NCBI RefSeq assembly: GCF_016921195.1
Contig: NZ_JAFGYF010000002.1
Span: 310,001 to 374,000 of the forward strand
Direction of reading: 5' to 3'
DNA length: 64,000 nucleotides
Origin: Cellulosimicrobium cellulans
GTDB lineage: Bacteria; Actinomycetota; Actinomycetes; Actinomycetales; Cellulomonadaceae
A program made the position numbers and the translations under genes. Below are positions 1 through 64,000 of this stretch, in pieces (within the stretch, counting starts at the first letter, position 1; every line of letters begins with the position of its first letter). The notes beneath the pieces are model-generated. The model was not told where the DNA came from. It saw nothing but the letters and a program-made list of their open reading frames with translations, and searched no databases.

Positions 1-214
1 ACTCGTGCGCGACGGGGACGACGCCGAGGAGGGCGAGGACCGCGACGACGAACGGCACGACGCGCAGCGCCAGCTCCGCGGGCGAGACCGCGGCGTCGGC
101 CGCCGCCGCCGACGCCGCGAGAGCGGCCGCCACGAGCGACCCGAGGACGGGAGCGGCGACCGCTGCGAGCACCGCCAGGGGCAGGGTGCGGAGCTTGTCG
201 AGCTCGGCCCTCAT
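1..214 (-). CDS. ABC-2 type transporter permease, 3' end outside the window
   Basis: The first 71 residues are visible, starting MRAELDKLRTLPLAVLAAVA: a short basic cytoplasmic start followed by a long hydrophobic Ala/Val/Leu segment (about residues 11-37) and a second one (about 45-68). This is the usual opening of an ABC-2 permease subunit. Its ATG overlaps the stop of the upstream permease (ATGA at 211-214), so it is the third gene of a translationally coupled exporter operon with the ATPase at 996-1706. It probably forms a heterodimeric membrane channel with the 211-999 product. The substrate cannot be told from sequence. The rest of the gene lies beyond position 1. Confidence 0.75.
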   Translation of the reverse strand, partial: MRAELDKLRTLPLAVLAAVAAPVLGSLVAAALAASAAAADAAVSPAELALRVVPFVVAVLALLGVVPVAHE

Positions 215-999
215 GCGTCCCTCCGGCGCAGCACGACCCCCGCGACGGCGAGCAGCGCGAGCGCCCACGCGGTCATGACGAGCGCGCCCGGGCCCGCGGC
301 GAGCCCGCCATCGACGGTCGCGACGCCGCCGAACAGCCGTCGGCCCGCCATGTCCGGGAGCCAGTGCGCGAGCGGCGTGAGGAACGTCAGCAGGAGCGAG
401 AACGACACGAGCGAGCTGTTGACGACGAGGACGACCAGCGGGACGACGCCGCTGCGCGTCAGGACGGTCACCGCGAGCGCGACGAGGGAGGTGAGCGTCC
501 AGTACAGCGCGCCGCCGAGGCATCGCACGACCGCGTCGGCGACCGGGACGGTGCTCGTCGCGGCGTCAACGATCACGACCTCCGCCACGCCGAGCGACGA
601 CGGGATCGCGAGCGCAGCCGCCGTGAGCACGAGGAGCACGACCGTGGCCGCCTTCGCCACGAGGAGCGTCGTGCGGCCGGGGACCGCGGCGAGGGTCGTG
701 CTGATCTGGCGACCGCCACCGGCGTCCGTGCTGTTCGTGGTGTACTCGCTGCCCATGACGACGACGCCGAGGACCACGGCCCCGACCGTGCCGAGCGGCA
801 TGGCCGCGAACGCCGTGTCGAACGCCGAGCCGAACGCGGTGTCCTGCGGACGACCCGCGAGGAGAGCGTCGCGCACCCCGGTCGCGTTGAGCCACGTCAG
901 GGCCGCCGACCCGACGACGGCCACACCGGCTCCGGCCCACACCGCCGGGAGCGTGAGCGCCTTGCGCAGCTCGGCGACGAGGGCGCGCCAGAGCCTCAT
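211..999 (-). CDS. ABC-2 type transporter permease
   Basis: The 262-residue protein begins MRLWRALVAELRKAL, a typical amphipathic N terminus of ABC-2 exporter permeases, followed by about six hydrophobic segments. A loop near residues 70-90 carries GSEYTTNSTDAGGGRQ, resembling the YxxxT region between helices 1 and 2 of the BcrB/NatB-type permeases. The start overlaps the stop of the ATPase gene by four bases (ATGA at 996-999), and its own stop overlaps the next permease start, so three genes form one coupled operon. The likely role is the membrane part of a drug or peptide exporter controlled by the divergent two-component system. The substrate is unknown. Confidence 0.8.
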   Translation of the reverse strand: MRLWRALVAELRKALTLPAVWAGAGVAVVGSAALTWLNATGVRDALLAGRPQDTAFGSAFDTAFAAMPLGTVGAVVLGVVVMGSEYTTNSTDAGGGRQISTTLAAVPGRTTLLVAKAATVVLLVLTAAALAIPSSLGVAEVVIVDAATSTVPVADAVVRCLGGALYWTLTSLVALAVTVLTRSGVVPLVVLVVNSSLVSFSLLLTFLTPLAHWLPDMAGRRLFGGVATVDGGLAAGPGALVMTAWALALLAVAGVVLRRRDA

Positions 1000-1706
1000 C
1001 GGGCGCTCTCCGGCGCCGCGGTGAGCGCGAAGAACGCCTGCTCCAGATCCTGGTACCCGGCCGTCACGGCGTCGAGCGTCCCGCTCGCCACGACCCGACC
1101 CTCGCAGATCACGACCAGGTCGTCGGCCGTGCCCGCGACCTCGCCCATGAGGTGGCTGGACAGCAGGACGGTCCCGCCGGCGTCCGCGTGAGCACGCAGG
1201 AGGCCGCGGATCCAGCGGATGCCCTCGGGGTCCAGCCCGTTGACGGGCTCGTCGAGCACGAGCGTCGCCGGCTCCCCGAGGAGCGCGCACGCGAGACCGA
1301 GCCGTCGGCCCATGCCGAGGGAGAACCGCCCGACCCGCACGTGCGCCGCCTCGGCCAGGCCGACCTGGTCGAGGACGGCGTCGACCCGCCCGCGCGGCAG
1401 GCCGTTGCTCCGTGCGACCCACGCCAGGTGGTCGCGCGCCCGCCGCGAACGGTGGGCGCCGGACCCGTCGAGCATCGACCCGACCACCCGGAGCGGGTCC
1501 CGCAGGGACCGGTACGGGCGGCCGTCGACGAGCGCGCGCCCCTCGTCGGCGCGGTCGAGGCCCAGCAGGACGCGGAGCGTGGAGGACTTGCCGGCGCCGT
1601 TCGGCCCGAGGAAGGCGGTGACCCTCCCGGGGGCCGCCTCGAAGGAGACGTGGTCGAGCACGGTGCGCGGCCCGTGACGCTTGACGAGCGAGTCGATCGT
1701 GAGCAT
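996..1706 (-). CDS. ABC transporter ATP-binding protein
   Basis: The 236-residue ATPase drives the adjacent permeases. Walker A (GPNGAGKSST) lies near residue 35. The signature region reads SLGMGRRLGLA in place of the canonical LSGGQ, as in CcmA/BcrA-type exporters. Walker B plus catalytic Glu is TLVLDEPVNGLDPEG, and the switch His is in LLSSHLM. The ATG at 1706 is supported by the MLTIDSLVKRHG opening; an open frame continues much further upstream but has no coding character. The gene heads a three-gene operon and faces the histidine kinase gene. An inverted repeat is centred about 43 bp upstream of the start, where an activator site would be expected. Confidence 0.9.
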   Translation of the reverse strand: MLTIDSLVKRHGPRTVLDHVSFEAAPGRVTAFLGPNGAGKSSTLRVLLGLDRADEGRALVDGRPYRSLRDPLRVVGSMLDGSGAHRSRRARDHLAWVARSNGLPRGRVDAVLDQVGLAEAAHVRVGRFSLGMGRRLGLACALLGEPATLVLDEPVNGLDPEGIRWIRGLLRAHADAGGTVLLSSHLMGEVAGTADDLVVICEGRVVASGTLDAVTAGYQDLEQAFFALTAAPESAR

Positions 1707-1740
1707 GCCCCCATCCCAGCGACGCCCCGGGCACGGGTCA

Positions 1741-1803
1741 TCGGACCGCGGTCGGGACCTGTTCGCGCTCGCTCGGCCCCTGGGCCGTCGGACCGTGGTC
1801 CGA
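1741..1803. promoter_or_regulatory. Divergent promoter with two similar inverted repeats
   Basis: Two 16-bp elements lie between the ABC operon and the kinase gene. TCGGACCGTGGTCCGA at 1788-1803 is a 7+7 inverted repeat around a GT centre. TCGGACCGCGGTCGGG at 1741-1756 matches it at 13 of 16 positions. Each is centred about 43 bp from the nearer start codon (1706 and 1839). A TAGACT hexamer at 1826-1831 ends seven bases before the GTG at 1839, which fits a leaderless transcript. NarL-type regulators commonly bind such repeats near -42; that this regulator binds here is inference. Confidence 0.55.
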
Positions 1804-1838
1804 TGTGCCGCGGGCGAGGCGTCTCTAGACTCGCGGGT

Positions 1839-2708
1839 GTGCAGACCCGTACCCGGCCCGTGCTGCGCTCGCGGGCGTGGCCGGCCGCCGGGGGAGCGCT
1901 CGTCGCGCTCGTGCTCGTCGCGGCGACCGTCGGCGTCGACTCCCCGGTCGCGGCCCTCGTGGCCCTCCTCGCGCTGGCGGCGACGACCGTGACGGTGCTC
2001 GTGTGGGCGCTCGTGCGCTCTCGTCGCGAGCGGCGCCGCTACGAGGACGAGCTCACGGCGTGGGCCGCCGAGCGCGCGACCCAGGCGGAGCGGCTGCGCA
2101 TCGCGCGCGACCTGCACGACCTCGCGTCGCACGGGCTCGGACTCATCACCGTGCGCGCGGCCTCCGCCCGGTCGGTCAGCGGCCCCGGGGCGGACGCGGA
2201 GCGTGCGCGCGCGCTGGCCGACGTGGAGCGCGCCGGCCGTGCGGCGACGAGCGAGCTGCGTCGGATGCTCGCGCTCCTGCGCTCTCCGGGCGAGCGTCCC
2301 GACCACGGGTCCGCGCTGCGACCCGCCGAGACCCTGGACGACCTGCCGCGCGTGGTCGCGGAGGCGCGCTCCGCGGGGCTCCACGTGGTCCTCGAGGCTG
2401 CGGACCTGCCGGCGGTGCCCGGGAGCACCGCCCAGGCCGTGTGCACCGTGGCCCGCGAGGCGCTCGCGAACGTGCTGCGGCACGCCGGGCCGACGCACGC
2501 GCGCGTCGTGCTCTCGCACGACCGTGCGGCGCTGCGCCTGGTCGTCGACGACGACGGCCCCGTCCCCGGCTGGCGTGCGCACCGTGGCGCGGGTGCGGGA
2601 CTGCTGGGCCTGCGCGAGCGCGTGACCGCGCTGGGCGGCTCGATCACCGCCGGGCCCGGTGCCCGCGGGTACCGGCTCGTGGCGACCTGGCCGGGGGAGC
2701 CCGGGTGA
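1839..2708 (+). CDS. NarL-family sensor histidine kinase
   Basis: The 289-residue membrane kinase has two hydrophobic segments (about residues 17-32 and 37-57) and no extracellular domain of any size. A HisKA_3 dimerisation helix follows with RIARDLHDLASHGLG (phospho-acceptor His93; the second residue block is DLASHGL rather than the usual DVVAHHL). The HATPase_c domain carries the N box REALANVLRHAG, a VVDDDGP G1 box and GLLGLRERVTALGG. The GTG start at 1839 is chosen because a -10 hexamer sits seven bases upstream and the upstream in-frame sequence is antisense to the ATPase. The response regulator begins eight bases after the stop. Such short-sensor kinases often sense through the partner ABC transporter. 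Confidence 0.88.
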   Translation: MQTRTRPVLRSRAWPAAGGALVALVLVAATVGVDSPVAALVALLALAATTVTVLVWALVRSRRERRRYEDELTAWAAERATQAERLRIARDLHDLASHGLGLITVRAASARSVSGPGADAERARALADVERAGRAATSELRRMLALLRSPGERPDHGSALRPAETLDDLPRVVAEARSAGLHVVLEAADLPAVPGSTAQAVCTVAREALANVLRHAGPTHARVVLSHDRAALRLVVDDDGPVPGWRAHRGAGAGLLGLRERVTALGGSITAGPGARGYRLVATWPGEPG

Positions 2709-2715
2709 GCGGCCG

Positions 2716-3426
2716 ATGAACGAGGCGGTGCGGGTCCTCGTCGCGGACGACCAGCCGCTCATGCGGCACTCGCTGCGCCTCGTGCTCGACGGCGCGACGG
2801 GCGTCCAGGTCGTCGGCATGGCCGGTTCGGGAGACGAGGCGGTGGCGCTCACGCGCGCCGCGCGCCCCGACGTCGTGCTGATGGACGTCCGTATGCCCCA
2901 CGGCGACGGGATCGCCGCGACCCGCCGGATCGTCGCGGACCCCGACCTTGCGACCACGCGCGTGCTCGTGCTGAGCATGTTCGAGCTCGACGAGCTCGTG
3001 CACGGCGCCCTGCGCGCGGGGGCGAGCGGGTTTCTCCTCAAGGATGCCGAGCCGCAGACGCTCGTCGACGCCGTCCGGCGCACGCACGCCGGGGAGTCCC
3101 TCTTCGCGCCCTCGATCCTCACGCGCATCGTCGCCCACTACGTCGACCGGCCCTCCAGACCGCCGACCGCACCGGCCGCGCTCACGCCGCGCGAGGCGCA
3201 GGTCCTCGCCCTGGTCGGGCAGGGGCTGTCCAACCAGGAGATCACCACGCACCTGACGATCTCGATGGGCACCGTGAAGACCCACGTCGGCAACCTCCTC
3301 GCCAAGCTCGGGGCACGCGACCGGGCGCAGCTCGTCATCGCCGCGTACGAGCACGGGCTCGTCGCCCCCGACGTGTCGGGACGGGCCGACCCCGGAGCCC
3401 GCGGCGAGGCTACGCTCCGGCCATGA
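2716..3426 (+). CDS. NarL/LuxR-family response regulator
   Basis: The 236-residue protein has a receiver domain at about residues 5-120 (acidic pocket VADDQ, phospho-acceptor Asp in VVLMDVRMP, conserved Lys in FLLKDAEP) and a LuxR-type helix-turn-helix at about 150-215 (LTPREAQVLALVGQGLSNQEI, TVKTHVGNLLAKL). It is the partner of the preceding kinase and is likely to regulate the divergent ABC exporter operon. The start at 2716 lies eight bases after the kinase stop. The final TGA overlaps the ATG of the next gene (ATGA), so the next gene is probably co-translated. Confidence 0.92.
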   Translation: MNEAVRVLVADDQPLMRHSLRLVLDGATGVQVVGMAGSGDEAVALTRAARPDVVLMDVRMPHGDGIAATRRIVADPDLATTRVLVLSMFELDELVHGALRAGASGFLLKDAEPQTLVDAVRRTHAGESLFAPSILTRIVAHYVDRPSRPPTAPAALTPREAQVLALVGQGLSNQEITTHLTISMGTVKTHVGNLLAKLGARDRAQLVIAAYEHGLVAPDVSGRADPGARGEATLRP

Positions 3427-3971
3427 CCGACGTCCCTCTCGCCTCCGGCCCCGACGCGTTCCCGAACCACGTCTTCGACGCGTTCGGCGTCCCGCCGGCA
3501 CTGCTCGACGAGCGCATCGGCGGCTGCGTCATGGTCGTCGCCAAGCGGCCGACCGACGGGCCTCTCACGCTCCTCACTGCCGGCGTCTCCCGGCTGCCCG
3601 TCGACGCCGGGCCTCGCGTCGAGCTCGCGGTCGAGGTGCCGGAGGGTCAGGAGGGCGCCGCGCTCGTCGCCCTGCGGATCGTGTGCGACGACATCGCCGT
3701 CAACCGCCGCACCCCGCCGTTCGAGACGCCGTGGCGCAACGGCGAGCCGTTCCTCTCCGGGACGCGGATCTCCGCGATCATGGCGACGGGATCGCGGTGG
3801 GGCACCGAGCTGGACGACGTGCGCGACCCCGAGGGGAACGTGGTGGGGCACGTCCGCACCCTGCGGCTGCTCACCGACGCGGAGGCGCGGACCGCCTCGC
3901 AGGTCGGGTGGTCGGGGCTCGTCGAGGAGGTCGGTTCGATCGACGCACTCCTCGACGTCGCACGCCCGTGA
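3423..3971 (+). CDS. Suppressor-of-fused-like domain protein
   Basis: The 182-residue soluble protein has no signal peptide or membrane segment. The middle (PLTLLTAGVSRLPVDAG ... RVELAVEVPEG) and the later PWRNGEPFLSGTRISAIM section resemble bacterial proteins of the SUFU-like family (PF05076), in which a TxGxS motif is followed by an AELxLxLP strand. No catalytic residues are recognisable and the cellular role of the bacterial family is poorly known. It overlaps the response regulator gene by four bases and therefore probably belongs to the same transcript. The family call rests on pattern recall, not on an alignment. Confidence 0.5.
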   Translation: MTDVPLASGPDAFPNHVFDAFGVPPALLDERIGGCVMVVAKRPTDGPLTLLTAGVSRLPVDAGPRVELAVEVPEGQEGAALVALRIVCDDIAVNRRTPPFETPWRNGEPFLSGTRISAIMATGSRWGTELDDVRDPEGNVVGHVRTLRLLTDAEARTASQVGWSGLVEEVGSIDALLDVARP

Positions 3972-4041
3972 CGGCACGACGAGCGCCGACCGGGCGCGGC
4001 CGACGGCGGCGCCCGGTCGCCCCGCGCGAAGCCCGCGGCCG

Positions 4042-5610
4042 TCAGCAGGCGGGCGCGGCGTGCTCGATCCGCTCGACCCGCTCGGCACCCCCACCGCCCA
4101 CCGTGCGCGCCGTGACCGACACGACCCCGGCGCTCGGCGTCGTTCGCACCGCGAAGGACTGGTACGCGCTCGACCCGGGCGCGACGCCCGTGAACGACCT
4201 CGACCCGTAGGCGGTCTCGACGTCGACGTCGAGCGCGACGTCGTCCGTGTTGGCGACGCGGACCGCGACGTACGGGGTCCCGGCGAGGCACCGCAGGCGC
4301 ACGTCCGTCGCGATCGACGGCCCGTCGCCGACGAGGAGGTCGAGCGGGATCGAGTCGGCGATGGCCTGCTGCCCGGCGACGTTGGCGTGCACGCCGTCGC
4401 CGGTGTCGTACGGCGGGTAGATCGAGTCGGGGTTCGCCGGATCCCGCAGGACGGCGTCGAAGTCGAGGACGCCGTCGCACGAGCCGTCGCAGTCGCCACC
4501 CGCACGCACGACGTCGTTGACGGCGCGGCGGTACTGGTTCTGGAGCGCGGTGTACCCGGGGCGCGGGGTGATGGGGGTGACGAAGACCCTGATGCCCTCG
4601 GCGCGCAGCCGCTCGAAGATCTCCTCGTAGCTCGCCAGGATCGTGGCGTCGGTGCAGCCGTTCGCCAGGTCGTTGGTGCCGTAGTAGAAGATCACGCCCG
4701 TGACCCCGTGCAGGGCGAGCACGTCGCGCTCGAGGCGCGAGACGCCGTCGTTCCCGCCGGCCCCGCACGCGGGCGAGGAGGTCGTGCCGCTGATCCCCCC
4801 GTTGACGATCGCGACCTGCTGCGACGGCGGCAGCTCGGCGGCGACGCGGCGCGCGAGGTCGTCGGTCCAGCGCCGGTCCTGGCCGAACGCGTCGCAGCCC
4901 GGCCCGCAGTTCTCGCTGCCCACGCCGTCGACCACCGAGCTCCCGTAGGCGACGATCGTGCCCACGACGTCCGCGTCGTACACGTCGACCGCGCTGACGA
5001 AGTACGTCCATGGCAGGTTCTCGGTGAACGACGCACCGGAGACCTCGGCGTTGAGGTTGCCCGACCCGGTCGGCGCCCCGTAGTTGTTGCGCCCCGCGCG
5101 GTCGTGCAGGCTCGCGACGGTGGGCCTGGCCAGGTAGAACGTCACGGCGAGCTCGTCGAGGTCGTCGGTGGCGATGCTCGTCGGGTCGCTCCACACCTCT
5201 CCGCCCACGGGGATCGTCACGCTCTCGGCGCCGCCGAAGGTGAGGACGCGGTCGGTGCCCGCGACGATCGCCGGTCCTCCCGCGCTCAGGGCGAGCGACG
5301 TCTGGTCGATGACGACCGGTCCGACCCCGTACTGGTTCTGGAGCCGGATCCGCACGGCGTCCCCGCCCTGGCTCAGGCGGGTGACCATACGCATCGACTG
5401 GTTCGCGAAGTTCTTGGTGGAGACGCGCTGCTGGGACTGGGCCCAGCTCGTGAACCAGCCGGCATCGTCGGGCCGAGGCGAGTCGGCGGCGGACGCCGTT
5501 CCGAGACCCGTCAGGACGAGCCCGACAGCCGTCAGGGCGGCGAGCAGCGTGCGACGCCTGCGCCGCGGGGCGCGTGCGGTGCGGTGGGCTGGTTCGTGAG
5601 CGAGTGGCAT
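4042..5610 (-). CDS. Secreted SGNH/GDSL-type esterase
   Basis: The 522-residue exported hydrolase has a signal peptide with an Arg run (RRRRR) followed by TLLAALTAVGLVLTGLGTASA. The N-terminal half (to about residue 185) is beta-rich, as in SGNH enzymes with an accessory jelly-roll. The SGNH blocks follow: AYGSSVVDGVG (block I; GSS instead of GDS), a Gly block NGGISG, block III FYYGTNDL, and block V DGVHANVAGQQA with the Asp/His pair. A C-terminal domain of about 95 residues ends the protein. The start at 5610 is preferred over one at 5664 because it places the Arg-rich n-region at the N terminus. Likely function is deacylation of polysaccharide esters or lipids outside the cell; the substrate is unknown. 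Confidence 0.82.
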   Translation of the reverse strand: MPLAHEPAHRTARAPRRRRRTLLAALTAVGLVLTGLGTASAADSPRPDDAGWFTSWAQSQQRVSTKNFANQSMRMVTRLSQGGDAVRIRLQNQYGVGPVVIDQTSLALSAGGPAIVAGTDRVLTFGGAESVTIPVGGEVWSDPTSIATDDLDELAVTFYLARPTVASLHDRAGRNNYGAPTGSGNLNAEVSGASFTENLPWTYFVSAVDVYDADVVGTIVAYGSSVVDGVGSENCGPGCDAFGQDRRWTDDLARRVAAELPPSQQVAIVNGGISGTTSSPACGAGGNDGVSRLERDVLALHGVTGVIFYYGTNDLANGCTDATILASYEEIFERLRAEGIRVFVTPITPRPGYTALQNQYRRAVNDVVRAGGDCDGSCDGVLDFDAVLRDPANPDSIYPPYDTGDGVHANVAGQQAIADSIPLDLLVGDGPSIATDVRLRCLAGTPYVAVRVANTDDVALDVDVETAYGSRSFTGVAPGSSAYQSFAVRTTPSAGVVSVTARTVGGGGAERVERIEHAAPAC

Positions 5611-5745
5611 CCGGGCGTCCCTCGGCGTTGAGGTTGATAGCGGTGTCACGAGGGAACCTAGCACCGTTCGCCCCGTCCGACGCGCGGACGGCGGCCGGAC
5701 CCGCGAGGGACCGGCCGCCGTCGGGCAGGAGCGCCGTGCCCCGGT

Positions 5746-7596
5746 TCAGCCGAGCGGGCCGTACAGCGCCGGCGACGTGCGCGCGTGGGTCGCCTGCTCG
5801 AGCGCGAACGCCAGGCCGAGCAGCGGGCCCTCGTCGAAGTCGCGGCCGAGCAGCTCGAGGTTGACCCCGCCCCCCGCGACCGTCGCGTCGGCGGCTGTCG
5901 CCTGGCCGATCGGCACGGTCACCGCGGGGAGCCCCGTGTTGGGGCTGAGCCGCAGGTTGGTGCCGATCGTCCCGTAGGGGTTCGCGCTGGGGTAGACGAG
6001 CGCGTCGAGGTCGGCGTCGTCCAGCATCGCGGTGACGAGCTGCTTGCCCTCGGCGAGCACCTTCGTGTGCGTGCCCTCAGGACCGGCCCACGCCTCGTAC
6101 GCCTCCGCGGTGACGGCGTCGCGCGACACGTAGGTGCTGCGCCGCGACGGGACGAACCGCCCGGACTCGACGATGCCCGTCAGCGACCGTGCCTCGACGT
6201 CGGGCGAGAGGTGGTTCGCGACGTACTCGTCCAGGTCGTGCTTGAACTCGTTCGTCGAGCCCGACCCCTCGTTGAGCACGCTGGCGAACCCGCCGGGGAG
6301 CACCGGCGACCACGTCGTGGGTGGCGTCACCTCGACGACGGTCGCGCCGAGCGACTCCAGCGTGGCCCGCGTCTGCGCCCACAGGCGCAGGGTCGTGGCG
6401 TTGCTCCCCAGCATGGACGGCACGTACCCGATGCGGGCGCCGTCGAGCGCGTCCGCGTCCAGGTACTGCGTGTACGACGTCGGGACCTCGCCCTCCTGGC
6501 GCGCCGTGACCGGGTCCGCGGGGTCGACGCCGACCACGGCGTCGAGCGCGACCGCCGCGTCGAGGACGCTGCGCGCCATGGGCCCGCCCGTGTCCTGGCT
6601 CAGCGCGAGCGGGATGATGCCGTCGCGGCTCGCGAGGCCGACGGTCGGGCGCACGCCGACGAGCTGGTTGTACGACGACGGGACGCGGATCGAGCCGCCC
6701 GTGTCCGTGCCGAACCCGATGCCCGCCAGGTTGGCGGCGATCGCCGCGCCCGTGCCGCCGCTGGACCCGCCGGCCGTGCGGCTCGTGACGTACGGGCTCG
6801 CGACCAGGGTGCTGGTCCCCGCGTCCTGGAACGCCGAGAACTCGGACACGAAGCCGAACGCGAACTCGTCGAGGCTCGCCTTGGCGAGGATCACCGCACC
6901 GTCGGCGCGCAGTCCCTCGACCATCGCGGCGTCCGTCGCGGTCTGGTTGCCGTCCCAGCAACCACAGCCCCCGGTGGTGGGCATGTCCTTCGTGTCGTAG
7001 TTGTCCTTGACGGCGACGGGCACACCGAGGAGCAGGCTGGTCATCCCGTCCGCCGTGCGGACGGCGTCGGCGCGCGCCGCCGCGTCGAGCGCGACGTCGC
7101 TCGTGCTGATGATCGAGTGCAGCGGCCGTCCGCCCGCGCCCGTGTCGACGAGCGTGGTGTCGTAGGCCGCGATGCGGTCCAGGTACTCCTGGGTGATCTC
7201 GACGGACGACGTGACGCCGGCGTTCATCGCCGCCTGCATGTCGAGCACCGAGGCCTCGACGAGCTCGAACGGCCCGTCGTCGTAGATCATCCGCTGGGAG
7301 ACGGCGGCGAGGTCCGCGACGGTGATCGTGCCGTCGGCGTCCGTGTCGGCCGCCGCGACGGCGTCCCACGCGGCGTCGTCGGTCGTGGCACCGAGCGCCG
7401 CGGCGACGACGGCGAGGTCGTCGACCGTGACCTGGTCGTCGCCCGTGAGGTCGAGCTCCGTCCAGTACGGCGCGAGGATCGGCGGCGCGGCGGGTGCCGC
7501 CGTCGCGCCCGGAGCCGCGACGACGGCGAGCACGAGACCGGCCGCGGTGAGCGCGGCGAGCCCGCCCGTCGCTGCTCGTCGGTGGGTGGTGGGCAC
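5746..7596 (-). CDS. Secreted amidase-signature hydrolase with N-terminal dockerin module
   Basis: The 616-residue exported protein has a signal peptide ending about residue 34 (GATAAPAAP). A dockerin-type module at about 49-104 has two Ca-loop repeats, DLTGDDQVTVDD and DTDADGTITVAD. An amidase-signature domain follows with catalytic Lys197 (PVAVKDNY), cis-Ser278 (GGSSGG) and nucleophile Ser302 (TDTGGS); the 24-residue spacing between the serines is typical of the family. I prefer the GTG at 7596, which has an AAGGAG ribosome site at 7603-7608. An in-frame ATG at 7683 overlaps the cohesin stop (ATGA) and would place 29 extra residues before the signal peptide. The gene directly follows a cohesin gene, so surface docking of this enzyme is likely. 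The amide substrate is unknown. Confidence 0.85.
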   Translation of the reverse strand: MPTTHRRAATGGLAALTAAGLVLAVVAAPGATAAPAAPPILAPYWTELDLTGDDQVTVDDLAVVAAALGATTDDAAWDAVAAADTDADGTITVADLAAVSQRMIYDDGPFELVEASVLDMQAAMNAGVTSSVEITQEYLDRIAAYDTTLVDTGAGGRPLHSIISTSDVALDAAARADAVRTADGMTSLLLGVPVAVKDNYDTKDMPTTGGCGCWDGNQTATDAAMVEGLRADGAVILAKASLDEFAFGFVSEFSAFQDAGTSTLVASPYVTSRTAGGSSGGTGAAIAANLAGIGFGTDTGGSIRVPSSYNQLVGVRPTVGLASRDGIIPLALSQDTGGPMARSVLDAAVALDAVVGVDPADPVTARQEGEVPTSYTQYLDADALDGARIGYVPSMLGSNATTLRLWAQTRATLESLGATVVEVTPPTTWSPVLPGGFASVLNEGSGSTNEFKHDLDEYVANHLSPDVEARSLTGIVESGRFVPSRRSTYVSRDAVTAEAYEAWAGPEGTHTKVLAEGKQLVTAMLDDADLDALVYPSANPYGTIGTNLRLSPNTGLPAVTVPIGQATAADATVAGGGVNLELLGRDFDEGPLLGLAFALEQATHARTSPALYGPLG

Positions 7597-7679
7597 GGGC
7601 TGCTCCTTCGAGGCGTGACGGACCCGGCGCGCGGGCACGGCGGGTACGGCGGTGGGGCGGGTGCTCGTCAGGTCGGGGG

Positions 7680-8426
7680 TCATCGCGAGGCCACCGCCCG
7701 TCGGCGCGCCCAGAGGATGCCGATGCCCACCGCGACGGCGAGCAGGGCAGCACCGACGAACCACGCGACGCTCGCGCCCGTCGAGGCGAGCGGACCCGAC
7801 CCGGCCGAGGTCGACGGCGAGTCGGACGCGCCGTCGGTCCCGGGGGCGGTCGTGGCGCCGCCCGTCGGGGGCGCGGAGGTGGCGCCGTCCGTCGGGTCGT
7901 CCGTGGGAGGCGTCGTCACCGTGGCACCGATGGTCGTCGTGGCGGTCGCGGCATCCGTCAGCGACGCCGTCGTGGTGTCGGCACCGACGAGGGTGGCGGC
8001 GGGGACGGCGAACGAGGCGTCGCCGTCGGCCACGGCGGTGAAGGTGAGCGTCGCGAGCGTGACGTCGCCCTCGAGACCGGGGGACGTGCCGAGCCGCGTG
8101 TGCGTGACCGAGACGGTCCCGGCCGCGTCGTCGGCGACGTCGGAGAACCCGCCGTCGGGCGTGACGGCGGAGTCCTCGACGAGCTCGACGAGGTCGGGGT
8201 CGTACGAGACCGTCAGGTCGTAGGCGTAGAGGTCGACGGCACCGGTCGCGGCGACGGTCACCGTGATCGGGTCGTCCACCTCGACCGTCGACGGCGCGTC
8301 GACGGCCACGTCGGAGACCGACGGCGCGGCCTGTGCCGGGGCGGTGAGGGCGGCCGCGGCGGCCGCCAGGCCGCCGACGAGCGCGGCGCGCCGGCCGTGT
8401 CGCCGGCGCGAAGGGGAGATGGTCAT
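7680..8426 (-). CDS. Cell-wall-anchored cohesin-domain protein (LAxTG sortase substrate)
   Basis: The 248-residue exported protein starts with an Arg-rich signal peptide (cleavage likely after AQA33). A single cohesin-like beta domain lies at about 38-168, with the family features of a DPITVTV strand, YAYDLTVSYDPDLVELVE, and late VTLATLTFTA strands. A Pro/Thr/Ser/Gly-rich linker (about 172-211) follows, then LASTG at 213-217, a membrane helix and RRRAVASR. LAxTG is the motif recognised by class E sortases in actinobacteria, so attachment to peptidoglycan is expected. The start at 8426 follows a GGAAGGA site. It is the first gene of a pair with the dockerin amidase; the cohesin would display that enzyme on the surface. 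Cohesin assignment is by pattern. Confidence 0.8.
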   Translation of the reverse strand: MTISPSRRRHGRRAALVGGLAAAAAALTAPAQAAPSVSDVAVDAPSTVEVDDPITVTVAATGAVDLYAYDLTVSYDPDLVELVEDSAVTPDGGFSDVADDAAGTVSVTHTRLGTSPGLEGDVTLATLTFTAVADGDASFAVPAATLVGADTTTASLTDAATATTTIGATVTTPPTDDPTDGATSAPPTGGATTAPGTDGASDSPSTSAGSGPLASTGASVAWFVGAALLAVAVGIGILWARRRAVASR

Positions 8427-8708
8427 GGGGGAGCGGGTCCTTCCTCGACGCGCGCCGGACTGCGCGCGCAACCGCGGTGGTGTGGAGCCCCCTGCCGGGA
8501 CCGATGCTCACAAGTGCCTGTTTCCCGGGCGTTTCACGACGGTTAGCGCGAGCAACGAAGGGAGTCTCGGTCTGGTCACGGACCACGCCCGTGCCAACGA
8601 CGCGGCGACGACGAGGGCGGACGTCGCCGCCGCGAGGAGCAGCGCAGGACGCCGGGCGGCGGGGTCGGTCGGCGGGCGGTGCCCGCGGCGCTCTGCCACC
8701 ATCGCCCT

Positions 8709-9545
8709 ATGGCTGCTGACGGGTGGCGCTCACGCCACGTGGAGGTGGAGGGGCACGACGTGTTCGTGCGCACCGGGCCCGAGGTGCCGGGGTCCGTGCC
8801 CATCGTCCACGTCCACGGGTTCGCGGTCTCGGGCACGTACCTCCTCCCGACGGCGGAGCTCCTCGCGCACCGGGCGACCGCCGTCGTCCCGGACCTGCCC
8901 GGCTACGGGCGCAGCGAGCGGTGGGACCACACCCTGGGGATCCCGTCGCTCGCGTGGGCGCTGCTCTCGCTGCTCGACGTGCTCGAGCTCGACCGCGTGG
9001 TCCTCGTCGGCAACTCGATGGGCGGCCCGATCAGCCTCGAGGTCGCGCACGCGGCGCCGGAGCGGGTCGCGGGCGTCGTGCTCGCCTCGCCGGCGGGAGG
9101 CGTGCACAACCAGCCGTTCTCGCGCGCCCTCACCCAGCTCGCGCGCGACGCCGGGCGCGAGAGCCCGCGCATGGCCCGCATCGCCGTGCCCGACTACGCG
9201 CGCTTCGGACCCGTCAACGCGCTGCACCTGTTCGCCGAGCTGGTCCGGTTCCCGTCGCTCGAGCGCGTGATCCGCGTGCCCGTGCCGACCCTGGCGGTCG
9301 TCGGCACGCGGGACCCGCTCATGCCGCCGCCCCGGCGGGTGCACGAGGTCGGCTCGCTCGCGCCGGCGCACGTGACGATCGCGGCGATCGACGGCGCCGC
9401 GCACGCCATGAACTTCAGCCATCCCGGCGAGCTCGCGCACGTCATCGAGTGCTGGCTCGACGGGCGGGAGATCACCGACGACCCCGACCAGCCGGGCGTC
9501 TCCCGCGTCCTCCAGATCGCCCAGGGGTCCGGCCCGGTGGTCTGA
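8709..9545 (+). CDS. Alpha/beta hydrolase
   Basis: The 278-residue cytoplasmic protein has a complete hydrolase triad: nucleophile Ser in the elbow GNSMGG, acidic residue in VVGTRDPL, and His in DGAAHAMNF. The oxyanion region is VHVHGFAVSG and DLPGYGRS follows strand 4. The start gives MAADGWRSRHVEVEGHDVFV, a normal family opening. It stands alone, with the cohesin operon upstream on the other strand and a winged-helix gene 38 bp downstream. The substrate cannot be inferred; members include esterases, lactonases and C-C hydrolases. Confidence 0.85.
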   Translation: MAADGWRSRHVEVEGHDVFVRTGPEVPGSVPIVHVHGFAVSGTYLLPTAELLAHRATAVVPDLPGYGRSERWDHTLGIPSLAWALLSLLDVLELDRVVLVGNSMGGPISLEVAHAAPERVAGVVLASPAGGVHNQPFSRALTQLARDAGRESPRMARIAVPDYARFGPVNALHLFAELVRFPSLERVIRVPVPTLAVVGTRDPLMPPPRRVHEVGSLAPAHVTIAAIDGAAHAMNFSHPGELAHVIECWLDGREITDDPDQPGVSRVLQIAQGSGPVV

Positions 9546-9583
9546 CCGGCGCGTGCGTGGGCGCCCGGGGCTAGCCTGCGGAC

Positions 9584-10675
9584 GTGGCGATCACCTGGGC
9601 GCAGGCCCTCGCCTGGCGCGCGCGGCGGCACCTGCTCGACCCGGTCGGCGACGATCCGGTCGAGGGCGTCGTCGGGCGGCTGGGCGCCGTCCCGGCGGCC
9701 TCCGACGACGTGGCCGAGCTCGCGGTCCGCGTCCGACAGCGCGCGTCCGAGCCGGGCGAGGTCGGGCGGGCGCTCGCGGACGGACGCCTCGTGCGCACCT
9801 ACGCGTTCCGCGGGGCGACGCACCTCGTCACACCCGAGGACGGCGGCGCGTACCTCGCGCTGCGCCGGGCGGGACGCATGTGGGAGCGCGCGAGCTGGCG
9901 GGAGTACTACCGGCTCGAGCCGGCGGACTGGCCAGACCTGCGCGCCGTCGTGCGCGACGCGCTGGCCGACGGCCCGCTCACGCGGTCCGCGCTGGGCGAC
10001 GCCGTCGCGGCGCACGCGCGGTTCGCCCACCTGCGGCCGTCGTTCGGCGACGGGACGGACACGCTGCTCAAGCCGCTCACGTGGTTCGGCGACATGAGCT
10101 TCGCGCCCGCGCGCGACGGGCGCACGACGTTCCAGCGCCTCGACACCAATCCGCGGTGGGTCGACTGGCCCGACCTCGACGCCGCGGGGCACCGCGCGAT
10201 CCTCGCGTACCTCGGCACGTACGGCCCCGCGACGCCGGACCGCGTCCACTACTGGCTGGGCGAGGGCCTGGGCGCGGGACGCGCCCGGCTGAACCGGTGG
10301 CTGGCGGAGCTGGGGGAGAAGGCGCTCGCGGAGGTCGACGTCGAGGGAGACCGTGCGCTCGTGCTCCGGGAGCACGTCGACGAGCTCGCGGGAACGCGTG
10401 CGTCGGAGGCGGTGCGGTTCCTTCCCGCGCTCGACCAGTGGGTGCTCGGCCCCGGCAGCGCGGACCCGCGCGTCGTACCACGGGCGCACCGCGGCGTGGT
10501 GAGCCGTGGGGCGGCCGTCGTCACCGCGGGCGGGGTCGTCGCGGGGACGTGGGCGCTCGCGGGCGAGGAGGTGCGGGTCACGTGGTTCGACGCCGGTGGC
10601 GCGCAGGACGACGCGCTCGCCGCGGCGGTCGCACGGCTGGGCAGTGCGCTCGGGCGGGAGCTGTGCGCCGCGTGA
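9584..10675 (+). CDS. Winged-helix DNA-binding family protein (AlkZ-like, PF06224 type)
   Basis: The 363-residue protein matches actinobacterial proteins labelled winged helix DNA-binding domain-containing protein. It begins ITWAQALAWRARRHLLDP, continues with LVRTYAFRGATHLVTPEDGG and LKPLTWFGDMSFA, and ends with FLPALDQWVLGPG followed by VVSRGAAVVTAGGVVAGTWAL. Relatives of this superfamily include the DNA glycosylases AlkZ and YcaQ, but I do not see a confirmed catalytic QxQ or QxD motif, so repair activity is not claimed. The GTG start at 9584 is the only sensible one because a stop lies close upstream. Confidence 0.7.
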   Translation: MAITWAQALAWRARRHLLDPVGDDPVEGVVGRLGAVPAASDDVAELAVRVRQRASEPGEVGRALADGRLVRTYAFRGATHLVTPEDGGAYLALRRAGRMWERASWREYYRLEPADWPDLRAVVRDALADGPLTRSALGDAVAAHARFAHLRPSFGDGTDTLLKPLTWFGDMSFAPARDGRTTFQRLDTNPRWVDWPDLDAAGHRAILAYLGTYGPATPDRVHYWLGEGLGAGRARLNRWLAELGEKALAEVDVEGDRALVLREHVDELAGTRASEAVRFLPALDQWVLGPGSADPRVVPRAHRGVVSRGAAVVTAGGVVAGTWALAGEEVRVTWFDAGGAQDDALAAAVARLGSALGRELCAA

Positions 10676-10707
10676 CGGAGCGTGCAGGGCGGCGGAGGGA
10701 GTGGCAG

Positions 10708-11334
10708 GTGGCGACGACCGACGGGGTCGAGCTGAGCACGGACGACCTGCGGGAGGTCACCGGGTACGCGGCGCGGTGCGCGGAGCAGGCGCTGGAGATC
10801 GTCGAGGTGGTGCGGCCGGACGACGCCCGCCCCCGCGAGGCGGTCGAGGCAGCGTGGGCCTTCGCCCGTGGAGGTCCACGGGGCAAGGCTCTGCGGGACA
10901 CCGCGTGGGCGGCGCTCCGGTCGGCGAAGGAGGCGGGCGACCCCGCGGCCGCCGAGGCGTCGCGTGCCGCGATGGCCGCGGCGGGCGCCGCCTACCTGCA
11001 CCCGATCGCCGACGCGCACCAGGTAAAGCACATCCTCGGTTCGGCAGCCCACGCCGCGCATGCCGCTCAGCTCGCGGCGGGCGGGGACGAGTCCGCTGCC
11101 GTCGCCCGGCTCGTCGCGGCGCGGTCGTTCGCGACGCCCGCGCTCGTGGACGTGCTGCGCCGCTACCCGCCGGCGCCCGGCGGTGGCGGCCGGGTGGGCG
11201 ATCTGGTCCGACGTCTCGACGCGGCTCTTCGGGACGGCACCCTGCCGGACGGCAGCAGCACGGCCGCACGGGCGGGCGACACCCGGCGCAGCGCCGTCGA
11301 CGAGGTCGTCGAGGGAGCGCACGAGCACGGGTGA
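10708..11334 (+). CDS. Putative immunity protein (Imm-5-like family)
   Basis: The 208-residue helical, Ala-rich protein has ELSTDDLREVTGYAARCAEQAL at the N terminus and AYLHPIADAHQVKHILGSAAHAAHAA in the middle, then LVDVLRRYPPAPGGGGRV. These are the hallmarks of actinobacterial proteins named putative immunity protein. The GTG at 10708 is chosen because GGAGG lies at about 10694-10698; another in-frame GTG at 10672 overlaps the previous stop. No toxin gene is adjacent, so a toxin-antidote role is not supported by context. The name reflects family labelling only. Confidence 0.6.
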   Translation: MATTDGVELSTDDLREVTGYAARCAEQALEIVEVVRPDDARPREAVEAAWAFARGGPRGKALRDTAWAALRSAKEAGDPAAAEASRAAMAAAGAAYLHPIADAHQVKHILGSAAHAAHAAQLAAGGDESAAVARLVAARSFATPALVDVLRRYPPAPGGGGRVGDLVRRLDAALRDGTLPDGSSTAARAGDTRRSAVDEVVEGAHEHG

Positions 11335-11444
11335 GCCGCTCGCTGAGAGCGGAGCGCCGATGAGTTCCTCCCGCGCGGCGGGTCGTTGCGGATGACCTCG
11401 TCGGGCGGCGTGCGCCGGTCGGCACCGACAACGCGGAGGACACC

Positions 11445-12227
11445 ATGACGACCACGCCCAGCAGCCCGGCCGCTGCCCTGCCCGGACGACCGCCCGTCGT
11501 CGACCTCGCCACCTGGCAGGCCGCCCGGGACGAGCTCCTCGTGCGCGAGAAGGCGCACACCCACGAGGGCGACGCCATCGCGGCGGCGCGCCGGCGGCTG
11601 CCCATGGTGGAGATCGACGGTTCGGTGGAGGTCGTCGGTCCCGACGGTCCGGTCCCGTTCGTCGACCTGTTCGAGGGACGTGACGAGCTCGTGGTCTACC
11701 AGCACATGTGGCACGACGGCGCCCCGCACCAGGGGCAGTGCGAGGGCTGCACCTGGACGGCGTGGGGCCTGCGGGACGCCGTCTACCTCAACGCGCGCGG
11801 CGTCTCCTTCGCGATCCTCACCGTGGGCCGGTGGGAGGAGGTCGCGCCCTACGTGGAGTTCATGGGATACACCCAGCCGTGGTACTCGGTGCGCGGGCTC
11901 GACGAGCCGATCGGCGGGGAGATGGGCTACCTGAGCTGCTTCCTGCGCGACGGCGACCGCGTGTTCCTCACGTACCGCACGACGGGTCGCGGCAACGAGC
12001 CGACCAGCCCGCACTTCGCCCTGCTCGACATGACCCCCTACGGCCGCCGGGAGGCATGGGAGGACACCCCCGACGGCTGGCCCGAGGGCGAGGGCGTGTG
12101 CTGGTACTGGCGCGCGGACGCCGACGGCGTCGCGGGCTGGGGCCCGACCACCCGCCCCGTGCCGCAGTGGACCCGTCCCGGTGCGACGCCGAAGGACACG
12201 CTGGGCCGGAGCGGGCACCACCACTGA
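11445..12227 (+). CDS. DUF899 family thioredoxin-like protein
   Basis: The 260-residue cytoplasmic protein is of DUF899 type. It has the N-terminal LATWQAARDELLVREKAHTHEGDAIAAARRRLPMVEI region, a thioredoxin-like core with LVVYQHMWHDG and the CEGCTWTAWGL motif (Cys pair two residues apart), then SFAILTVGRWEEV. The Cys pair suggests redox or thiol chemistry, but no enzyme activity is established for the family. The start follows a GAGGA site. It is transcribed alone, followed by a probable terminator hairpin. Confidence 0.82.
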   Translation: MTTTPSSPAAALPGRPPVVDLATWQAARDELLVREKAHTHEGDAIAAARRRLPMVEIDGSVEVVGPDGPVPFVDLFEGRDELVVYQHMWHDGAPHQGQCEGCTWTAWGLRDAVYLNARGVSFAILTVGRWEEVAPYVEFMGYTQPWYSVRGLDEPIGGEMGYLSCFLRDGDRVFLTYRTTGRGNEPTSPHFALLDMTPYGRREAWEDTPDGWPEGEGVCWYWRADADGVAGWGPTTRPVPQWTRPGATPKDTLGRSGHHH

Positions 12228-12252
12228 GGCGCACCACGGTCGCTCAGTGGTG
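12219..12252. terminator. Hairpin at the end of the DUF899 gene
   Basis: CACCACTGAG (12219-12228) pairs perfectly with CTCAGTGGTG (12243-12252) around a 14-base loop. The left arm includes the stop codon. There is no U-tract, as is common for terminators in this GC range. Confidence 0.4.
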
Positions 12253-12459
12253 CCGGTTCCCCCGCGCGTAGACGTCGAGTACGTCGGGATCCCGTCATGG
12301 TGCCGAGCGCCGCGGACGCCTGGGTGCGCCACGACGTCTTACTGACAGTTTCGTCGAAAATGGCAGTACGAAGTGGTCTGGACTATCACTTGAGGGTCGC
12401 GCGTCGAGTGTGGCGAGGCCCACGCCGTCCGGACGCCGTTGGTGTCGATGTCGCGCACC

Positions 12460-12480
12460 AGATAGATGCATCATGTATCT
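12460..12480. promoter_or_regulatory. Probable GntR operator abutting the start codon
   Basis: Inverted repeat AGATAnATG-N3-CATnTATCT ends one base before the ATG at 12481. It is AT-rich in a very GC-rich context. GntR regulators of the FadR/FCD subfamily bind short AT-rich inverted repeats in their own promoters, so this is a good autoregulation candidate. A second in-frame ATG at 12466 lies inside the repeat and has no ribosome site. Confidence 0.6.
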
Positions 12481-13125
12481 ATGCCTCGAACGACCAGCGG
12501 TTCTGCCACCGAGCAGGCGTATCGGCACGTGAAGTCCCTCGTCCTCGACGGGAGCCTGCCCGGTGGGTCCATGACGAGCGAGGGCGAGATCGCCGAGCAG
12601 CTCGGCGTGAGCCGCACGCCCGTGCGCGAGGCGTTCCTGCGCCTGGAGGCCGAGGGTCTGCTGCGCCTCTACCCCAAGCGGGGCGCGCTGGTGGTTCCCG
12701 TGGCGCCGGGGGAGGCGGACGACGTCCTCGATGCGCGCCTGCTCGTCGAGACGCACGCGGCGCAGAGCGTCGTGCGCCTGCCCGACACCGAGCTCGCCAC
12801 GCTCGTCACCCTCCTGCGCGACCTCGTCACCGCCCAGGAGGCGGCGGTCGCGGACGGCGACGTCGCCGAGTACGCGACGCTCGACGCGCGGTTCCACCAG
12901 GAGATCGTCGCGGCCGGCGGCAACGCCCTGCTGACGACGTTCTCGGTCAGCCTGCGCGAGCGTCAGCAGCGCATGGTCGCGCACAGCGTCCGGTGGGACC
13001 CGCGGCGGGCCGCGACGTTCGTCGCCGGGCACCGCGCTCTCGTCGACGCGCTCGAGGTGCGCGATACCCGCACCTACAAGCGACGCATCCAGCGCCACCT
13101 CGAGGATGCGAGGGCGGGCCTGTGA
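12481..13125 (+). CDS. GntR-family transcriptional regulator (FCD type)
   Basis: The 214-residue regulator has an N-terminal winged helix (about residues 8-75: EQAYRHVKSLVLDGSLPGG, SEGEIAEQLGVSRTPVREAFLRLEAEGL) and a helical FCD ligand-binding domain with DARLLVETHAA, the metal-site-like Asp/His pattern DARFHQEIV, and GHRALVDALEVRD near the end. The ATG at 12481 has no Shine-Dalgarno sequence, so translation may be leaderless. The stop overlaps the GTG of the MFS transporter gene, so it most likely controls that transporter and itself. The ligand is unknown. Confidence 0.88.
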   Translation: MPRTTSGSATEQAYRHVKSLVLDGSLPGGSMTSEGEIAEQLGVSRTPVREAFLRLEAEGLLRLYPKRGALVVPVAPGEADDVLDARLLVETHAAQSVVRLPDTELATLVTLLRDLVTAQEAAVADGDVAEYATLDARFHQEIVAAGGNALLTTFSVSLRERQQRMVAHSVRWDPRRAATFVAGHRALVDALEVRDTRTYKRRIQRHLEDARAGL

Positions 13126-14504
13126 GCGCCGTGTCCTCCGGGTCGACCTCAGTGGCGACCGAGGGCGAGGCCGCCGCGTCCGTTCGCGGGGCGAGCGCCG
13201 CCGTCGGGCCGCGGGCGTGGTTCGCCGTCGCGGCGGTGATGTTCGCCGTCGCGTGGGGCGGCAACGAGTTCACGCCGCTGCTCGTCATGTACCGGGAGGT
13301 CGGGCACTTCTCGGCCGTGACCGTCGACGCGTTGCTCGCCGCGTACGTGCTCGGCATCGTCCCCGCGCTCCTGCTCGGCGGGCCGCTGTCCGACCGGTAC
13401 GGGCGCCGTCCGCTGCTGCTGCCCGCCGCGCCGATCGCGCTCGTCGGTTCGCTCGTGCTTGCCGCGGGGGAGTCGTCCGCCGCGCTGCTCGCCACGGGCC
13501 GCGTGCTGTGCGGCGTCGCGCTCGGGCTCGTCATGGCCGTCGGGACCACGTGGGTCAAGGAGCTCAGCGACGCTGCCGCCCGCACGTCCGGCGAGCCCGA
13601 CGGCGGCTCCGGCGCCCGGCGCGCCGGCCTCGCCCTCACGCTGGGGTTCCTCGTCGGGGCGGGCGTGGCGGCGGTGCTCGCGCAGTGGGCGCCCTGGCCC
13701 ACGCACACGGCCTACCTGCTGCACGGCTTGCTGGCCGTCGCCGCCGGGGTCTGGGTGCTGGGCGTGCCGGAGACGCGCGCTAGTGCCGGCGGATCGTCAG
13801 GCGCCGAACGGGGTCGGCTGCGCGACGACCTCCGCGTGCCGGCCGTCGCGCACCGGCGGTTCCTGCGCGTCGTCGTGCCCGTGGCGCCCTGGGTCTTCGG
13901 GTGCGCCGGTAGCGCCTACGCCGTGCTGCCGGGGCTCGTGTCCGCCAGCGCGGGGAGCGCGCCGATCGCGTTCTCGGGGCTCATGACCGTGCTCGGCCTC
14001 GGCTGTGGCGTCGGGATCCAGGTCCTCGGTCGGCTCATCGACACCCGGCACAGCGCGCGGGCGTCCGTGGTGGCGATGTCGATCGTCGTCGTCGGTATGG
14101 GCTTCGGCGCCTACGCGTCGGCGCGGCTCGACCTGCCGACCGCGCTCGTCGCCGCCATGGTGCTCGGCGCCGGGTACGGTCTCGCGCTCGTCGCCGGGCT
14201 CAGCGAGGTGCAGCGCATCGCGACGCCCGACGACCTCGCCGGACTCACGGCCGTTTACTACTCGCTGACGTACATCGGGTTCTGCGTGCCCGTGGCGCTC
14301 GCCGCGCTGTCCGTGCAGTGGACGTACGCGCAGATGTTCCTCGGCGGGATGGTCATCGCCGCCGTGTGCCTGGCGATCGTCGCGACCGCGTGGCGGGCCC
14401 ACCTGCCGACGGGGGAACGGGATGCCGCCTCGGCTGCTGACGAAACCGACCGCGCAGCCCCGACCGGGGCAAACGGTGCGCTGGAGGCGTCACGGATGGG
14501 GTAG
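13122..14504 (+). CDS. MFS transporter
   Basis: The 460-residue protein has about 12 hydrophobic segments. The MFS signature between helices 2 and 3 is GGPLSDRYGRRPLLL, and a long cytoplasmic loop lies near residues 210-235. The GTG start overlaps the stop of the GntR regulator (GTGA), indicating coupling. The substrate is likely a small molecule, possibly the effector of the regulator; import versus export cannot be told. The last 30 residues are hydrophilic and run up to the tRNA promoter region, where TAGAGT at 14502-14507 could be the tRNA -10 element. Confidence 0.87.
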   Translation: MSAVSSGSTSVATEGEAAASVRGASAAVGPRAWFAVAAVMFAVAWGGNEFTPLLVMYREVGHFSAVTVDALLAAYVLGIVPALLLGGPLSDRYGRRPLLLPAAPIALVGSLVLAAGESSAALLATGRVLCGVALGLVMAVGTTWVKELSDAAARTSGEPDGGSGARRAGLALTLGFLVGAGVAAVLAQWAPWPTHTAYLLHGLLAVAAGVWVLGVPETRASAGGSSGAERGRLRDDLRVPAVAHRRFLRVVVPVAPWVFGCAGSAYAVLPGLVSASAGSAPIAFSGLMTVLGLGCGVGIQVLGRLIDTRHSARASVVAMSIVVVGMGFGAYASARLDLPTALVAAMVLGAGYGLALVAGLSEVQRIATPDDLAGLTAVYYSLTYIGFCVPVALAALSVQWTYAQMFLGGMVIAAVCLAIVATAWRAHLPTGERDAASAADETDRAAPTGANGALEASRMG

Positions 14505-14561
14505 AGTATCCGAGGCTTCACGGGGTCCGATCCGCAGGGATCAGGCCCGGTGATCCAGCCA

Positions 14562-14635
<74 letters not shown>

Positions 14636-14663
14636 CCGTGTGATGTCTCACGACATCGCGGAC

Positions 14664-14693
14664 AGCCGGACCTACGTTTTCGTAGGTCCGGCT
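14664..14693 (+). terminator. Intrinsic terminator of tRNA-Pro
   Basis: AGCCGGACCTACG pairs perfectly with CGTAGGTCCGGCT around a TTTT loop, a 13-bp stem, and is followed by TTTCGTT. It lies 28 bases after the tRNA 3' end. Confidence 0.85.
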
Positions 14694-15028
14694 TTTCGTT
14701 GTCTGGGGTCTGGTCGGCCGGTGGGCTGGCGCTTGCACAGCGGGACTTTCGCGGGCGGGGCAGTACCGAGATCCGAACGTCTGACATTCGAGTGTTAGCG
14801 CACTTTGTCACGAGCGCTGGATCGCACCTCCATGGCTCGACTCGGACGGCGCTCTACTGGTGGGCCTGGTCCCGAACCGCTGTCCGCGACTCCAGGGAGT
14901 GCTCTCCGCACGCGTCTTTCGTAGGCTCGGTTTCTATCGAGGAGACGTGACGACGGTTGAGGAAGTTCGCCAGGCTCTCTGCCGTGCCCATATCGCGAGC
15001 AGGCGCTCCACTGACTGCGTGCGCGTGG
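14694..15028. other. Non-coding stretch of lower GC after tRNA-Pro
   Basis: There is no convincing gene in these 335 bases. Short open frames exist on both strands but lack ribosome sites and family-like sequence. Base composition is visibly less GC-rich than the flanks. No copy of the tRNA 3' end, which an integrated element would leave, was found here by eye. Confidence 0.5.
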
Positions 15029-15751
15029 CTATCCGCTGCTCAAAAGGACGAACGTCAGCCCCGACCCGTTCCACAGGGCATGCGCGGCGATGGGTACGAG
15101 CAGATTGCGCTTGGAGCCCAGGTAGGCGACCGCGAGTGCAAGGGAGAACCCGATGTACAGGATCGCGAGAGGCCATTCGTCCAGCGACCGCAGATGCAAT
15201 GCCCCGAAGCAGAGGCACGAGGATGCGAGCGCGATCGGCGTCGACAGCCAGGGGCGCAGGCGAGCGAAGGGGATCTCGCGGAAGACGAACTCCTCGACGA
15301 GCGGGGCGAAGATGGCTCCAACGGCCAGAAGCAGCAGGCTGTGGCGGATCGACGAGGACGCCGCCAGCATCTCGGCGTCGATGGCAGCCTGGTTGTTACT
15401 GGTGAGTGGGCCATCCACGGCGAGCGCGATCAGCGCGCTCACCCCTGAGGCGATTCCCATGAGCACGAGCCCGGCAATGACCCAGCGCGCCCATGCCACC
15501 GGGCTGGCTTCGGTCATACGCAGGCTTGCGGACAGCGCCTCTCGGAACACCCACACTCCGTAGGCGGCTAGCCCGATGTAGCCGATGTTCTTCACCAGGG
15601 CGTGCTGGCTGTCGGTCACGACTCCGGTGCCGAGGGAGATCCACGCCGTCAGCACGATGTAGAGGGCGAGGAACGTCCACATGGGCCATGCGGTGCGACC
15701 CGCTCGACGGATTGCGACGCCATGCGCTGCGTTGTTCGCAGGCCGACGCAT
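15029..15751 (-). CDS. CPBP-family intramembrane metalloprotease
   Basis: The 240-residue membrane protein has about seven hydrophobic segments. The CPBP (Abi/CAAX-type) motifs are present: LVEEFVFREIPFARLR (motif 1, EExxxR-type), FGALHLRSL (motif 2, His) and IAAHALWNGSG (motif 3, His and Asn). The start at 15751 opens MRRPANNAAHGV; upstream codons in frame look non-coding. Composition is less GC-rich than neighbouring genes and it lies just beyond a tRNA, which could mean acquisition by transfer. Family members act in prenylated-protein processing, bacteriocin immunity or unknown roles; the target here is unknown. Confidence 0.85.
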   Translation of the reverse strand: MRRPANNAAHGVAIRRAGRTAWPMWTFLALYIVLTAWISLGTGVVTDSQHALVKNIGYIGLAAYGVWVFREALSASLRMTEASPVAWARWVIAGLVLMGIASGVSALIALAVDGPLTSNNQAAIDAEMLAASSSIRHSLLLLAVGAIFAPLVEEFVFREIPFARLRPWLSTPIALASSCLCFGALHLRSLDEWPLAILYIGFSLALAVAYLGSKRNLLVPIAAHALWNGSGLTFVLLSSG

Positions 15752-16177
15752 GCCGCGCCTCCCTCGCTGAATTGTGATGTGCTCGGCCGACACCCTACAG
15801 GGCACACCGAAACAATCAGGACACGTCGGGAGTCTGGTTGCGCCGCCTGGGCTGGTGCAGCCCGGGCGACAGAGCGCATCACCTGCGTTCGCAACGCATC
15901 GGTAGCAGGGACAACAAGGGGCCGACACCGTCGCTCGCCGTGCCGTGCGGACCCGGACGGCGTGCTGACCGGAGCGGCTGCGCCTTGGAGTGCTTTCAGC
16001 CGCTGCGCCACCGTTCGGCTGATGTACTGCCCCCAGTTAAGTCAGTACAGCTAGGCGAGACGCTTTCTCGACGCATGCGGCGTAGTTCTCGCGACCACGC
16101 ATCTCCGCGCGGCGCTGACGTGGACGCTTCGCCTCGGAGCAGGACCGCGCTTGGGTGGACGAGCCTACGCTCAGGGC
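15752..16177. other. Intergenic region without a recognisable gene
   Basis: These 426 bases between the protease start and the phosphatase start hold no reading frame with family-like sequence, no tRNA and no clear repeat. They probably contain the promoters for both divergent flanking genes. GC is lower than average, as in the rest of the stretch after tRNA-Pro. Confidence 0.5.
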
Positions 16178-16897
16178 ATGCCGACCGTCCTCCTCATCCG
16201 CCATGGCCGCACGACCGCGAACGCGAGCGGCATCCTCGCCGGACGAGCGGACGGGGTCGCGCTGGACGCCATGGGTCGCGACCAGGCTGCCCGCGCCGCC
16301 GAGAGTGTCGCGGGCGTGCCGCTCGCGCGCGTCGTGGCGAGCCCGCTGGAGCGGTGCCGGCAGACCGCGCAAGCACTGCTCGACCACCAGGCCGTCGCAC
16401 CGGAATTCGTCACCGAGCAGGGCATCACGGAGTGCGACTACGGGCAGTGGCAGGGGCGCGCGCTGAAGGACCTGGCCACGGAGCCGTTGTGGTCCGTCGT
16501 GCAGACCCAGCCGTCGGCGGCGGTGTTTCCTGGCGGGGAGTCGCTCGCCGCGATGCAGGCCCGGGGCGTCGAGGCCGTCCGACGGCACGACGCCGAGGTC
16601 GCGGCGCACCACGGCGCCGACGCGGTGTGGGCGGCCGTCTCGCACGGGGACGTGATCAAGTCCGTGCTCGCGGACGCGCTGGGGATGCACCTGGACCTGT
16701 TCCAGCGCATCGTCGTCGGCCCGGCCTCGATCTCGATCGTCCGGTACGGGCCGCACCGCCCGGAGGTCGTGGCCGTCAACACCGACGCGGGCGACCTCTC
16801 GTGGCTGCGCGCGGCGGCGCCGGTCGGCGACGCGCCCGTCGGGGGCGGCGCGGGCCCGGCGGAGCCCGGCGACCCGAGCGACCTTCCGCCGTCCTGA
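16178..16897 (+). CDS. Histidine phosphatase family protein (MSMEG_4193 type)
   Basis: The 239-residue phosphatase is of phosphoglycerate-mutase fold. The phospho-His motif LIRHGRTTAN is at residues 6-15, the conserved Arg lies in ASPLERCRQTA, the Glu in ITECDYGQWQG and the second catalytic His in AVSHGDVIKS. Three genes (this one, a DUF3090 gene and a SCO1664 gene) form a conserved actinobacterial block usually found near mycothiol ligase mshC; mshC itself is not in this window. The physiological substrate is not established. Confidence 0.9.
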   Translation: MPTVLLIRHGRTTANASGILAGRADGVALDAMGRDQAARAAESVAGVPLARVVASPLERCRQTAQALLDHQAVAPEFVTEQGITECDYGQWQGRALKDLATEPLWSVVQTQPSAAVFPGGESLAAMQARGVEAVRRHDAEVAAHHGADAVWAAVSHGDVIKSVLADALGMHLDLFQRIVVGPASISIVRYGPHRPEVVAVNTDAGDLSWLRAAAPVGDAPVGGGAGPAEPGDPSDLPPS

Positions 16898-16952
16898 CGT
16901 CCGACCCGTGGCCGCCCGGTGCGGACGGGCCGAGCGCTCGTAGAGTGAGGGC

Positions 16953-17504
16953 ATGCCCACTCTCGTCCACGAGCACGACTGGCCCGACCGCGTCGTCGTG
17001 GGAACCGTCGGGATGCCCGGCTCCCGCACCTTCTACCTCCAGGCCCGCACGGGCAACCGGACGACGAGCGTCGCCCTCGAGAAAGAGCAGTCCGCCGTCC
17101 TCGCCGACACGATCCAGCGCCTGCTCGACGAGCTGATGGAGGCGCCCGACAACCGGTACAGCGTCCCCGTCGACGTGCCGGCCGAGCTCGTCGACGACGA
17201 CCCGTTGGATCTTCCCCTCGAGGAGGAGTTCCGCACGGGGTCGATGCGGCTGAGCTGGGACCCGCGTACGGCGCAGGTGGTCGTCGAAGCGTTCCCGTTC
17301 GTCGACGAGGACGACGACCTCGACCCCGGCGCGGACGAGCCCGAGCCCGCGGAGTCGTTCCTCATCCGCATGCCGGTGGGGACGGCGCGCGCCTTCGCCC
17401 AGCGCACGCGCGCCGTCGTGCAGGCCGGTCGCCCGGCCTGCCCGCGCTGCGGTCGGCCGGTCGACCCCGACGGGCACGAGTGCGTGCTCCCCGACGAGGC
17501 GTGA
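16953..17504 (+). CDS. DUF3090 family protein
   Basis: The 183-residue protein is typical of DUF3090: TFYLQARTGNRTTSVALEKEQ near the N terminus, an acidic middle, FLIRMPVGTARAFAQRTRAVVQAGRP, and a C-terminal zinc-ribbon-like tail CPRCGRPVDPDGHEC (two Cys pairs; third ligand His). The function is unknown. The stop overlaps the GTG of the next gene, and the gene belongs to the conserved phosphatase, DUF3090, SCO1664 block. Confidence 0.9.
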   Translation: MPTLVHEHDWPDRVVVGTVGMPGSRTFYLQARTGNRTTSVALEKEQSAVLADTIQRLLDELMEAPDNRYSVPVDVPAELVDDDPLDLPLEEEFRTGSMRLSWDPRTAQVVVEAFPFVDEDDDLDPGADEPEPAESFLIRMPVGTARAFAQRTRAVVQAGRPACPRCGRPVDPDGHECVLPDEA

Positions 17505-18361
17505 CGTCCCCGCACGACGACGTCGACACGACGCCGCCCCAGACCGCGCCGCTCGACGGATCGCCGCTCGACACCGCACCGCTCGAGGTCGTCGGCCGCA
17601 TCCGGGCCGCGTCCAACGCGACGTTCCTCGCGCGGGTCGGCGCCGTCTCGGTCGTGTACAAGCCGGTCGCGGGGGAGAAGCCGTTGTGGGACTTCCCCGA
17701 CGGCACGCTGGCCGGCCGTGAGGTGGCCGCGTATCTCGTCTCGGAGGCGCTCGGGTGGGGCGTCGTGCCGCGCACGTGGCTGCGCGACGGGCCGCTCGGC
17801 CCGGGCATGGTGCAGCTCTGGCAGGACGTGGACGCTGCCCAGTCGCCCGTCGACGTCGTGCTCACCAGCGAGGTGCCGCGTGACGGCGTGCGGACCGTGC
17901 TGGAGGGGGTCGACGAGGACGACCGCCCGGTGAGCGTCGTCCACGAGGACTCGCCGTGGCTGCGGCGCATGGCCGTGTTCGACGCGGTCGTGAACAACGC
18001 CGACCGCAAGGGCGGGCACGTGCTGCCGCTGCCCGACGGGCGCCGGCTGGGCGTCGACCACGGCGTCACGTTCCACGTCGAGCCCAAGCTGCGGACGGTG
18101 CTCTGGGGCTGGCTCGGCGAGACGTTGAACGACGACGAGCTCGCGGGCGTCGAGCGCGTGCGCGCCGGCCTCGGGGCCCGCGTCGCCACAGGCACCGGCA
18201 CGGCGTCCGGCACCGACGGCGAGCTCGGCCACCGGCTCCGAGGCCTCCTCGCGCCCGACGAGGTGGCAGCCCTCGCCGAGCGCTGCGACCGGCTGCTGCG
18301 CACGGCACGGTTCCCCGCGCCCGAGGGCGACATGCCCGCCGTCCCCTGGCCGCTGTTCTGA
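17501..18361 (+). CDS. SCO1664 family protein (kinase-like fold)
   Basis: The 286-residue protein has the recognisable SCO1664 pattern: SNATFLARVGAVSVVYKPVAGEKPLWDFPDGTL (an ATP-site-like Lys), REVAAYLVSEALGWGVVP, then VFDAVVNNADRKGGH and LGVDHGVTFHVE. NADRKGGH and VDHG resemble the catalytic and metal loops of the PI3/4-kinase-like and HipA-like fold. Biochemical function is not established. The GTG at 17501 overlaps the DUF3090 stop (GTGA), so the two are translationally coupled. Confidence 0.88.
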   Translation: MTSPHDDVDTTPPQTAPLDGSPLDTAPLEVVGRIRAASNATFLARVGAVSVVYKPVAGEKPLWDFPDGTLAGREVAAYLVSEALGWGVVPRTWLRDGPLGPGMVQLWQDVDAAQSPVDVVLTSEVPRDGVRTVLEGVDEDDRPVSVVHEDSPWLRRMAVFDAVVNNADRKGGHVLPLPDGRRLGVDHGVTFHVEPKLRTVLWGWLGETLNDDELAGVERVRAGLGARVATGTGTASGTDGELGHRLRGLLAPDEVAALAERCDRLLRTARFPAPEGDMPAVPWPLF

Positions 18362-18442
18362 GCCGCCGAGGCGATCGCCCGGCCGCACGCGCCCGACGTC
18401 TCGCGTCGCCCTCCCGTCGGCCCGCGCCCGACGTCCCGCGGC

Positions 18443-19207
18443 TCAGCGGCCGTGCGGGTCCGAGGCGTTGAGCACGCGCACGACCTCGTCGTAGTCGCCG
18501 CGCGTCTCGCCGAACCGGAGGAACTTCACGCGCTCGACGAGGATCTCGTGCGCGTCGGGCTGCGTGCGCAGCAGGTCGACGACCTCCGTGACGAACTCGT
18601 CGAGCGGCATCGCGATCGCGCTCTCGCGCTGGCCCGGCATGAGGTCGGTCGCGACCGACGGCGGGACGAGCTCGACGACGTCGACGCTCGTGTCCGCGAG
18701 CTGGAGCCTCAGCGCCTCGCTGAGCATGTGGATCGCGGCCTTCGACGCGTCGTACGTCGGGGTGACCGCGAGCGGCGCGAACGCCAGCCCGGACGACACG
18801 GTGACGATCGTCGCGTGCGGCCGGGTCTGCAGATGCTCGACGAACGCGCCGATGAGCCGGATCGGGCCGAGCACGTTCGTCGTGACAATTTGCTCGGCGG
18901 TGTCGAGGAAACCCTCGGGGTGGTGCCAGTCCTCGGCGCGCATGATGCCGGCCATGGTGACGAGCGTGTCCAGGTCGGGGTGGCGGTCGAGCACCTCCTT
19001 GGCGGCCGAGGCGATGCTCTCGGGGTCGGTGGTGTCGATGCGCACGGTGTCGAGGCCGGGGTGCTCGACGGCGATCCGCTCCAGGAGGTCGCTGCGGCGC
19101 CCGCCGACGACGACGGTGCTGCCCTGCTCGTGCAGCGCGACCGCGAGCGCGAGCCCGATGCCGCTCGTCGCCCCGGGGATGAAGACGGTGCTGTTCGTGA
19201 TGTCCAT
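18443..19207 (-). CDS. Short-chain dehydrogenase/reductase (DltE-like)
   Basis: The 254-residue NAD(P)-dependent oxidoreductase has the nucleotide motif GATSGIGLA near residue 12, catalytic Ser in VTVSSGLAF, and YDASKAA with Tyr and Lys. The N-terminal MDITNSTVFIPGATSGIG matches DltE-type SDR proteins. It is transcribed away from an XRE regulator across a 100-bp gap, a common arrangement for this regulator family, so that regulator is its probable controller. The substrate is unknown. Confidence 0.87.
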   Translation of the reverse strand: MDITNSTVFIPGATSGIGLALAVALHEQGSTVVVGGRRSDLLERIAVEHPGLDTVRIDTTDPESIASAAKEVLDRHPDLDTLVTMAGIMRAEDWHHPEGFLDTAEQIVTTNVLGPIRLIGAFVEHLQTRPHATIVTVSSGLAFAPLAVTPTYDASKAAIHMLSEALRLQLADTSVDVVELVPPSVATDLMPGQRESAIAMPLDEFVTEVVDLLRTQPDAHEILVERVKFLRFGETRGDYDEVVRVLNASDPHGR

Positions 19208-19307
19208 GCCTCGATCCTGGGCGCGCGACGCGCGTCGCGGCAGAGTCCGGTGATCGGGGGACCGGCGATCCCTGGCACGGGCGCCGCGCACCCCGGACGA
19301 TGGGCGC

Positions 19308-20171
19308 ATGGACCGTGCCGCGCTCGCCGACTTCCTCCGCCGTCGCCGGGAGGCGCTGCAGCCGGGCGACGTGGGGCTCCCGGCCGGGCTGCGCCGTCGG
19401 GCGCCGGGCCTGCGCCGCGAGGAGGTGGCGCAGCTCGCGCTCATGTCGACGGACTACTACACGCGCCTGGAGCAGCAGCGCGGGCCGCAGCCGAGCACGC
19501 AGATGCTCGCGTCGATCGCGCGGGCGCTGCGCCTGTCCGACGACGAGCGGGACTACCTCTACCGGGTCGCCGGGCACGGGGTGCCCGACCGGGCGACCGA
19601 CCCCGGGCACGTGGCGCCCGCGCTACAGCGCGTGCTCGACCGCCTGGGCGACACCCCGGCACTGATCCTGAACCCGCTCGCGGAGACGCTCGCGCAGAAC
19701 GACCTGGCCCGTGCGCTCTACGGGGACGCGACGGCGTACTCGGGCTGGGACCGCAGCGAGATCTACCGATGGTTCGCCCACCCGGACACGGCGCGCGCGA
19801 TCTACCCGGCCGACGACCGGGACCGGCAGGGGCGGGCGCTCGTGGCGAGCCTGCGCTCCGCCCTCGCGGTGCTCGGTCCGTCGTCGCGCGCGGGCGAGCT
19901 CGTGCGCGTCCTGCGGCGCACGAGCCAGGAGTTCGCGGCGCTGTGGGAGCGGCAGGAGGTCGCGCGCCGGTTCGTGGACCACAAGACGCTCGTGCACCCG
20001 GTGGTGGGGGAGATCGAGGTGGACTGCCAGGCGCTGGCCACCGAGGACCAGCTCCAGGTGCTCCTCGTGCTCACGGCGGCGCCGGGCACGGAGGCGGCGG
20101 AGAAGATCCGGCTGCTCGGCGTCGTCGGGACGCAGGACCTCGTGGGAGGCGGTGCCACGGGGCGCCGATGA
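19308..20171 (+). CDS. XRE-family regulator with MmyB-like ligand domain
   Basis: The 287-residue protein has an HTH_31-type DNA-binding region (LADFLRRRREALQPGDVGLP, RRAPGLRREEVAQLALMSTDYYTRLEQQRGPQPS) and a C-terminal MmyB-like ligand-binding domain (ALILNPLAETLAQNDLARALYGD, WDRSEIYRWFAHPDTARAIYP, VDCQALATEDQLQVLLVLTAAPG). In actinobacteria these regulators normally sit divergent to the SDR gene they repress, as here. The ligand is unknown; fatty acid-like ligands are known for MmyB folds. Confidence 0.88.
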   Translation: MDRAALADFLRRRREALQPGDVGLPAGLRRRAPGLRREEVAQLALMSTDYYTRLEQQRGPQPSTQMLASIARALRLSDDERDYLYRVAGHGVPDRATDPGHVAPALQRVLDRLGDTPALILNPLAETLAQNDLARALYGDATAYSGWDRSEIYRWFAHPDTARAIYPADDRDRQGRALVASLRSALAVLGPSSRAGELVRVLRRTSQEFAALWERQEVARRFVDHKTLVHPVVGEIEVDCQALATEDQLQVLLVLTAAPGTEAAEKIRLLGVVGTQDLVGGGATGRR

Positions 20172-20235
20172 GAAAGCGGGCCGGTGGCGGTCTGAGCCTG
20201 GTCCGGGCAATCGCGTATCAAGGGAGATCGTCGAG

Positions 20236-20805
20236 ATGAGACCGCTGCGCTACTCGATCAACGTCACGCTCGACGGCTGCTGCCATCATGAGGCCGGGCT
20301 TGCCCCGGACGAGGAGTCGATGCGCTACTGGACCGCCGAGATGGAGCGCGCCGACGCCCTCCTGTTCGGGCGGGTGACGTACCAGATGATGGAGTCGGCG
20401 TGGCGCAGGCCTGCCTCGGGCGTGTGGCCCGACTGGATGGAGGAGTGGGAGGTTCCCTTCGCCGAGGCCATCGACCGGGCGAAGAAGTACGTCGTGTCGA
20501 GCACGTTGAGCGAGGTCGACTGGAACGCCGAGCTGGTCCGGGGCGACCTCGGGGAGGCGGTGCGGCGGCTCAAGGACGAGCCGGGCGCGGGCCTGTGGGT
20601 CGGTGGCGTGAACCTCCCGCTGGCACTGGCGGACCGGGGACTGATCGACGAGTACGAGCTCGTGGTGCAGCCGGTGCTCGCCGGGCACGGGCCGACGTTG
20701 CTGGCCGGTCTGCGCGAGCGCATCCCGCTCGAGCTGGTGGACCGCACGCCGTTCCGGTCGGGAGCGCTCGCCGTGCGGTACCGGCCCGTGCGCGCCACGG
20801 CATGA
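20236..20805 (+). CDS. Dihydrofolate reductase family protein (RibD C-terminal-like)
   Basis: The 189-residue protein of the RibD_C/DHFR-like fold opens RYSINVTLDGCCHHEAG, has ADALLFGRVTYQMM (the conserved GRxTY), KYVVSSTL, and LWVGGVNLPLALADRGLIDEY near the C terminus. It binds NADPH in related enzymes; the actual substrate of these stand-alone proteins is unknown. The ATG at 20236 has a GGGAG site upstream. A second, distant paralogue is at 44240-44818. Confidence 0.85.
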   Translation: MRPLRYSINVTLDGCCHHEAGLAPDEESMRYWTAEMERADALLFGRVTYQMMESAWRRPASGVWPDWMEEWEVPFAEAIDRAKKYVVSSTLSEVDWNAELVRGDLGEAVRRLKDEPGAGLWVGGVNLPLALADRGLIDEYELVVQPVLAGHGPTLLAGLRERIPLELVDRTPFRSGALAVRYRPVRATA

Positions 20806-20953
20806 GCGCAGGCCCTCGTCGTCAGACAGTCGAGGACCAGCTCGCTGATGCGGGATGCCATGCGACGCACTCTACGGCCGCGGGGCGGCGGCACGGGGCG
20901 GGTGGGACGCGATCGTGTCAGGCTGGCCGTCACGGGCGGAGAGGGGAGCCGGG

Positions 20954-22216
20954 ATGTCGCTGGGCAGACGACGGTCGGGAATGCGCACGGGCGAGCACGC
21001 CGAGGCGGTGGACGCAGGAGCCGTCGCGCCGCGCGACGTGCCGACCGACGACGCGCCGGCGATCGACCCGGGCACGGCAGACGTCCGCACCTCCGGCGCG
21101 CCGTCGCACCCGACGGGCGTCTCCGCGCTGTGGTCGGACGGCGTCGGGCGGGCGGGCACGCGCTCAGTGCAGGTGCTCGCGATCGTCGCGCTCGTCGCCG
21201 TCGCCGTGTTCGCGATCACGCGGCTGACGCTCATCGTCATCCCCGTGCTCATCGCGCTCGTCCTCGCCGCGGCGATCTCGCCGCTCGTGAGCCTGCTGCG
21301 GCGCAAGGGCGTGCCGTCGTTCCTGGCGACGGTCGTCGCGCTCCTCACGCTCGTCGTCGTGCTCGGGGTGGTCGTGTGGCTCGTCGCGGCGGCCGTCGTC
21401 GACCAGTGGCCGCAGCTGCGCGACCAGGCCGTCGAGGGCTTCGACGAGCTCCAGGCCTACGTGCAGGACCTGCCGTTCCAGATCACCGAGGAGCAGATCG
21501 CGTCCGTGCGCGACTCACTCGTCGGCCTGCTCCAGTCCGACGCCGTGGGTGCCGGGGCGCTCGCGGGCGCCTCGCAGACGATCGACTTCGTCGCCGGCTT
21601 CTTCGTCATGGTCGTCGTGCTGTTCTTCTTCCTCAAGGACGGCCCGGCGATCTGGGAGTTCCTGCTGCGCCCGTTCGAGGGCGCCCGGTACGAGCGGGGG
21701 CAGCGGATCGGCGAGACGACGGTCCGGACGCTCGGCGGCTACGTGCGTGGGACGGCGATCGTCGCCGCGGTCGACGCCGTCGCGATCGGCATCGGCCTCG
21801 CGATCGTCGGGGTGCCGCTCGTCATCCCGCTCTCCGTGCTCGTGTTCCTGCTCGCGTTCATCCCGCTCGTCGGGGCGACGCTCGCCGGCATCCTCTGCGC
21901 GCTCGTCGCGCTCGTGGCCGTCGGTCCGGTCGAGGCGCTCATCGTGGTCGCGATCGTCATCGCCGTGAACCAGCTCGAGGGCGACCTGCTCCAGCCCGTC
22001 GTCATGGGCCGCACGCTGCGGCTCCACCCGCTCGTGATCCTCGTCGCGCTGACCGCGGGCACCGTGCTCGCGGGCCTCACCGGCGCCGTGCTCGCCGTCC
22101 CGATCGCGGCCTCGATCTGGCGCGCGATCCAGGTGTGGGACGGTCCGGACCTCCCGGCGCGGTTCGCCCGCCAGAAGCGGCACGAGAGCGTCGACGGCGC
22201 GCCCGCGTCGTCGTAG
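20954..22216 (+). CDS. AI-2E family transporter (TqsA/PerM type)
   Basis: The 420-residue membrane protein has an unusually long hydrophilic N-terminal tail of about 70 residues, followed by the AI-2E pattern: paired helices LTLIVIPVLIALVLAAAISPLV, a cytoplasmic segment of about 90 residues, then FFFLKDGPAIWE, FIPLVGATLAG and NQLEGDLLQPVVMGRTLRLHPL. Family members include quorum-signal exporters and Na+/H+ antiporters, so the transported species is uncertain. The start at 20954 follows a GGGGAG site. Confidence 0.87.
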   Translation: MSLGRRRSGMRTGEHAEAVDAGAVAPRDVPTDDAPAIDPGTADVRTSGAPSHPTGVSALWSDGVGRAGTRSVQVLAIVALVAVAVFAITRLTLIVIPVLIALVLAAAISPLVSLLRRKGVPSFLATVVALLTLVVVLGVVVWLVAAAVVDQWPQLRDQAVEGFDELQAYVQDLPFQITEEQIASVRDSLVGLLQSDAVGAGALAGASQTIDFVAGFFVMVVVLFFFLKDGPAIWEFLLRPFEGARYERGQRIGETTVRTLGGYVRGTAIVAAVDAVAIGIGLAIVGVPLVIPLSVLVFLLAFIPLVGATLAGILCALVALVAVGPVEALIVVAIVIAVNQLEGDLLQPVVMGRTLRLHPLVILVALTAGTVLAGLTGAVLAVPIAASIWRAIQVWDGPDLPARFARQKRHESVDGAPASS

Positions 22217-22225
22217 CACCGCCCG

Positions 22226-22250
22226 GGGAGCGGCGGCCTCAGCCGCTCCC
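22226..22250. terminator. Shared hairpin between convergent genes
   Basis: GGGAGCGGC (22226-22234) pairs with GCCGCTCCC (22242-22250) around a seven-base loop. It spans the stop codon of the downstream hydrolase and can end transcription from both sides. Confidence 0.55.
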
Positions 22251-23081
22251 GTCGCCCACGCCCGAGGAGACCGCGCGGTCCACCACCGCGGCGGCCACCT
22301 CGTCGGGCGCGAGCGCGGGGAGCCAGTGCCCGGCGTCGAGCTCGACGAACCGGTAGGGCGCCGCGACGTGCCGCTCCGTGTCCTCGGCCGCCCACCGGCC
22401 GAGCGCCGGGTCGGACGCACCCCACAGGTACGTCGTCGGGACCTGCGCGGCGCCCACGGGCCGGGTGCCCAGCGGCAGCGCGCGGTACCAGTCCAGTGCG
22501 GCCGTCAGGGCGCCGGGCTCGCGCATGAACGCACCGCACCGCTCGGCCTGCTCGGCGGGCAGCCCGGACCGGCGCAGCAGCGCGGCGAGCCGCGGTCGCA
22601 GGAGCGCCTCGGGCAGGGCCGGGAGCTGGAACAGCCCGACGTACAGCGAACGCAGCGCCTGGTCGGACCGCACCAGCGCGCGGGTCAGCGCCCGCGGGTG
22701 CGGGGTCGACAGGACGGTGAGGCTGCGCACGCGCTCCGGCGCCCACGCCGCGAGCGCCCACGCGACGCTCGCGCCCCAGTCGTGCGCGACGACGTGCGCC
22801 GGGCCGGTCCGCTCGAGGAGGACGAGCACGTCGGCGACGAGGAAGTCGAGCCGGTACGCCGCGCGGGCGAGCGGGCGGGCGCCGGGGGAGTAGCCCCGCT
22901 GGTCGAGCGCCACGGTGCGCAGGCCGCGGTCGTGCAGGAGCGGCGCGACACGGGACCAGCACGACGAGTCCTCGGGGAAGCCGTGCAGGAGGACGACGGG
23001 CGGGCCGTCCGCGGGGCCGTCGTCGTGGACGTCGAAGGTCAGCGTGCCGCGACGCATCGTGGTCGTCCGGGGCGGGGTCAT
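22239..23081 (-). CDS. Alpha/beta hydrolase (epoxide-hydrolase-like)
   Basis: The 280-residue hydrolase has the HGFPE oxyanion region (VVLLHGFPEDSSCW) and the nucleophile elbow AHDWGAS, in which the nucleophile is Asp rather than Ser. The later pieces are LWGASDPAL (acidic residue) and DAGHWLPALAPDEV (His). HGFPE and HDWG together are typical of epoxide hydrolases and haloalkane dehalogenase relatives. Start codons at 23081 and 23057 are both possible and neither has a clear ribosome site; I use the longer one. It is monocistronic and convergent with the AI-2E gene. Confidence 0.83.
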   Translation of the reverse strand: MTPPRTTTMRRGTLTFDVHDDGPADGPPVVLLHGFPEDSSCWSRVAPLLHDRGLRTVALDQRGYSPGARPLARAAYRLDFLVADVLVLLERTGPAHVVAHDWGASVAWALAAWAPERVRSLTVLSTPHPRALTRALVRSDQALRSLYVGLFQLPALPEALLRPRLAALLRRSGLPAEQAERCGAFMREPGALTAALDWYRALPLGTRPVGAAQVPTTYLWGASDPALGRWAAEDTERHVAAPYRFVELDAGHWLPALAPDEVAAAVVDRAVSSGVGDGSG

Positions 23082-23217
23082 CGACCCAGCGTGCGGCCTG
23101 GGCGTCGCACCGGCAATCGGCGGGCACGTCCCGGCGGTCCGCACGAGCGGCGAGGCGCCCCGCCGCGCGCGAGGATCGGGGCGACACCACCCACCGGGCA
23201 CGAGCGAGGAGGAGCGC

Positions 23218-23843
23218 ATGACCGGTCCGGACGACGTCCACGGGGCCCGCGCCCGGCTCGACGAGCTGGCCGAGCTCCGGCGCGGCACCACCACGGCCGA
23301 CGCGCTCGCGTTCTTCGACACGCTGCCGCCTGCCGACGTCGATGCGGTCGTCGGCCGGTGGCGCGGAGCCGGGCTGCCCACCGGGCACCGGCTCGACGGG
23401 GTGCTCGAGGAGCTGGGCTGGGTCGGCAAGCGGTTCGACGGCGTCCGCGACGCGCACCACTCGTGTTCGCCGGCCCCCGGGGCGGGCCGTTCGCCCTCGA
23501 CCCCGCGTTCGTGCCCCTCCCGCTCGTCCTGCGGTGCGCCCCGCTCGTGCGGCGGCCCGGCGTCGCGCGGGTCGTGCGCGCGGCGCTGCCCCTCGCTCGT
23601 ACGCGGCGCCCCCGGGCACGGCTGCGCACCGTCGTGCACCGCGGCGTGGCGACCGCCGCCATGACCTACGACGCGCTCCCTGTCGAGGACGCGTTCCGCG
23701 CCGTCGACGACGACACGCTGCTGGGCCTCATGGAGGCACGGGGCATGGAGCGGCCGTTCTTCTTCGTGCTGCGCCGCACCGCGCCGGTCCAGCCCGCGGG
23801 GCCGGGTCAGCCCACCTTGCCCTGGAGCAGCCGGCGCCAGTAG
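23218..23843 (+). pseudogene. GXWXG/DUF4334 domain gene with a one-base frameshift
   Basis: The first part (23218 to about 23457) encodes a GXWXG-type domain: AFFDTLPPADVDAVVGRWRGAGLPTGHRLDGVLEELGW. The expected DUF4334 half, with FALDPAFVPLPLVLR, HRGVATAAMTYDALP and LLGLMEARGMERPFFFVLRR, continues in the -1 frame to a stop at 23841-23843. Restoring one base near 23457 (in a CACCACTC stretch where CACCCACTC would be expected) would join the halves in frame. Either the gene is inactivated or the base was lost in sequencing. The ribosome site AGGAGG precedes the ATG. The end overlaps the convergent flavoprotein gene by 37 bp. Confidence 0.8.
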
Positions 23844-25000
23844 ATCGCCGGCTGCAGGTACCGGTCGAACAACAGCAGGCTGCGGCGCGGGCGCGCGAGG
23901 CTGACGAACCGGAACCCGGGGTCGGGTCGGCGCTCGCGGTCGAACTCGGCGAGGAGCAGCTCGGTGCGCGACGTCGTCACGGGCGCGACGGAGTAGCCGT
24001 CGTACCGCTGCATCGGCGTGCCCCGGCGGCGCGCCGTGATGTTGCGCGCGACGACGGGCACCTGCCGTCGCAGCGCGCCGCCCGACGGCATCGCGTCGAC
24101 CGCGGCCGCGTCCCCGAGCCCCCAGACGCGCGGGTAGGTGACGTGCTGGAGCGTCTCGGGATCGACGGCGACGAACCCGTCGCTCTCCGGCGTCGCGAGC
24201 CCGCTCCCGGCGACCCACGCGGGTGCGCGGTGCGGCGGCGCGACGTACAGGGCGTCGTAGCCGAGCTCGTCGGTCCCGTGCGGCCCCCGCAGCCGGACCG
24301 TGCGGTGCGCGCCGTCGACGGACACGAGCGTCGTGCCGGTGCGCACCCGGACGCCGAAGCGCCGCGCGGCGTCGTGCAGGGCGGGCTCGGCACGCGGGTC
24401 GTCGACGAGCCGCGGCGACTCGACGGCGAGCTCGACGTCGATCGCGTCCAGCACGCCGGTGCGACGCCAGTGGTCCGCCGCGACGAACAGCGGTTTGAGC
24501 GCCACGGGGAAGCACGGCACGTGCCGCGAGGAGACGGCGAACACCACGCGGCCAGCGGTGAACGACGACAGCAGGTCCCACGTCTTGGGGGCGAGGTGGG
24601 GCAGGTAGCTCGTCGCGGCGAACGGCGTGCGCACGGCCTGCTCCGCCCCCGGCACCGCGTCCCAGTCCACCTCCGAGCCCGGGCACACCGCGAGGTCCGC
24701 GTACCCGAGCGTGCGCCCGCCCGCGAGGTGGACGAGCGAGCGTTCGGGGTCGACCGCGACGACGCGGTCGGCGTACCGGTGGACGCCGTCGGGCACGACG
24801 TCGTCCTGGGGCCGGGTCAGGTCGTCGAGCGTCGCCATGCCGGAGGCGACGTAGGAGAGCAGCGGCCGGTACTCGTGGGTCGTCCGGGGGTCGACGACGG
24901 CGACGTCGGGGCAGCCGTCGCGGCGCAGGCGTCCCGCGAGCGAGAGCCCGGCGTTGCCGCCGCCGAGGACGAGCACGTCGTGCTGCACGGGCGTGGTCAT
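23807..25000 (-). CDS. FAD/NAD(P)-dependent oxidoreductase, sulfide:quinone reductase-like
   Basis: The 397-residue flavoprotein has the FAD motif VLVLGGGNAGLSLAGRL, a second region with VPCFPVALKPLF, and a late FAD contact VWGLGDAAAV. The AVCPGSEVDWD and CFPVALKP segments line up with the SQOR-like branch of sulfide:quinone reductases and NDH-2. The GD(C) cysteine expected near GLGDAAAV is Ala here, so canonical SQR chemistry is doubtful. A C-terminal amphipathic tail (RSLLLFDRYLQPAIYWRRLLQGK) could bind the membrane. It is translationally coupled to the WYL regulator (ATGA at 24997-25000). Confidence 0.78.
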   Translation of the reverse strand: MTTPVQHDVLVLGGGNAGLSLAGRLRRDGCPDVAVVDPRTTHEYRPLLSYVASGMATLDDLTRPQDDVVPDGVHRYADRVVAVDPERSLVHLAGGRTLGYADLAVCPGSEVDWDAVPGAEQAVRTPFAATSYLPHLAPKTWDLLSSFTAGRVVFAVSSRHVPCFPVALKPLFVAADHWRRTGVLDAIDVELAVESPRLVDDPRAEPALHDAARRFGVRVRTGTTLVSVDGAHRTVRLRGPHGTDELGYDALYVAPPHRAPAWVAGSGLATPESDGFVAVDPETLQHVTYPRVWGLGDAAAVDAMPSGGALRRQVPVVARNITARRRGTPMQRYDGYSVAPVTTSRTELLLAEFDRERRPDPGFRFVSLARPRRSLLLFDRYLQPAIYWRRLLQGKVG

Positions 25001-26094
25001 GACCGGTCCGTTCTGCCGGGGACGGGACGCTCCACGCTACGGCCGCCCTCGGTCGCACGCCGTCCCAGCCGACCGGCGACGGTCGCGCAGGCCGCGACGA
25101 GCTCGGCCGGCCCCGCGGCGAGCACGTCCGCGTCGAACGCGGCGACGCGGGCCGCGAGCGCGACCCAGGACCACGAGCCCAGCGCGACCCGGCAGCGGTC
25201 GTGCCCCAGGACCTCGACCGTGCCGTCCTCGACGAACGGGACGACGGCCGACGCCGGGGCGGCGAGCTCGACCCACCCGCGGCACGGCCACCCCGCCTCT
25301 CCCACGGTCGGCGGTGACGCGGAGGCCGGCGTCGACCCGGCGAAGCGGGCCGCGACGAACGCGCCGACGTCACTGCCGGGGACCTCGCGGCGCACGAAGC
25401 GCGGTCCCGTCGGTTCGCGGGGCGTCGTGCGGTCGAGGCGGAACGTGCGCCAGTCCGCGCGGTCGAGGTCCCACGCGAGGAGGTACCAGCGTCCGTCGCG
25501 CACGACGACGTGGTGCGGCTCCACGCGCCGCGGCGCCGTCGCGGTGCGGTTGGGGCCGGTGCGGGGGCCGTCCGCGCTCCCGCTCCCGGTGGGAAGGGTG
25601 GGCGACGCGTAGTCGAGACGCAGCACCTCGCGCCGGCGCACCGCGGTGCTCACGGCGAGCAGGACGTCGAGGTCGACCGACGGAGCTGCGCGCCCGGGGT
25701 GCGCGGGGACGGGGGCCACGTCGACGGCGTCGACCCGGTGGCGCAGCCGCGCGGGCAGCACCTGGCGCACGGTCGCGAGCGCCCGCACGGCCGCCTCCTC
25801 GATCGCGTCGCCCGGCCCGCTCGCCGCGACGGTGCGCAGCGCGACGGTCAGCGCGACGACCTGCTCGTCGTCGAACAGCAGGGGCGGGAGCTGGGCGCCG
25901 GCGTCGAGGCGGTATCCACCGTCGCGTCCGCGCGTCGCGACGACGTGGTATCCGAGGTCGCGCAGGCGCTCGACGTCGCGACGCACCGTGCGCGGGTCGA
26001 CGCCGAGCCTGCGGGCGAGCTCGGGACCCGTCCGGTCAGGCCGCGCCTGGAGGAGCGACAGCAGCAGGAGGGTCCGGCGCGACGTCTCGGTCAT
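24997..26094 (-). CDS. YafY-type helix-turn-helix regulator with WYL domain
   Basis: The 365-residue regulator has an N-terminal HTH_11 domain (RRTLLLLSLLQARPDRTGPELARRLGVDPRTVRRDVERLRDLGY), the characteristic GRDGGYRLDAGAQLPPLLFDDEQVVAL linker, a WYL domain (PHHVVVRDGRWYLLAWDLDRADWRTFRLDR) and a C-terminal WCX extension. The start at 26094 gives MTETSRRTL; a further in-frame start at 26112 lacks support. It overlaps the flavoprotein gene downstream and is divergent from a VOC gene at 26226, an arrangement often seen for YafY regulators and PhnB-like targets. Confidence 0.88.
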   Translation of the reverse strand: MTETSRRTLLLLSLLQARPDRTGPELARRLGVDPRTVRRDVERLRDLGYHVVATRGRDGGYRLDAGAQLPPLLFDDEQVVALTVALRTVAASGPGDAIEEAAVRALATVRQVLPARLRHRVDAVDVAPVPAHPGRAAPSVDLDVLLAVSTAVRRREVLRLDYASPTLPTGSGSADGPRTGPNRTATAPRRVEPHHVVVRDGRWYLLAWDLDRADWRTFRLDRTTPREPTGPRFVRREVPGSDVGAFVAARFAGSTPASASPPTVGEAGWPCRGWVELAAPASAVVPFVEDGTVEVLGHDRCRVALGSWSWVALAARVAAFDADVLAAGPAELVAACATVAGRLGRRATEGGRSVERPVPGRTDRS

Positions 26095-26225
26095 GCATCC
26101 ATGCTCGCGCACAATGCGGGCGCTATCCGTCCTGATGGGCGGAGAAGGTGGTCGTACGAGCCCGGGGCGCCGGGCCAGTGCTCGGGGCCCCGACCCGCGG
26201 ACCCCGCCGATCCGAAGGAGACGTC

Positions 26226-26642
26226 ATGTCCGTCCAGACCACCCCCCACCTCAACTTCCGTGGCGACGCCCGTGCCGCGCTCGAGCACTACCGCGCGGTG
26301 TTCGGCGGCGACCTCGTCATCACCACGTACGGCGACCTGGGCCAGGCGCCGGACCCGGCCGAGGCCGACCTCGTCGTCTGGGGCCAGGTCAGCGCGCCGA
26401 GCGGCTTCCGCGTCATGGCGTACGACGTCCCCGCGGGACGGCCCTGGAGCCCCGGTGAGGCGCCGTTCTTCGTCTCGGTGCGTGGCGACGACGTCGAGGA
26501 GGTCCGCGGCTACTGGGACGCGCTCGTCGACGGCGCGACCGTCGTCGCGCCGCTCGCGTCGTCCGGCTGGGCACCGCTGTACGGGATGCTCACGGACCGG
26601 TTCGGCGTCACCTGGGTGCTCGACGTCGCGGCGAGCCGCTGA
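26226..26642 (+). CDS. VOC family protein (PhnB-like)
   Basis: The 138-residue single-domain protein opens HLNFRGDARAALEHYRAVFGGDLVITTYGD, a PhnB/glyoxalase-like start, and ends GMLTDRFGVTWVLDVA, the usual VOC close. The metal-binding residues of true glyoxalases are not complete, as in other PhnB-like proteins, so the enzymatic role is uncertain. It has an AAGGAG site and is divergent from the WYL regulator, which may control it. Confidence 0.87.
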   Translation: MSVQTTPHLNFRGDARAALEHYRAVFGGDLVITTYGDLGQAPDPAEADLVVWGQVSAPSGFRVMAYDVPAGRPWSPGEAPFFVSVRGDDVEEVRGYWDALVDGATVVAPLASSGWAPLYGMLTDRFGVTWVLDVAASR

Positions 26643-26647
26643 GCCCG

Positions 26648-26688
26648 GGCCGGGGCGCTCGTCGCTCGTCGCGACGCGCGCCCCGGCC
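26648..26688. terminator. Hairpin between convergent VOC and glycosyltransferase genes
   Basis: GGCCGGGGCGC (26648-26658) pairs perfectly with GCGCCCCGGCC (26678-26688) around a 19-base loop. It lacks a U-tract. It can serve both converging transcripts. Confidence 0.5.
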
Positions 26689-26774
26689 GGCACCCCGCCG
26701 CCTCACCCGCGTGCCCTTCTCGACACGGGCCACGTCGTGCAGCCCTTCGCGCTGCACGACGACGGCGGCGCACC

Positions 26775-27542
26775 TCAGGACCGCGACCTCGCGCACGCGG
26801 AGATCGAGCCCGTCGCCGCCGCACCCCTGCCGCGCCAGCGGTCGCGCCACCGCTCCCACGGTGGCGCGACCGTCCAGTTGACGCGCAGCGTGCGCCACGC
26901 GCGGTCCATGCGCCGCCGGCGCTGGCGCCGCCCGCGCAGCGAGCGCGCCGAGACACCGACCCGCCACGTCCGGTCGAGCACGGTGCGCCGGCGCGGCCCG
27001 AGGCGGAAGGACAGGTCGAGGTCGTCGTGCACCTCCGGGTCCTCCCGCTCGACGACATCACGCACCGCGACCCAGGTCGACCTCCGCAGCGCCATGCACG
27101 ACCCCCAGAGCGCGGTGTGGCCGAGCGCGAGGTGGCACAAGACGTAGTACGCGCCGAGATAGGCGGACGCGACGGCCGTGCGCGCGCCGCGCGGGAGGTC
27201 GTCGAACGTGCCCGTGCCGGTCATGGCGTCGAGCGAGGGGTCGTCGGCCATGCGGTCCACGACCCGTCGCACCCAGTCGACGTCCGGGCGCGAGTCGGCG
27301 TCGAGACGCGCGATGACGTCGCCGCGCGCGGCGTCGTACCCGGCCGCGGCCGCGGCGGGGATGCCCACGCGTTCCTCGCGCACGACGACCGCGCCCCAGC
27401 GGCGGGCGACCAGCGCCGAGTCGTCGCCCGAGGCGTTGTCGACGACCACGACCTCGAGAGGTGCGACGGACTGCCGGGCGAGCAGGGCGAGGCACCGGTC
27501 GAGCGCCTCGGCGTCGTCCCGGACGGGGACGACGACGGACAC
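26775..27542 (-). CDS. Family 2 glycosyltransferase
   Basis: The 255-residue GT-A enzyme has a nucleotide-sugar region VSVVVPVRDDAEALDRCLALL, VVDNASGDDS, and the DxD-like metal site ARLDADSRPD. The acceptor region includes GTGTFDDLPRG, and a DPEVHDDLDLSFRL motif follows. I use GTG at 27542; a CTG at 27557 overlapping the stop of the upstream gene (CTGA) would add MLTRPT-type residues and is a real alternative. The C-terminal 45 residues are rich in Arg and Trp. It probably transfers a sugar to a lipid or surface polymer and is in one operon with the membrane protein at 27554. Confidence 0.82.
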   Translation of the reverse strand: MSVVVPVRDDAEALDRCLALLARQSVAPLEVVVVDNASGDDSALVARRWGAVVVREERVGIPAAAAAGYDAARGDVIARLDADSRPDVDWVRRVVDRMADDPSLDAMTGTGTFDDLPRGARTAVASAYLGAYYVLCHLALGHTALWGSCMALRRSTWVAVRDVVEREDPEVHDDLDLSFRLGPRRRTVLDRTWRVGVSARSLRGRRQRRRRMDRAWRTLRVNWTVAPPWERWRDRWRGRGAAATGSISACARSRS

Positions 27543-27553
27543 CGTGGGGCGGG

Positions 27554-28156
27554 TCAGGGCGTCGCCCCGGGCCGGAGGCTCGCGGGCAGGAGGAGCCCCG
27601 CGACGACGGCGCCGAGCAGCCCTGCGGCGAGGTCGGTCACGGTGTCGCCGTAGCCGACGCCGATGCGGTCGTCGAGGTAGGTGTGCCCGGCCCACTCGCC
27701 GAGCTCCCACAGGATCGCGAGCACCGCGCCCAGGCCGGCGGTGACGACGAGGACGCCGGCCCGGGCCCGCCCGGGACGCAGGATGCCGGGTCCGGCGAGC
27801 ATGCCGGCGCGGACGAGGGCGACGTACGCCACGGCGGCGACGAGGCCGGTGCAGGCGGCGTGGACGGGGAGGTCGAGCCACGGCGCGGCGCGGTACCACT
27901 CGAGCTGCGCGGCCCAGGCCGAGGCGAGGAGCGTGACGCTGTACGCGACGTCCAGGGGGGCGGCGAGGCCGAGCGCGCGCGGCACGATCGTGCCGCCCAG
28001 GACCAGCAGGAAGAGCGCCGTCGCGACGCCGTCGAGGCCCACGGCGACGACGACGCTCGCCGCCGCCGCGGCGCGCACCGCGTCGCCCGGGACGAGACCG
28101 GCCCGGGCGCGCACGGCGCTCGTGGAGGCTGCCCGGGGGGCGGAGGTGCCGGACAT
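27554..28156 (-). CDS. Membrane protein, DUF2238/YjdF-like
   Basis: The 200-residue protein has about six hydrophobic segments. The conserved-looking part is LPVHAACTGLVAAVAYVAL followed by LGAVLAILWELGEWAGHTYLDDRIGVGYGDTVTDLAAGLLGAV. The WELGEW and GDTVTDL pattern resembles DUF2238 (YjdF) membrane proteins, whose function is unknown. The start at 28156 has a GAGGAG site seven bases upstream. It is followed 11 bases later by the glycosyltransferase gene, so a joint role in envelope modification is plausible but unproven. Confidence 0.7.
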   Translation of the reverse strand: MSGTSAPRAASTSAVRARAGLVPGDAVRAAAAASVVVAVGLDGVATALFLLVLGGTIVPRALGLAAPLDVAYSVTLLASAWAAQLEWYRAAPWLDLPVHAACTGLVAAVAYVALVRAGMLAGPGILRPGRARAGVLVVTAGLGAVLAILWELGEWAGHTYLDDRIGVGYGDTVTDLAAGLLGAVVAGLLLPASLRPGATP

Positions 28157-28297
28157 CGACGACTCCTCGGACGGTGGTGCGGCGGAGTCACAGCCTCGCC
28201 CGGGGGCGGGCGGCTCGCACGCCCGCACGTCCCGCGGCGGGTCGACCTCCGAGCCGGCCGCCCGGGACGAGCCGGGCGGACGACACGCCCGCGGCCG

Positions 28298-29149
28298 TCA
28301 GTCCCAGGAGGCCGTGGCCGGGTCGACGCCGCGCGAGCGCGCGTTCGCCTCGATCGCGGCGCGGAGCCACGCGGCCAGGCCGGGGGCGAGGCCGTCGTAG
28401 TGCGCCCGGAAGCCGTCGTCCTCCACGAACCGCCGGGCCAGGCACACGTGCCGGGCGGGCGTGCAGTCGAAGTGCGCGCCGATCGAGGCGCGGTGGCGCT
28501 CGGCCAGCGCGAGCCCGCGCGCCGACGACGGCTCGACACCCTCGCGGCACGCGGCGGCGAGATCGGCCTCGAGCGTGGCGACGTCGTCGGCGAGGTCCTG
28601 CCAGTCGTCGAGCGTCCGCTCGGCGGACCGCTCCGCGTACTGCGCCCACTGCGGGGTGTCTCCCCAGCGTTCGCGCGCCTCGGCGGGCCACGCCGGGTCC
28701 CACGTCGCGCCGAACAGCGCGACCTGCTCCGCCGGCGTCAGGAGCAGGCCGCGCTCCCTGGCCTCGACGAGACGGTCGAGCGCACGGGCCGTGCGTTCCA
28801 TCCGCGCGATGCGCTCGCCGAGCAGCGCCCGATGGCGGCGCAGGGCGTCGACCGCGTCGTCGCCGGGCGCGTCGAGCAGCCCGGGGATGTCCTCGAGCGC
28901 CACGTCGAGCTCCCGGTACGCCACCACGCGGCGCAGGCGCGCGACGTCGGCGGGCGAGTACAGCCGGTAGCCCGCCGCGGTGCGCTCCGAGGGCCGGGCG
29001 AGGCCGACGGCGTCCCAGTGGTGCAGCGTCCGCACCGTGACCCCGACGGCCGCGGCCGCCTCGCCGACGGTGAGCGCGTCGGCGACGCGGCGGGGCGCAC
29101 GTTCCGTCGTCACGCGCCCCAGTGTCACCCGGACGGCACCGGCCGTCAT
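28298..29149 (-). CDS. MerR-family regulator with TipAS-like domain
   Basis: The 283-residue protein has a MerR winged helix (LTVGEAAAAVGVTVRTLHHWDAVGLARPSERTAAGYRLYSPADVARL), a coiled-coil segment with RHRALLGERIARMERT, and a C-terminal TipAS domain (ARERWGDTPQWAQY, CTPARHVCLARRFVEDDGFRAHYD). TipA proteins bind thiopeptide antibiotics through this globin-like fold. The ATG at 29149 overlaps the VOC gene stop (ATGA); a GTG at 29113 is an alternative that starts nearer the HTH. Confidence 0.85.
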   Translation of the reverse strand: MTAGAVRVTLGRVTTERAPRRVADALTVGEAAAAVGVTVRTLHHWDAVGLARPSERTAAGYRLYSPADVARLRRVVAYRELDVALEDIPGLLDAPGDDAVDALRRHRALLGERIARMERTARALDRLVEARERGLLLTPAEQVALFGATWDPAWPAEARERWGDTPQWAQYAERSAERTLDDWQDLADDVATLEADLAAACREGVEPSSARGLALAERHRASIGAHFDCTPARHVCLARRFVEDDGFRAHYDGLAPGLAAWLRAAIEANARSRGVDPATASWD

Positions 29150-29652
29150 GCGGTGGGCGCCTCGATCCCGATGTCGTGGATGAACCGTGCGGCGTCGCTC
29201 TCGGGGTCGTAGGGACGCGCGGCGGTCATGACGACGCGCGTGCTCTCGGGCGTGCGGACCTCGACCTCGACGGAGCCCCACGGCGTCTCCCGGGGGCCGG
29301 TCGTGCACCCGGGCGAGACGGCCTCGCACGCGGCGACGATCGCGTCGACCTGGGACAGCACGCACGAGAAGCTCACGGCGAGCGCGCTCGGCTCCGGCGC
29401 GGGCGGGCCCGGGACGAGCAGGACGTCCTGGAACGCCCAGCGGCGCAGGTGCACGACGCCACCCGGGACGGAGAACAGGTCGAAGAACCCGAGGCCCTGG
29501 GTCCAGAGGTCGACGGACGCGGCGAGGTCCGCCGTCGGGATCGTGACGAACTGCGGCATGCCGTAGATGCCACGGAACGGCTCGGGCGCGACGGCGTCGG
29601 GTCCCGGGACGGGGACGGGGGACAGGTCGAAGGCCGGGAAGGTGTCGGTCAT
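29146..29652 (-). CDS. VOC family protein
   Basis: The 168-residue glyoxalase/bleomycin-resistance-fold protein has MPQFVTIPTADLAASVDLWTQGLGFFDLFSVPGG, then VHLRRWAFQDVLLVPG and the final ESTRVVMTAARPYDP. The fold is used by drug-binding resistance proteins as well as dioxygenases. It is translationally coupled to the TipAS-type MerR gene, which fits a drug-binding pair, but no activity can be assigned from sequence. Confidence 0.82.
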   Translation of the reverse strand: MTDTFPAFDLSPVPVPGPDAVAPEPFRGIYGMPQFVTIPTADLAASVDLWTQGLGFFDLFSVPGGVVHLRRWAFQDVLLVPGPPAPEPSALAVSFSCVLSQVDAIVAACEAVSPGCTTGPRETPWGSVEVEVRTPESTRVVMTAARPYDPESDAARFIHDIGIEAPTA

Positions 29653-29685
29653 GCGTCCAGCGTGGGCCCTGACGTCGCGTCAGGG

Positions 29686-30282
29686 TCAAGCACCCGTGCG
29701 CCGCTCGTCGGCGAGCAGCGCGTACGTCACGCCGTCGACCCAGCCGAGGTCGCGGTGCAGCGAGTCCCGCACGCCCACGCCCTCGCGCCGCATGCCGACG
29801 CGCTCCATGAGCCGCCACGACGGCTCGTTGGCGAGGAACGCGTTCGCGACGACGCGCCGCAGGCCGAGGTCGTCGAAGCACACCGTGAGCAGGGCACGGA
29901 CGGCCTCGGTCGCGTACCCGCGCCCCTGGTGCGACGGCGAGAACGCCCAGCCGATCTCCGCCTCGTCCGGGCGGGGGCGGTCGACGACGTCGCGCTGACC
30001 CCAGCCGTCGCGCACCGCGAGGTAGAGGTCGCCCACGACCTCGCCGTCGTGCTCGACGACGAGCGTCGTCGCGAGCCGGCCGGGATCGCGGTGGTGCTCA
30101 CGCCACTCCTCGATGCTCGAGAACCGCTGGGAGAGCCAGCGGTCCACCGCGGGCAGGCTGCGGTAGACGAAGAGGGCGTCGGCGTCGTCGGGCCGGGCGC
30201 GGCGCAGCGCGAGGCGTGCGGTCGCGACGGGCCAGGCGACGCGGTCGAGGACGTCCGGGCGGACGTCGGTGGTGTCGGCCAT
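29686..30282 (-). CDS. GNAT family N-acetyltransferase (RimJ/RimL-like)
   Basis: The 198-residue acetyltransferase opens LDRVAWPVATARLALRRARPDDADALFVYRS. The acetyl-CoA motif A is IGWAFSPSHQGRGYATEAVRALL (Q-G-R-G-Y-A), and motif B follows with ANAFLANEPSWRLMERVGMRREG. It is closest in pattern to RimJ/RimL-type enzymes acting on protein N termini or small amines. It is 33 bp upstream of the VOC/MerR pair on the same strand and may be co-transcribed. Confidence 0.87.
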   Translation of the reverse strand: MADTTDVRPDVLDRVAWPVATARLALRRARPDDADALFVYRSLPAVDRWLSQRFSSIEEWREHHRDPGRLATTLVVEHDGEVVGDLYLAVRDGWGQRDVVDRPRPDEAEIGWAFSPSHQGRGYATEAVRALLTVCFDDLGLRRVVANAFLANEPSWRLMERVGMRREGVGVRDSLHRDLGWVDGVTYALLADERRTGA

Positions 30283-30351
30283 GGTCACCACCCTGGCACG
30301 CCCCGCGGACCGGGATCGAGCAGATTGCCGTCGGTCACGGTCCCTCCGACG

Positions 30352-30378
30352 TGTCACACCCCGCAGGGGTGCCCGGTC
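30352..30378 (+). promoter_or_regulatory. ECF41-type sigma promoter upstream of the SDR-like gene
   Basis: TGTCACA (30352-30358) is followed 16 bases later by GGTC (30375-30378), inside CCCGGTCG. The published ECF41 consensus is TGTCACA-N16-CGTC, so only one core base differs. The start codon of the downstream gene is 51 bp away. The same pattern and spacing recurs before the sigma factor gene at 31292-31318. Confidence 0.7.
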
Positions 30379-30428
30379 GACACGGGTGACAGGGCGGCAC
30401 GTGCCGCACGCAGCGACAGGAGGACACC

Positions 30429-31187
30429 ATGAAGATCGTCGTGATCGGCGGTACGGGGCTCATCGGCTCGAAGCTCGTCACCGTGCTGCGGGACCGCGGC
30501 CACGAGGCCGTCCCCGCCTCGCCCAACTCGGGCGTCAACACCTTGACCGGGGAGGGCGTCGCGGAGGTGCTGGAGGGCGCGGACGTCGTCGTCGACGTCT
30601 CGAACTCGCCCTCGTTCGAGGACCAGGCGGTCCTCGACTTCTTCCGCACCTCGACGGGCACCCTCCTGGCGGCCGAGGAGAAGGCCGGCGTCCGCCACCA
30701 CGTTGCGCTGTCCGTCGTGGGCACGCAGGGCCTCACCGAGAGCGGGTACTTCCGCGCGAAGATCGCGCAGGAGGAGCTCATCACGGGCTCGCCGGTGCCG
30801 TACTCGATCGTCCACGCGACGCAGTTCTTCGAGTTCCTGACGTCGATCACGGACGGCGCCACGCAGGACGGCGTCGTGCACCTCGCGCCGGTCCTGTTCC
30901 GGCCGATCGCCGCCTCCGACGTGGCCGTCGCCGTCGCGGACGTCGCCACGGGCGCGCCGGTGCGCGGCGTCGTCGAGGTCGCGGGGCCCGAGGTCTACCG
31001 GCTCGACGAGCTCGTGCGGACCACGCTCGCGTCGCTCGACGACCCGCGCGAGGTCGTCGCCGACCCGGAGGCCCGGTACTTCGGCGCACCGCTGTCCGAG
31101 GGCTCGCTCGTCCCGGGCGACGGCGCGGTGCTCGGCGGCACCCGGCTCGCGGACTGGCGCACGCAGCAGTCCGTGGCGACGCGGTAG
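30429..31187 (+). CDS. NAD(P)H-binding SDR-like protein (NmrA/epimerase type), ECF41 partner
   Basis: The 252-residue protein opens MKIVVIGGTGLIGSKLVTVLRDRGHE (Rossmann GGTGLIG) and has VVDVSNSPSFED, HHVALSVVGTQGLTESGYFRAKIAQEELI and the C-terminal GPEVYRLDELVR. It resembles the atypical SDR/NmrA proteins that often accompany ECF41 sigma factors, where the partner gene is a carboxymuconolactone decarboxylase, oxidoreductase or epimerase. It has an AGGAGG site and lies behind an ECF41-like promoter; the sigma factor gene is next downstream. The substrate is unknown. Confidence 0.85.
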   Translation: MKIVVIGGTGLIGSKLVTVLRDRGHEAVPASPNSGVNTLTGEGVAEVLEGADVVVDVSNSPSFEDQAVLDFFRTSTGTLLAAEEKAGVRHHVALSVVGTQGLTESGYFRAKIAQEELITGSPVPYSIVHATQFFEFLTSITDGATQDGVVHLAPVLFRPIAASDVAVAVADVATGAPVRGVVEVAGPEVYRLDELVRTTLASLDDPREVVADPEARYFGAPLSEGSLVPGDGAVLGGTRLADWRTQQSVATR

Positions 31188-31291
31188 CGGACGGCGCGGG
31201 GGCGCGCGCGGGCCTCAGCACCGGACGACGCCGGCCGTCGTCGACGCGCGCACGAGCCGCAGGACCCGTGCGCGTTCCGTTCGTCGTGCCG

Positions 31292-31318
31292 TGTCACGGA
31301 TCGCGGCGCCGTCCGGTC
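31292..31318 (+). promoter_or_regulatory. ECF41-type sigma promoter upstream of the sigma factor gene
   Basis: TGTCACG (31292-31298), 16 bases, GGTC (31315-31318) inside CCGGTCG. This copies the element before the SDR-like gene at the same spacing and lies 59 bp from the ATG at 31378, which suggests autoregulation. Confidence 0.65.
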
Positions 31319-31377
31319 GGGTGGGCAGAGCGTCCGGCCGACCGGCCGGGGTGACGGCGGCACGAGGGCGGGCGAGG

Positions 31378-32265
31378 ATGACGGGCGTGGACGAGGCAGC
31401 GGCGGACCTCACGACGGCGGAGCAGCAGTTCAGCGCGGCGCGGCGCCGGCTGTTCGGGATCGCGTACCGGATCCTGGGCAGCGCGGCCGAGGCCGACGAC
31501 GTGCTCCAGGACGCGTGGGTGCGCTGGCAGACGTACGACCGCGCGAGCGTGCGCAACCCGGACGCGTTCCTCACGACGACGGTGACGCGGCTCGCGATCA
31601 ACGTCTTGCAGTCCGCGCGCGTGCGCCGCGAGACGTACGTCGGCCCGTGGCTTCCCGAGCCCGTGGACACGAGCGCCGACCCGACGCTCGGGGCCGAGAG
31701 GGGCGAGGCGCTCGAGGTCGCCCTCCTCATGCTCCTCGAGAAGCTCACCCCGACCGAGCGCGCGGCGTACGTGCTGCGCGAGGCGTTCGACTACCCGTAC
31801 GAGCAGATCGCGGAGATCATCGGGCACTCGCGGGCGAGCGTGCGCCAGCTGGTGAGCCGCGCGCGCCGCCACCTCCGCGACGAGCGCCGCACGCCCGTCG
31901 CCCCGGAGGCCCAGCGCCGTCTGCTCACGGCCTTCGTCGCCGCGGCCCAGGCGGGCGACGTCGCGCTCCTGGAGCAGCTCTTCGCCGAGGACGTGATCTC
32001 CTACTCCGACGGCGGGGGAGCGGTCCGCGCGTCGAAGTTCCCGGTCGTCGGGCGCCCGCGCGTCGCGAAGTACCACCACGCGTTCGCCGCGCGCTTCTGG
32101 GCGGGCGTCGAGGTCGAGCCTGCCGACGTCAACGGGTACCCGGCCGTCAAGCTCTCGCGCGACGGGGAGCTCTTCGCCGTGCTCACGGTCCGCGCCACGA
32201 CCGACGGCATCGACCGCGTGCTGTGGATGATGAACCCGCAGAAGCTCGCGGCCGTCTCCGCGTAG
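31378..32265 (+). CDS. ECF41-family RNA polymerase sigma factor (SigJ-like) with SnoaL-like C-terminal domain
   Basis: The 295-residue protein has sigma region 2 (about residues 15-80: RRRLFGIAYRILGSAAEADDVLQDAWVRWQ), then the WLPEP linker motif diagnostic of ECF41, sigma region 4 (LTPTERAAYVLREAFDYPYEQIAEIIGHSRASVRQLVSRARRHL), and an NTF2/SnoaL-like extension carrying DGGG and, at the end, NPQKL (NPDKL in the family). In ECF41 proteins this extension regulates activity in place of an anti-sigma factor. No anti-sigma gene is nearby. The ATG at 31378 follows GGCGAGG; an in-frame start at 31291 overlaps the promoter and is unlikely. Confidence 0.92.
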   Translation: MTGVDEAAADLTTAEQQFSAARRRLFGIAYRILGSAAEADDVLQDAWVRWQTYDRASVRNPDAFLTTTVTRLAINVLQSARVRRETYVGPWLPEPVDTSADPTLGAERGEALEVALLMLLEKLTPTERAAYVLREAFDYPYEQIAEIIGHSRASVRQLVSRARRHLRDERRTPVAPEAQRRLLTAFVAAAQAGDVALLEQLFAEDVISYSDGGGAVRASKFPVVGRPRVAKYHHAFAARFWAGVEVEPADVNGYPAVKLSRDGELFAVLTVRATTDGIDRVLWMMNPQKLAAVSA

Positions 32266-32272
32266 GCCCGGC

Positions 32273-32677
32273 ATGCCCCAGCGCGACAGGACGGCGGCAC
32301 GGCGCGAGGCCGACCGCGCCGCGCACGACCGCGTCGTCGAGGCGCTCCTGCGCGCGACCACGACCGGAGACCGGGACGCCGTGCGCGGGCTGCTGGACCC
32401 GACGGTGACCCTGTGGGTCGACGCGGCCGGCAGCACCGCCGCGACGCCCGGGGTCGTCGAGGGCGTCGACGAGACGGCCCTGGCGCTGTGCCGCGTCCTG
32501 CGCGTGGGGCCGGGCGTCGAGGTGGCGGCGCGGTCGGTGAACGGCGTCGCCGGCCTCGTCGTACGGCAGGACGGCGTCGTGACCGGCGTCGTGAGCGTCG
32601 CGGTGCGGTCCGGCCGGGTGGCCGAGGCGTGGGTCGTGCTCAGCCCGTCCAAGCTCGCGCGGTGGAACCGGGACTGA
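32273..32677 (+). CDS. Stand-alone SnoaL/NTF2-like protein
   Basis: The 134-residue protein begins seven bases after the sigma factor stop. It has RVVEALLRATTTGDRDAVRGLLDPTVTLWVDAAG, RSVNGVAGLVVRQDGVVTGVVSVAVRSGRVAEAWVVLSPSKLARWN. The layout (dose of disease-type NTF2 helices, NG-x-GLVV strand, final SPSKLxxWN) matches the SnoaL-like C-terminal domain found on SigJ-type sigma factors, including the NPDKL-like end. It could therefore be a duplicated, detached regulatory domain acting on the same sigma factor. Binding of a ligand or of the sigma factor is untested. Confidence 0.7.
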   Translation: MPQRDRTAARREADRAAHDRVVEALLRATTTGDRDAVRGLLDPTVTLWVDAAGSTAATPGVVEGVDETALALCRVLRVGPGVEVAARSVNGVAGLVVRQDGVVTGVVSVAVRSGRVAEAWVVLSPSKLARWNRD

Positions 32678-32900
32678 CGCCTCGACCGGCGGCGACGCGG
32701 CGCGCTGCCCGCGTTCGTCGACGGGCTCCTCGCGCCGTGGGACCTCGCGGTGCCGGAGGACGTCTGGTCGGCCGGGCGTCAGGCCGCGTCCGACGGGCTC
32801 CGCTCCGGCGCGCTCGACGAGCCCCGCCTGGCCGCACGCCGACGCCGCCGCCACGGCGGCGATGGTCGCCGTCGTGCGGGACGCGCCCGACCTGACCTGA
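32678..32900 (+). pseudogene. Possible decayed coding remnant
   Basis: Directly after the stop of the previous gene, and in the same frame, the sequence reads like protein for about 48 codons (LPAFVDGLLAPWDLAVPEDVW, then RQAASDGLRSGALDEPRLA). It then turns into an Arg run, while a frame shifted by one base continues sensibly (DAAATAAMVAVVRDAPDLT) to a TGA at 32898. No family was recognised and no start with a ribosome site exists. This could be chance in a GC-rich genome. Confidence 0.3.
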
Positions 32901-32927
32901 CGGCGCCCCGGCGGAGCCGGGGCGCCG
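32901..32927. terminator. Strong hairpin between convergent genes
   Basis: CGGCGCCCCGGC (32901-32912) pairs perfectly with GCCGGGGCGCCG (32916-32927) around a three-base loop, a 12-bp stem. It separates the ECF41 group from the convergent ABC-F gene. Confidence 0.7.
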
Positions 32928-32936
32928 CCCCGTGCG

Positions 32937-34550
32937 TCAGCGGCGTGGTGCGGGGACCTCGTGCAGGGCACCGGCGGCGTCGAGCTCGAGGACGACGTCG
33001 ACGCCGAGACGGGCGAGGAAGCCGTCGTCGTGGCTCACGACGAGCAGCGCGCCCGCGTAGCCCGACAGGGCCTCGACGAGCCGGTCGACGCTGCGCACGT
33101 CGAGGTTGTTCGTCGGCTCGTCGAGCACCAGGATCTGGGCGGGCGGGTCGGCGAGCAGGAGCCGCGCGAGCGAGACGCGGAACCGCTCGCCGCCCGAGAG
33201 CGTCGACACCGGGCGGTCCACGCTCGACCCGCGCAGCAGCAGGCGCGCGAGCTGGTTGCGGATCGTGCCCGGGGCCGCGCCGGGCGCCCCGTCGCGCACG
33301 TTCTCGAGCGCGCTCCGGGCGTCGTCGAGCCCGTCCAGCCGTTGGGGCAGGTAGCCGACCCGATCGGTGAGGAGCGTCCCACCGGCCCGGCCGGGCTGCG
33401 GCGCGCGCCCGGCGAGCAGGTTCTCCAGGAGAGTCGTCTTGCCGGTCCCGTTCGCGCCGACGAGGGCGACGCGCTCGGGTCCCTGCACGACGACCGTCCG
33501 GTTCGTCCCGCGCAGCTCGGCGAGGCGCCGGCCGCGCGGCACGTCCGGATCGGGGAGCACGAGGTGCACGTGCTCGTCGTCGCGCACGCGGGCCGTCGCG
33601 GCGTCGAGCGCGTCCTGCGCGGCCTGGACCTTCGCGTCCAGGCCCTGGCGCATCGAGCCGGCGGACACCTGCGCGGCGGACGCGCGCAGCCCCATGGAGA
33701 TGCGTGACCCGGTGCGGTTCGCCTGCGCGGTGCGCGCCGTCCGCTCGCGGCGCGCCAGCTTGGTCTCGGCCTCGACGCGCTGGCGCTTCTCGGCCCGCAG
33801 CGTCTGCTCGGCGGTCCGCGCGGCCTGCGCCGCGGCGGCCTGGTCCGCCTCGAGCTGGTCGCGCCACGCGCTGTACGGGCCGCCGAAGGTGGTGAGGCGG
33901 CCGGCGTGCAGCTCCGCTGTCTCGTCCATGTGCTCCAGCAGGTCGAGGTCGTGGCTCACGACGACGAGCGTCCCGGGCCAGTCGTCGACGAGCGCCGCGA
34001 GCCGCGCCCGCGTGCCGCGGTCGAGGTTGTTGGTCGGTTCGTCGAGCAGCGTGATCGCGCTGCGTCGCACGCGCAGCCCGCTGATCGCGACGAGCATCGC
34101 CTCGCCGCCGGACAGCTCGCCCACGCGCCGGTCGAGGCCGACGCCGTCGAGCCCGATCTCGGCGAGCGCCTGCGCGGCGCGGGCCTCGACGTCCCAGTCG
34201 TCGCCGACGGCGTCGAAGTGGCGCTCGTCGACGTCCCCGGACTCGATGGCGCGCAATGCGGCGAGCGTGCGGTCGATCCCGAGGAGACGAGCGACGCTCG
34301 CCTCGTGGCCGAGGGTCAGGGTCTGGGGCAGGTAGGCGACCTCGCCGGTGGTCGTGACGCTGCCCGACGTCGGGGTGAGCAGGCCGGCGACGAGGCGCAG
34401 GAGGGTGGACTTGCCGGCGCCGTTGTCGCCGACGAGGCCCGTGCGGCCGGTGCCGAACGTGCCGGTGAGGTGCGAGAGCGCGACGGTGCCGTCGGGCCAC
34501 TCGAACGTGAGGTCGGTCAGGGTCACCGCGGAGCGGTGCAGGGTGGACAT
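32937..34550 (-). CDS. ABC-F family ATP-binding cassette protein
   Basis: The 537-residue soluble protein has two ABC domains and no membrane segment. Domain 1 has Walker A GDNGAGKST, signature LSGGE and Walker B LLDEPTNNLD with VVSHDLDLL. The interdomain linker (about residues 230-330) is rich in Ala, Arg, Glu and Gln and likely forms the helical arm that reaches the peptidyl-transferase centre. Domain 2 has GANGTGKTT, LSGGERFR and LVLDEPTNNLDVRS. ABC-F proteins act on the ribosome as translation factors or antibiotic protection factors. The 240-base leader with a possible tiny peptide suggests an induced resistance type, but no drug can be named. Confidence 0.88.
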   Translation of the reverse strand: MSTLHRSAVTLTDLTFEWPDGTVALSHLTGTFGTGRTGLVGDNGAGKSTLLRLVAGLLTPTSGSVTTTGEVAYLPQTLTLGHEASVARLLGIDRTLAALRAIESGDVDERHFDAVGDDWDVEARAAQALAEIGLDGVGLDRRVGELSGGEAMLVAISGLRVRRSAITLLDEPTNNLDRGTRARLAALVDDWPGTLVVVSHDLDLLEHMDETAELHAGRLTTFGGPYSAWRDQLEADQAAAAQAARTAEQTLRAEKRQRVEAETKLARRERTARTAQANRTGSRISMGLRASAAQVSAGSMRQGLDAKVQAAQDALDAATARVRDDEHVHLVLPDPDVPRGRRLAELRGTNRTVVVQGPERVALVGANGTGKTTLLENLLAGRAPQPGRAGGTLLTDRVGYLPQRLDGLDDARSALENVRDGAPGAAPGTIRNQLARLLLRGSSVDRPVSTLSGGERFRVSLARLLLADPPAQILVLDEPTNNLDVRSVDRLVEALSGYAGALLVVSHDDGFLARLGVDVVLELDAAGALHEVPAPRR

Positions 34551-34741
34551 GTGGTGCTCCTCGTGCCCGCGGGTGCGCGGGCAGGGTCGTGCCGGGGAAG
34601 GACAGGGCGGCGCGTGAGCGGCGCGGCGGGTCCAGGCACGACGAGGTCACGGCAGGGGTCGCGACGATCGCCCGCGGGGGCTCGTGTCACGGAGCCGGGG
34701 ACGAGAGGGTGTGCTGGGACGGGCCGCCGACGGCTCGGCGG

Positions 34742-34780
34742 CTAGGTTCTGTCGACCTCGATGAGCACGCGCCGATGCTA
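34742..34780 (-). promoter_or_regulatory. Candidate leaderless upstream ORF in the ABC-F leader
   Basis: A GTG at 34768 opens an eight-codon frame, MLIEVDRT then TAG (stop 34742-34744). The Arg codon is AGA, which is rare in this genome. TAGCAT (34780-34775) ends six bases upstream of the GTG and fits a -10 element for a leaderless transcript. A 7-bp hairpin CCGCCGA-GCCG-TCGGCGG follows the stop within a base. Such short ORFs control antibiotic-resistance ABC-F genes by ribosome stalling in actinobacteria and firmicutes; here it is a hypothesis. Confidence 0.35.
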
Positions 34781-34790
34781 CCAGCGCGCC

Positions 34791-35684
34791 TCAGTCCGGG
34801 ACCCGCCTGCCCTCGAGCGCGTCCACGAGCCCGGCCACGAGGGCCGCGGCAGCCGCGCTCGGGTACGGCCGGGTCACGAGCCCGAGGGACCAGGTCTCCG
34901 GGGCGTCGAGCGGGACCGCGACGGCGCCGTCGGCGGGCTCGTACATGTCGGCCGGCACCACCGCGACCCCGAACCCCGCGGCCACGAACGCGGGCAGGTC
35001 CCCGACGTCCGCGACCTCCGTGTCGGCGCGCGGCGCGACGCCCGCGTGCGCGAACGCGCGCTCGGCGACCACGCGGTTGCCGAACCCGCGCGGCGTCGTC
35101 ACGACGCGCTCGTCGGCCAGGTCGCCCGGTGCGACCGACGGTGCCCCCGCGAGCGCGTGGCCGGTGGGCAGGACCGCGACGAACGTCGCGGACGTGAGGC
35201 GTGTGTACCGCAGGCCCGGATGGTCCTGCGGGTCCAGCCCCGTGAACGCGACGTCGACGACCCCGCGGCGCACGTCCTCGCCGAGTCCCGTCGAGCCGGC
35301 GGGGCTCGGCGTCAGGTGCAGCTCGACGCCCGGGTGGCGCTCGCGGAACGCCGCGAGCACGCGCGGCAGGCCGAGGTAGCCGAGGTTGGTGAAGACCCCG
35401 AGGCGGACGGTGCCGCGGACGAGGTGCGGGCCGGGCGCGACGGCGGCGCGGGCCTCGTCGACGGCGTCGAGGACCGCGCGGGCACGGGGGAGCAGTGCCT
35501 CGCCCTGCGAGGTGAGCGCGACGGTGCGCTTGGTGCGCTCGAACAGGCGGGCGCCCAGCTCGGCCTCGAGCGCACGTATACCCGCGGACACGCTCGACTG
35601 CACGGCGAACACCCGCGCCGCGGCGCGCGTGAAGCTCAGCTCCTCGGCGACGGCGACGAAGTACTCGAGCTGGCGCGTCTCCAT
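34791..35684 (-). CDS. LysR-family transcriptional regulator
   Basis: The 297-residue protein has the LysR winged helix at residues 1-60 (METRQLEYFVAVAEELSFTRAAARVFAVQSSVSAGIRALEAELGARLFER) and a substrate-binding domain at about 90-290 with the usual two-lobe pattern. The gene is divergent from an MFS transporter across a 93-bp region that has an inverted repeat with T-N11-A character. It most likely controls that transporter and itself. The inducer is unknown. Confidence 0.9.
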   Translation of the reverse strand: METRQLEYFVAVAEELSFTRAAARVFAVQSSVSAGIRALEAELGARLFERTKRTVALTSQGEALLPRARAVLDAVDEARAAVAPGPHLVRGTVRLGVFTNLGYLGLPRVLAAFRERHPGVELHLTPSPAGSTGLGEDVRRGVVDVAFTGLDPQDHPGLRYTRLTSATFVAVLPTGHALAGAPSVAPGDLADERVVTTPRGFGNRVVAERAFAHAGVAPRADTEVADVGDLPAFVAAGFGVAVVPADMYEPADGAVAVPLDAPETWSLGLVTRPYPSAAAAALVAGLVDALEGRRVPD

Positions 35685-35706
35685 GGTGCGAGCGTAGCGA
35701 GAAATT

Positions 35707-35738
35707 GGTTCTGCCGATGAACATGATCGGAACAAGTC
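35707..35738. promoter_or_regulatory. Probable LysR operator
   Basis: CCGAT (35714-35718) and ATCGG (35726-35730) form an inverted repeat with a seven-base spacer, centred between the divergent LysR and MFS genes. Flanking bases (GGTTCTG and AACAAGT) extend weaker symmetry. This matches the usual LysR pattern of a short dyad with T-N11-A spacing. Confidence 0.5.
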
Positions 35739-35777
35739 GTTGGACACGATCAGACCGTCGGGCGCACCGTGGTGCGC

Positions 35778-37022
35778 ATGACCTCGACCTCGACGCGCAC
35801 CCCGGACCTCGCCCGCGGCGCCCCGCGGGCGACCCGGCGGCGTCCGCTCGTCTCCCACGGCCCCGGCTTCCTCGTCGTGGCGCTCGCGTTCGCCACCGCG
35901 ATGGCGTTCTCGACCGTCCCGACCCCGCTCTACCCCCTCTACCAGGTGCGCGACGGGCTCCCCACGGTCGCCGTGACCGTCGTCTTCGCCGCCTACGCGG
36001 TCGGCGTGGCAGCGAGCCTCTACCTCGTCGGTCACCTCAGCGACCGGTTCGGGCGGCGGCGCGTGCTGCTCCTCGGCCTCGCGGCCGAGCTCGTCGCGGC
36101 GGTGCTGTTCCTCGCGCTCGACGGGCTGGGCGGCCTCGTGGTCGCGCGCCTCGTCTCCGGGGCCGGGATCGGCGCCGTCACCGCCACGGCGACGGCGCAC
36201 CTCGCGGAGCTGCGCGCCGTCGCGCGCCCGGACCGGCCGCGCGACGCGAGCGCCGTCGCGGGACTGGCGAACATCGGCGGTCTCGCGCTCGGGCCGCTCG
36301 TCGGCGGGCTGCTGGCCCAGGCCGCTCCCGCCCCGCTCACGACGCCGTACGTCGCGTTCGCCGTCCTGCTCGCCGCCGCGGTGCTCGCCGCCGCGCTCGT
36401 GCCCGAGACGGTCGCGCCGTCGGCCGGCCGGTACGCCTACCGCCCGCAGCGCGTCGCGGTGCCGCGATCGGGGCGCGGCACGTTCGTCGCCGCGGCGGCG
36501 GCCGCCTTCGCCGGGTTCGCCGTGTTCGGGCTCTTCACGTCGCTCACCCCGAGCGTCCTCGCCACGGTCATGCACGAGGAGTCGCGACTGGTCGCGGGCC
36601 TTGTGTCCGCCGCGGTGTTCGCCTCCGCCGCCCTCGCCCAGCTCGCCTCCGGGCGGCTCGCCCCGGCGCGTCAGGTGGCGCTCGCGGTCGGGCTGACCCT
36701 GGCGGGGCTCGTCGTCCTCGCCGTGTCGGTCGGGCTCGCGTCCCTGCCGGGCTTCGTCGCGAGCGCGGTCGTCGCAGGGGCGGGTGTCGGGATCCTCTTC
36801 CGGGGCGCGCTCGCGACGGGAGGGTCGCTCGCCGAGCCGCAGCGGCGCGGCGAGGTGCTCGCGGGGATCTTCCTCGTCGCCTACGTCGGTCTCGCCGTCC
36901 CGGTGCTGCTCCTCGGACTCTCGCTGACCGTCGAGCCGCTGCGGCTCATGGTCGTCGTCTTCGCCGCCGCGACCGCCGTCCTCGTCGCCCTCGCCGCCCC
37001 CGGCCTCGCCCGCAGGTCGTGA
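35778..37022 (+). CDS. MFS transporter
   Basis: The 414-residue protein has 12 predicted hydrophobic segments. Motif A between helices 2 and 3 is GHLSDRFGRRRVLLLG, and the helix 1 region FSTVPTPLYPLY is typical of drug-efflux-like MFS proteins in actinobacteria. The start at 35778 gives MTSTSTRTPD; a GTG nine bases upstream is an alternative. It is paired divergently with the LysR regulator. The substrate is unknown, with efflux of a small aromatic or drug-like compound being the common role of such pairs. Confidence 0.87.
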   Translation: MTSTSTRTPDLARGAPRATRRRPLVSHGPGFLVVALAFATAMAFSTVPTPLYPLYQVRDGLPTVAVTVVFAAYAVGVAASLYLVGHLSDRFGRRRVLLLGLAAELVAAVLFLALDGLGGLVVARLVSGAGIGAVTATATAHLAELRAVARPDRPRDASAVAGLANIGGLALGPLVGGLLAQAAPAPLTTPYVAFAVLLAAAVLAAALVPETVAPSAGRYAYRPQRVAVPRSGRGTFVAAAAAAFAGFAVFGLFTSLTPSVLATVMHEESRLVAGLVSAAVFASAALAQLASGRLAPARQVALAVGLTLAGLVVLAVSVGLASLPGFVASAVVAGAGVGILFRGALATGGSLAEPQRRGEVLAGIFLVAYVGLAVPVLLLGLSLTVEPLRLMVVVFAAATAVLVALAAPGLARRS

Positions 37023-37143
37023 GGCGGCGCCGAGCCGAGGACCTTCCGGCGAAGGCGGGGTGAGAAGGGTCTCCGGCTCGTCCCGCGGCGGTGACGGCTA
37101 GCGCTTTCCGCACCCGGTGTGCCAGACTCGGTCCCGCCGGCGT

Positions 37144-37155
37144 GAAACCGGTTTC
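37144..37155. promoter_or_regulatory. LacI-family operator upstream of the pectate lyase
   Basis: GAAACCGGTTTC is a perfect 12-bp palindrome lying 25 bp before the start codon. LacI/GalR-type regulators bind palindromes with a central CG such as this. The cognate regulator is not in the window. Its position near the transcription start suggests repression until pectin products appear. Confidence 0.65.
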
Positions 37156-37179
37156 TCGCACCGACGAAGGAGTTGGGTG

Positions 37180-38832
37180 ATGGCAGGACGGTGGGTGAGG
37201 GTCCCGCTGGCCGCGGCGGCGGCGGTCGTGATGGCGGTCACCGGCACCGCGGCGACGAGCAGCGCGACGAGCGGCTCGGGGACGGACGGGCCGGGCGCGG
37301 CGGACCTCGGGCGGCAGGTGCTCGGCGCGAACGACGGCTGGGGTGCCGCGAACGGTGGCACCACGGGTGGGAGCGCGGCGACCGCCGAGCACGTGTACGT
37401 CGTCGACACCTGGGACGAGCTGCGCGCCGCGCTGGGCGGTGCGGGGGCGCGGACCGACACGACGCCGCGCATCGTGTACGTCGACGGACGCATCGACGCG
37501 TTCGCCGGGACGAGCTGCGAGGCGATCGCCGCCACCGTCCCGGTCGCGGGCAGCGATGCGCCGTTCTCGATGGACGACTACGTCGCCGCCTACGACCCGG
37601 CCACGTACGGGTGGGGCGACCCGGCCGGTCCGCTCGAGGACGCGCGCGTGGCCGCCGCCGCGGAGCAGGCGAAGGTCACGCTGCAGCACGTCGGGTCGAA
37701 CGTGACGATCGTCGGCCTGGGCGCGGACGCGCAGGTCGTGGGCGCGAGCCTGCGGATCCGCGACGCGCGCAACGTCATCGTCCGCAACGTCACGTTCTCC
37801 GACGCGCGCGACTGCTTCCCCGCGTGGGACCCGGGCGACGGCGACGCCGGCAACTGGAACTCCGCGTACGACAACGTGTCGGTGTGGACGTCGGAGAACG
37901 TGTGGGTCGACCACAGCACGTTCGACGACGGCGAGCGCCCGCCCTCGTCGCTCCCGACGGTCTTCGGCCGCCCGTACGAGATCCACGACGGTCTGCTCGA
38001 CATCACGCACGGCTCCGACCACGTGACCGTCTCCTACAACCACTTCTCCGACCACGACAAGACGGCGATCCTCGGCTCTTCGGACAGCCGCACGCAGGAC
38101 GCGGGCAGGCACAAGGTGACATACCACCACAACCGGTGGACCGACGTCGGGCAGCGCGCCCCGCGCGTGCGCTTCGGCGACGTGCACGTCTACAACGAGC
38201 TCTACGAGCAGACGCGCGAGGGCATCTTCCAGTACTACTGGGGCGCGGGCGTCGACTCGAGCATCTACGCCGAGAACAACGCGTTCGAGCTCGCCCCGGG
38301 CGTCGACCCGGCACGGATCATCGGCCGGTACAAGGGGGAGCGGCTGTTCGAGACGGGCTCGACCGTGGACGGCGAGCCGGTCGACCTCCTCGCCGCCTAC
38401 AACGCCTCGGTGGGGGAGGCGGACCGGCTCGCCGACGAGGCGCGCTGGACGCCGACGCTGCACGGGAGCATCGACCCGACGTGGGCCGTGCCCGCGATCG
38501 TGCGGTCGTCCGCCGGCGCGGGGCGTCTCGGCCCGGTCGAGGCCCCGGCCTACGACCCGGCCGCGACGTACGGGGCGGGCGACGTCGTCGTCCACGACGG
38601 CGCGGTGTTCCGCGCCCAGTGGTACGCGCGGGGAACGACTCCGGGCGCGGCGTGGGGTCCGTGGGAGGAGCTGGCCGCCGACGAGCGCGGCGTGCCGGTC
38701 TGGACCCCGACGCGCGTGCTCCGGGCGGGTGACGCGGTCGTGCACGACGGCGCGGTGTGGGTCGCGCAGTGGTGGTCGCGCGGGCAGGAGCCGGGTGCCG
38801 GCTCGTGGGGCCCGTTCCGCGCGGTCGGCTGA
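37180..38832 (+). CDS. Secreted pectate lyase (polysaccharide lyase family 1) with two CBM5/12-like modules
   Basis: The 550-residue exported enzyme has a signal peptide (MAGRWVRVPLAAAAAVVMAVTG and on to about residue 30). The PL1 parallel beta-helix shows VTIVGLGADAQVVGASLRIRDARNVIVRNVTFSD, the WVDHSTFDDG Ca-site motif, and YHHNRWTDVGQRAPRVRFGDVHVYNE, which carries the catalytic Arg region. Two C-terminal repeats of about 45 residues (PAYDPAATYGAGDVVVHDGAVFRAQWYARGTTPG and VWTPTRVLRAGDAVVHDGAVWVAQWWSRGQEPG) are CBM5/12-like chitin/cellulose-binding modules. The ribosome site GAAGGAG is seven bases upstream. It would cleave demethylated pectin by beta-elimination outside the cell. Confidence 0.93.
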   Translation: MAGRWVRVPLAAAAAVVMAVTGTAATSSATSGSGTDGPGAADLGRQVLGANDGWGAANGGTTGGSAATAEHVYVVDTWDELRAALGGAGARTDTTPRIVYVDGRIDAFAGTSCEAIAATVPVAGSDAPFSMDDYVAAYDPATYGWGDPAGPLEDARVAAAAEQAKVTLQHVGSNVTIVGLGADAQVVGASLRIRDARNVIVRNVTFSDARDCFPAWDPGDGDAGNWNSAYDNVSVWTSENVWVDHSTFDDGERPPSSLPTVFGRPYEIHDGLLDITHGSDHVTVSYNHFSDHDKTAILGSSDSRTQDAGRHKVTYHHNRWTDVGQRAPRVRFGDVHVYNELYEQTREGIFQYYWGAGVDSSIYAENNAFELAPGVDPARIIGRYKGERLFETGSTVDGEPVDLLAAYNASVGEADRLADEARWTPTLHGSIDPTWAVPAIVRSSAGAGRLGPVEAPAYDPAATYGAGDVVVHDGAVFRAQWYARGTTPGAAWGPWEELAADERGVPVWTPTRVLRAGDAVVHDGAVWVAQWWSRGQEPGAGSWGPFRAVG

Positions 38833-38875
38833 GACGCGCGGTCGCGGACTCGACCTCGCGCGGGTGGCGTGGGGA

Positions 38876-38914
38876 CCGGTCGGCACGACGTGCTGGGGGC
38901 GTCGTGCCGACCGG
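38876..38914 (+). terminator. Strong hairpin after the pectate lyase gene
   Basis: A perfect 15-bp stem, CCGGTCGGCACGACG (38876-38890) with CGTCGTGCCGACCGG (38900-38914), has a nine-base loop and is followed by GTGCTTCG. It is one of the most stable hairpins in the window. Confidence 0.75.
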
Positions 38915-39011
38915 GTGCTTCGTGGCCCCGGCGTGTCTCTCGACGGCCGGCGCGGCCGCGGCAGACTCGTGCCGTCAGTCGTCCGCCCGGACCCGGAGGC
39001 GTGCAGCGCCG

Positions 39012-39437
39012 TCAGGCGGTGCGGGCGTCGTAGTCCTCGCGGTTGGCGGACACCTCGTCCATGTGGTCCTGCGCCCACGACTTGAGGGCACGCATCGTGT
39101 CCTGGAGGGAGACGCCGAGCTCGGTCAGCTCGTAGGAGACGGTGACCGGCACGGTCGCGACCACGGTGCGGGTCACCAGGCCGTCGCGCTCCAGCGACCG
39201 CAACGTCTGGGTGAGCATCTTCTGGCTGACTCCGGCCAGTCGGCGGGCGAGCTCCGAGAAGCGCATCGACCTGGCTTCGGCGTCGGGCCCGGAGCAGGCG
39301 TCGCCCAATGCCGCGAGGATCAGGGTGACCCACTTGTTCGAGAGCCGGTCGAGCAGCTGGCGGCTCGGGCACGCGGCCAGGAAGGCGTCGTACTCGGCCT
39401 TCGCCTGGACGCGCTGCTGGGCGGCGGTCATCGTCAC
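39012..39437 (-). CDS. HxlR-family transcriptional regulator
   Basis: The 141-residue winged-helix protein has the family core [57 protein letters not shown] and [28 protein letters not shown]. The conserved Cys (in AACPSRQ) is the residue that senses quinones or aldehydes in YodB/HypR relatives. I use the GTG at 39437, seven bases after AGGAGG; an ATG at 39431 is also possible. It faces an aldo/keto reductase gene, which fits control of a detoxification enzyme. Confidence 0.88.
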
Positions 39438-39460
39438 GATCAGTCCTCCTCGCGACACCG

Positions 39461-39491
39461 AGGTGCCTTACGCACTTTCAGGTGCCTACTT
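39461..39491. promoter_or_regulatory. Direct and inverted repeats between HxlR and aldo/keto reductase genes
   Basis: AGGTGCCT occurs at 39461-39468 and again at 39480-39487, 19 bp apart. The first copy also forms an imperfect dyad AGGTGC-N5-GCACTT (39461-39477). These are good candidates for HxlR binding sites controlling both genes. Confidence 0.45.
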
Positions 39492-39575
39492 CCGTCGAGA
39501 AACCGGTGCTCGCATCCTGGCATGCCGAGAGGGCTCGCACGACGAGCACTCCGCTCCGAACCGAAAGGCAGCACC

Positions 39576-40448
39576 TTGAGCACCGTTTCGACCACGCTTC
39601 CCGGCGGCACCTGGACCCTGGGCGACCTGACGGTCACCCGCTTCGGGTACGGCGCGATGCAGCTCGCCGGCCCCTGGGTGGTAGGACCGCCCGCCGACCA
39701 CGACGGCGCGCTCGCCGTCCTGCGCGAGGCTGTCGACCTCGGCATCACCCACATCGACACGAGCGACGCCTACGGCCCGCGGGTCACCAACGAGCTGATC
39801 CGCGAGGCGCTGCACCCGTACGACGACTCGTTGTGCATCGTCACCAAGGTCGGCGCCGACCGCGACGCCCAGGGCGGCTGGCCCACCGCCCGACGGCCCG
39901 AGGACCTGCGCCGGCAGGTGCGGGAGAACCTCGAGTCGCTGGGCCTGGAGGCGCTCGGCGTGGTCAACCTGCGCCTGGGTGACGCCCAGGGCACCGTCCA
40001 GGAGCCTGTCAGCGAGGCCGTCGAGGCGCTCGTCGAGATGCAGCACGAAGGCCTGATCCGTCACCTCGGCCTCAGCAACGCCACCCCGGAACAGGTCCGC
40101 GAGGCGCGGTCGCTCGCCCCGATCGTGTGCGTGCAGAACATGTACAACCTCGCCCTCCGGCACGACGACGACCTGATCGACGAGCTGGCTCGCGACGGCA
40201 TCGCCTACGTGCCCTTCTTCCCCCTGGGGGGATTCACGCCGCTGCAGTCCTCAGCACTGTCCGCGGTGGCGCAACGGCTGCGCTCGACCCCGATCGCGGT
40301 GGCGCTGAGCTGGCTGCTCCGGCGCTCGCCCAACGTCCTGCTCATCCCGGGGACCTCGTCGGTCACGCACCTGCGCGAGAACGTCGCCGGCGCGGCCGTC
40401 GAGCTCTCCGCGACCGACCTCGCCGAGCTCGACCGGATCGGGCACTAG
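39576..40448 (+). CDS. Aldo/keto reductase
   Basis: The 290-residue NADPH-dependent reductase has FGYGAMQLAG at the start, catalytic Asp and Tyr in HIDTSDAYGP, Lys in IVTKVG, NLRLGDAQG, HLGLSNATPEQVREA and the cofactor-binding LLIPGTSSVTHLRENVAGA. The TTG at 39576 with GAAAGG upstream is the likely start (MSTVSTTLPGG). It probably reduces reactive carbonyls under control of the divergent HxlR regulator. The terminal TAG shares its CTAG tetranucleotide with the stop of the convergent gene. Confidence 0.88.
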   Translation: MSTVSTTLPGGTWTLGDLTVTRFGYGAMQLAGPWVVGPPADHDGALAVLREAVDLGITHIDTSDAYGPRVTNELIREALHPYDDSLCIVTKVGADRDAQGGWPTARRPEDLRRQVRENLESLGLEALGVVNLRLGDAQGTVQEPVSEAVEALVEMQHEGLIRHLGLSNATPEQVREARSLAPIVCVQNMYNLALRHDDDLIDELARDGIAYVPFFPLGGFTPLQSSALSAVAQRLRSTPIAVALSWLLRRSPNVLLIPGTSSVTHLRENVAGAAVELSATDLAELDRIGH

Positions 40449-42241
40449 CCTTCCGAGGCACGAGGGCGGGCGTGCCGGGCGGCGAGCTCGACGCGTTCGA
40501 CCCCCCAGCCGAGCGCCTCGTGCCGTTCGACGCGCCAGCCCGCACGCTCCGCGAGGCGGGCGACGTCGGCGGGCGTGCGCGGCGCCGCGCCGGTGGTCGC
40601 CAGCGAGAGCAGCGCGTGCTCGTGCGCGTGCGGGCTGAGCCCGTCGGGCGTGAAGTCCTCGATGAGGACGGCGCGCGGCGCGGCGGCGCGCATCGCGGCG
40701 AGGAGGTCGACCACCTCGTCGTCGGTGCGGTGGCCCGCGCCCAGCGCGCACACGGCGACGTCGACCGCGGGCCACGTCTCGGCCGCCGCGTGCGCGGTAC
40801 CGGCGCCGGCCCGCTCGCGCAGGACCCCGAGGGGGACCGCGTCCTCGACGAGCGTCGTCGCGCGCTCGCCCGGGACCTCGGTGAGCAGGTCGGCGACGAC
40901 GAGCGCGCCGGGGCCGCCGAGCGCGACCGACCGCGCGTCCGACCAGACCGGCCAGGTGCCGAGGCCCGTGAGCACGTACGGGAGCACGTCGGCGCCCTGG
41001 ACGACCTCCGCGGCGCGCTCGGCGTCCGCCTCGACCTCGGCACGCAGCGTCCGGCCGCGCGACCGCGACCAGGCCGGTGCGCGGTCGCGCAGCGCGGGGG
41101 CGAGCGCGGCGAGCGCCAGGACGGCGTCGGCCTCGAGCCCCTCGTACTCCTCGCGCTCGTGCTCGTCGTCGAGGAGGTCCTCGCCCGCGTCGCCCAGGCT
41201 GACCGTGTCGCCGTCGAGCGCCACGACGCCAGACGCCGCGAGCACGCCCACCAGCGCGCGGACCGCGCCCGGCGCGACACGCGCGACGTCGGCGAGGGTC
41301 GCGACGTCGCGGGGGCCGGCGCCGAGCTCGTCGAGCAGGCCGAGCTGCAGCGCCGCGCGGGTCGCGAACCAGGGCACGGGGGACGGGACCCCCACGGGCT
41401 GCGGCTCCGCCTCGGCCGCGAGCCGCGGGGCCGGCGCCGGGGCGGTCGCCGGCTCCGCGTGCCAGTAGCCCGTGACGTCGACGTGCGTGCGGGGCACGGC
41501 GCGCTCGCGCGTGAGGTAGCGCCGCACGGGCAGCAGCGCACGGCTCTCGCTCGCCGCCCACGCGTAGACCTGGCCGGGCCACCATGCGAGGGCGCGCACG
41601 GCCTCGTCGAGCGCGGCGCGGTCGCCCTCCGGCGCGACGACCCACCGCAGGGTGTCGCCCTCGCGCAGCGCGAGGTCCTGCCGGGCCGCGTCGGCACCGA
41701 TCGTCACGACGACCTGCACGGGCACGTCGACCGGTCGCTCGTCGAGGAAGCGCCCGATCGCGGGCAGCGCCGTCTCGTCGCCCGCGAGCAGGGCCCAGTC
41801 GACGTCGTCGGGCCAGACGGTCGAGGCCTTGGGACCGACGAACCACAGCTCGCTGCCCGGGCGCGCTGCCTGGGCCCACGCCGCGGCCGGGCCGTCGCCG
41901 TGCAGCACGAGGTCGAGGTCGAGCTCACCTGCCGCCGCGTCCCAGCGGCGCGGCGTGTAGTCGCGGCCCTGCCGGTTCGGCGCGGGCGGCCAGTCGATCC
42001 CGTGCGCGCGCTGCACGGGCAGCGCGGAGGCGACGTCGCCGTCGGACGCGAGCACGATCTTCACGTGGTCGTCGAACCACGGCGCGTCGAACGCGGGCAT
42101 CGGCATGCCGTCGCGCTCGAAGGCCCCGAGCTGGGGCCCGGCGAGGGTCACCCGGCGCATGCGGGGCGTGACGTCCACGACGCGCGCCACCTCGACGCGG
42201 CGCAGCACCAGCGGGTGCGTGCGGAGGCGGTGCCGGGCCAT
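40445..42241 (-). CDS. Siderophore-interacting protein fused to a methyltransferase-like domain
   Basis: The 598-residue protein is a fusion. Residues 1 to about 262 are a siderophore-interacting flavin reductase: RVTLAGPQL, FAD motif RDYTPRRW (93-100), NAD(P) region LLAGDETALPAI (151-162), WAASESRALLPVRRYL and the GYWHAEPA end. A Pro/Ala linker (263-290) leads to an O-methyltransferase-type dimerisation domain (WFATRAALQLGLLDEL, LADVARVAPGAVRALVGVLAASG). A SAM-fold region with a degenerate glycine motif (VALGGPGALVVADLL) and VLIEDFTPDG follows. SIPs release iron from ferric siderophores by reduction. The C-terminal half has no obvious substrate. It is coupled to the lipoprotein gene (TGATG at 42239-42243). 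Confidence 0.85.
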   Translation of the reverse strand: MARHRLRTHPLVLRRVEVARVVDVTPRMRRVTLAGPQLGAFERDGMPMPAFDAPWFDDHVKIVLASDGDVASALPVQRAHGIDWPPAPNRQGRDYTPRRWDAAAGELDLDLVLHGDGPAAAWAQAARPGSELWFVGPKASTVWPDDVDWALLAGDETALPAIGRFLDERPVDVPVQVVVTIGADAARQDLALREGDTLRWVVAPEGDRAALDEAVRALAWWPGQVYAWAASESRALLPVRRYLTRERAVPRTHVDVTGYWHAEPATAPAPAPRLAAEAEPQPVGVPSPVPWFATRAALQLGLLDELGAGPRDVATLADVARVAPGAVRALVGVLAASGVVALDGDTVSLGDAGEDLLDDEHEREEYEGLEADAVLALAALAPALRDRAPAWSRSRGRTLRAEVEADAERAAEVVQGADVLPYVLTGLGTWPVWSDARSVALGGPGALVVADLLTEVPGERATTLVEDAVPLGVLRERAGAGTAHAAAETWPAVDVAVCALGAGHRTDDEVVDLLAAMRAAAPRAVLIEDFTPDGLSPHAHEHALLSLATTGAAPRTPADVARLAERAGWRVERHEALGWGVERVELAARHARPRASEG

Positions 42242-43281
42242 CAGGAGAACTGCTCCTCGACGACGTCGAGCAGGGCCATGGCCTCGTGGTAGTCGCCGCG
42301 GATCGTCCACGTGGGCAGCTCGTGGGCCGTGCCCGCCGCGAACGACGGCAGGCCCGCGTACACCGGGTCCGCGGCGAGCGCGTCGAAGTCGACCTCGGCA
42401 CCGTTGAACCCGATGACGAACACGTTCGGCGCGGTGACCACGGAGGTCACCTGCTCGGCGGAGACCTCGAACATGTCGCCGCCGGCGGTGTACGGCTCGG
42501 CGCCGGTCTGCTCCTGGATCGGCTGGATCGCGAAGCCCAGCTCGGCGAACGTGTTCGGCAGCGCCTCGCCCTCGATCAGCGCGAACGTCGTGCCCTGCGA
42601 CGTCAGCGCGAGGAACGCCGTCTCTCCCTCGGGGACCGTGATGGCGTCCGCCACCTCGGCGACCCGGGCGTCGTACCCGGCGACGAGCTCGTCGTACGTC
42701 GCCGCGTCGTCGAACACGTCCCGGGCGAGGAACGCGAACTGCTCCTGCCACGTCGTGAACGTGCCGCTGACGAGGACGGTCGGGGCGATCTGGCTCAGGC
42801 CGTCGTAGACGTCGGTGGCCTGCTTGAGCGGGAAGCCCCAGCCGCCGCCCACGATGAGGTCGGGCTCGAGGGCGAGGATCGCCTCGAGGTTGTAGCCGTC
42901 GGCGCTCCACTCGACGAGCTCGGTGCCGTCGGCCTCGGCCTCCGCGGCCCAGAAGGGTGAGAACGCCGGGTCCGGGTCGTCCGTCACCTCGGGGACCGTG
43001 GCGAGCACCGGCACGTCGAGCGCGTACAGGTACCCGGCGAGGGCGTGGTTGAGCACGACGACGCGCTGCGGGTCGGTGGGGACGGTGACGTCACCCTGGT
43101 CGGTCGCCACGACCCGTTCGGCGGCGGTCTCGGACGTGGTCGTGCCGGGTTCCGCGGACGGCTCGCCGCCCGCGTCGGACGGCGTCGTGTCGGCGGAGCA
43201 GCCCGCCAGCGCGAGCGTCGCGGCGGCGACGAGCGCGCTCAGCGCGGCGAGGGGGCGGGCGGGGCGACGTGACGACGGCAT
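42241..43281 (-). CDS. Iron-siderophore ABC transporter substrate-binding lipoprotein
   Basis: The 346-residue exported lipoprotein has lipobox LALAGC with Cys28, a Thr/Ser-rich spacer, then a FepB/FhuD-type fold: TDPQRVVVLNHALAGYLYALDVPVLATVP, LEAILALEPDLIVGGG, DVYDGLSQIAPTVLV and LPNTFAELGFAIQP. It captures ferric siderophore at the membrane for an ABC importer whose permeases and ATPase are not in the window. The promoter region carries an iron box, and the next gene encodes the cytoplasmic iron-release reductase. Confidence 0.9.
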   Translation of the reverse strand: MPSSRRPARPLAALSALVAAATLALAGCSADTTPSDAGGEPSAEPGTTTSETAAERVVATDQGDVTVPTDPQRVVVLNHALAGYLYALDVPVLATVPEVTDDPDPAFSPFWAAEAEADGTELVEWSADGYNLEAILALEPDLIVGGGWGFPLKQATDVYDGLSQIAPTVLVSGTFTTWQEQFAFLARDVFDDAATYDELVAGYDARVAEVADAITVPEGETAFLALTSQGTTFALIEGEALPNTFAELGFAIQPIQEQTGAEPYTAGGDMFEVSAEQVTSVVTAPNVFVIGFNGAEVDFDALAADPVYAGLPSFAAGTAHELPTWTIRGDYHEAMALLDVVEEQFS

Positions 43282-43342
43282 GGCACCTCACACTCTGGGA
43301 GCAGGGACGCGGGGGCCGCACGGCGTACCGGGGCGCACCTCG

Positions 43343-43361
43343 CGAGGTTAGGCTAACCACA
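43343..43361. promoter_or_regulatory. IdeR/DtxR-type iron box
   Basis: CGAGGTTAGGCTAACCACA matches 15 of 19 positions of the consensus TTAGGTTAGGCTAACCTAA, with a perfect GGTTAG-N-CTAACC core. It lies between the siderophore uptake operon (start 43281) and the AraC gene (start 43453) and should repress one or both when iron is sufficient. Confidence 0.85.
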
Positions 43362-43452
43362 CCTGAGGGCCGGGCCGCGTCCGAACGTGACACGGCCCGT
43401 CCCGAAGACGACACGCGACCGGGACCCGCGGGCCCGGGGGAGAGGAGCGCGC

Positions 43453-44238
43453 ATGAACCCGACCGCGCTGGCCGCCGTCGTCCCCGAGCACTCCGTCCGC
43501 TTCCTCGGGCACGACACCCACGCCCACGACGAGCCGCACCTCGTCCACGTCGTCGCCGGGACCGCGGAGCTCGTCGTCGACGGCGTGCCCCTGACCCTGC
43601 GGACGCACGAGAACCTCTGGCTCGCCCCGCGGGTGCCGCACGCGATGCGCCTCCCCGGCGACTCGATGGCGCTCGGCCCGGTGCTCTCGCCCGGGGTCCG
43701 GCCGCCGGCGCGCGTCCACCGCCTCGGCGTGGTGCCCGCCCTCACCACCGTGCTCACGGCCGTCCTGTGCGCGGCCCCGGCGACGCCCGAGCAGGTCGCG
43801 CCGTTCCGCGCCGCGCTCGAGGACGTCCTGCGGGGGCTCGCGGGCGACTACTTCGCCCTCCGGCTGCCCGTGCACCCCGTCGCACGGGCCGTGGCGGAGG
43901 AGGCCCGCCGGGGCGTCGCGACGCTCGACGAGCTCGCCGACCGGCGCCGCGCCAGCGCGCGGCACGTCCAGCGCCTCTTCGTCGAGGAGACCGGGCTCGC
44001 GTTCGGGCGCTGGCGCACGCGCGCCCGCCTCAACGTCGCCGTCGCCCGGCTGCGCGGCGGTTCGCACCTCGACGCCGCGGCCCGTGCCGCGGGCTACGCC
44101 TCGCGCGCCGGGCTGCTGCGCGCGCTGAGCCGGGAGACCGGCCTGCCGGCCGCGGACCTCGCGCGCGACCCGGTCGCGGCGCTCGCGGCTGGTCCGCCCG
44201 ACGTGGCGGCGGACCGGGTCGTGCCGGCCAGCGCGTGA
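43453..44238 (+). CDS. AraC-family transcriptional regulator
   Basis: The 261-residue protein has an N-terminal cupin-like domain (HDTHAHDEPHLVHVVAGTAELVVDGVPLTLRTHENLWLAPRVPHAM) and a C-terminal AraC helix-turn-helix pair (TLDELADRRRASARHVQRLFVEETGLAFGRWRTRARLNVAVARL, then AAGYASRAGLLRALSRETG). It has an AGAGGAG site. AraC regulators next to siderophore genes often activate them when the ferric siderophore is bound; that role is likely here because of the divergent uptake operon and shared iron box. Confidence 0.88.
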   Translation: MNPTALAAVVPEHSVRFLGHDTHAHDEPHLVHVVAGTAELVVDGVPLTLRTHENLWLAPRVPHAMRLPGDSMALGPVLSPGVRPPARVHRLGVVPALTTVLTAVLCAAPATPEQVAPFRAALEDVLRGLAGDYFALRLPVHPVARAVAEEARRGVATLDELADRRRASARHVQRLFVEETGLAFGRWRTRARLNVAVARLRGGSHLDAAARAAGYASRAGLLRALSRETGLPAADLARDPVAALAAGPPDVAADRVVPASA

Positions 44239-44239
44239 G

Positions 44240-44818
44240 CTAGGCCTGTCCGCTCGCCGCGCCGGCCTCCCGGACGACGCGGTAGCGCAGCGCGGTGCGC
44301 GCGCCCACGTCCTCGACCCGCACCTTCTCGAGGACGGCGGGCGCCTCGCCGTCGAACAGCCGGACGCCGCCCCCGAGGAGGACCGGCATGACCTCCACCG
44401 CGAGCTCGTCGACGAGCCCGGCGGCCCAGAGCTGGCGGAAGACGTCGGCCCCGCCGATGAAGGTCACGTCGCGCTCGCCCGCGGCGTCGCGGGCCTGCCG
44501 GACCGCCGACGCGACGCCGTCCGTGACGAACGTGACCCACAGCCGCTCGTTGCGCTTGGGCGCGACCGGCGGCGGCGTGTGGGTGACGACGAAGATCGGC
44601 ACCTGGAACTCGTAGCCGTCCGCGTAGCCGTCGGGGTCCGGGGCCATGTCGTACGTGCGCCGGCCCATGAGGACGGCGCCGGTGCGCTCCTGGAGCTCGC
44701 GCAGGTACGCGCTGCTCGCCAGCTCCTCGAAGTCCGCGTACAGCGCCTCGATGCTTCCGTCGGCGTCCTGGACGTAGCCGTCCAGCGACACCGCTGCTCC
44801 TGCGACCACCGTGGCCAT
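44240..44818 (-). CDS. Dihydrofolate reductase family protein (RibD C-terminal-like)
   Basis: The 192-residue protein opens VVAGAAVSLDGYVQDADG, has GAVLMGRRTYDMA, TFIGGADVFRQLWAAGLVDELAVEVMPVLLGGGVRLFDG and a short C-terminal strand. This is the common RibD_C-type deaminase/reductase-like family of actinobacteria, distinct from the paralogue at 20236-20805. The NADPH site is plausible (FIGGADVFRQ). The substrate is unknown. It converges tail to tail with the AraC gene with almost no gap. Confidence 0.88.
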   Translation of the reverse strand: MATVVAGAAVSLDGYVQDADGSIEALYADFEELASSAYLRELQERTGAVLMGRRTYDMAPDPDGYADGYEFQVPIFVVTHTPPPVAPKRNERLWVTFVTDGVASAVRQARDAAGERDVTFIGGADVFRQLWAAGLVDELAVEVMPVLLGGGVRLFDGEAPAVLEKVRVEDVGARTALRYRVVREAGAASGQA

Positions 44819-44939
44819 GTCGTCCTCCCGAGCTCGCGGTCCTGGGTCGAGGGGTGAGACCCGCCCCGCGCCGACGACTCATCGGTCCCGGCACCGCCGA
44901 CCCGCGCGCCGCGCGTCCGCGGCACGGGAGACTGGGCGC

Positions 44940-45677
44940 ATGACCGTCGAGAAGGATGCCGTGCCCCTCGTGCCCGGAACCGCGCAGTCGTCCGCCGGGG
45001 TCGCGGACCCGGCCGTGCTCCTCGCGCGCGTGCGCGCGCTGCGTGAGCGGTCGGGCGGCGCGCGTGTCGTCGTCGGGATCGCGGGCAGCCCGGGCGCGGG
45101 CAAGACGACGCTCGCGCTGAGGCTCGCGGAGGCGATCGGACCGGAGGCGGTGCACGTGCCGATGGACGGCTTCCATCTCGCGAACGCGACCCTCGACCGG
45201 CTGGGCCGCCACGAGCGCAAGGGCGCTCTCGACACGTTCGACGGCTGGGGCTTCGTCGCCCTGCTGCGCCGGGTGCGCGAGGAGCCCGACCGCACCGTGT
45301 ACGCGCCGTCGTTCCACCGCGAGGTCGACGAGCCGGTGGCCGGGGAGATCGCCGTCGAGCCGTCGCACGCGGTCGTCGTGGTCGAGGGCAACTACCTCCT
45401 GGTGGCCGAGGAACCGTGGGATCGCGTGCCAGGCCTGCTCGACGAGGCGTGGTTCTGCGGCACCGACCCCACGGAGCGCGAGCGGCGCCTCGTCGACCGG
45501 CACACGCGCCACGGGCGCACGGTCGAGGCGGCGACCGCCTGGGCGAGCGAGGTCGACGGGCGCAACGCGCTGCTCGTGGAGCCGACCCGCTCGCGCGCCG
45601 ACCTCGTGGTGTCCGGTGCGATCCGGTTCGACGCCGTGCCTCCGGCGAGGTCCACGTCGGCGGAGAGGACGGGGTAG
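44940..45677 (+). CDS. P-loop nucleoside/nucleotide kinase family protein
   Basis: The 245-residue kinase is of the uridine kinase/pantothenate kinase-like fold. Walker A is GIAGSPGAGKTTLA (about residues 44-57), followed by VPMDGFHLANATLDRLG and VVVVEGNYLLVAEEPW, which carries the Walker B-like strand. DPTERERRLVDRHTRHGRTVEAATAWASEVDGRNALLV is typical of the FrcK/YggC-like group, for which fructose or nucleoside phosphorylation has been suggested. The substrate here is not determinable. Confidence 0.85.
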   Translation: MTVEKDAVPLVPGTAQSSAGVADPAVLLARVRALRERSGGARVVVGIAGSPGAGKTTLALRLAEAIGPEAVHVPMDGFHLANATLDRLGRHERKGALDTFDGWGFVALLRRVREEPDRTVYAPSFHREVDEPVAGEIAVEPSHAVVVVEGNYLLVAEEPWDRVPGLLDEAWFCGTDPTERERRLVDRHTRHGRTVEAATAWASEVDGRNALLVEPTRSRADLVVSGAIRFDAVPPARSTSAERTG

Positions 45678-45696
45678 ATCGCGGCGGTGCGGGGAA

Positions 45697-45727
45697 GCCC
45701 GGCCGGTGTCACCGCCACCGGCCGGGC
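45697..45727. terminator. Hairpin between convergent kinase and HNH genes
   Basis: GCCCGGCCGGTG (45697-45708) pairs perfectly with CACCGGCCGGGC (45716-45727) around a seven-base loop, a 12-bp stem serving both strands. Confidence 0.65.
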
Positions 45728-45764
45728 GGCCCGCGGACCGACCGGGAGACCGGTCGGGGACCCG

Positions 45765-46238
45765 TCAGCGCCTGCGCGGGGCGGGCGCCGACGGGTAGAT
45801 GTCGCGGAACGCGGGCTCGAACGGGCGTCTGAGCATCCGCAGACCCGCCTGCTCCGGGGTGCGGCCGCCCTTGGCGGCGTTGCACGGCTCGCACGCGGCG
45901 ACGGCGTTGAGCCACGTCGTGGTGCCGCCCTGGCAGCGGGGGACCACGTGGTCCATGGTCGTCGCGGTCCCGCCGCAGTACGCGCAGCGGTACCGGTCGC
46001 GGCGCAGCAGGGCCGCGCGCGAGTACGGCACGCGCCCCTGGCGCTCGTACACCCACCGCGCGTGCACGTACCGCACGAGCGCGACGGAGCGTGGCTGCTG
46101 GTACGGGCCGAACGTCTCGCCCTCCACGGCCTCGAGCACCTCGGCGACCCGCCGGTGCAGCATGCGGATCGCGTGGCGCAACGACACGCGGCCGAGCTCC
46201 TGGCTGCCGCCGAGGTTGTAGATGACCACCTCGCTCAT
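45765..46238 (-). CDS. HNH endonuclease
   Basis: The 157-residue protein opens MSEVVIYNLGGSQELGRVSLRHAIRMLHRRVAEVLE, then RAALLRRDRYRCAYCGG, the catalytic TMDHVVPRCQGGTTTWLNAVAACEPCNAAKGGRT (HNH His, Asn, with two CxxC zinc pairs), and a short basic end. This is the stand-alone actinobacterial HNH protein with an N-terminal beta segment; its cellular role is not known. The AGGAGG ribosome site is seven bases before the start. No phage or restriction gene is adjacent. Confidence 0.87.
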   Translation of the reverse strand: MSEVVIYNLGGSQELGRVSLRHAIRMLHRRVAEVLEAVEGETFGPYQQPRSVALVRYVHARWVYERQGRVPYSRAALLRRDRYRCAYCGGTATTMDHVVPRCQGGTTTWLNAVAACEPCNAAKGGRTPEQAGLRMLRRPFEPAFRDIYPSAPAPRRR

Positions 46239-46306
46239 CGTCGCGCCTCCTGTCGTGTCGGTGGCCGTGGCGGCCGTGACGTGGGGCCGAGCTGGGGTGG
46301 ACGACG

Positions 46307-46364
46307 AGAGCCGCCCCAGGACGGTGCCCCAGGACGGCTCTGCAGATGGACGACGTACGTCGTC
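46307..46364. repeat. Repeats and palindrome in the HNH gene leader
   Basis: CCCCAGGACGG is repeated directly at 46314-46324 and 46327-46337. It lies inside a hairpin with arms AGAGCCG (46307-46313) and CGGCTCT (46335-46341). A perfect 16-bp palindrome GACGACGTACGTCGTC follows at 46349-46364. All lie in the 299-bp gap upstream of the HNH gene. They could be operator or transcript-leader structure; no other gene is visible in the gap. Confidence 0.5.
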
Positions 46365-46537
46365 TACCTGAGGAGCGCCCTTCGGGACGGGTCGGTGGAC
46401 CACTGGTGCAGCACGCGGGTCCACCTCTCCTTCACCGGTCGTCATGGTCGAGCGTCCGGGCGGGTTCGACCGGACGCCACGAGGCTATGCCCCCGATCGT
46501 CCGACGTCCACGATTTTGCGCGGGCAGGTCACCGTCG

Positions 46538-47836
46538 TCAGGTGGCCGCCCCGGCCGGCGCGCGCGCCCCGCGAGGCCGGCCGGCGACGGCGAGCTGCAC
46601 GAGCAGCGCTCCCGACAGCACCCAGACGAGGCCGGCCGCGGAGATCGTCCCGCCCGCGAGCCACGCGACCGCGCCGGCGACGACGACCGGGACGGCGACC
46701 AGGACCGCGGTGCGCGCGTCGCGCAGCGCGGCGTGCACCCCCGCGGACACGAGCCCGTGCACGGCGAACGCCCCGACGAGCAGCGCGAGCTCGGCCGGGT
46801 CGAGCGCGCGCGCCGGACGGTCGAGGACGCCCCCGAGCGCGCCCGCGAGCGTCGCGAGCGCCCCGGTGGTCACCAGGTGCAGGAACCACGCGGACCGCGG
46901 CCGTACCCCGGCGGGACGCAGCAGCGCGACGCCCGCGTAGCCCGACCGCACGGTGAGCGCCCACAGGCCCACGAGCAGGGTGAACGCGCCCGCTCCGGCG
47001 ACGAGCAGCGTCCGGTCCCACTCGGCGGCGCTCGCGGCGTCGATCGCCTGGATGAGTCCCTCGCCGAGCACGATGATGACGAACAGGCCCAGTCGCTCGC
47101 CGAGGTGCGGCACGTCGCTCGCCGCCGCGTCGACCGTCTCGGGCACCTCGAGGTCCCGGGCGTCGCGTCCGCCGCCACGGCGCCGCCCCTCGACGTCGTG
47201 CCCCTCGCGCCGTGGCACGCGCCCGGCACGGTCTCGCCGGGATCCCGGCCCACGACCTCGGCGCTCGCGGACCTCGTCGAGGCGCTCCTGGGCCCGGTCC
47301 ACGAGGCGCTCGCCCGAGAGCGTGAGGAGCAGCAGCAGGTCGATCGCGAGGCCGACGGCCCAGAGCGTGTACCGGGTCTGCCCGTCGAACCACCACGACA
47401 CGATCCAGGGGACGACGCCGGTCAGCGCCTGCACCGCGGGCAGGTCGACGACGACGGTCGTGCGTCGCCAGGGCCGCGCGGCGACGAGCCGGCCCACGAC
47501 GTACGCGACCGCGAACGCCCGGGCGTGCTCGTCGTGGATGCCGGGCACCGCGGCGACCATCACCGCGAGCGCGGCCATCCCGGCGAGGATCGGCAGCGGC
47601 CGGGCGCCCTCGCCCGCGACGTTGCCGTACGTGGTGAAGCAGGCCCACACGAGCCAGAACGCGGTGTACGCGACGACGTACAGGGCGAGCCCGCCGCCGT
47701 CGTGGTCCTCCTGCAGGAGGTGGGCGAGCATGCCGATGCCCGCGACGACGACGAGGTCGAAGAACAGCTCGAGCCACGACGCGTGGCGCTCCTCGCCGAC
47801 GGGCGACGTTCCCGCGGCGGGGGCGGGGGCCGTCAT
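46538..47836 (-). CDS. LtrA (low temperature requirement A) family membrane protein
   Basis: The 432-residue protein opens ERHASWLELFFDLVVVAGIGMLAHLLQED, the diagnostic LtrA start, and has about ten hydrophobic segments with VPHLGERLGLFVIIVLGEGLIQAI, a second family hallmark. A charged insert of about 55 residues (near 195-250, rich in Arg and Glu) separates two halves. The molecular role of LtrA is not established; it was found as a cold-growth factor in Listeria. The start overlaps the kinase stop (ATGA at 47833-47836), so it is the last gene of a signalling operon. Confidence 0.88.
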   Translation of the reverse strand: MTAPAPAAGTSPVGEERHASWLELFFDLVVVAGIGMLAHLLQEDHDGGGLALYVVAYTAFWLVWACFTTYGNVAGEGARPLPILAGMAALAVMVAAVPGIHDEHARAFAVAYVVGRLVAARPWRRTTVVVDLPAVQALTGVVPWIVSWWFDGQTRYTLWAVGLAIDLLLLLTLSGERLVDRAQERLDEVRERRGRGPGSRRDRAGRVPRREGHDVEGRRRGGGRDARDLEVPETVDAAASDVPHLGERLGLFVIIVLGEGLIQAIDAASAAEWDRTLLVAGAGAFTLLVGLWALTVRSGYAGVALLRPAGVRPRSAWFLHLVTTGALATLAGALGGVLDRPARALDPAELALLVGAFAVHGLVSAGVHAALRDARTAVLVAVPVVVAGAVAWLAGGTISAAGLVWVLSGALLVQLAVAGRPRGARAPAGAAT

Positions 47837-49383
47837 CGGTCGGTGTCGGCGCCGGGCCCCGGGGCGGCCGCCGCCGGCTCCAGCGGGAGCCGGACGACGA
47901 AGCGGGTGTCGCCGGGCACGGACGTCACCGTGAGGTCGCCGTGGTGCTTGTTGACGACGATCCGCCACGAGATGTCGAGGCCGAGCCCGGTGCCCTGCCC
48001 GACCGGCTTGGTCGTGAAGAACGGCTCGAAGATCCGGGGACGCACGTCGTCGGGGATGCCCGGCCCGGTGTCGGCGATCTCGACCTCGGCGTGGTCGTCG
48101 GCGCGGCGGGTCGTGACCGTGAGCGTGCCGGCCCCGCCCATCGCCTGCGCGGCGTTCTCGACGAGGTTGGTCCACACCTGGTTGAGCTCGGCCGCGTAGA
48201 CGGGCACGGGCGGCAGGCCGGTGTCGTAGCGGCGCACGACCTCGACGCCCGCGAGGGCGTGGTCGAGCATCGTCAGGGTCGAGTCCAGGAGCTCGTGCAG
48301 GTCGACGGGACGGAACGGCGCCCGGTCGAGCTGGGAGTACTGGCGGGCCGCGCCGACCAGCGTGGAGATGCGCACCGTGGCGTCCTCGATCTCGGCCATG
48401 AGCTGCTCGGTCTCGATCGTGTACGCGAGCCAGCTCACCGCGCCGGTGAGCGCGCCGGCGTCGACGCGCTCGGCGACGCGGTCGAGCCACGGCTCGTCGA
48501 TGCCGGCCTGGACGAGCGCGGGCGAGACGCGCCAGCCCTCGGGCATGCCGTGGTCGTCGAGCCAGTCGGTGAGACGGTCCTCCAGGTCGGACGTCTCCAG
48601 CGCGCCGACGGCGTCCGCCGTACGGGTGTCCGCGTACCGTTCGAGCGCCTCCTCCTGGAGCCGGATCAGCTCGGCGAGGGTGGCGCGGTCGTAGGGTCCG
48701 TCGGCGATGAGCGCGAGCTTGTGCCGCATGGCGGCGACGCGCTCGCGCAGCGTCCCGGTCGCGCGCACCGCGGCCGCGGCGGGGTTGTTGAGCTCGTGCG
48801 TGAGGCCTGCCGACAGCGACCCGAGGGCGAGCAGCCGCTCGCGCTGCCCGACGAGCTGCTGCGCGTCGCGCGTGCCCCAGAACACGCCCTCGAGCAGGTG
48901 CACGGCCATGGGGAACCACTCCGTCATGAGCTTGGCGAAGTCGTGCGCCGCGAGCACGAAGAAGCGCGACGGCTCCAGGGCGCGCGCCGAGTGCAGGTAC
49001 GTCTGGGGGAGCCGGTCGCCGAGGTAGGCGTTCCACGCGCCCAGGTACACGCCGACCTGGCGCGTGCGCGAGACCTCGACCTCGTCCTCGCCGACGCGCC
49101 GGTAGAGCGCGACACCGCCGTCGAGCATGACGTAGAACGCCTCGGCGGGCGTGCCTTCGTGGAACAGCCAGCCCGCGTCGTGCCGCTCGACGTGGCCGGT
49201 CGCGCACAACCACGCGAGCTGGTCGTCGGTGAGGTGCTCGAACAGGAACGTGGCGCGCAGCTCGTCGACGTCGCACGGCAGCCAGCCGCGCGCGGCGGCG
49301 GCCGCGGCGGTGCCCGTGGGGGCGGGTGCTCCGGAGGTGGCGTCGGCGGGCGGGGTGGTGGTGGGGTCCTCGGTGCTGGTCAC
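47833..49383 (-). CDS. Cytoplasmic histidine kinase with cyclic-nucleotide-binding domain
   Basis: The 516-residue kinase has no membrane segment. An N-terminal cNMP-binding-like domain (about 38-165: LFEHLTDDQLAWLCATGHVERHDAGWLFHEGTPAEAFYVMLDGGVALYRR) precedes a HisKA region LGSLSAGLTHELNNPAAAA (His196) and a HATPase domain with NQVWTNLVENAAQAMGG, DTGPGIPDDVRPRIFEPFFTTK and GTGLGLDISWRIV. The GTG start at 49383 follows GGAGG. It lies 46 bp after the fused response regulator and is coupled to LtrA. It presumably phosphorylates that regulator in response to a cyclic nucleotide or a related ligand. Confidence 0.9.
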   Translation of the reverse strand: MTSTEDPTTTPPADATSGAPAPTGTAAAAAARGWLPCDVDELRATFLFEHLTDDQLAWLCATGHVERHDAGWLFHEGTPAEAFYVMLDGGVALYRRVGEDEVEVSRTRQVGVYLGAWNAYLGDRLPQTYLHSARALEPSRFFVLAAHDFAKLMTEWFPMAVHLLEGVFWGTRDAQQLVGQRERLLALGSLSAGLTHELNNPAAAAVRATGTLRERVAAMRHKLALIADGPYDRATLAELIRLQEEALERYADTRTADAVGALETSDLEDRLTDWLDDHGMPEGWRVSPALVQAGIDEPWLDRVAERVDAGALTGAVSWLAYTIETEQLMAEIEDATVRISTLVGAARQYSQLDRAPFRPVDLHELLDSTLTMLDHALAGVEVVRRYDTGLPPVPVYAAELNQVWTNLVENAAQAMGGAGTLTVTTRRADDHAEVEIADTGPGIPDDVRPRIFEPFFTTKPVGQGTGLGLDISWRIVVNKHHGDLTVTSVPGDTRFVVRLPLEPAAAAPGPGADTDR

Positions 49384-49429
49384 GGTGTCGCCTCCGGGTT
49401 CGGGTCGGGGCTGTGTCGCGGGACGGTGG

Positions 49430-51106
49430 TCAGAGCTGTTCGAGGTAGCGGTGGACGAGCATGACGGCCATGGCGCCCTCGCCGACGGCGGACGCGACGC
49501 GCTTGGCGGACTCGGCACGCACGTCGCCGGCGGCGAACACGCCCGGGACGGACGTCTCCAGGTGGTAGGGGGGACGGTCGAGCGTCCACCCGGCGGGCGG
49601 GGCGCCGTCGTGCAGCAGGTCGGGGCCGGCGAGCACGAACCCGCGGGGGTCGCGCGCGACGACGCCGTCGAGCCAGTCGGTGCGGGGCGCTGCGCCGATG
49701 AACACGAACGCCCACCCGCACTCGACGCGCGTGGTCTCGCCGGTGTCGACGTCGCGCAGCTCGAGGTGCTCCAGGTGGTCGTCGCCCGACGCCGCGACGA
49801 CCTCGGTGCGGGTGAGGACGCGCACGCGCGGGTGGGCCTCGACCTGCTCGACGAGGTAGGACGACATGGACCGGGCGAGGGAGTCGCCGCGCACGACGAG
49901 CGTGACCTGCTTGGCGTCGCGCGCGAGGTAGAGCGCCGCCTGCCCGGCGGAGTTGGCGCCGCCGACGACGTACACCTCCTGGTCCTGGCACGCGGACGCC
50001 TCGGTGAGCGCCGAGCCGTAGAACACGCCGCGGCCCACGAGGTCGGCGAGGCCCGGGCCGTCGAGCAGCCGGTAGGAGACGCCGGACGCGAGGATCACGG
50101 TGTGCGCGTCGATCGACGTGCCGTCGGGGAACCGCACGGAGCGCGCCGGACCGTCGACGTCGAGCTCGACGGCGTCGCGCGTCGTGACGATCTCCGCCCC
50201 GAACCGCACGGCCTGGCGCCGGGCGCGCTCGGCGAGCTGGGCGCCGGAGATGCCGTCGGGGAACCCGAGGTAGTTGTCGATGCGCGAGCTCTGACCGGCC
50301 TGGCCGCCGGTCGCGGTGCGCTCGACGAGCACCGTCCGCAGGCCCTCCGACGCCCCGTAGAGCGCGGCGCTGAGCCCGGCGGGTCCGCCACCGACGACGA
50401 CGAGGTCGTAGAAGTCGGCCGCGGGCCGCGTGGCGAGGCCGACGCGCTCGGCGAGCGTCGCGTCGTCGGGCGCGACGAGCGCCTGGCCCTCCGGCGTCAC
50501 CACGAGCGGGAGGGACTCGCCGTCGGCCTGGGCGGCGGTGAGCAGGCGAGCTCCCTCGGCGGACTCGGACGGGTACCACCGGTAGGGCACGCGGTTGCGC
50601 GCGAGGAACTCGCGCACCTGCGACGACCGCGCCGACCACCGGTGCCCGACGACGACGGTCTCGGCCGGCCGGCGCCGGTCGGTCGCGGACCATGCCTCGA
50701 GCTGGGCGTCCACGACGGGGTAGAGCTTCTCCTCGGGCGGGTCCCACGGCTTGAGCAGGTAGTAGTCGAGGTCGACGACGTTGATCGCCTCGATCGCGGC
50801 CTCGGTGTCCGCGTAGGCGGTGAGCAGGACGCGTCGGGCGGCCGGGAAGAGGTCCATCGCCTGCTCGAGGAGCTCGACGCCGGTCATGCCGGGCATGCGG
50901 TGGTCGGCGAGCACGACGGCGACGTCCTCGCCCCGCAGCGCGAGCTCGCGCAGCGCGTCGAGCGTCGCGGCGCCCGACTCGGCGCGCACGATGCGGAACC
51001 GGTCGCCGTAGCGGCGGCGCAGGTCGCGCGCGACCGCGCGCGAGACCCCGGGGTCGTCGTCCACGGTGACGATGGCGGGGCGGGTCGTCGCGACGGTCGG
51101 TTCCAC
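49430..51106 (-). CDS. Response regulator fused to a thioredoxin-reductase-like flavoprotein lacking CxxC
   Basis: The 558-residue protein starts with a receiver domain (about 10-130: IVTVDDDPG, Asp68 in LADHRMPG, Lys119 in LLKPWDPP). A short thioredoxin-fold-like segment without a Cys pair follows (about 148-225: ETVVVGHRWSARSSQVREFLARNRVPYRWYP). The rest is a TrxR-like flavoprotein with FAD motif VVVGGGPAGLSAALYGAS, NADPH motif VVGGANSAGQAALYLA and GVFAAGDVRAESAKRVA. Where thioredoxin reductase has CATC, this protein reads YGSALTEASACQDQ, so the dithiol is missing. A GTG start at 51106 has GAGGAGG upstream. It heads the operon with the cNMP-domain kinase and LtrA. Confidence 0.88.
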   Translation of the reverse strand: MEPTVATTRPAIVTVDDDPGVSRAVARDLRRRYGDRFRIVRAESGAATLDALRELALRGEDVAVVLADHRMPGMTGVELLEQAMDLFPAARRVLLTAYADTEAAIEAINVVDLDYYLLKPWDPPEEKLYPVVDAQLEAWSATDRRRPAETVVVGHRWSARSSQVREFLARNRVPYRWYPSESAEGARLLTAAQADGESLPLVVTPEGQALVAPDDATLAERVGLATRPAADFYDLVVVGGGPAGLSAALYGASEGLRTVLVERTATGGQAGQSSRIDNYLGFPDGISGAQLAERARRQAVRFGAEIVTTRDAVELDVDGPARSVRFPDGTSIDAHTVILASGVSYRLLDGPGLADLVGRGVFYGSALTEASACQDQEVYVVGGANSAGQAALYLARDAKQVTLVVRGDSLARSMSSYLVEQVEAHPRVRVLTRTEVVAASGDDHLEHLELRDVDTGETTRVECGWAFVFIGAAPRTDWLDGVVARDPRGFVLAGPDLLHDGAPPAGWTLDRPPYHLETSVPGVFAAGDVRAESAKRVASAVGEGAMAVMLVHRYLEQL

Positions 51107-51194
51107 ACGGCCTCCTCGGGGAGCCACGGACGGGCGACTGCCATCCTCCCGCCGGGATGGTCCCGCGTCCACGGCGGCGTGGCGCAGGTCACTC

Positions 51195-51239
51195 TTGACG
51201 GCCGTCCGCACTGCGCTAGGTTAGGCAAGGCAAACCTCA
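51195..51239 (+). promoter_or_regulatory. Promoter with overlapping iron box upstream of the siderophore operon
   Basis: TTGACG (51195-51200), 16 bases, TAGGTT (51217-51222) make a good sigma-70-type promoter. TTAGGCAAGGCAAACCTCA (51221-51239) matches the IdeR consensus at 15 of 19 positions and overlaps the -10 element, the normal layout for iron repression of the operon starting at 51292. Confidence 0.8.
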
Positions 51240-51291
51240 GGTTGCCCGCCGCGATCCGTGGCGGTCCTCTCCCCGCACGTGGAGCCTCGTC

Positions 51292-52863
51292 ATGCTCTCA
51301 GCACGATCCGTCGCGCCCGCGCACGGCCCCTCGACCTCCCCGGCCCTGCTCACGGGCGCGACCGCGGGCGACTACGCGAGCACCCTGCACGCCGTCGTCG
51401 ACGACGTGGCGGCGCGCGCGGCCGCGGTGACCCAGCCCTGGTCGGGCGCGAGCCGGGCGCACCTCGCGACGCTCGTCGACGCGGTCGACCTCGACGCCCC
51501 GGGCGTCGGCACCGACGCCGCGCTGCGCGAGGCCGCCGACCTCTACGCGACCCACGCGGTGTGGTTCCACGACCCCGCGTACGCGGCCCACCTCAACTGC
51601 CCGGTCGCGCTGCCCGCCGTCGGCGCCGAGGCGATGCTCGCGGCGGTCAACACGTCCGTCGACACGTTCGACCAGTCGACGGTCGCGACGCTCATGGAGC
51701 GCCGCGTCGTCGCGTGGACCGCGCGCCGCGTCGGGTACCCCGCCGGCGACGGGGTGCTCACCTCCGGGGGCACGCAGTCCAACCTGCACGCGCTCTTCCT
51801 CGCCCGCGAGCGCGCGGTCGAGCGCGCGGCGCGCGCGGGCGGACCCGGTCGGTCCGCCGTGCTGCCGCGCCTGCGCGTCCTCGCGTCCGCGTCGAGCCAC
51901 TTCAGCGTGGCCCGCTCGGCCCTGCTGCTCGGCCTGGCGGACGACGCGGTGGTCCACGTCGACGCCGACGCCGACGGACGCCTCGACCCCGCGGCGCTCG
52001 CGGCGGCGATCGGCGCGGTGCGCGCGGGGGGTGAGGTCGTCATGGCGGTCGTCGCGACCGCGGGTACGACCGACCGCGGCTGCGTGGACCCCCTCGCGGC
52101 GGTCGCGGACGTGTGCGACGCGACGGGCGTGTGGCTGCACGTCGACGCGGCGTACGGCTGCGGGCTGCTCGTGTCCCCGACGCGCCGGCACCTGCTCGAC
52201 GGGATCGAGCGGTCCCGCTCGGTGACCGTGGACTACCACAAGGCGTTCTTCCAGCCCGTGTCCGCGAGCGCGCTGATCGTGCGCGACCGCGCCGACCTGG
52301 AGCGTGTCGCCCACCACGCGGACTACCTCAACCCGCGCGAGAACGCCGAGCCCAATCAGGTCGACGTGTCGCTCCAGACGACCCGGCGCTTCGACGCGCT
52401 CAAGCTCTGGGCGACGCTGCGCGCGCTCGGCCCGGACGGCGTCGGCGCGATGGTCGACGCGGTGTGCGACCTCGCCGCGGCCGTGCACGCCGACCTCGCC
52501 CACGATCCCGACCTGCGGGTGCTCGCTCGCACCGACCTGTCCACCGTCCTGTTCCGCTACGAGCCGCCGGGCCTGGCCGCGCGGCACGCCGACCGGCTCG
52601 TGCCGCTCGTGCGGCGCGTGCTGTTCGAGTCCGGGCGCGCGGTCGTCGCCAAGACGGTGCTCGACGGCGTCCCGTGCCTCAAGCTCACGCTGCTCAACCC
52701 GGCCGTGACGCTCGCGGACGTGCGCCGCGTCCTCGACCTCGTGCGCACGACCGCGCAGGCGCTCGTCGAGCGCGACGCGCTGCTGGAGGACGGGGACGGC
52801 GACGACGCGCACGCCGCGGAGCTCGTGGCCTCGCTCGCGACGGCCGGGGCGGTGGCGCGATGA
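51292..52863 (+). CDS. desA: PLP-dependent lysine decarboxylase, siderophore pathway (DesA-like)
   Basis: The 523-residue group II decarboxylase has SGGTQSNLHALFLARE, HFSVARSA (phosphate/PLP contacts), WLHVDAAYGCG (Asp285) and VTVDYHKAFFQPVSASAL (Schiff-base Lys317), then HHADYLNPRENAEPNQVDVSLQTTRRFDALKLWATLRALG. In desferrioxamine biosynthesis DesA converts lysine to cadaverine. The assignment to lysine rests on the following desB, desC-desD genes. The stop overlaps the next start (ATGA). The iron box promoter lies 53-97 bp upstream. Confidence 0.87.
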   Translation: MLSARSVAPAHGPSTSPALLTGATAGDYASTLHAVVDDVAARAAAVTQPWSGASRAHLATLVDAVDLDAPGVGTDAALREAADLYATHAVWFHDPAYAAHLNCPVALPAVGAEAMLAAVNTSVDTFDQSTVATLMERRVVAWTARRVGYPAGDGVLTSGGTQSNLHALFLARERAVERAARAGGPGRSAVLPRLRVLASASSHFSVARSALLLGLADDAVVHVDADADGRLDPAALAAAIGAVRAGGEVVMAVVATAGTTDRGCVDPLAAVADVCDATGVWLHVDAAYGCGLLVSPTRRHLLDGIERSRSVTVDYHKAFFQPVSASALIVRDRADLERVAHHADYLNPRENAEPNQVDVSLQTTRRFDALKLWATLRALGPDGVGAMVDAVCDLAAAVHADLAHDPDLRVLARTDLSTVLFRYEPPGLAARHADRLVPLVRRVLFESGRAVVAKTVLDGVPCLKLTLLNPAVTLADVRRVLDLVRTTAQALVERDALLEDGDGDDAHAAELVASLATAGAVAR

Positions 52864-54275
52864 GCGTCCGCGACGTCGTCGGCGTCGGCATCGGGCCGTT
52901 CAACCTCGGCCTCGCGGCGCTGTCCGCGCCCCTCGACGACCTCGACGCCGTGTTCCTCGACGCCGCGCCCGAGTTCCGCTGGCACCCCGGCATGATGATC
53001 GAGGGCGCGACGATCCAGGTCCCGTTCCTCGCCGACCTCGTCACCATGGCGGACCCCACGTCGCCGTACTCGTTCCTCGCGTTCCTCAAGGCCACGGGGC
53101 GCCTCTACCCGTTCTACATCCGCGAGTCGTTCTACCCGCTGCGCGCCGAGTACGACGCCTACTGCCGCTGGGTCGCGGCGCGGCTGACCTCGCTGCGCTG
53201 GTCGCGGCGCGTCGTCGCCGTCGAGCACGACGCGGCCGCCGACGCGTTCCTCGTGCGGGCCGAGGTGCTCGACGCGGACGGCGCCGTCACCGGCACCGAG
53301 GAGCACCGGGGCCGCCACCTCGTGCTCGGCGTCGGCACCGCGCCCGTGCTGCCGCCGGCGCTGCGGGCGCTCGCGGACGAGGTCGCGCGCGGCGAGCACC
53401 CCGGCGCCGGGCCGCTCGTGCACAGCGCGCAGTACCTGCCGCACCGCGACGCGCTCGTCGCTGCCGGGTCGGTCACGGTCGTGGGCAGCGGCCAGTCGGC
53501 CGCCGAGGTGTACCGCGACCTGCTCGACGGCGTGCACGGTGACGCCCGCAGCCCCGGGTACCGGCTCGACTGGGTGACCCGCTCGCCGCGCTTCTTCCCG
53601 ATGGAGTACACCAAGCTCACGCTCGAGATGACGTCGCCGGAGTACACCGACCACTTCCACGCCCTGCCGCTCGAGCTGCGCCAGCTTCTCGGTCGTGAGC
53701 AGCGCGGCCTGTACAAGGGGATCAGCGGCGACCTCGTGGACGAGATCTACGACGCTCTGTACCGTCTGAGCCTCGACCGCCCGGTGCCGACGACGCTGCT
53801 CACGGACACGGAGGTCGTGGCCGCGCGCTACGAGCCGCGGGCGGGTGAGGCGGGGGAGTACGTGCTGCGCCTGCGCCACGCCCAGCTCGGGCGCGAGGTC
53901 GAGCGCCGCACGCGCGCGCTCGTCGCCGCGACGGGCTACGCGGCGGCGGTCCCCGCGTTCCTCGACCCCGTGCGCCACCTGCTCCGGTTCGACGAGCTCG
54001 GGCGGTTCGACGTCGCGCGCGACTACACGGTCGACGACGCGCGAAGGGTCCACGTGCTCAACGGCGAGGAGCACACGCACGGGATCACCGCCCCGGACCT
54101 CGGGTTCGCCGCGTGGCGCAACGCCGTGGTGCTGCGGACCGTCACAGGCCGCGAGGTGTACCCGGTGGAGGAGCGGATCGCGTTCCAGACGTTCGGCCTG
54201 CCCGACGACGCGGCCGCCGCCCCGGTGACCGCGCCCGTGGGCGTCGGCGAGCGCGCGGGAGGGGAGGCCCGATGA
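52860..54275 (+). CDS. desB: FAD-dependent amine N-hydroxylase (DesB-like)
   Basis: The 471-residue lysine/ornithine N-monooxygenase family protein has the FAD motif GVGIGPFNLGLAAL, the substrate-region FHWHPGMM-like FRWHPGMMIEGATIQVPFLADLVT, NADPH motif VVGSGQSAAEVYRDLL, and the C-terminal ATGYAAAVP and NGEEHTHGITAPDLGFAAWRNAVVL. DesB N-hydroxylates cadaverine. It overlaps the DesA gene by four bases and its own stop overlaps the next start (ATGA at 54272-54275). Confidence 0.9.
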   Translation: MSVRDVVGVGIGPFNLGLAALSAPLDDLDAVFLDAAPEFRWHPGMMIEGATIQVPFLADLVTMADPTSPYSFLAFLKATGRLYPFYIRESFYPLRAEYDAYCRWVAARLTSLRWSRRVVAVEHDAAADAFLVRAEVLDADGAVTGTEEHRGRHLVLGVGTAPVLPPALRALADEVARGEHPGAGPLVHSAQYLPHRDALVAAGSVTVVGSGQSAAEVYRDLLDGVHGDARSPGYRLDWVTRSPRFFPMEYTKLTLEMTSPEYTDHFHALPLELRQLLGREQRGLYKGISGDLVDEIYDALYRLSLDRPVPTTLLTDTEVVAARYEPRAGEAGEYVLRLRHAQLGREVERRTRALVAATGYAAAVPAFLDPVRHLLRFDELGRFDVARDYTVDDARRVHVLNGEEHTHGITAPDLGFAAWRNAVVLRTVTGREVYPVEERIAFQTFGLPDDAAAAPVTAPVGVGERAGGEAR

Positions 54276-56740
54276 GCACGGTGACCACCCCGCCGTCGTC
54301 CGCGGTCCCGACGGGCGACCGCGCTCCGGCCCCGGACCCCGTGTTCGCGGTGCGGGTCCGCCTCGGCGCGGGTCGTGCGGACGTCTCGTTCGACGCCGTC
54401 GACCCGGCGCGCGACGCCGGGCTCGTGCAGGGCTGGCTCGCCCACCCGCGCTCGGCGTTCTGGCAGCTCGGCCACCTCGACGTGGACGGCGTGCGGGGCT
54501 ACCTCGCCGAGGTGACCGCGGACCCGCACCAGGACGCGTGGCTCGGCCGCGTGGACGGCGTGCCGGCGTTCCTCGTCGAGACCTACGACCCGGCGCGCGT
54601 CACGCTCGCCGACGTCCCCGCGGCCGTCGCGCACCTGGAGCCGGGCGACGTCGGGATGCACCTGCTCGTCGCGCCCCCGGCCGGTCCCGCGCGCAGCGGG
54701 TTCACGTCCGCGGTGATGGGCGCCGTCGTGCGCTTCTGCCTCGACCGCGCCGGGCGCGGGGCGCGGCGCGTCGTCGTCGAGCCCGACGTGCGCAACGTCG
54801 CGATCGCGGCGAAGAACGCGGCGGCCGGGTTCCGTGTGCTGGCCGAGCTCGAGCTGCCGGGCAAGACGGCGCACCTCGCGGTCGCGACGCGCGCCGACCT
54901 CGACGCGAGCCCGCTGGGGGACGGCGTCGACGTCGTCCCGCACCTGCGCGCCGACCTGGCCGAGCGCGCGCACCGCCACCTCGTCGCCAAGGCGATCGCC
55001 GAGCTCACGCACGAGCGCCTGCTCGCACCGCGCGCCGAGGTCTGGCCGGTCGAGCCCAACGGCCCGGGCCAGTACGTGCTGCCCGTCGCGGGCGGCGCCG
55101 TCGAGTACCGCTTCGTCGCGCGTCGCTACGCGCTGGAGCACTGGGTGCTCGACGAGGCGTCGATCCGGCGCACCGCCGTGGCCCCGGGGCCGTCCGGACA
55201 GGCGGGCGCGCCGCGCGACCTGCCCGTCGACGCCCTGGACCTCGTCGTCGAGCTGCAGCCCGACCTGAACATCCCCGACGACCTGCTTGCGACCTACCTC
55301 GAGGAGGTGTCCTCGACGCTCGCGAGCGCGACCGCCAAGCTCGAACGGTACGAGCGCACGGGGGGCCCGAGCGCCGTCGACCTCCTCGACGCCTCGTTCC
55401 AGGAGGTCGAGGCGGCCATGACCGAGGGGCACCCGGGGTTCGTCGCGAACAACGGGCGCATCGGGTTCGGCCTCTCCGAGTACCGCGCCTACGCGCCCGA
55501 GAACGGCGGGCGCGTGCGCCTGGTCTGGCTCGCGGCACGGCGCGAGCACACGCACCTCGCGCTCGGCGCCGGGCTCGACGAGGCGTCGCACTACGCGGGC
55601 GAGCTCACCGCCGACGAGCGCGCCGCGTTCGCGGACCGGCTCGCCGCGCGCGGACTCGACCCGGCCGACTACCTCTACCTGCCCGTGCACCCGTGGCAGT
55701 GGGAGCACCGGGTGCCCATCACGTTCGCCGCGGACGTCGCGCGCGGCGACCTCGTGCCGCTCGGGCAGGGCGCCGACGAGTACCAGCCGCAGCAGTCGAT
55801 CCGCACCCTGTTCAACCGCACCCGCCCCGGGCGTCACTACGTCAAGGTCGCGCTCGCGATCCAGAACATGGGGTTCCTGCGCGGCCTGTCGCCCGACTAC
55901 ATGCGCGACACGCCCGCGATCAACGACTGGGTGGCCGACCTCGTCGCCGCCGACCCCGAGCTCGGCGGTCGCGGCTTCACCGTGCTGCGCGAGCTCGCCT
56001 CGGTCGGGTACACCGGCGACGTCTACCACCGCACCGCCACGCCGTCCCCGCACCGCAAGATGCTCGCCGCCCTGTGGCGCGAGAGCCCCGTGCCGCGCAC
56101 CGCGCCCGGGGAGCGCCTCGCCACCATGGCCTCGCTCCTGCACCGCGACGCCGACGGCGCCGCGCACGCGACCGCGCTCGTGCGCGCCTGCGGCCTCGAC
56201 CCCGCCGACTGGGTGCGCGCCTACCTCGACGCCTACCTGCGCCCGCTCGCCCACGCCCTGCTCGCGCACGACCTCGCGTTCATGCCGCACGGCGAGAACC
56301 TCATCCTCGTGCTGCGCGACCACGTCGTCGTCCGCGCCGTCATGAAGGACGTCGGCGAGGAGATCGCGGTGCTCGGCGACGCCCCGCTCCCGTCCGGCGT
56401 CGAGCGCGTGCGCGCCGTCGTCGACGGCGAGGAGAAGGCTCTCGCGATCTTCACCGACGTGTACGACGGCGTCCTGCGCCACCTCGCCGCGATCCTCGCC
56501 GGAGACGGCGTGCTGCCCGAGGACCGGTTCTGGCGCCTCGTCGCCGAGTGCCTCGACGCCCACCGGGCCGACCACCCCGACCTGCGCAGCGGCGTCGACC
56601 TGCGCGCACCACGGTTCGCGCACTCGTGCCTCAACCGGCTCCAGCTGCGCAACACGCTCCAGATGGTCGACCTCGCCGACCAGTCCGCGTCCCTGCTGTA
56701 CGCGGGCACGCTCGCCAACCCCGCCGCGCGGGACGCCTGA
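54272..56740 (+). CDS. Fused acyltransferase and NIS siderophore synthetase (DesC-DesD fusion)
   Basis: The 822-residue protein joins two pathway enzymes. Residues about 35-205 are an IucB/DesC-like GNAT (FWQLGHLDVDGVRGYLAEV, FLVETYDP, GDVGMHLLVAPP, RVVVEPDVRNVAIAAKNAAAGFRV). Residues about 225-822 are an IucA/IucC-type NIS synthetase with TEGHPGFVANNGRIGFGLSEY, LPVHPWQWEH, HRKMLAALWRES and MPHGENLILVLRDH. DesC acylates N-hydroxycadaverine with succinyl-CoA or similar; DesD oligomerises and cyclises the product with ATP. In Streptomyces these are separate genes. The AGGGGAGG site lies just before the ATG. Confidence 0.92.
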   Translation: MSTVTTPPSSAVPTGDRAPAPDPVFAVRVRLGAGRADVSFDAVDPARDAGLVQGWLAHPRSAFWQLGHLDVDGVRGYLAEVTADPHQDAWLGRVDGVPAFLVETYDPARVTLADVPAAVAHLEPGDVGMHLLVAPPAGPARSGFTSAVMGAVVRFCLDRAGRGARRVVVEPDVRNVAIAAKNAAAGFRVLAELELPGKTAHLAVATRADLDASPLGDGVDVVPHLRADLAERAHRHLVAKAIAELTHERLLAPRAEVWPVEPNGPGQYVLPVAGGAVEYRFVARRYALEHWVLDEASIRRTAVAPGPSGQAGAPRDLPVDALDLVVELQPDLNIPDDLLATYLEEVSSTLASATAKLERYERTGGPSAVDLLDASFQEVEAAMTEGHPGFVANNGRIGFGLSEYRAYAPENGGRVRLVWLAARREHTHLALGAGLDEASHYAGELTADERAAFADRLAARGLDPADYLYLPVHPWQWEHRVPITFAADVARGDLVPLGQGADEYQPQQSIRTLFNRTRPGRHYVKVALAIQNMGFLRGLSPDYMRDTPAINDWVADLVAADPELGGRGFTVLRELASVGYTGDVYHRTATPSPHRKMLAALWRESPVPRTAPGERLATMASLLHRDADGAAHATALVRACGLDPADWVRAYLDAYLRPLAHALLAHDLAFMPHGENLILVLRDHVVVRAVMKDVGEEIAVLGDAPLPSGVERVRAVVDGEEKALAIFTDVYDGVLRHLAAILAGDGVLPEDRFWRLVAECLDAHRADHPDLRSGVDLRAPRFAHSCLNRLQLRNTLQMVDLADQSASLLYAGTLANPAARDA

Positions 56741-56741
56741 C

Positions 56742-58976
56742 GTGCGCGCCCCGGCGACCCCGGACCTCCCGCGCGGCGGGTTCGCCGTGCACCGCGACTC
56801 GTGGGGCGTGCCGCACGTGCGTGCCGCCGACGAGCTCGCGCTCGCCCGCGGCCAGGGCTACGTCACCGCGCTCGACCGCGGCTGGCAGATCGAGGTCGAC
56901 CGGTGGCGCGCCGAGGGGCGCCTCGCCGAACGCCTGGGCGAGCCCGGCCTCGCGTGGGACCGGTTCGCCCACCGCGTCCGCCTCGCCGACACCGCGCGCC
57001 GCGCCTACGCGGCGCTCACGGACGACGACCGCGCCTGGGTCGACGCGTACACCGCCGGCGTCGACGAGGGCCTGGCCCGGGGCCGCGACGTGCCCGAGCT
57101 GCACGCGCTCGCCGACCCGGCGTGGCCCGGCGGGGGCGACCTGCCCCCGCACGAGCCGTGGCCCGCGTGGGCGCCGCTCGGCGTGTTCCTCGTCGCGCAC
57201 GTCCTCTTCTCCGGCTTCCCGCACGTGCTGTGGCGCGACCACGTCGCCCGCACGCTCGGGGCCGCCGTCGCGCGGTCGCGGCCCGACGTGCCGCTCACCG
57301 ACGTGCTCGACCTGCTCGCCGTCGACGGCGGCCCCGGCTCGGGGTCGAACGCGTGGGCGCTCGCGGGCGCGCGCACGCGCAGCGGGGCGCCGCTGCTCGC
57401 GGGCGACCCGCACCGCCTGCTCGAGCTGCCGGGGGTTTACCAGCAGGTGCGCCTCGCGTGCGCGGACTACGACGTGCTCGGCCTCGCCTTCCCCGGCGTG
57501 CCGGGGCTCCCGCACTTCGGCCACGCCGGTGCCGCGGCCTGGGGCGTGACGAACGCGATGGCGCACCACGTCGACGTCGTCGCCGAGCGCCTGCGCCGGA
57601 CCGCCGACGGCGGGGTCGAGGCGCTGGGGCCGGACGGCCCCGAGCCCGCGGACGTCGTCGTCGCGACCGTGCGCGTGCGCGCCGCCGGCGGGCCCGTGGA
57701 GCACCGGGTGGAGACGGTCGAGACGGCGCGCGGCGTCGTCGTGACCGGCGGCCCGGACGAGCCCGACCGCACGTTCGCGGTCCGCCTGCCCGCGCGCGTG
57801 GACGCCGACCTCGGCGTCGCGGCGTGGCGGCGGCTGCTGCGCGCCCGCTCGGCGCGCGACGTGACGGACGCGTTCGCGACGTGGGCCGACCCGGTGGACC
57901 GCGTGCTCGCGGCGGACCGCGACGAGGTGCTGTCCGTCACCGCGGGCCGCGTGCCGCGCCGGGAGGCGGTCGAGCGCGTCCTGCCGCTGACCGCGTGGTC
58001 CGACGCCGCGCGCGACCGCCCGTGGGTCGTGCCGCCCGGGCCCGTGGCCGTCGACGACGTCGCGGTCGACGCGAACGAGCGCCCCGCGCGCCCGGAGATC
58101 GACCTCGGCCACACGTACGCACCGCCCCACCGCGCGCGGCGCATCCGCGCGCTGCTCGACGCGGCCGGTGACGACGGGACGGCCGCGGACCAGTCGCGCG
58201 TGCACGCGGACACGCTGCTCGCCGGGGCCGGCGAGCTGCTGCGGTGGCTCGACGAGGCCACGGGCGAGGCGGGCTCGCGCGATCCCGGGTCGGTGCGCGC
58301 CGCCCGCCGTCTGCGCGACTGGGACCGCCGCATGGACGCGGACGGCGCGGACGCCGCCCTGTTCGCCGCGTGGCGCTCCGCGCTCGCGCGCCGGGTCGCC
58401 GCGCACCCCGCGCTCGCACCCCTGCACGCGCCGCACGGGCTCGACCCGATCTTCGCGCCGTGGCTGTCGGTCACCGCGCGCGTCGCGGACGCGCTCCCGG
58501 CGCTGCTCGGCGCCGCCTGGCTGGGGATCGACGGGGCGGGCGAGGCGTGGACCGCGCTGGGGGAGGTCGTCCGGGGCCCCGGGGGCAGCGACGACCCCGG
58601 CCGGGCAGGCCCGGACCGGACGGGCGCCGCGCCCGTGTGGGGCGACACCCACCGCGTGCGCGGGCTCCACGTGCTCCTCGACGTGCCGGGCGCGCCGGTC
58701 CCGGACGTGCCGGACGTGCCGCTCGGCGGCGACACGGACACCGTGCGCTGCACCGCGAGCGTGCCGGGGATCGCCGACGTGTGCGTGCGCGGGTCGGTCG
58801 CGCGCTGGGTGTGGGACCTCGCCGACCGGGACGCGAGCCGGTGGGGCGTGCCGTTCGGCGCGAGCGGGGACCCGCGCTCGCCGCACTTCGCCGACCAGCT
58901 CTGCGCGTGGGCCGAGGCCGAGACCGTGCCCGTCGTGACCGACTGGGCCCTGCTGCGCCACGAGGAGACCCGATGA
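56742..58976 (+). CDS. desG: Penicillin-acylase-family protein in the siderophore operon (DesG-like)
   Basis: The 744-residue Ntn-hydrolase family protein has no signal peptide. WGVPHVRAADELALARGQGYVTALDRGWQIEVDRWRAEGRLAE is the alpha-chain start pattern. The autoprocessing site is GGPGSGSNAWALAG with nucleophile Ser202, followed by LLAGDPHR and FPGVPGLPHFGHAGAAAWGVTNA; the C-terminal part has PFGASGDPRSPHFADQLCAWAEAE. Streptomyces desferrioxamine clusters carry a similar penicillin-amidase gene, desG, thought to supply or remove aryl acyl groups. The GTG start lies one base after the previous stop and the end overlaps the next gene. Confidence 0.85.
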   Translation: MRAPATPDLPRGGFAVHRDSWGVPHVRAADELALARGQGYVTALDRGWQIEVDRWRAEGRLAERLGEPGLAWDRFAHRVRLADTARRAYAALTDDDRAWVDAYTAGVDEGLARGRDVPELHALADPAWPGGGDLPPHEPWPAWAPLGVFLVAHVLFSGFPHVLWRDHVARTLGAAVARSRPDVPLTDVLDLLAVDGGPGSGSNAWALAGARTRSGAPLLAGDPHRLLELPGVYQQVRLACADYDVLGLAFPGVPGLPHFGHAGAAAWGVTNAMAHHVDVVAERLRRTADGGVEALGPDGPEPADVVVATVRVRAAGGPVEHRVETVETARGVVVTGGPDEPDRTFAVRLPARVDADLGVAAWRRLLRARSARDVTDAFATWADPVDRVLAADRDEVLSVTAGRVPRREAVERVLPLTAWSDAARDRPWVVPPGPVAVDDVAVDANERPARPEIDLGHTYAPPHRARRIRALLDAAGDDGTAADQSRVHADTLLAGAGELLRWLDEATGEAGSRDPGSVRAARRLRDWDRRMDADGADAALFAAWRSALARRVAAHPALAPLHAPHGLDPIFAPWLSVTARVADALPALLGAAWLGIDGAGEAWTALGEVVRGPGGSDDPGRAGPDRTGAAPVWGDTHRVRGLHVLLDVPGAPVPDVPDVPLGGDTDTVRCTASVPGIADVCVRGSVARWVWDLADRDASRWGVPFGASGDPRSPHFADQLCAWAEAETVPVVTDWALLRHEETR

Positions 58977-59626
58977 CCACCCCTGCCGTGACGACCGAGC
59001 GCGTCCCGGACGCGCACGAGGGGAGGCTGCGGAACGGGGCCCCGGGCGAGCTCCTGCTGGCGCACGACGCCCCCGGCGGGGGCCGGCTGACGGTCCGCGT
59101 GCTCGACCCGGACGCCGACCTCGACGTGCTGCACGACTGGGTGACCCGGCCGTGGGCGCGCTTCTGGGGGCTCGCGGAGCTGACGAGGACCGAGCTGCGC
59201 GACCTGTACGCCTACGTCGGCGCGCTGCCCACGCACCACGCGTTCCTCGTGCGCTGGGACGAGACTCCCGTGGCGCTGCTCCAGACGTACGAGCCGGAGC
59301 ACGACCCGGTCGGCGAGGCGTACCCGGTGCGGCCCGGCGACGTCGGCGCGCACTTCCTGCTCGGGGCCCGTGGGCCCCGCGGCGCGGACCTGTGGGGCGC
59401 GGTCGGTCCGCTGCTCGTCGCGTTCTGCTTCGCCGACGCGCGCGTGGACCGCGTCGTCGTGGAGCCGGACGCCGCGAACGCGCGCGCCCACGCCCGGATG
59501 CGCGCGCTGGGCTTCGAGGTCGCCGACCGCGTGCGCGTGGGGGAGAAGGACGCGGTGCTCGCGTTCCTCACCCGCGAGCGGTCCCGGGGCATCCTCGAGG
59601 CTGCCGCGGCGGTCGCGCGCGACTGA
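58973..59626 (+). CDS. desH: GNAT acyltransferase of the siderophore operon (DesH-like)
   Basis: The 217-residue IucB/RhbD-type acyltransferase has VRVLDPDADLDVLHDWVTRPWARFWGLAELTRTELRDLYAYV, FLVRWDETPVALLQTYEP, GDVGAHFLLGARG and VDRVVVEPDAANARAHARMRALGFEV. It is related to the N-terminal DesC-like domain of the fused synthetase but clearly diverged. A second acyltransferase in the operon could attach a different acyl group, giving acyl-capped (for example aryl) desferrioxamine-type products as proposed for desG and desH in Streptomyces. It overlaps the acylase gene (ATGA). Confidence 0.83.
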   Translation: MTTPAVTTERVPDAHEGRLRNGAPGELLLAHDAPGGGRLTVRVLDPDADLDVLHDWVTRPWARFWGLAELTRTELRDLYAYVGALPTHHAFLVRWDETPVALLQTYEPEHDPVGEAYPVRPGDVGAHFLLGARGPRGADLWGAVGPLLVAFCFADARVDRVVVEPDAANARAHARMRALGFEVADRVRVGEKDAVLAFLTRERSRGILEAAAAVARD

Positions 59627-59698
59627 GGCACGCTGCCGGGCGCTCGTTCCTGTGGCGGACCGGCCTCGGCGGCGGCGGGGGCTCGCCCCGGCGGGGCC

Positions 59699-60061
59699 TC
59701 AACGGGGACCGGCGACGGCGTGCCCGGCGTCGCGGAGCGCGCGCGTGGCCGGGTCGAGGCGCGCCTCGGGCACGAGCACGAGGTCGGCGTGGAACGTGGA
59801 CGTGACGAAGACGGGGATCCCCGCCTCGGCGAGGGGGCCGACGACGGACGCGAGCACGCCCGTCGCTTCCAGCCCGTGGGCCGAGCCGTAGAACCCGGCC
59901 CACCGCTCGGCCTCGTCGAACGGCGACGCGTGCCGCACGACCGTGAGCCCCTCCGGGGCGCGCACGAGCGCGACCCACTCGTCGTCCTCGGGGAACGTGG
60001 CGCCCGGGACGTGGGCGAGGAGGAAGCGGTCGGGGACGACGTGCAGGTCGAGTGAGGTCAT
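59699..60061 (-). CDS. ACT domain-containing protein
   Basis: The 120-residue small protein is of the ACT_7/CASTOR-like type: LHVVPDRFLLAHVPGATFPEDDEWVALVRAPEGLTVV, then ERWAGFYGSAHGLEATGVLASVVGPLAEAGIPVFVTSTFHADLVLVPE. Such proteins bind amino acids or small ligands; no regulatory partner is attached here. It converges on the siderophore operon and is the downstream neighbour of the membrane protein gene at 60125. Confidence 0.8.
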   Translation of the reverse strand: MTSLDLHVVPDRFLLAHVPGATFPEDDEWVALVRAPEGLTVVRHASPFDEAERWAGFYGSAHGLEATGVLASVVGPLAEAGIPVFVTSTFHADLVLVPEARLDPATRALRDAGHAVAGPR

Positions 60062-60124
60062 GGGCGCACCGTAGCCGCCCGCGCCCACAGCGTCCTGGAG
60101 CCGCGGCGTGCGCTCGACCGTGGG

Positions 60125-60667
60125 CTACGGTGCGAGCGCGAGCAGCGGGTCGGGGTCGTCGACGCCGACGAGCACCGTGGTCGCCGTGACGCGTCGTGTG
60201 CCCGCGACGCGGGCCGTCACCGGTGCGCCGAGGTCGAGGCGGACGACCGGCGACCGGGTGGACCGGACGAACGACACGACGCCCGCGGCGGGCTCGTCCG
60301 CGGTCTCGTCCGCGACGTCGTGGCCCGCGCCGAGCTCGACGGGCCGTGCCGCGGTGCCTCGGTACTCCGTCGCGCGGACGACGTCGGCCCGGGGGACGAC
60401 CACACCGCCGACCCAGCCGAACCGCAGGACGAGCGCGTCGGCGCCGAGCCGGTAGGACGCCCACAGGGGCGAGGCGAGGGCGACGACGAGGACGAGCGTC
60501 GCGACCCCGAGGACCACGTCGACGACGAGTGCCGCGACGTCCGGCAGGAGCGCCCCGGCGACGAGGTGCACCGTGACGACCTCGACCGCACCGAACGCGA
60601 CCATCCCGGCGACGAGCGCAGCCCACTGCCGGCGGGGACCGGCTCCGAGCCGTGGTGACGACGCCAT
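60125..60667 (-). CDS. Membrane protein with PH-like domain
   Basis: The 180-residue protein has two hydrophobic segments near the N terminus (about 14-34 and 41-67), then a beta-rich part LGADALVLRFGWVGGVVVPRADVVRATEYRG and VVSFVRSTRSPVVRLDL. The arrangement (two helices, then GxDxLxLRFGW, VVPxxDV) is that of bacterial PH-domain membrane proteins. The function is unknown. It is separate from the srs-like operon that ends 61 bp upstream of it on the same strand. Confidence 0.65.
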   Translation of the reverse strand: MASSPRLGAGPRRQWAALVAGMVAFGAVEVVTVHLVAGALLPDVAALVVDVVLGVATLVLVVALASPLWASYRLGADALVLRFGWVGGVVVPRADVVRATEYRGTAARPVELGAGHDVADETADEPAAGVVSFVRSTRSPVVRLDLGAPVTARVAGTRRVTATTVLVGVDDPDPLLALAP

Positions 60668-60728
60668 GCGGCGAACGCTACCGGTCGCCGTCCGGCTCCG
60701 GGCGACCGTCTCGCGCCGCGGGGGGTGC

Positions 60729-61820
60729 TCAGCGGGCGAGGCGCTCGACGACCGCGCCGTACAGCCACGGGGCGGCGCTCGCGGCGGGCACGATCGCGCC
60801 GCGGGCGGGGCTGCCCGCCCAGGCGAGCAGCCCGGTCGTCAGGACGCGGTAGTCGCGCGTCGCGCGCGCCCAGGCCCGCTCGTACGCCGCGGCGTCGTCG
60901 AGGTGGCGCACGACGGCGTCGGCCTGGGCGAGCCCGACGCGCACGCCCTCGCCCGTGAGCGCGTCGACGTACCCGGACGCGTCGCCGACGAGGCGCACGC
61001 GCCCGGCCGTGCGTCGTCGCGCCCGCTGGCGCAGCGGCCCGGCCCCGCGCACGCGGCCCAGCACCGGTGCGCCGCGTAGGTGCTGCGCGAGCTCGGGAAA
61101 GGCGTCCAGCCCCGTGGCGGCGCCGTTCCGGGGCCCGGAGCCCGGCGCCCGGCTCGCGGGGGCGCGGTGGGTGAGCACGGCGACGCCGACGACGTCGGGC
61201 GCGACCGGTGTCACGTACGCCTCGGCGTGCGGGGCCCAGTGCACCTCGACGAGGTCGCTCCACGGGGCGACGCGGTAGTGGGTACGCAGCCCGAACCGGG
61301 CGCGGCCGCGCGCGCGGGCGTCGAGCCCGGTGAGACGCCGGACGGTGGAGTGCAGCCCGTCGCACCCGAGCACCCAGGCGGCGCGCACGACCGAGCGCGG
61401 GCCGCCCTCCTCGCGTGCCGCGTCGAGCGCGACGTCGACCCCGCGCGCGTCCTGGTGCAGCGCGCGCACGGTCGCGTGCTCGATCGTCACCCCTTCGGCG
61501 AGGGCGCGCTCGCGCAGGGCCGCGTGCAGGGCGGTGCGCCGCACGCCGCGCCCCGGCCCGGCCGCGAACGGGTGGTCGGCGTGGCGCGCGGCGTCGCGGT
61601 AGCTGATGCCCGCGAGCGGGTGCCCGGGCGGGTCGACACCGAGGTCGAGCACCGCGGCGAGCGCGCCGGGCAGCAGGCCCTCGCCGCACGCCTTGTCGAT
61701 GACGCCCGCGCGGCGGTCGACCACGACGACGTCGTGCCCGGCCCGGCGGGCGTGCAGCGCGGCGGCGAGCCCGACGGGCCCGCCGCCGACGACGAGCACG
61801 TCGGTGCGCGCGACGCTCAC
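60729..61820 (-). CDS. srsC: FAD-dependent hydroxylase of a phenolic lipid operon (SrsC-like)
   Basis: The 363-residue flavoprotein has FAD motif DVLVVGGGPVGLAAALHARRAGHDVVVVD, GEGLLPGAL, GVRRTALHAALRERA, a DG motif WVLGCDGLHSTVRRLTG, and the second FAD motif RVRLVGDASGYVDALTGEGV. It belongs to the p-hydroxybenzoate hydroxylase/geranylgeranyl reductase superfamily. In Streptomyces griseus SrsC hydroxylates a methylated alkylresorcinol. The GTG start at 61820 overlaps the stop of the methyltransferase gene (GTGA), making it the third gene of the operon. Confidence 0.82.
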   Translation of the reverse strand: MSVARTDVLVVGGGPVGLAAALHARRAGHDVVVVDRRAGVIDKACGEGLLPGALAAVLDLGVDPPGHPLAGISYRDAARHADHPFAAGPGRGVRRTALHAALRERALAEGVTIEHATVRALHQDARGVDVALDAAREEGGPRSVVRAAWVLGCDGLHSTVRRLTGLDARARGRARFGLRTHYRVAPWSDLVEVHWAPHAEAYVTPVAPDVVGVAVLTHRAPASRAPGSGPRNGAATGLDAFPELAQHLRGAPVLGRVRGAGPLRQRARRRTAGRVRLVGDASGYVDALTGEGVRVGLAQADAVVRHLDDAAAYERAWARATRDYRVLTTGLLAWAGSPARGAIVPAASAAPWLYGAVVERLAR

Positions 61821-62362
61821 GACGACGCCGGGCGGGGCCCGCCCGCGGTGGCGAGCGCGAGCGCCCGCTCCTCGGCCGGGATGCGGAACCGCGCCAGGAG
61901 CACGGCGTCGAGGACGGTGAACGCGAGCGCCGTCACCCAGCACGAGTGCACCAGGGGGAGGGCGAAGCCCTCGACGACGACCGCGACGTAGTTCGGGTGG
62001 CGCAGCCACCGGTACGGCCCCCGGGCCACGAGGGGGAGGCCGGGCACGACGATGACGCGCGTGTTCCACCGGGGTCCGAGGGTCGCGATGCACCACCAGC
62101 GCAGGCCCTGGCTCGCGAGCACGAGGACGAGCATGGGCCAGCCGAGCCACGGCAGGAAGGGCCGGTCGGCGAGCCAGGCCTCGGCGACGCACGCGACGAG
62201 GAGCCCGGTGTGCAGGGCGACCATGGCCGGAAAGTGCCCGCGGCCCGACTCGACGCCGCCTCGCGCGAAGGACCAGCGGGCGTTGCGCGCGGAGACGACG
62301 AGCTCCGCGAGCCGTTCGAGGGCCGTGGCGCCGACGAGCGCGACGTACCAGGCGAGGCTCAT
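61817..62362 (-). CDS. srsB: Isoprenylcysteine carboxyl methyltransferase family protein (SrsB-like)
   Basis: The 181-residue integral membrane methyltransferase has about four to five hydrophobic segments. The ICMT signature is RWNTRVIVVPGLPLVARGPYRWLRHPNYVAVVVEGFALPLV (GPYRWLRHPNY) with an acidic EER near the C terminus for SAM and substrate. SrsB of Streptomyces griseus, of the same family and in the same gene order, methylates an alkylresorcinol hydroxyl. It is coupled to both neighbours by ATGA (62359-62362) and GTGA overlaps. Confidence 0.85.
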   Translation of the reverse strand: MSLAWYVALVGATALERLAELVVSARNARWSFARGGVESGRGHFPAMVALHTGLLVACVAEAWLADRPFLPWLGWPMLVLVLASQGLRWWCIATLGPRWNTRVIVVPGLPLVARGPYRWLRHPNYVAVVVEGFALPLVHSCWVTALAFTVLDAVLLARFRIPAEERALALATAGGPRPASS

Positions 62363-63495
62363 GCGCGGGCCCCCGCGCGCGGTGCCCCGCGACCGTCGAC
62401 GCGCAGGAGCACGAGCTCGGTGCTGACCCCGGGACCGAAGGCCACGAGGACGGCGGGCGTGCCGGACGGCGTCCGGTGGCGCCCGAGCGTCGCGGCGAGC
62501 ACGTGCAGCACGGACGCCGACGACAGGTTCCCGACGTCGCGCAGCGAGGCCCGGCTCAGCGCGAGGTCGTCCTCCGCGAGCCCCAGCGCGTCGCGCACCG
62601 CGTCGAGGACGCGCGGGCCGCCGGCGTGCACGACCCACGCGCCGACGTCGGCCGGCTCGAGGTCGTGCTCGGCGAGGAGCGCCTTGACGTCCCCGAGCAG
62701 GTGCGCCCCGATGAGCTCGGGCAGGCGCGCGGACAGGACGATCTCGAACCCGGTGTCGCCGACGCGCCACCCGAGGTCCCCCGTGGTGCCGGGGTGCAGG
62801 TGCGAGCGGGAGTCGACGATACGCGCCCCGCCCGACCGCCCGCCGTCGTCCGCGGCCCGTCCGTACGGGCCGGGGCGCCGCGCGAGCGGGTGCTCGTCGC
62901 CCACGAGGACGGCCGCGGCCGCGCCGTCGCCGAACAGGCCCGACGCGACGAGGTTCGCCGTCGACGGGTCGCCGCGCTGCAGCGTGAGGGAGCACAGCTC
63001 GACCGCGACGAGGAGCGCGACGTCGCGCGGCCGCCCGCGCAGCAGGTCGTCCGCCCGGGCGAGCCCCGCCGCGCCCCCGGCGCACCCCCACCCGAACGAC
63101 GGGGTGCGCCGCACGTCGCTGCGCAGACCGAGCCGGGCGGCCACGAGGACGTCGAGCGTGGGCGCGCCGACACCGGTGACGGTCGTCAGGACGACGTGGT
63201 CCACCTCGTCCGCGCACAGCCCCGCGTCGTCGAGCGCGGCCCGGCAGGCGCGCTCCGCGAGGTCGGTGCCGAGCGCGAGGAACGTGTCGTTGGCCGACCC
63301 GAACGACAACCCGCCGTAGTCCTCGATCGGCAGCGCGAGGTGACGGGTCTCGACGCCCGCGTGGGCGTGCAGGCGGCGCGTGAGCGCGCGTCGCACCGGG
63401 TCGTCGGTGAGCAGCTCGCTCGTGACCCGGGAGATCTCGTCCTGGCGGTACGCATGGTCGGGCAACGAGGTCCCGACGGCGACGACGCGCGACAT
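62359..63495 (-). CDS. srsA: Type III polyketide synthase (alkylresorcinol synthase-like, SrsA)
   Basis: The 378-residue chalcone-synthase-fold enzyme has a catalytic triad that can be read directly: Cys138 in FGWGCAGGAAGLARA, His290 in WVVHAGGPRV and Asn323 in DVGNLSSASVL. TTVTGVGAPTLD and GDGAAAAVL are also family blocks. It would extend a fatty acyl starter with malonyl units to a resorcinol or related phenolic lipid. Gene order srsA, srsB, srsC matches the Streptomyces griseus phenolic lipid operon. The start at 63495 opens MSRVVAVGTSLPDHAYRQDE and is divergent from a UbiA gene. Confidence 0.9.
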   Translation of the reverse strand: MSRVVAVGTSLPDHAYRQDEISRVTSELLTDDPVRRALTRRLHAHAGVETRHLALPIEDYGGLSFGSANDTFLALGTDLAERACRAALDDAGLCADEVDHVVLTTVTGVGAPTLDVLVAARLGLRSDVRRTPSFGWGCAGGAAGLARADDLLRGRPRDVALLVAVELCSLTLQRGDPSTANLVASGLFGDGAAAAVLVGDEHPLARRPGPYGRAADDGGRSGGARIVDSRSHLHPGTTGDLGWRVGDTGFEIVLSARLPELIGAHLLGDVKALLAEHDLEPADVGAWVVHAGGPRVLDAVRDALGLAEDDLALSRASLRDVGNLSSASVLHVLAATLGRHRTPSGTPAVLVAFGPGVSTELVLLRVDGRGAPRAGARA

Positions 63496-63602
63496 GCCCG
63501 CATCGTCGCACCGGCCCCGTGCGCCCGCGCGGGGGAGCGGCTCCCGCCTCGTGCCTCCGTCGGTGCCGGGCGGGCGGGCCCCTGGCGGGCTAGGTTGCCG
63601 CC

Positions 63603-64000
63603 ATGGTGACCGGTCGCCCGCGGGGGCGCGTGCGGGGGCTCGTCGTCGCGAGCCACTTCCCGCCGACCGTGATGGTCACGGCCTTCGCGCTCGCGCTCTC
63701 GGCAGGGATCGGCGCGGGAGCGCGTACGACGACGCTCGTCGCGCTCGCCGTCCTCGCCGGCCAGCTCTCCGTCGGGTGGTGCAACGACTGGCTCGACGCG
63801 CGCCGCGACGTCGCGGTCCGGCGCGCGGACAAGCCCGTCGTGACCGGCGTGGTGACGCCTGCCGCACTGCGCACCGCGGCGCTCGCGGCCCTGGTCGCGT
63901 GCGTGGTGCTGTCGCTCGCGACGGGGGTCGTGCCGGGACTGGTGCACGTCGTCGCGGTCGCGAGCGCATGGTCGTACAACGCCGTGCTCAAGGCGACGTG
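63603..64000 (+). CDS. UbiA-family prenyltransferase, 3' end outside the window
   Basis: The first 132 codons are visible. The protein opens MVTGRPRGRVRGLVVASHFPPTVMVTAFALALSAG and has the first Asp-rich motif NDWLDARRDVAVRRADKP (NDxxDxxxD) that binds Mg and prenyl diphosphate. Hydrophobic helices precede and follow. It is divergent from the srs-like operon with a 107-bp gap and may share its promoter region. UbiA enzymes prenylate aromatic rings or make quinones and lipids, so addition of a prenyl group to the phenolic lipid is possible. Confidence 0.85.
   Translation, partial: MVTGRPRGRVRGLVVASHFPPTVMVTAFALALSAGIGAGARTTTLVALAVLAGQLSVGWCNDWLDARRDVAVRRADKPVVTGVVTPAALRTAALAALVACVVLSLATGVVPGLVHVVAVASAWSYNAVLKAT

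Follow-up and report, generated by a model that had tools for sequence, protein, structure and literature searches.

Cohesin and dockerin modules are best known for holding cellulosomes together. ScaE of Ruminococcus flavefaciens is a single-cohesin protein with an LPXTG signal that is anchored by sortase (PMC2930009); single sortase-anchored cohesins are already known from this example, and so are cohesins outside cellulosomes. According to the accessible text of a 2015 paper, the genome of Cellulosimicrobium cellulans F16 has no cohesin or dockerin (PMC4562250), and available excerpts of another paper state the same of three cellulomonad genomes (PMC3544764). Cellulosome bacteria were surveyed by genome in 2024 with multi-cohesin proteins and dockerin-bearing glycosidases as the targets, and the main text of that survey leaves actinobacteria unmentioned. 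Here, we discuss a locus of C. cellulans in which one cohesin protein adjoins one dockerin-bearing amidase.

The cohesin protein and the dockerin-amidase

Positions 5746-8426 of the window (the whole stretch of 64,000 nucleotides that was analyzed) are filled by two minus-strand genes. Gene 1 (7680..8426, minus strand; ATG at 8426, stop at 7682-7680) encodes P0001, a secreted single-cohesin protein of 248 aa with a C-terminal class E sorting signal. It consists, in order, of a signal-peptide-like start, one cohesin, a linker rich in Thr, Pro and Asp, and the motif LASTG with a hydrophobic stretch and then a basic tail behind it; signal peptides were assessed by eye, with no predictor. The cohesin domain (residues 40-162; 7941..8309, minus strand) matched Pfam Cohesin (PF00963) at 44.2 bits, above the cut-off of 24.1, and the beta domain that the first-pass annotation had read as a cohesin took the cohesin beta-sandwich fold in a structure model. 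By both profile and fold, its closest relatives were the Clostridium perfringens cohesins 2jh2 and 2vo8. The conserved LGxSP within HTRLGTSP (residues 109-116; 8079..8102, minus strand) was present in 41/41 paired cohesins (see below) and in 0/2 orphan cohesins, both of one genus, which is only suggestive of a tie between this motif and pairing. LASTG (residues 213-217; 7776..7790, minus strand), followed by the hydrophobic stretch and basic tail down to position 7683, was assigned from the sequence and from the sortases of the genome: a class E sortase accepts LAXTG (PMC5148588), and the two class E sortases encoded in the window’s genome fit this motif. By its signal, P0001 is a putative class E sortase substrate, and linkage to the wall is predicted.

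Gene 2 (5746..7596, minus strand) encodes the secreted dockerin-amidase of 616 aa, counted from a probable GTG start at 7596. A longer frame of 645 aa, P0002, whose numbering we use, is open from ATG at 7683 and overlaps the stop of gene 1. With AAGGAG just upstream, GTG at 7596 is likely the better candidate for the start, and the V at its position was kept in 25/25 uncut rows of an alignment of 26 genomes, in which amino acids, not codons, were compared. The dockerin (residues 78-131; 7291..7452, minus strand) matched Dockerin_1 (PF00404) at 23.9 bits, narrowly above the cut-off of 22.9. It lies at about residues 49-102 in the 616-aa numbering, near the span of 49-104 proposed earlier. Its two 12-residue loops (residues 78-89 and 113-124) carry Asp at positions 1, 5 and 12 in the first and at 1 and 12 in the second, a pattern kept in 41/41 genomes. 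The EF-hand-like pair in P0002 is probably a dockerin, mainly because it co-occurs with a cohesin.

The catalytic domain (residues 162-565; 5989..7200, minus strand) matched Amidase (PF01425) at 255 bits, over the cut-off, and the motifs KDN, GGSSGG and DTGGSI were found in 41/41 amidases. Lys226, Ser307 and Ser331 of P0002 are, we assume, the Lys/Ser/Ser catalytic residues of the amidase signature family. The best solved match was peptide amidase (5ac3 and 1m21; 211 bits), a resemblance that makes small amides, perhaps C-terminal peptide amides, candidate substrates. With matches to PF00963, PF00404 and PF01425 and the LASTG signal in place, the central claim of the first-pass annotation, that a single sortase-type cohesin protein adjoins a dockerin-bearing amidase, holds.

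When the whole of the window’s genome was searched with Pfam (E <= 0.001), a single cohesin and a single dockerin were found. The family dockerin profile, applied to the same genome at E <= 1, gave one strong place and one chance-level place (E 0.64), and the proposed search for further dockerin proteins returned no other Pfam-level dockerin. With a single cohesin at E <= 0.001, a scaffoldin with several cohesins was not found, nor were dockerin-bearing glycoside hydrolases, the sole dockerin at this threshold sitting on the amidase. A cellulosome is ruled out, given that the genome holds no more than one cohesin and one dockerin at the Pfam level. Elsewhere in the window, a GDSL lipase gene lies just downstream of the pair (4042-5664, minus strand), and a LuxR-type response regulator gene (2659-3426, plus strand) adjoins what appear by eye to be a sensor kinase frame and an ABC transporter.

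Distribution and arrangement of the pair

We investigated the pair in 200 genomes of the window’s family (f1), in a draw of 394 genomes from the class and in 188 genomes of family f34; the larger groups are even draws, not full censuses. The cohesin and the dockerin-amidase occurred together in 41 genomes, related to one another, of which 26 belong to f1, 3 to f5 and 12 to f34, and a spread over 41 genomes argues against chance. A cohesin was present in 17/17 genomes of the window’s genus, contrary to what was stated for strain F16, which is itself outside this comparison. Within f1 (n = 200), PF00963 and PF00404 were each found in 26 genomes, and 24 genomes had both. The fetched stretches showed that all 26 f1 cohesin genomes carry the dockerin-amidase, including two that were overlooked by Pfam (G078 and G124), whose dockerins had no Pfam match at E <= 0.001 but were matched by phmmer. 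The two dockerin-only genomes (G037 and G122) had no such amidase in the fetched stretches and no cohesin match; their Pfam dockerins fitted the family profiles poorly and were not counted as members of the pair. As f1 dockerins were sought by Pfam only and two were missed in this way, a lone f1 dockerin-amidase could be overlooked.

Across the class (n = 394), the amidase subfamily (E <= 1e-90) and a strong dockerin match (E < 1e-30) fell in the same 9 genomes. All 9 dockerin-amidases adjoin a cohesin, that of G438 being seen only by the family profile. Cohesins above the Pfam cut-off were likewise found in 9 class genomes, only one of which (G509) was without the amidase. Weak dockerin-profile matches in 8 further class genomes (E 2.9e-4 to 0.0067) and a cohesin match below the cut-off in G590 were not counted. 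In f34 (n = 188), 12 genomes had a strong dockerin and 14 a cohesin; all 12 had both, and the two orphan cohesins (G509 and G629) come from one genus. Several genera (e.g., g20, g68 and g80) include some members with both modules and others with neither.

Pairing was one-to-one with two exceptions: G146 has two dockerin-amidase pieces, and in G058 a subtilase bears a further dockerin, which was left out of the count. The latter protein (S8 family; L064:486-4610, plus strand) carries a C-terminal Dockerin_1 match of 31.2 bits, and the family profile does not match this dockerin. In G604 (f34), a weak dockerin-profile match (E 2.7e-5), which was not counted, lies in a beta-helix protein whose single chain begins weakly cohesin-like and also includes a dockerin-like stretch (L183:2076-4568, minus strand).

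In 24 fetched stretches of relatives, reaching about 5 kb to each side, the other two genes that neighbor the pair in the window were found again in only 5/24 (GDSL lipase) and 9/24 (alpha/beta hydrolase). Since these flanking genes recur rarely in relatives, the conserved unit is the pair itself, and a larger conserved operon is ruled out. Among the matches listed for literature on cohesins and dockerins or on Cellulosimicrobium complexes, as represented by titles and the beginnings of abstracts, no description of such a pair was found, and an earlier mention is possible. The first-pass annotation had called the pair unusual; this is borne out to the extent that no described counterpart was found, whereas its recurrence as a module in three or more families shows that it is not a local oddity.

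Gene order differed among the families. In f1, the cohesin gene preceded the amidase gene in 19 genomes and followed it in 3; the order was unreadable in 4, one with another dockerin-amidase start beside the cohesin (G146) and three with the genes at contig ends (G040, G140 and G134). All three f5 genomes had the cohesin gene first (3/3). In f34, six genomes had the amidase gene first, and in another six (G736, G737, G648, G700, G716 and G740) dockerin, amidase and cohesin were fused, in that order, and followed by a C-terminal extension. Two fused proteins were scanned with Pfam: the cohesin was seen in G736 and not in G700, where it was found by the family profile, and the dockerin was below the cut-off in G700 and not listed in G736. 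Ig-like repeats in f34 amounted to Big_3_5 matches below the cut-off in fused G736 and orphan G509 only, with none in G427. A functional link is what natural fusion and the occurrence of both gene orders usually indicate.

In the cohesin tree, a branch with support of 99/96 separates the two gene orders, with contig-split genomes labelled as cohesin-first. In G058 (L063), the amidase groups with cohesin-first amidases and the cohesin with amidase-first cohesins, which suggests an exchange of partners. Distance correlations were 0.30 between amidase and cohesin and 0.42 between dockerin and cohesin, which is too weak to claim coevolution.

The upstream box

Upstream of gene 1, a box of the form CTAAC-n6-GAAAC-n6-GAAAC (8520..8546, minus strand; 93 bases to the ATG) fits published GlnR motifs, such as Gn2AC-n6-GnAACA of M. 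smegmatis (PMC3662644) and those collected in a list of published motifs (PMC10704036). Alignment of 13 upstream regions revealed a common series of CTnAC, GAAAC and GnAAC in 11-base steps. Over a 350-base region that stops 100 bases short of the first domain of the pair, 34/41 genomes had Gn2AC-n6-GnAAC in the sense direction and 0/41 in the antisense direction, and altered spacers of 4, 5, 7 and 8 bases were found in 1, 3, 3 and 5 of 41 genomes, respectively. A slightly wider pattern was likewise found in 34/41, compared with 1.33 expected from shuffles, and its rate elsewhere was 55/2752 pieces of the loci and 2/364 pieces of the window. The exact box was matched in at least one genome of each of 8/10 genera and in none of the regions upstream of the two orphan cohesins; 7/41 paired genomes had no exact match. 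The boxes were spotted by eye before counting, and hence the choice of pattern was not blind. The GlnR-type assignment is based on Gn2AC-n6-GnAAC; two stricter published patterns, gTnAC-n6-GaAAC of S. coelicolor and [TG]TAAC-n6-G[CA]AAC of M. smegmatis, were each found in 1/41.

Within the window, the short box motif is not rare by itself (2 seen, 4.2 expected), and the triple box had one match against 0.11 expected, a count reached by 10/100 shuffles; the weight of the box comes from its recurrence across genomes. According to a review and the title of a reference, MtrA binds GlnR boxes in Streptomyces, so the regulator may be GlnR or another protein sharing its boxes. Boxes of the nitrogen-control type suggest a purpose for the device, with GlnR as the candidate regulator. 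The GlnR-type boxes are directly followed by another conserved stretch, around TGTGAGCATC (8503-8513, minus strand). Scans of 5400-8750 found neither a sigma-70 promoter nor a terminator. A known RNA element upstream is ruled out, as 8400-8720 had no Rfam match up to E 1; at Rfam gathering thresholds, the whole window contained only a tRNA.

Interpretation and comparison with known systems

We consider it probable that the locus is a device of one anchor and one enzyme that frees nitrogen at the wall under control of the GlnR type. Under nitrogen shortage, transcription would be raised at 8520-8546 by GlnR or by another regulator that uses the same boxes, and both proteins would be made and exported. 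A class E sortase would link the secreted cohesin protein to the wall through LASTG, and the dockerin of the amidase would seat on the cohesin, probably with calcium. The amidase may then cut small amides near the cell to yield ammonium, which, being freed beside the cell, could be captured before diffusion carries it off. In f34, the same contact cannot serve a sortase anchor, and it may serve self-assembly. What was observed is the domains (by profile), the cohesin fold (by modelling), the occurrence of the pair in 41 genomes, in either gene order and as natural fusions, the conserved catalytic residues and the recurring upstream box. We infer that the two proteins bind, that calcium takes part and that the cohesin protein is linked to the wall, as well as what the substrate, the regulator and the purpose are.

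The arrangement in f34 also bears on what the contact is chiefly for. The cohesin protein ends in an LAxTG or LSxTG signal in 26/29 f1 and f5 genomes, and of the three exceptions two are cut by contig ends (G040 and G140), leaving G058 as truly without a signal. By contrast, none of the 12 f34 cohesin proteins has one (0/12): six are single chains carrying both dockerin and cohesin, and the six separate cohesin proteins end in other C-terminal extensions. Anchoring, which had been predicted from the C. cellulans locus as part of the device, is therefore well represented in f1 and f5 and cannot be a constant part of it. Self-assembly or a latch (for clustering, stabilisation or control) might accordingly be the chief role of the contact, with wall anchoring a later addition in f1 and f5; the f34 proteins speak for this, the regularity of the signal in f1 and f5 speaks against it, and on balance we regard it as unlikely, though it deserves consideration.

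Two further explanations concern the enzyme and its EF-hand-like pair. The amidase could act on amides of the cell’s own peptidoglycan, with the upstream boxes being MtrA sites tied to wall turnover. The binding of GlnR boxes by MtrA in Streptomyces and the predicted location of the anchor at the wall are compatible with such a role, which is nevertheless improbable: among solved enzymes the catalytic domain is closest to peptide amidase, and its patchy spread (9/394 class genomes at E <= 1e-90) is unlike that of a housekeeping wall enzyme. As for the EF-hand-like pair, solved-chain searches with the dockerin, one by single sequence and one by profile, placed calmodulins and calmodulin fusions first, with no dockerins among the best 60 of 213 and the best 60 of 210 matches, respectively, and the structure model of dockerin plus amidase was of low confidence (pLDDT 30.4). 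It could thus be imagined that the pair is an ordinary calcium module that does not bind the cohesin, the two genes being merely co-transcribed. However, Pfam gave Dockerin_1 and no EF-hand family in P0002 (E <= 0.01), both loops carry Asp at position 12 in 41/41 genomes, and co-occurrence with the cohesin extends over two gene orders and fusions. Position 12 of EF-hand loops is usually Glu. We consider an ordinary calcium module highly improbable.

Beyond the nitrogen-freeing device proposed for this locus, a broader claim would be that of a new cohesin-dockerin system dedicated to nitrogen, not polysaccharide, in which at least three actinomycete families use a GlnR-controlled amidase that has a cohesin of its own and is displayed on the wall in certain lineages or, in one family, fused to it. 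We advance this tentatively, judging it slightly short of an even chance; under it, the fused dockerin-amidase-cohesin chain could latch onto itself or form head-to-tail polymers. If true, the amidase-dedicated pair would be a simple case of cohesin-dockerin use for nitrogen capture in soil actinomycetes, and protein engineering could gain from it a new orthogonal pair of cohesin and dockerin.

Like the cohesin studied here, that of Archaeoglobus fulgidus (2xdh) is non-cellulosomal; to our knowledge, neither an amidase nor a sortase signal is associated with it. The C. perfringens cohesins 2jh2 and 2vo8 also lie outside cellulosomes; judging from their entry titles, they are situated within a glycoside hydrolase, whereas here the cohesin is a separate anchor or is fused to the amidase. 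Peptide amidase (5ac3 and 1m21) resembles the catalytic domain of P0002 as its best solved match, and because the match spans residues 14-495 of 514, nearly the whole chain, no dockerin would be expected there. The GlnR regulon of actinomycetes shares the box sequence with its 6-base spacer, but the available parts of its descriptions name no cohesin or dockerin gene (PMC3662644, PMC3087709 and PMC10704036). ScaE and, by prediction, P0001 have a common plan, in which a protein anchored by sortase bears a single cohesin and thereby keeps a dockerin-bearing partner at the wall. ScaE, however, holds a cellulosome (ScaB and CttA), whereas the protein described here, from an actinomycete with no multi-cohesin scaffoldin, bears a class E LAxTG signal and would hold a single amidase.
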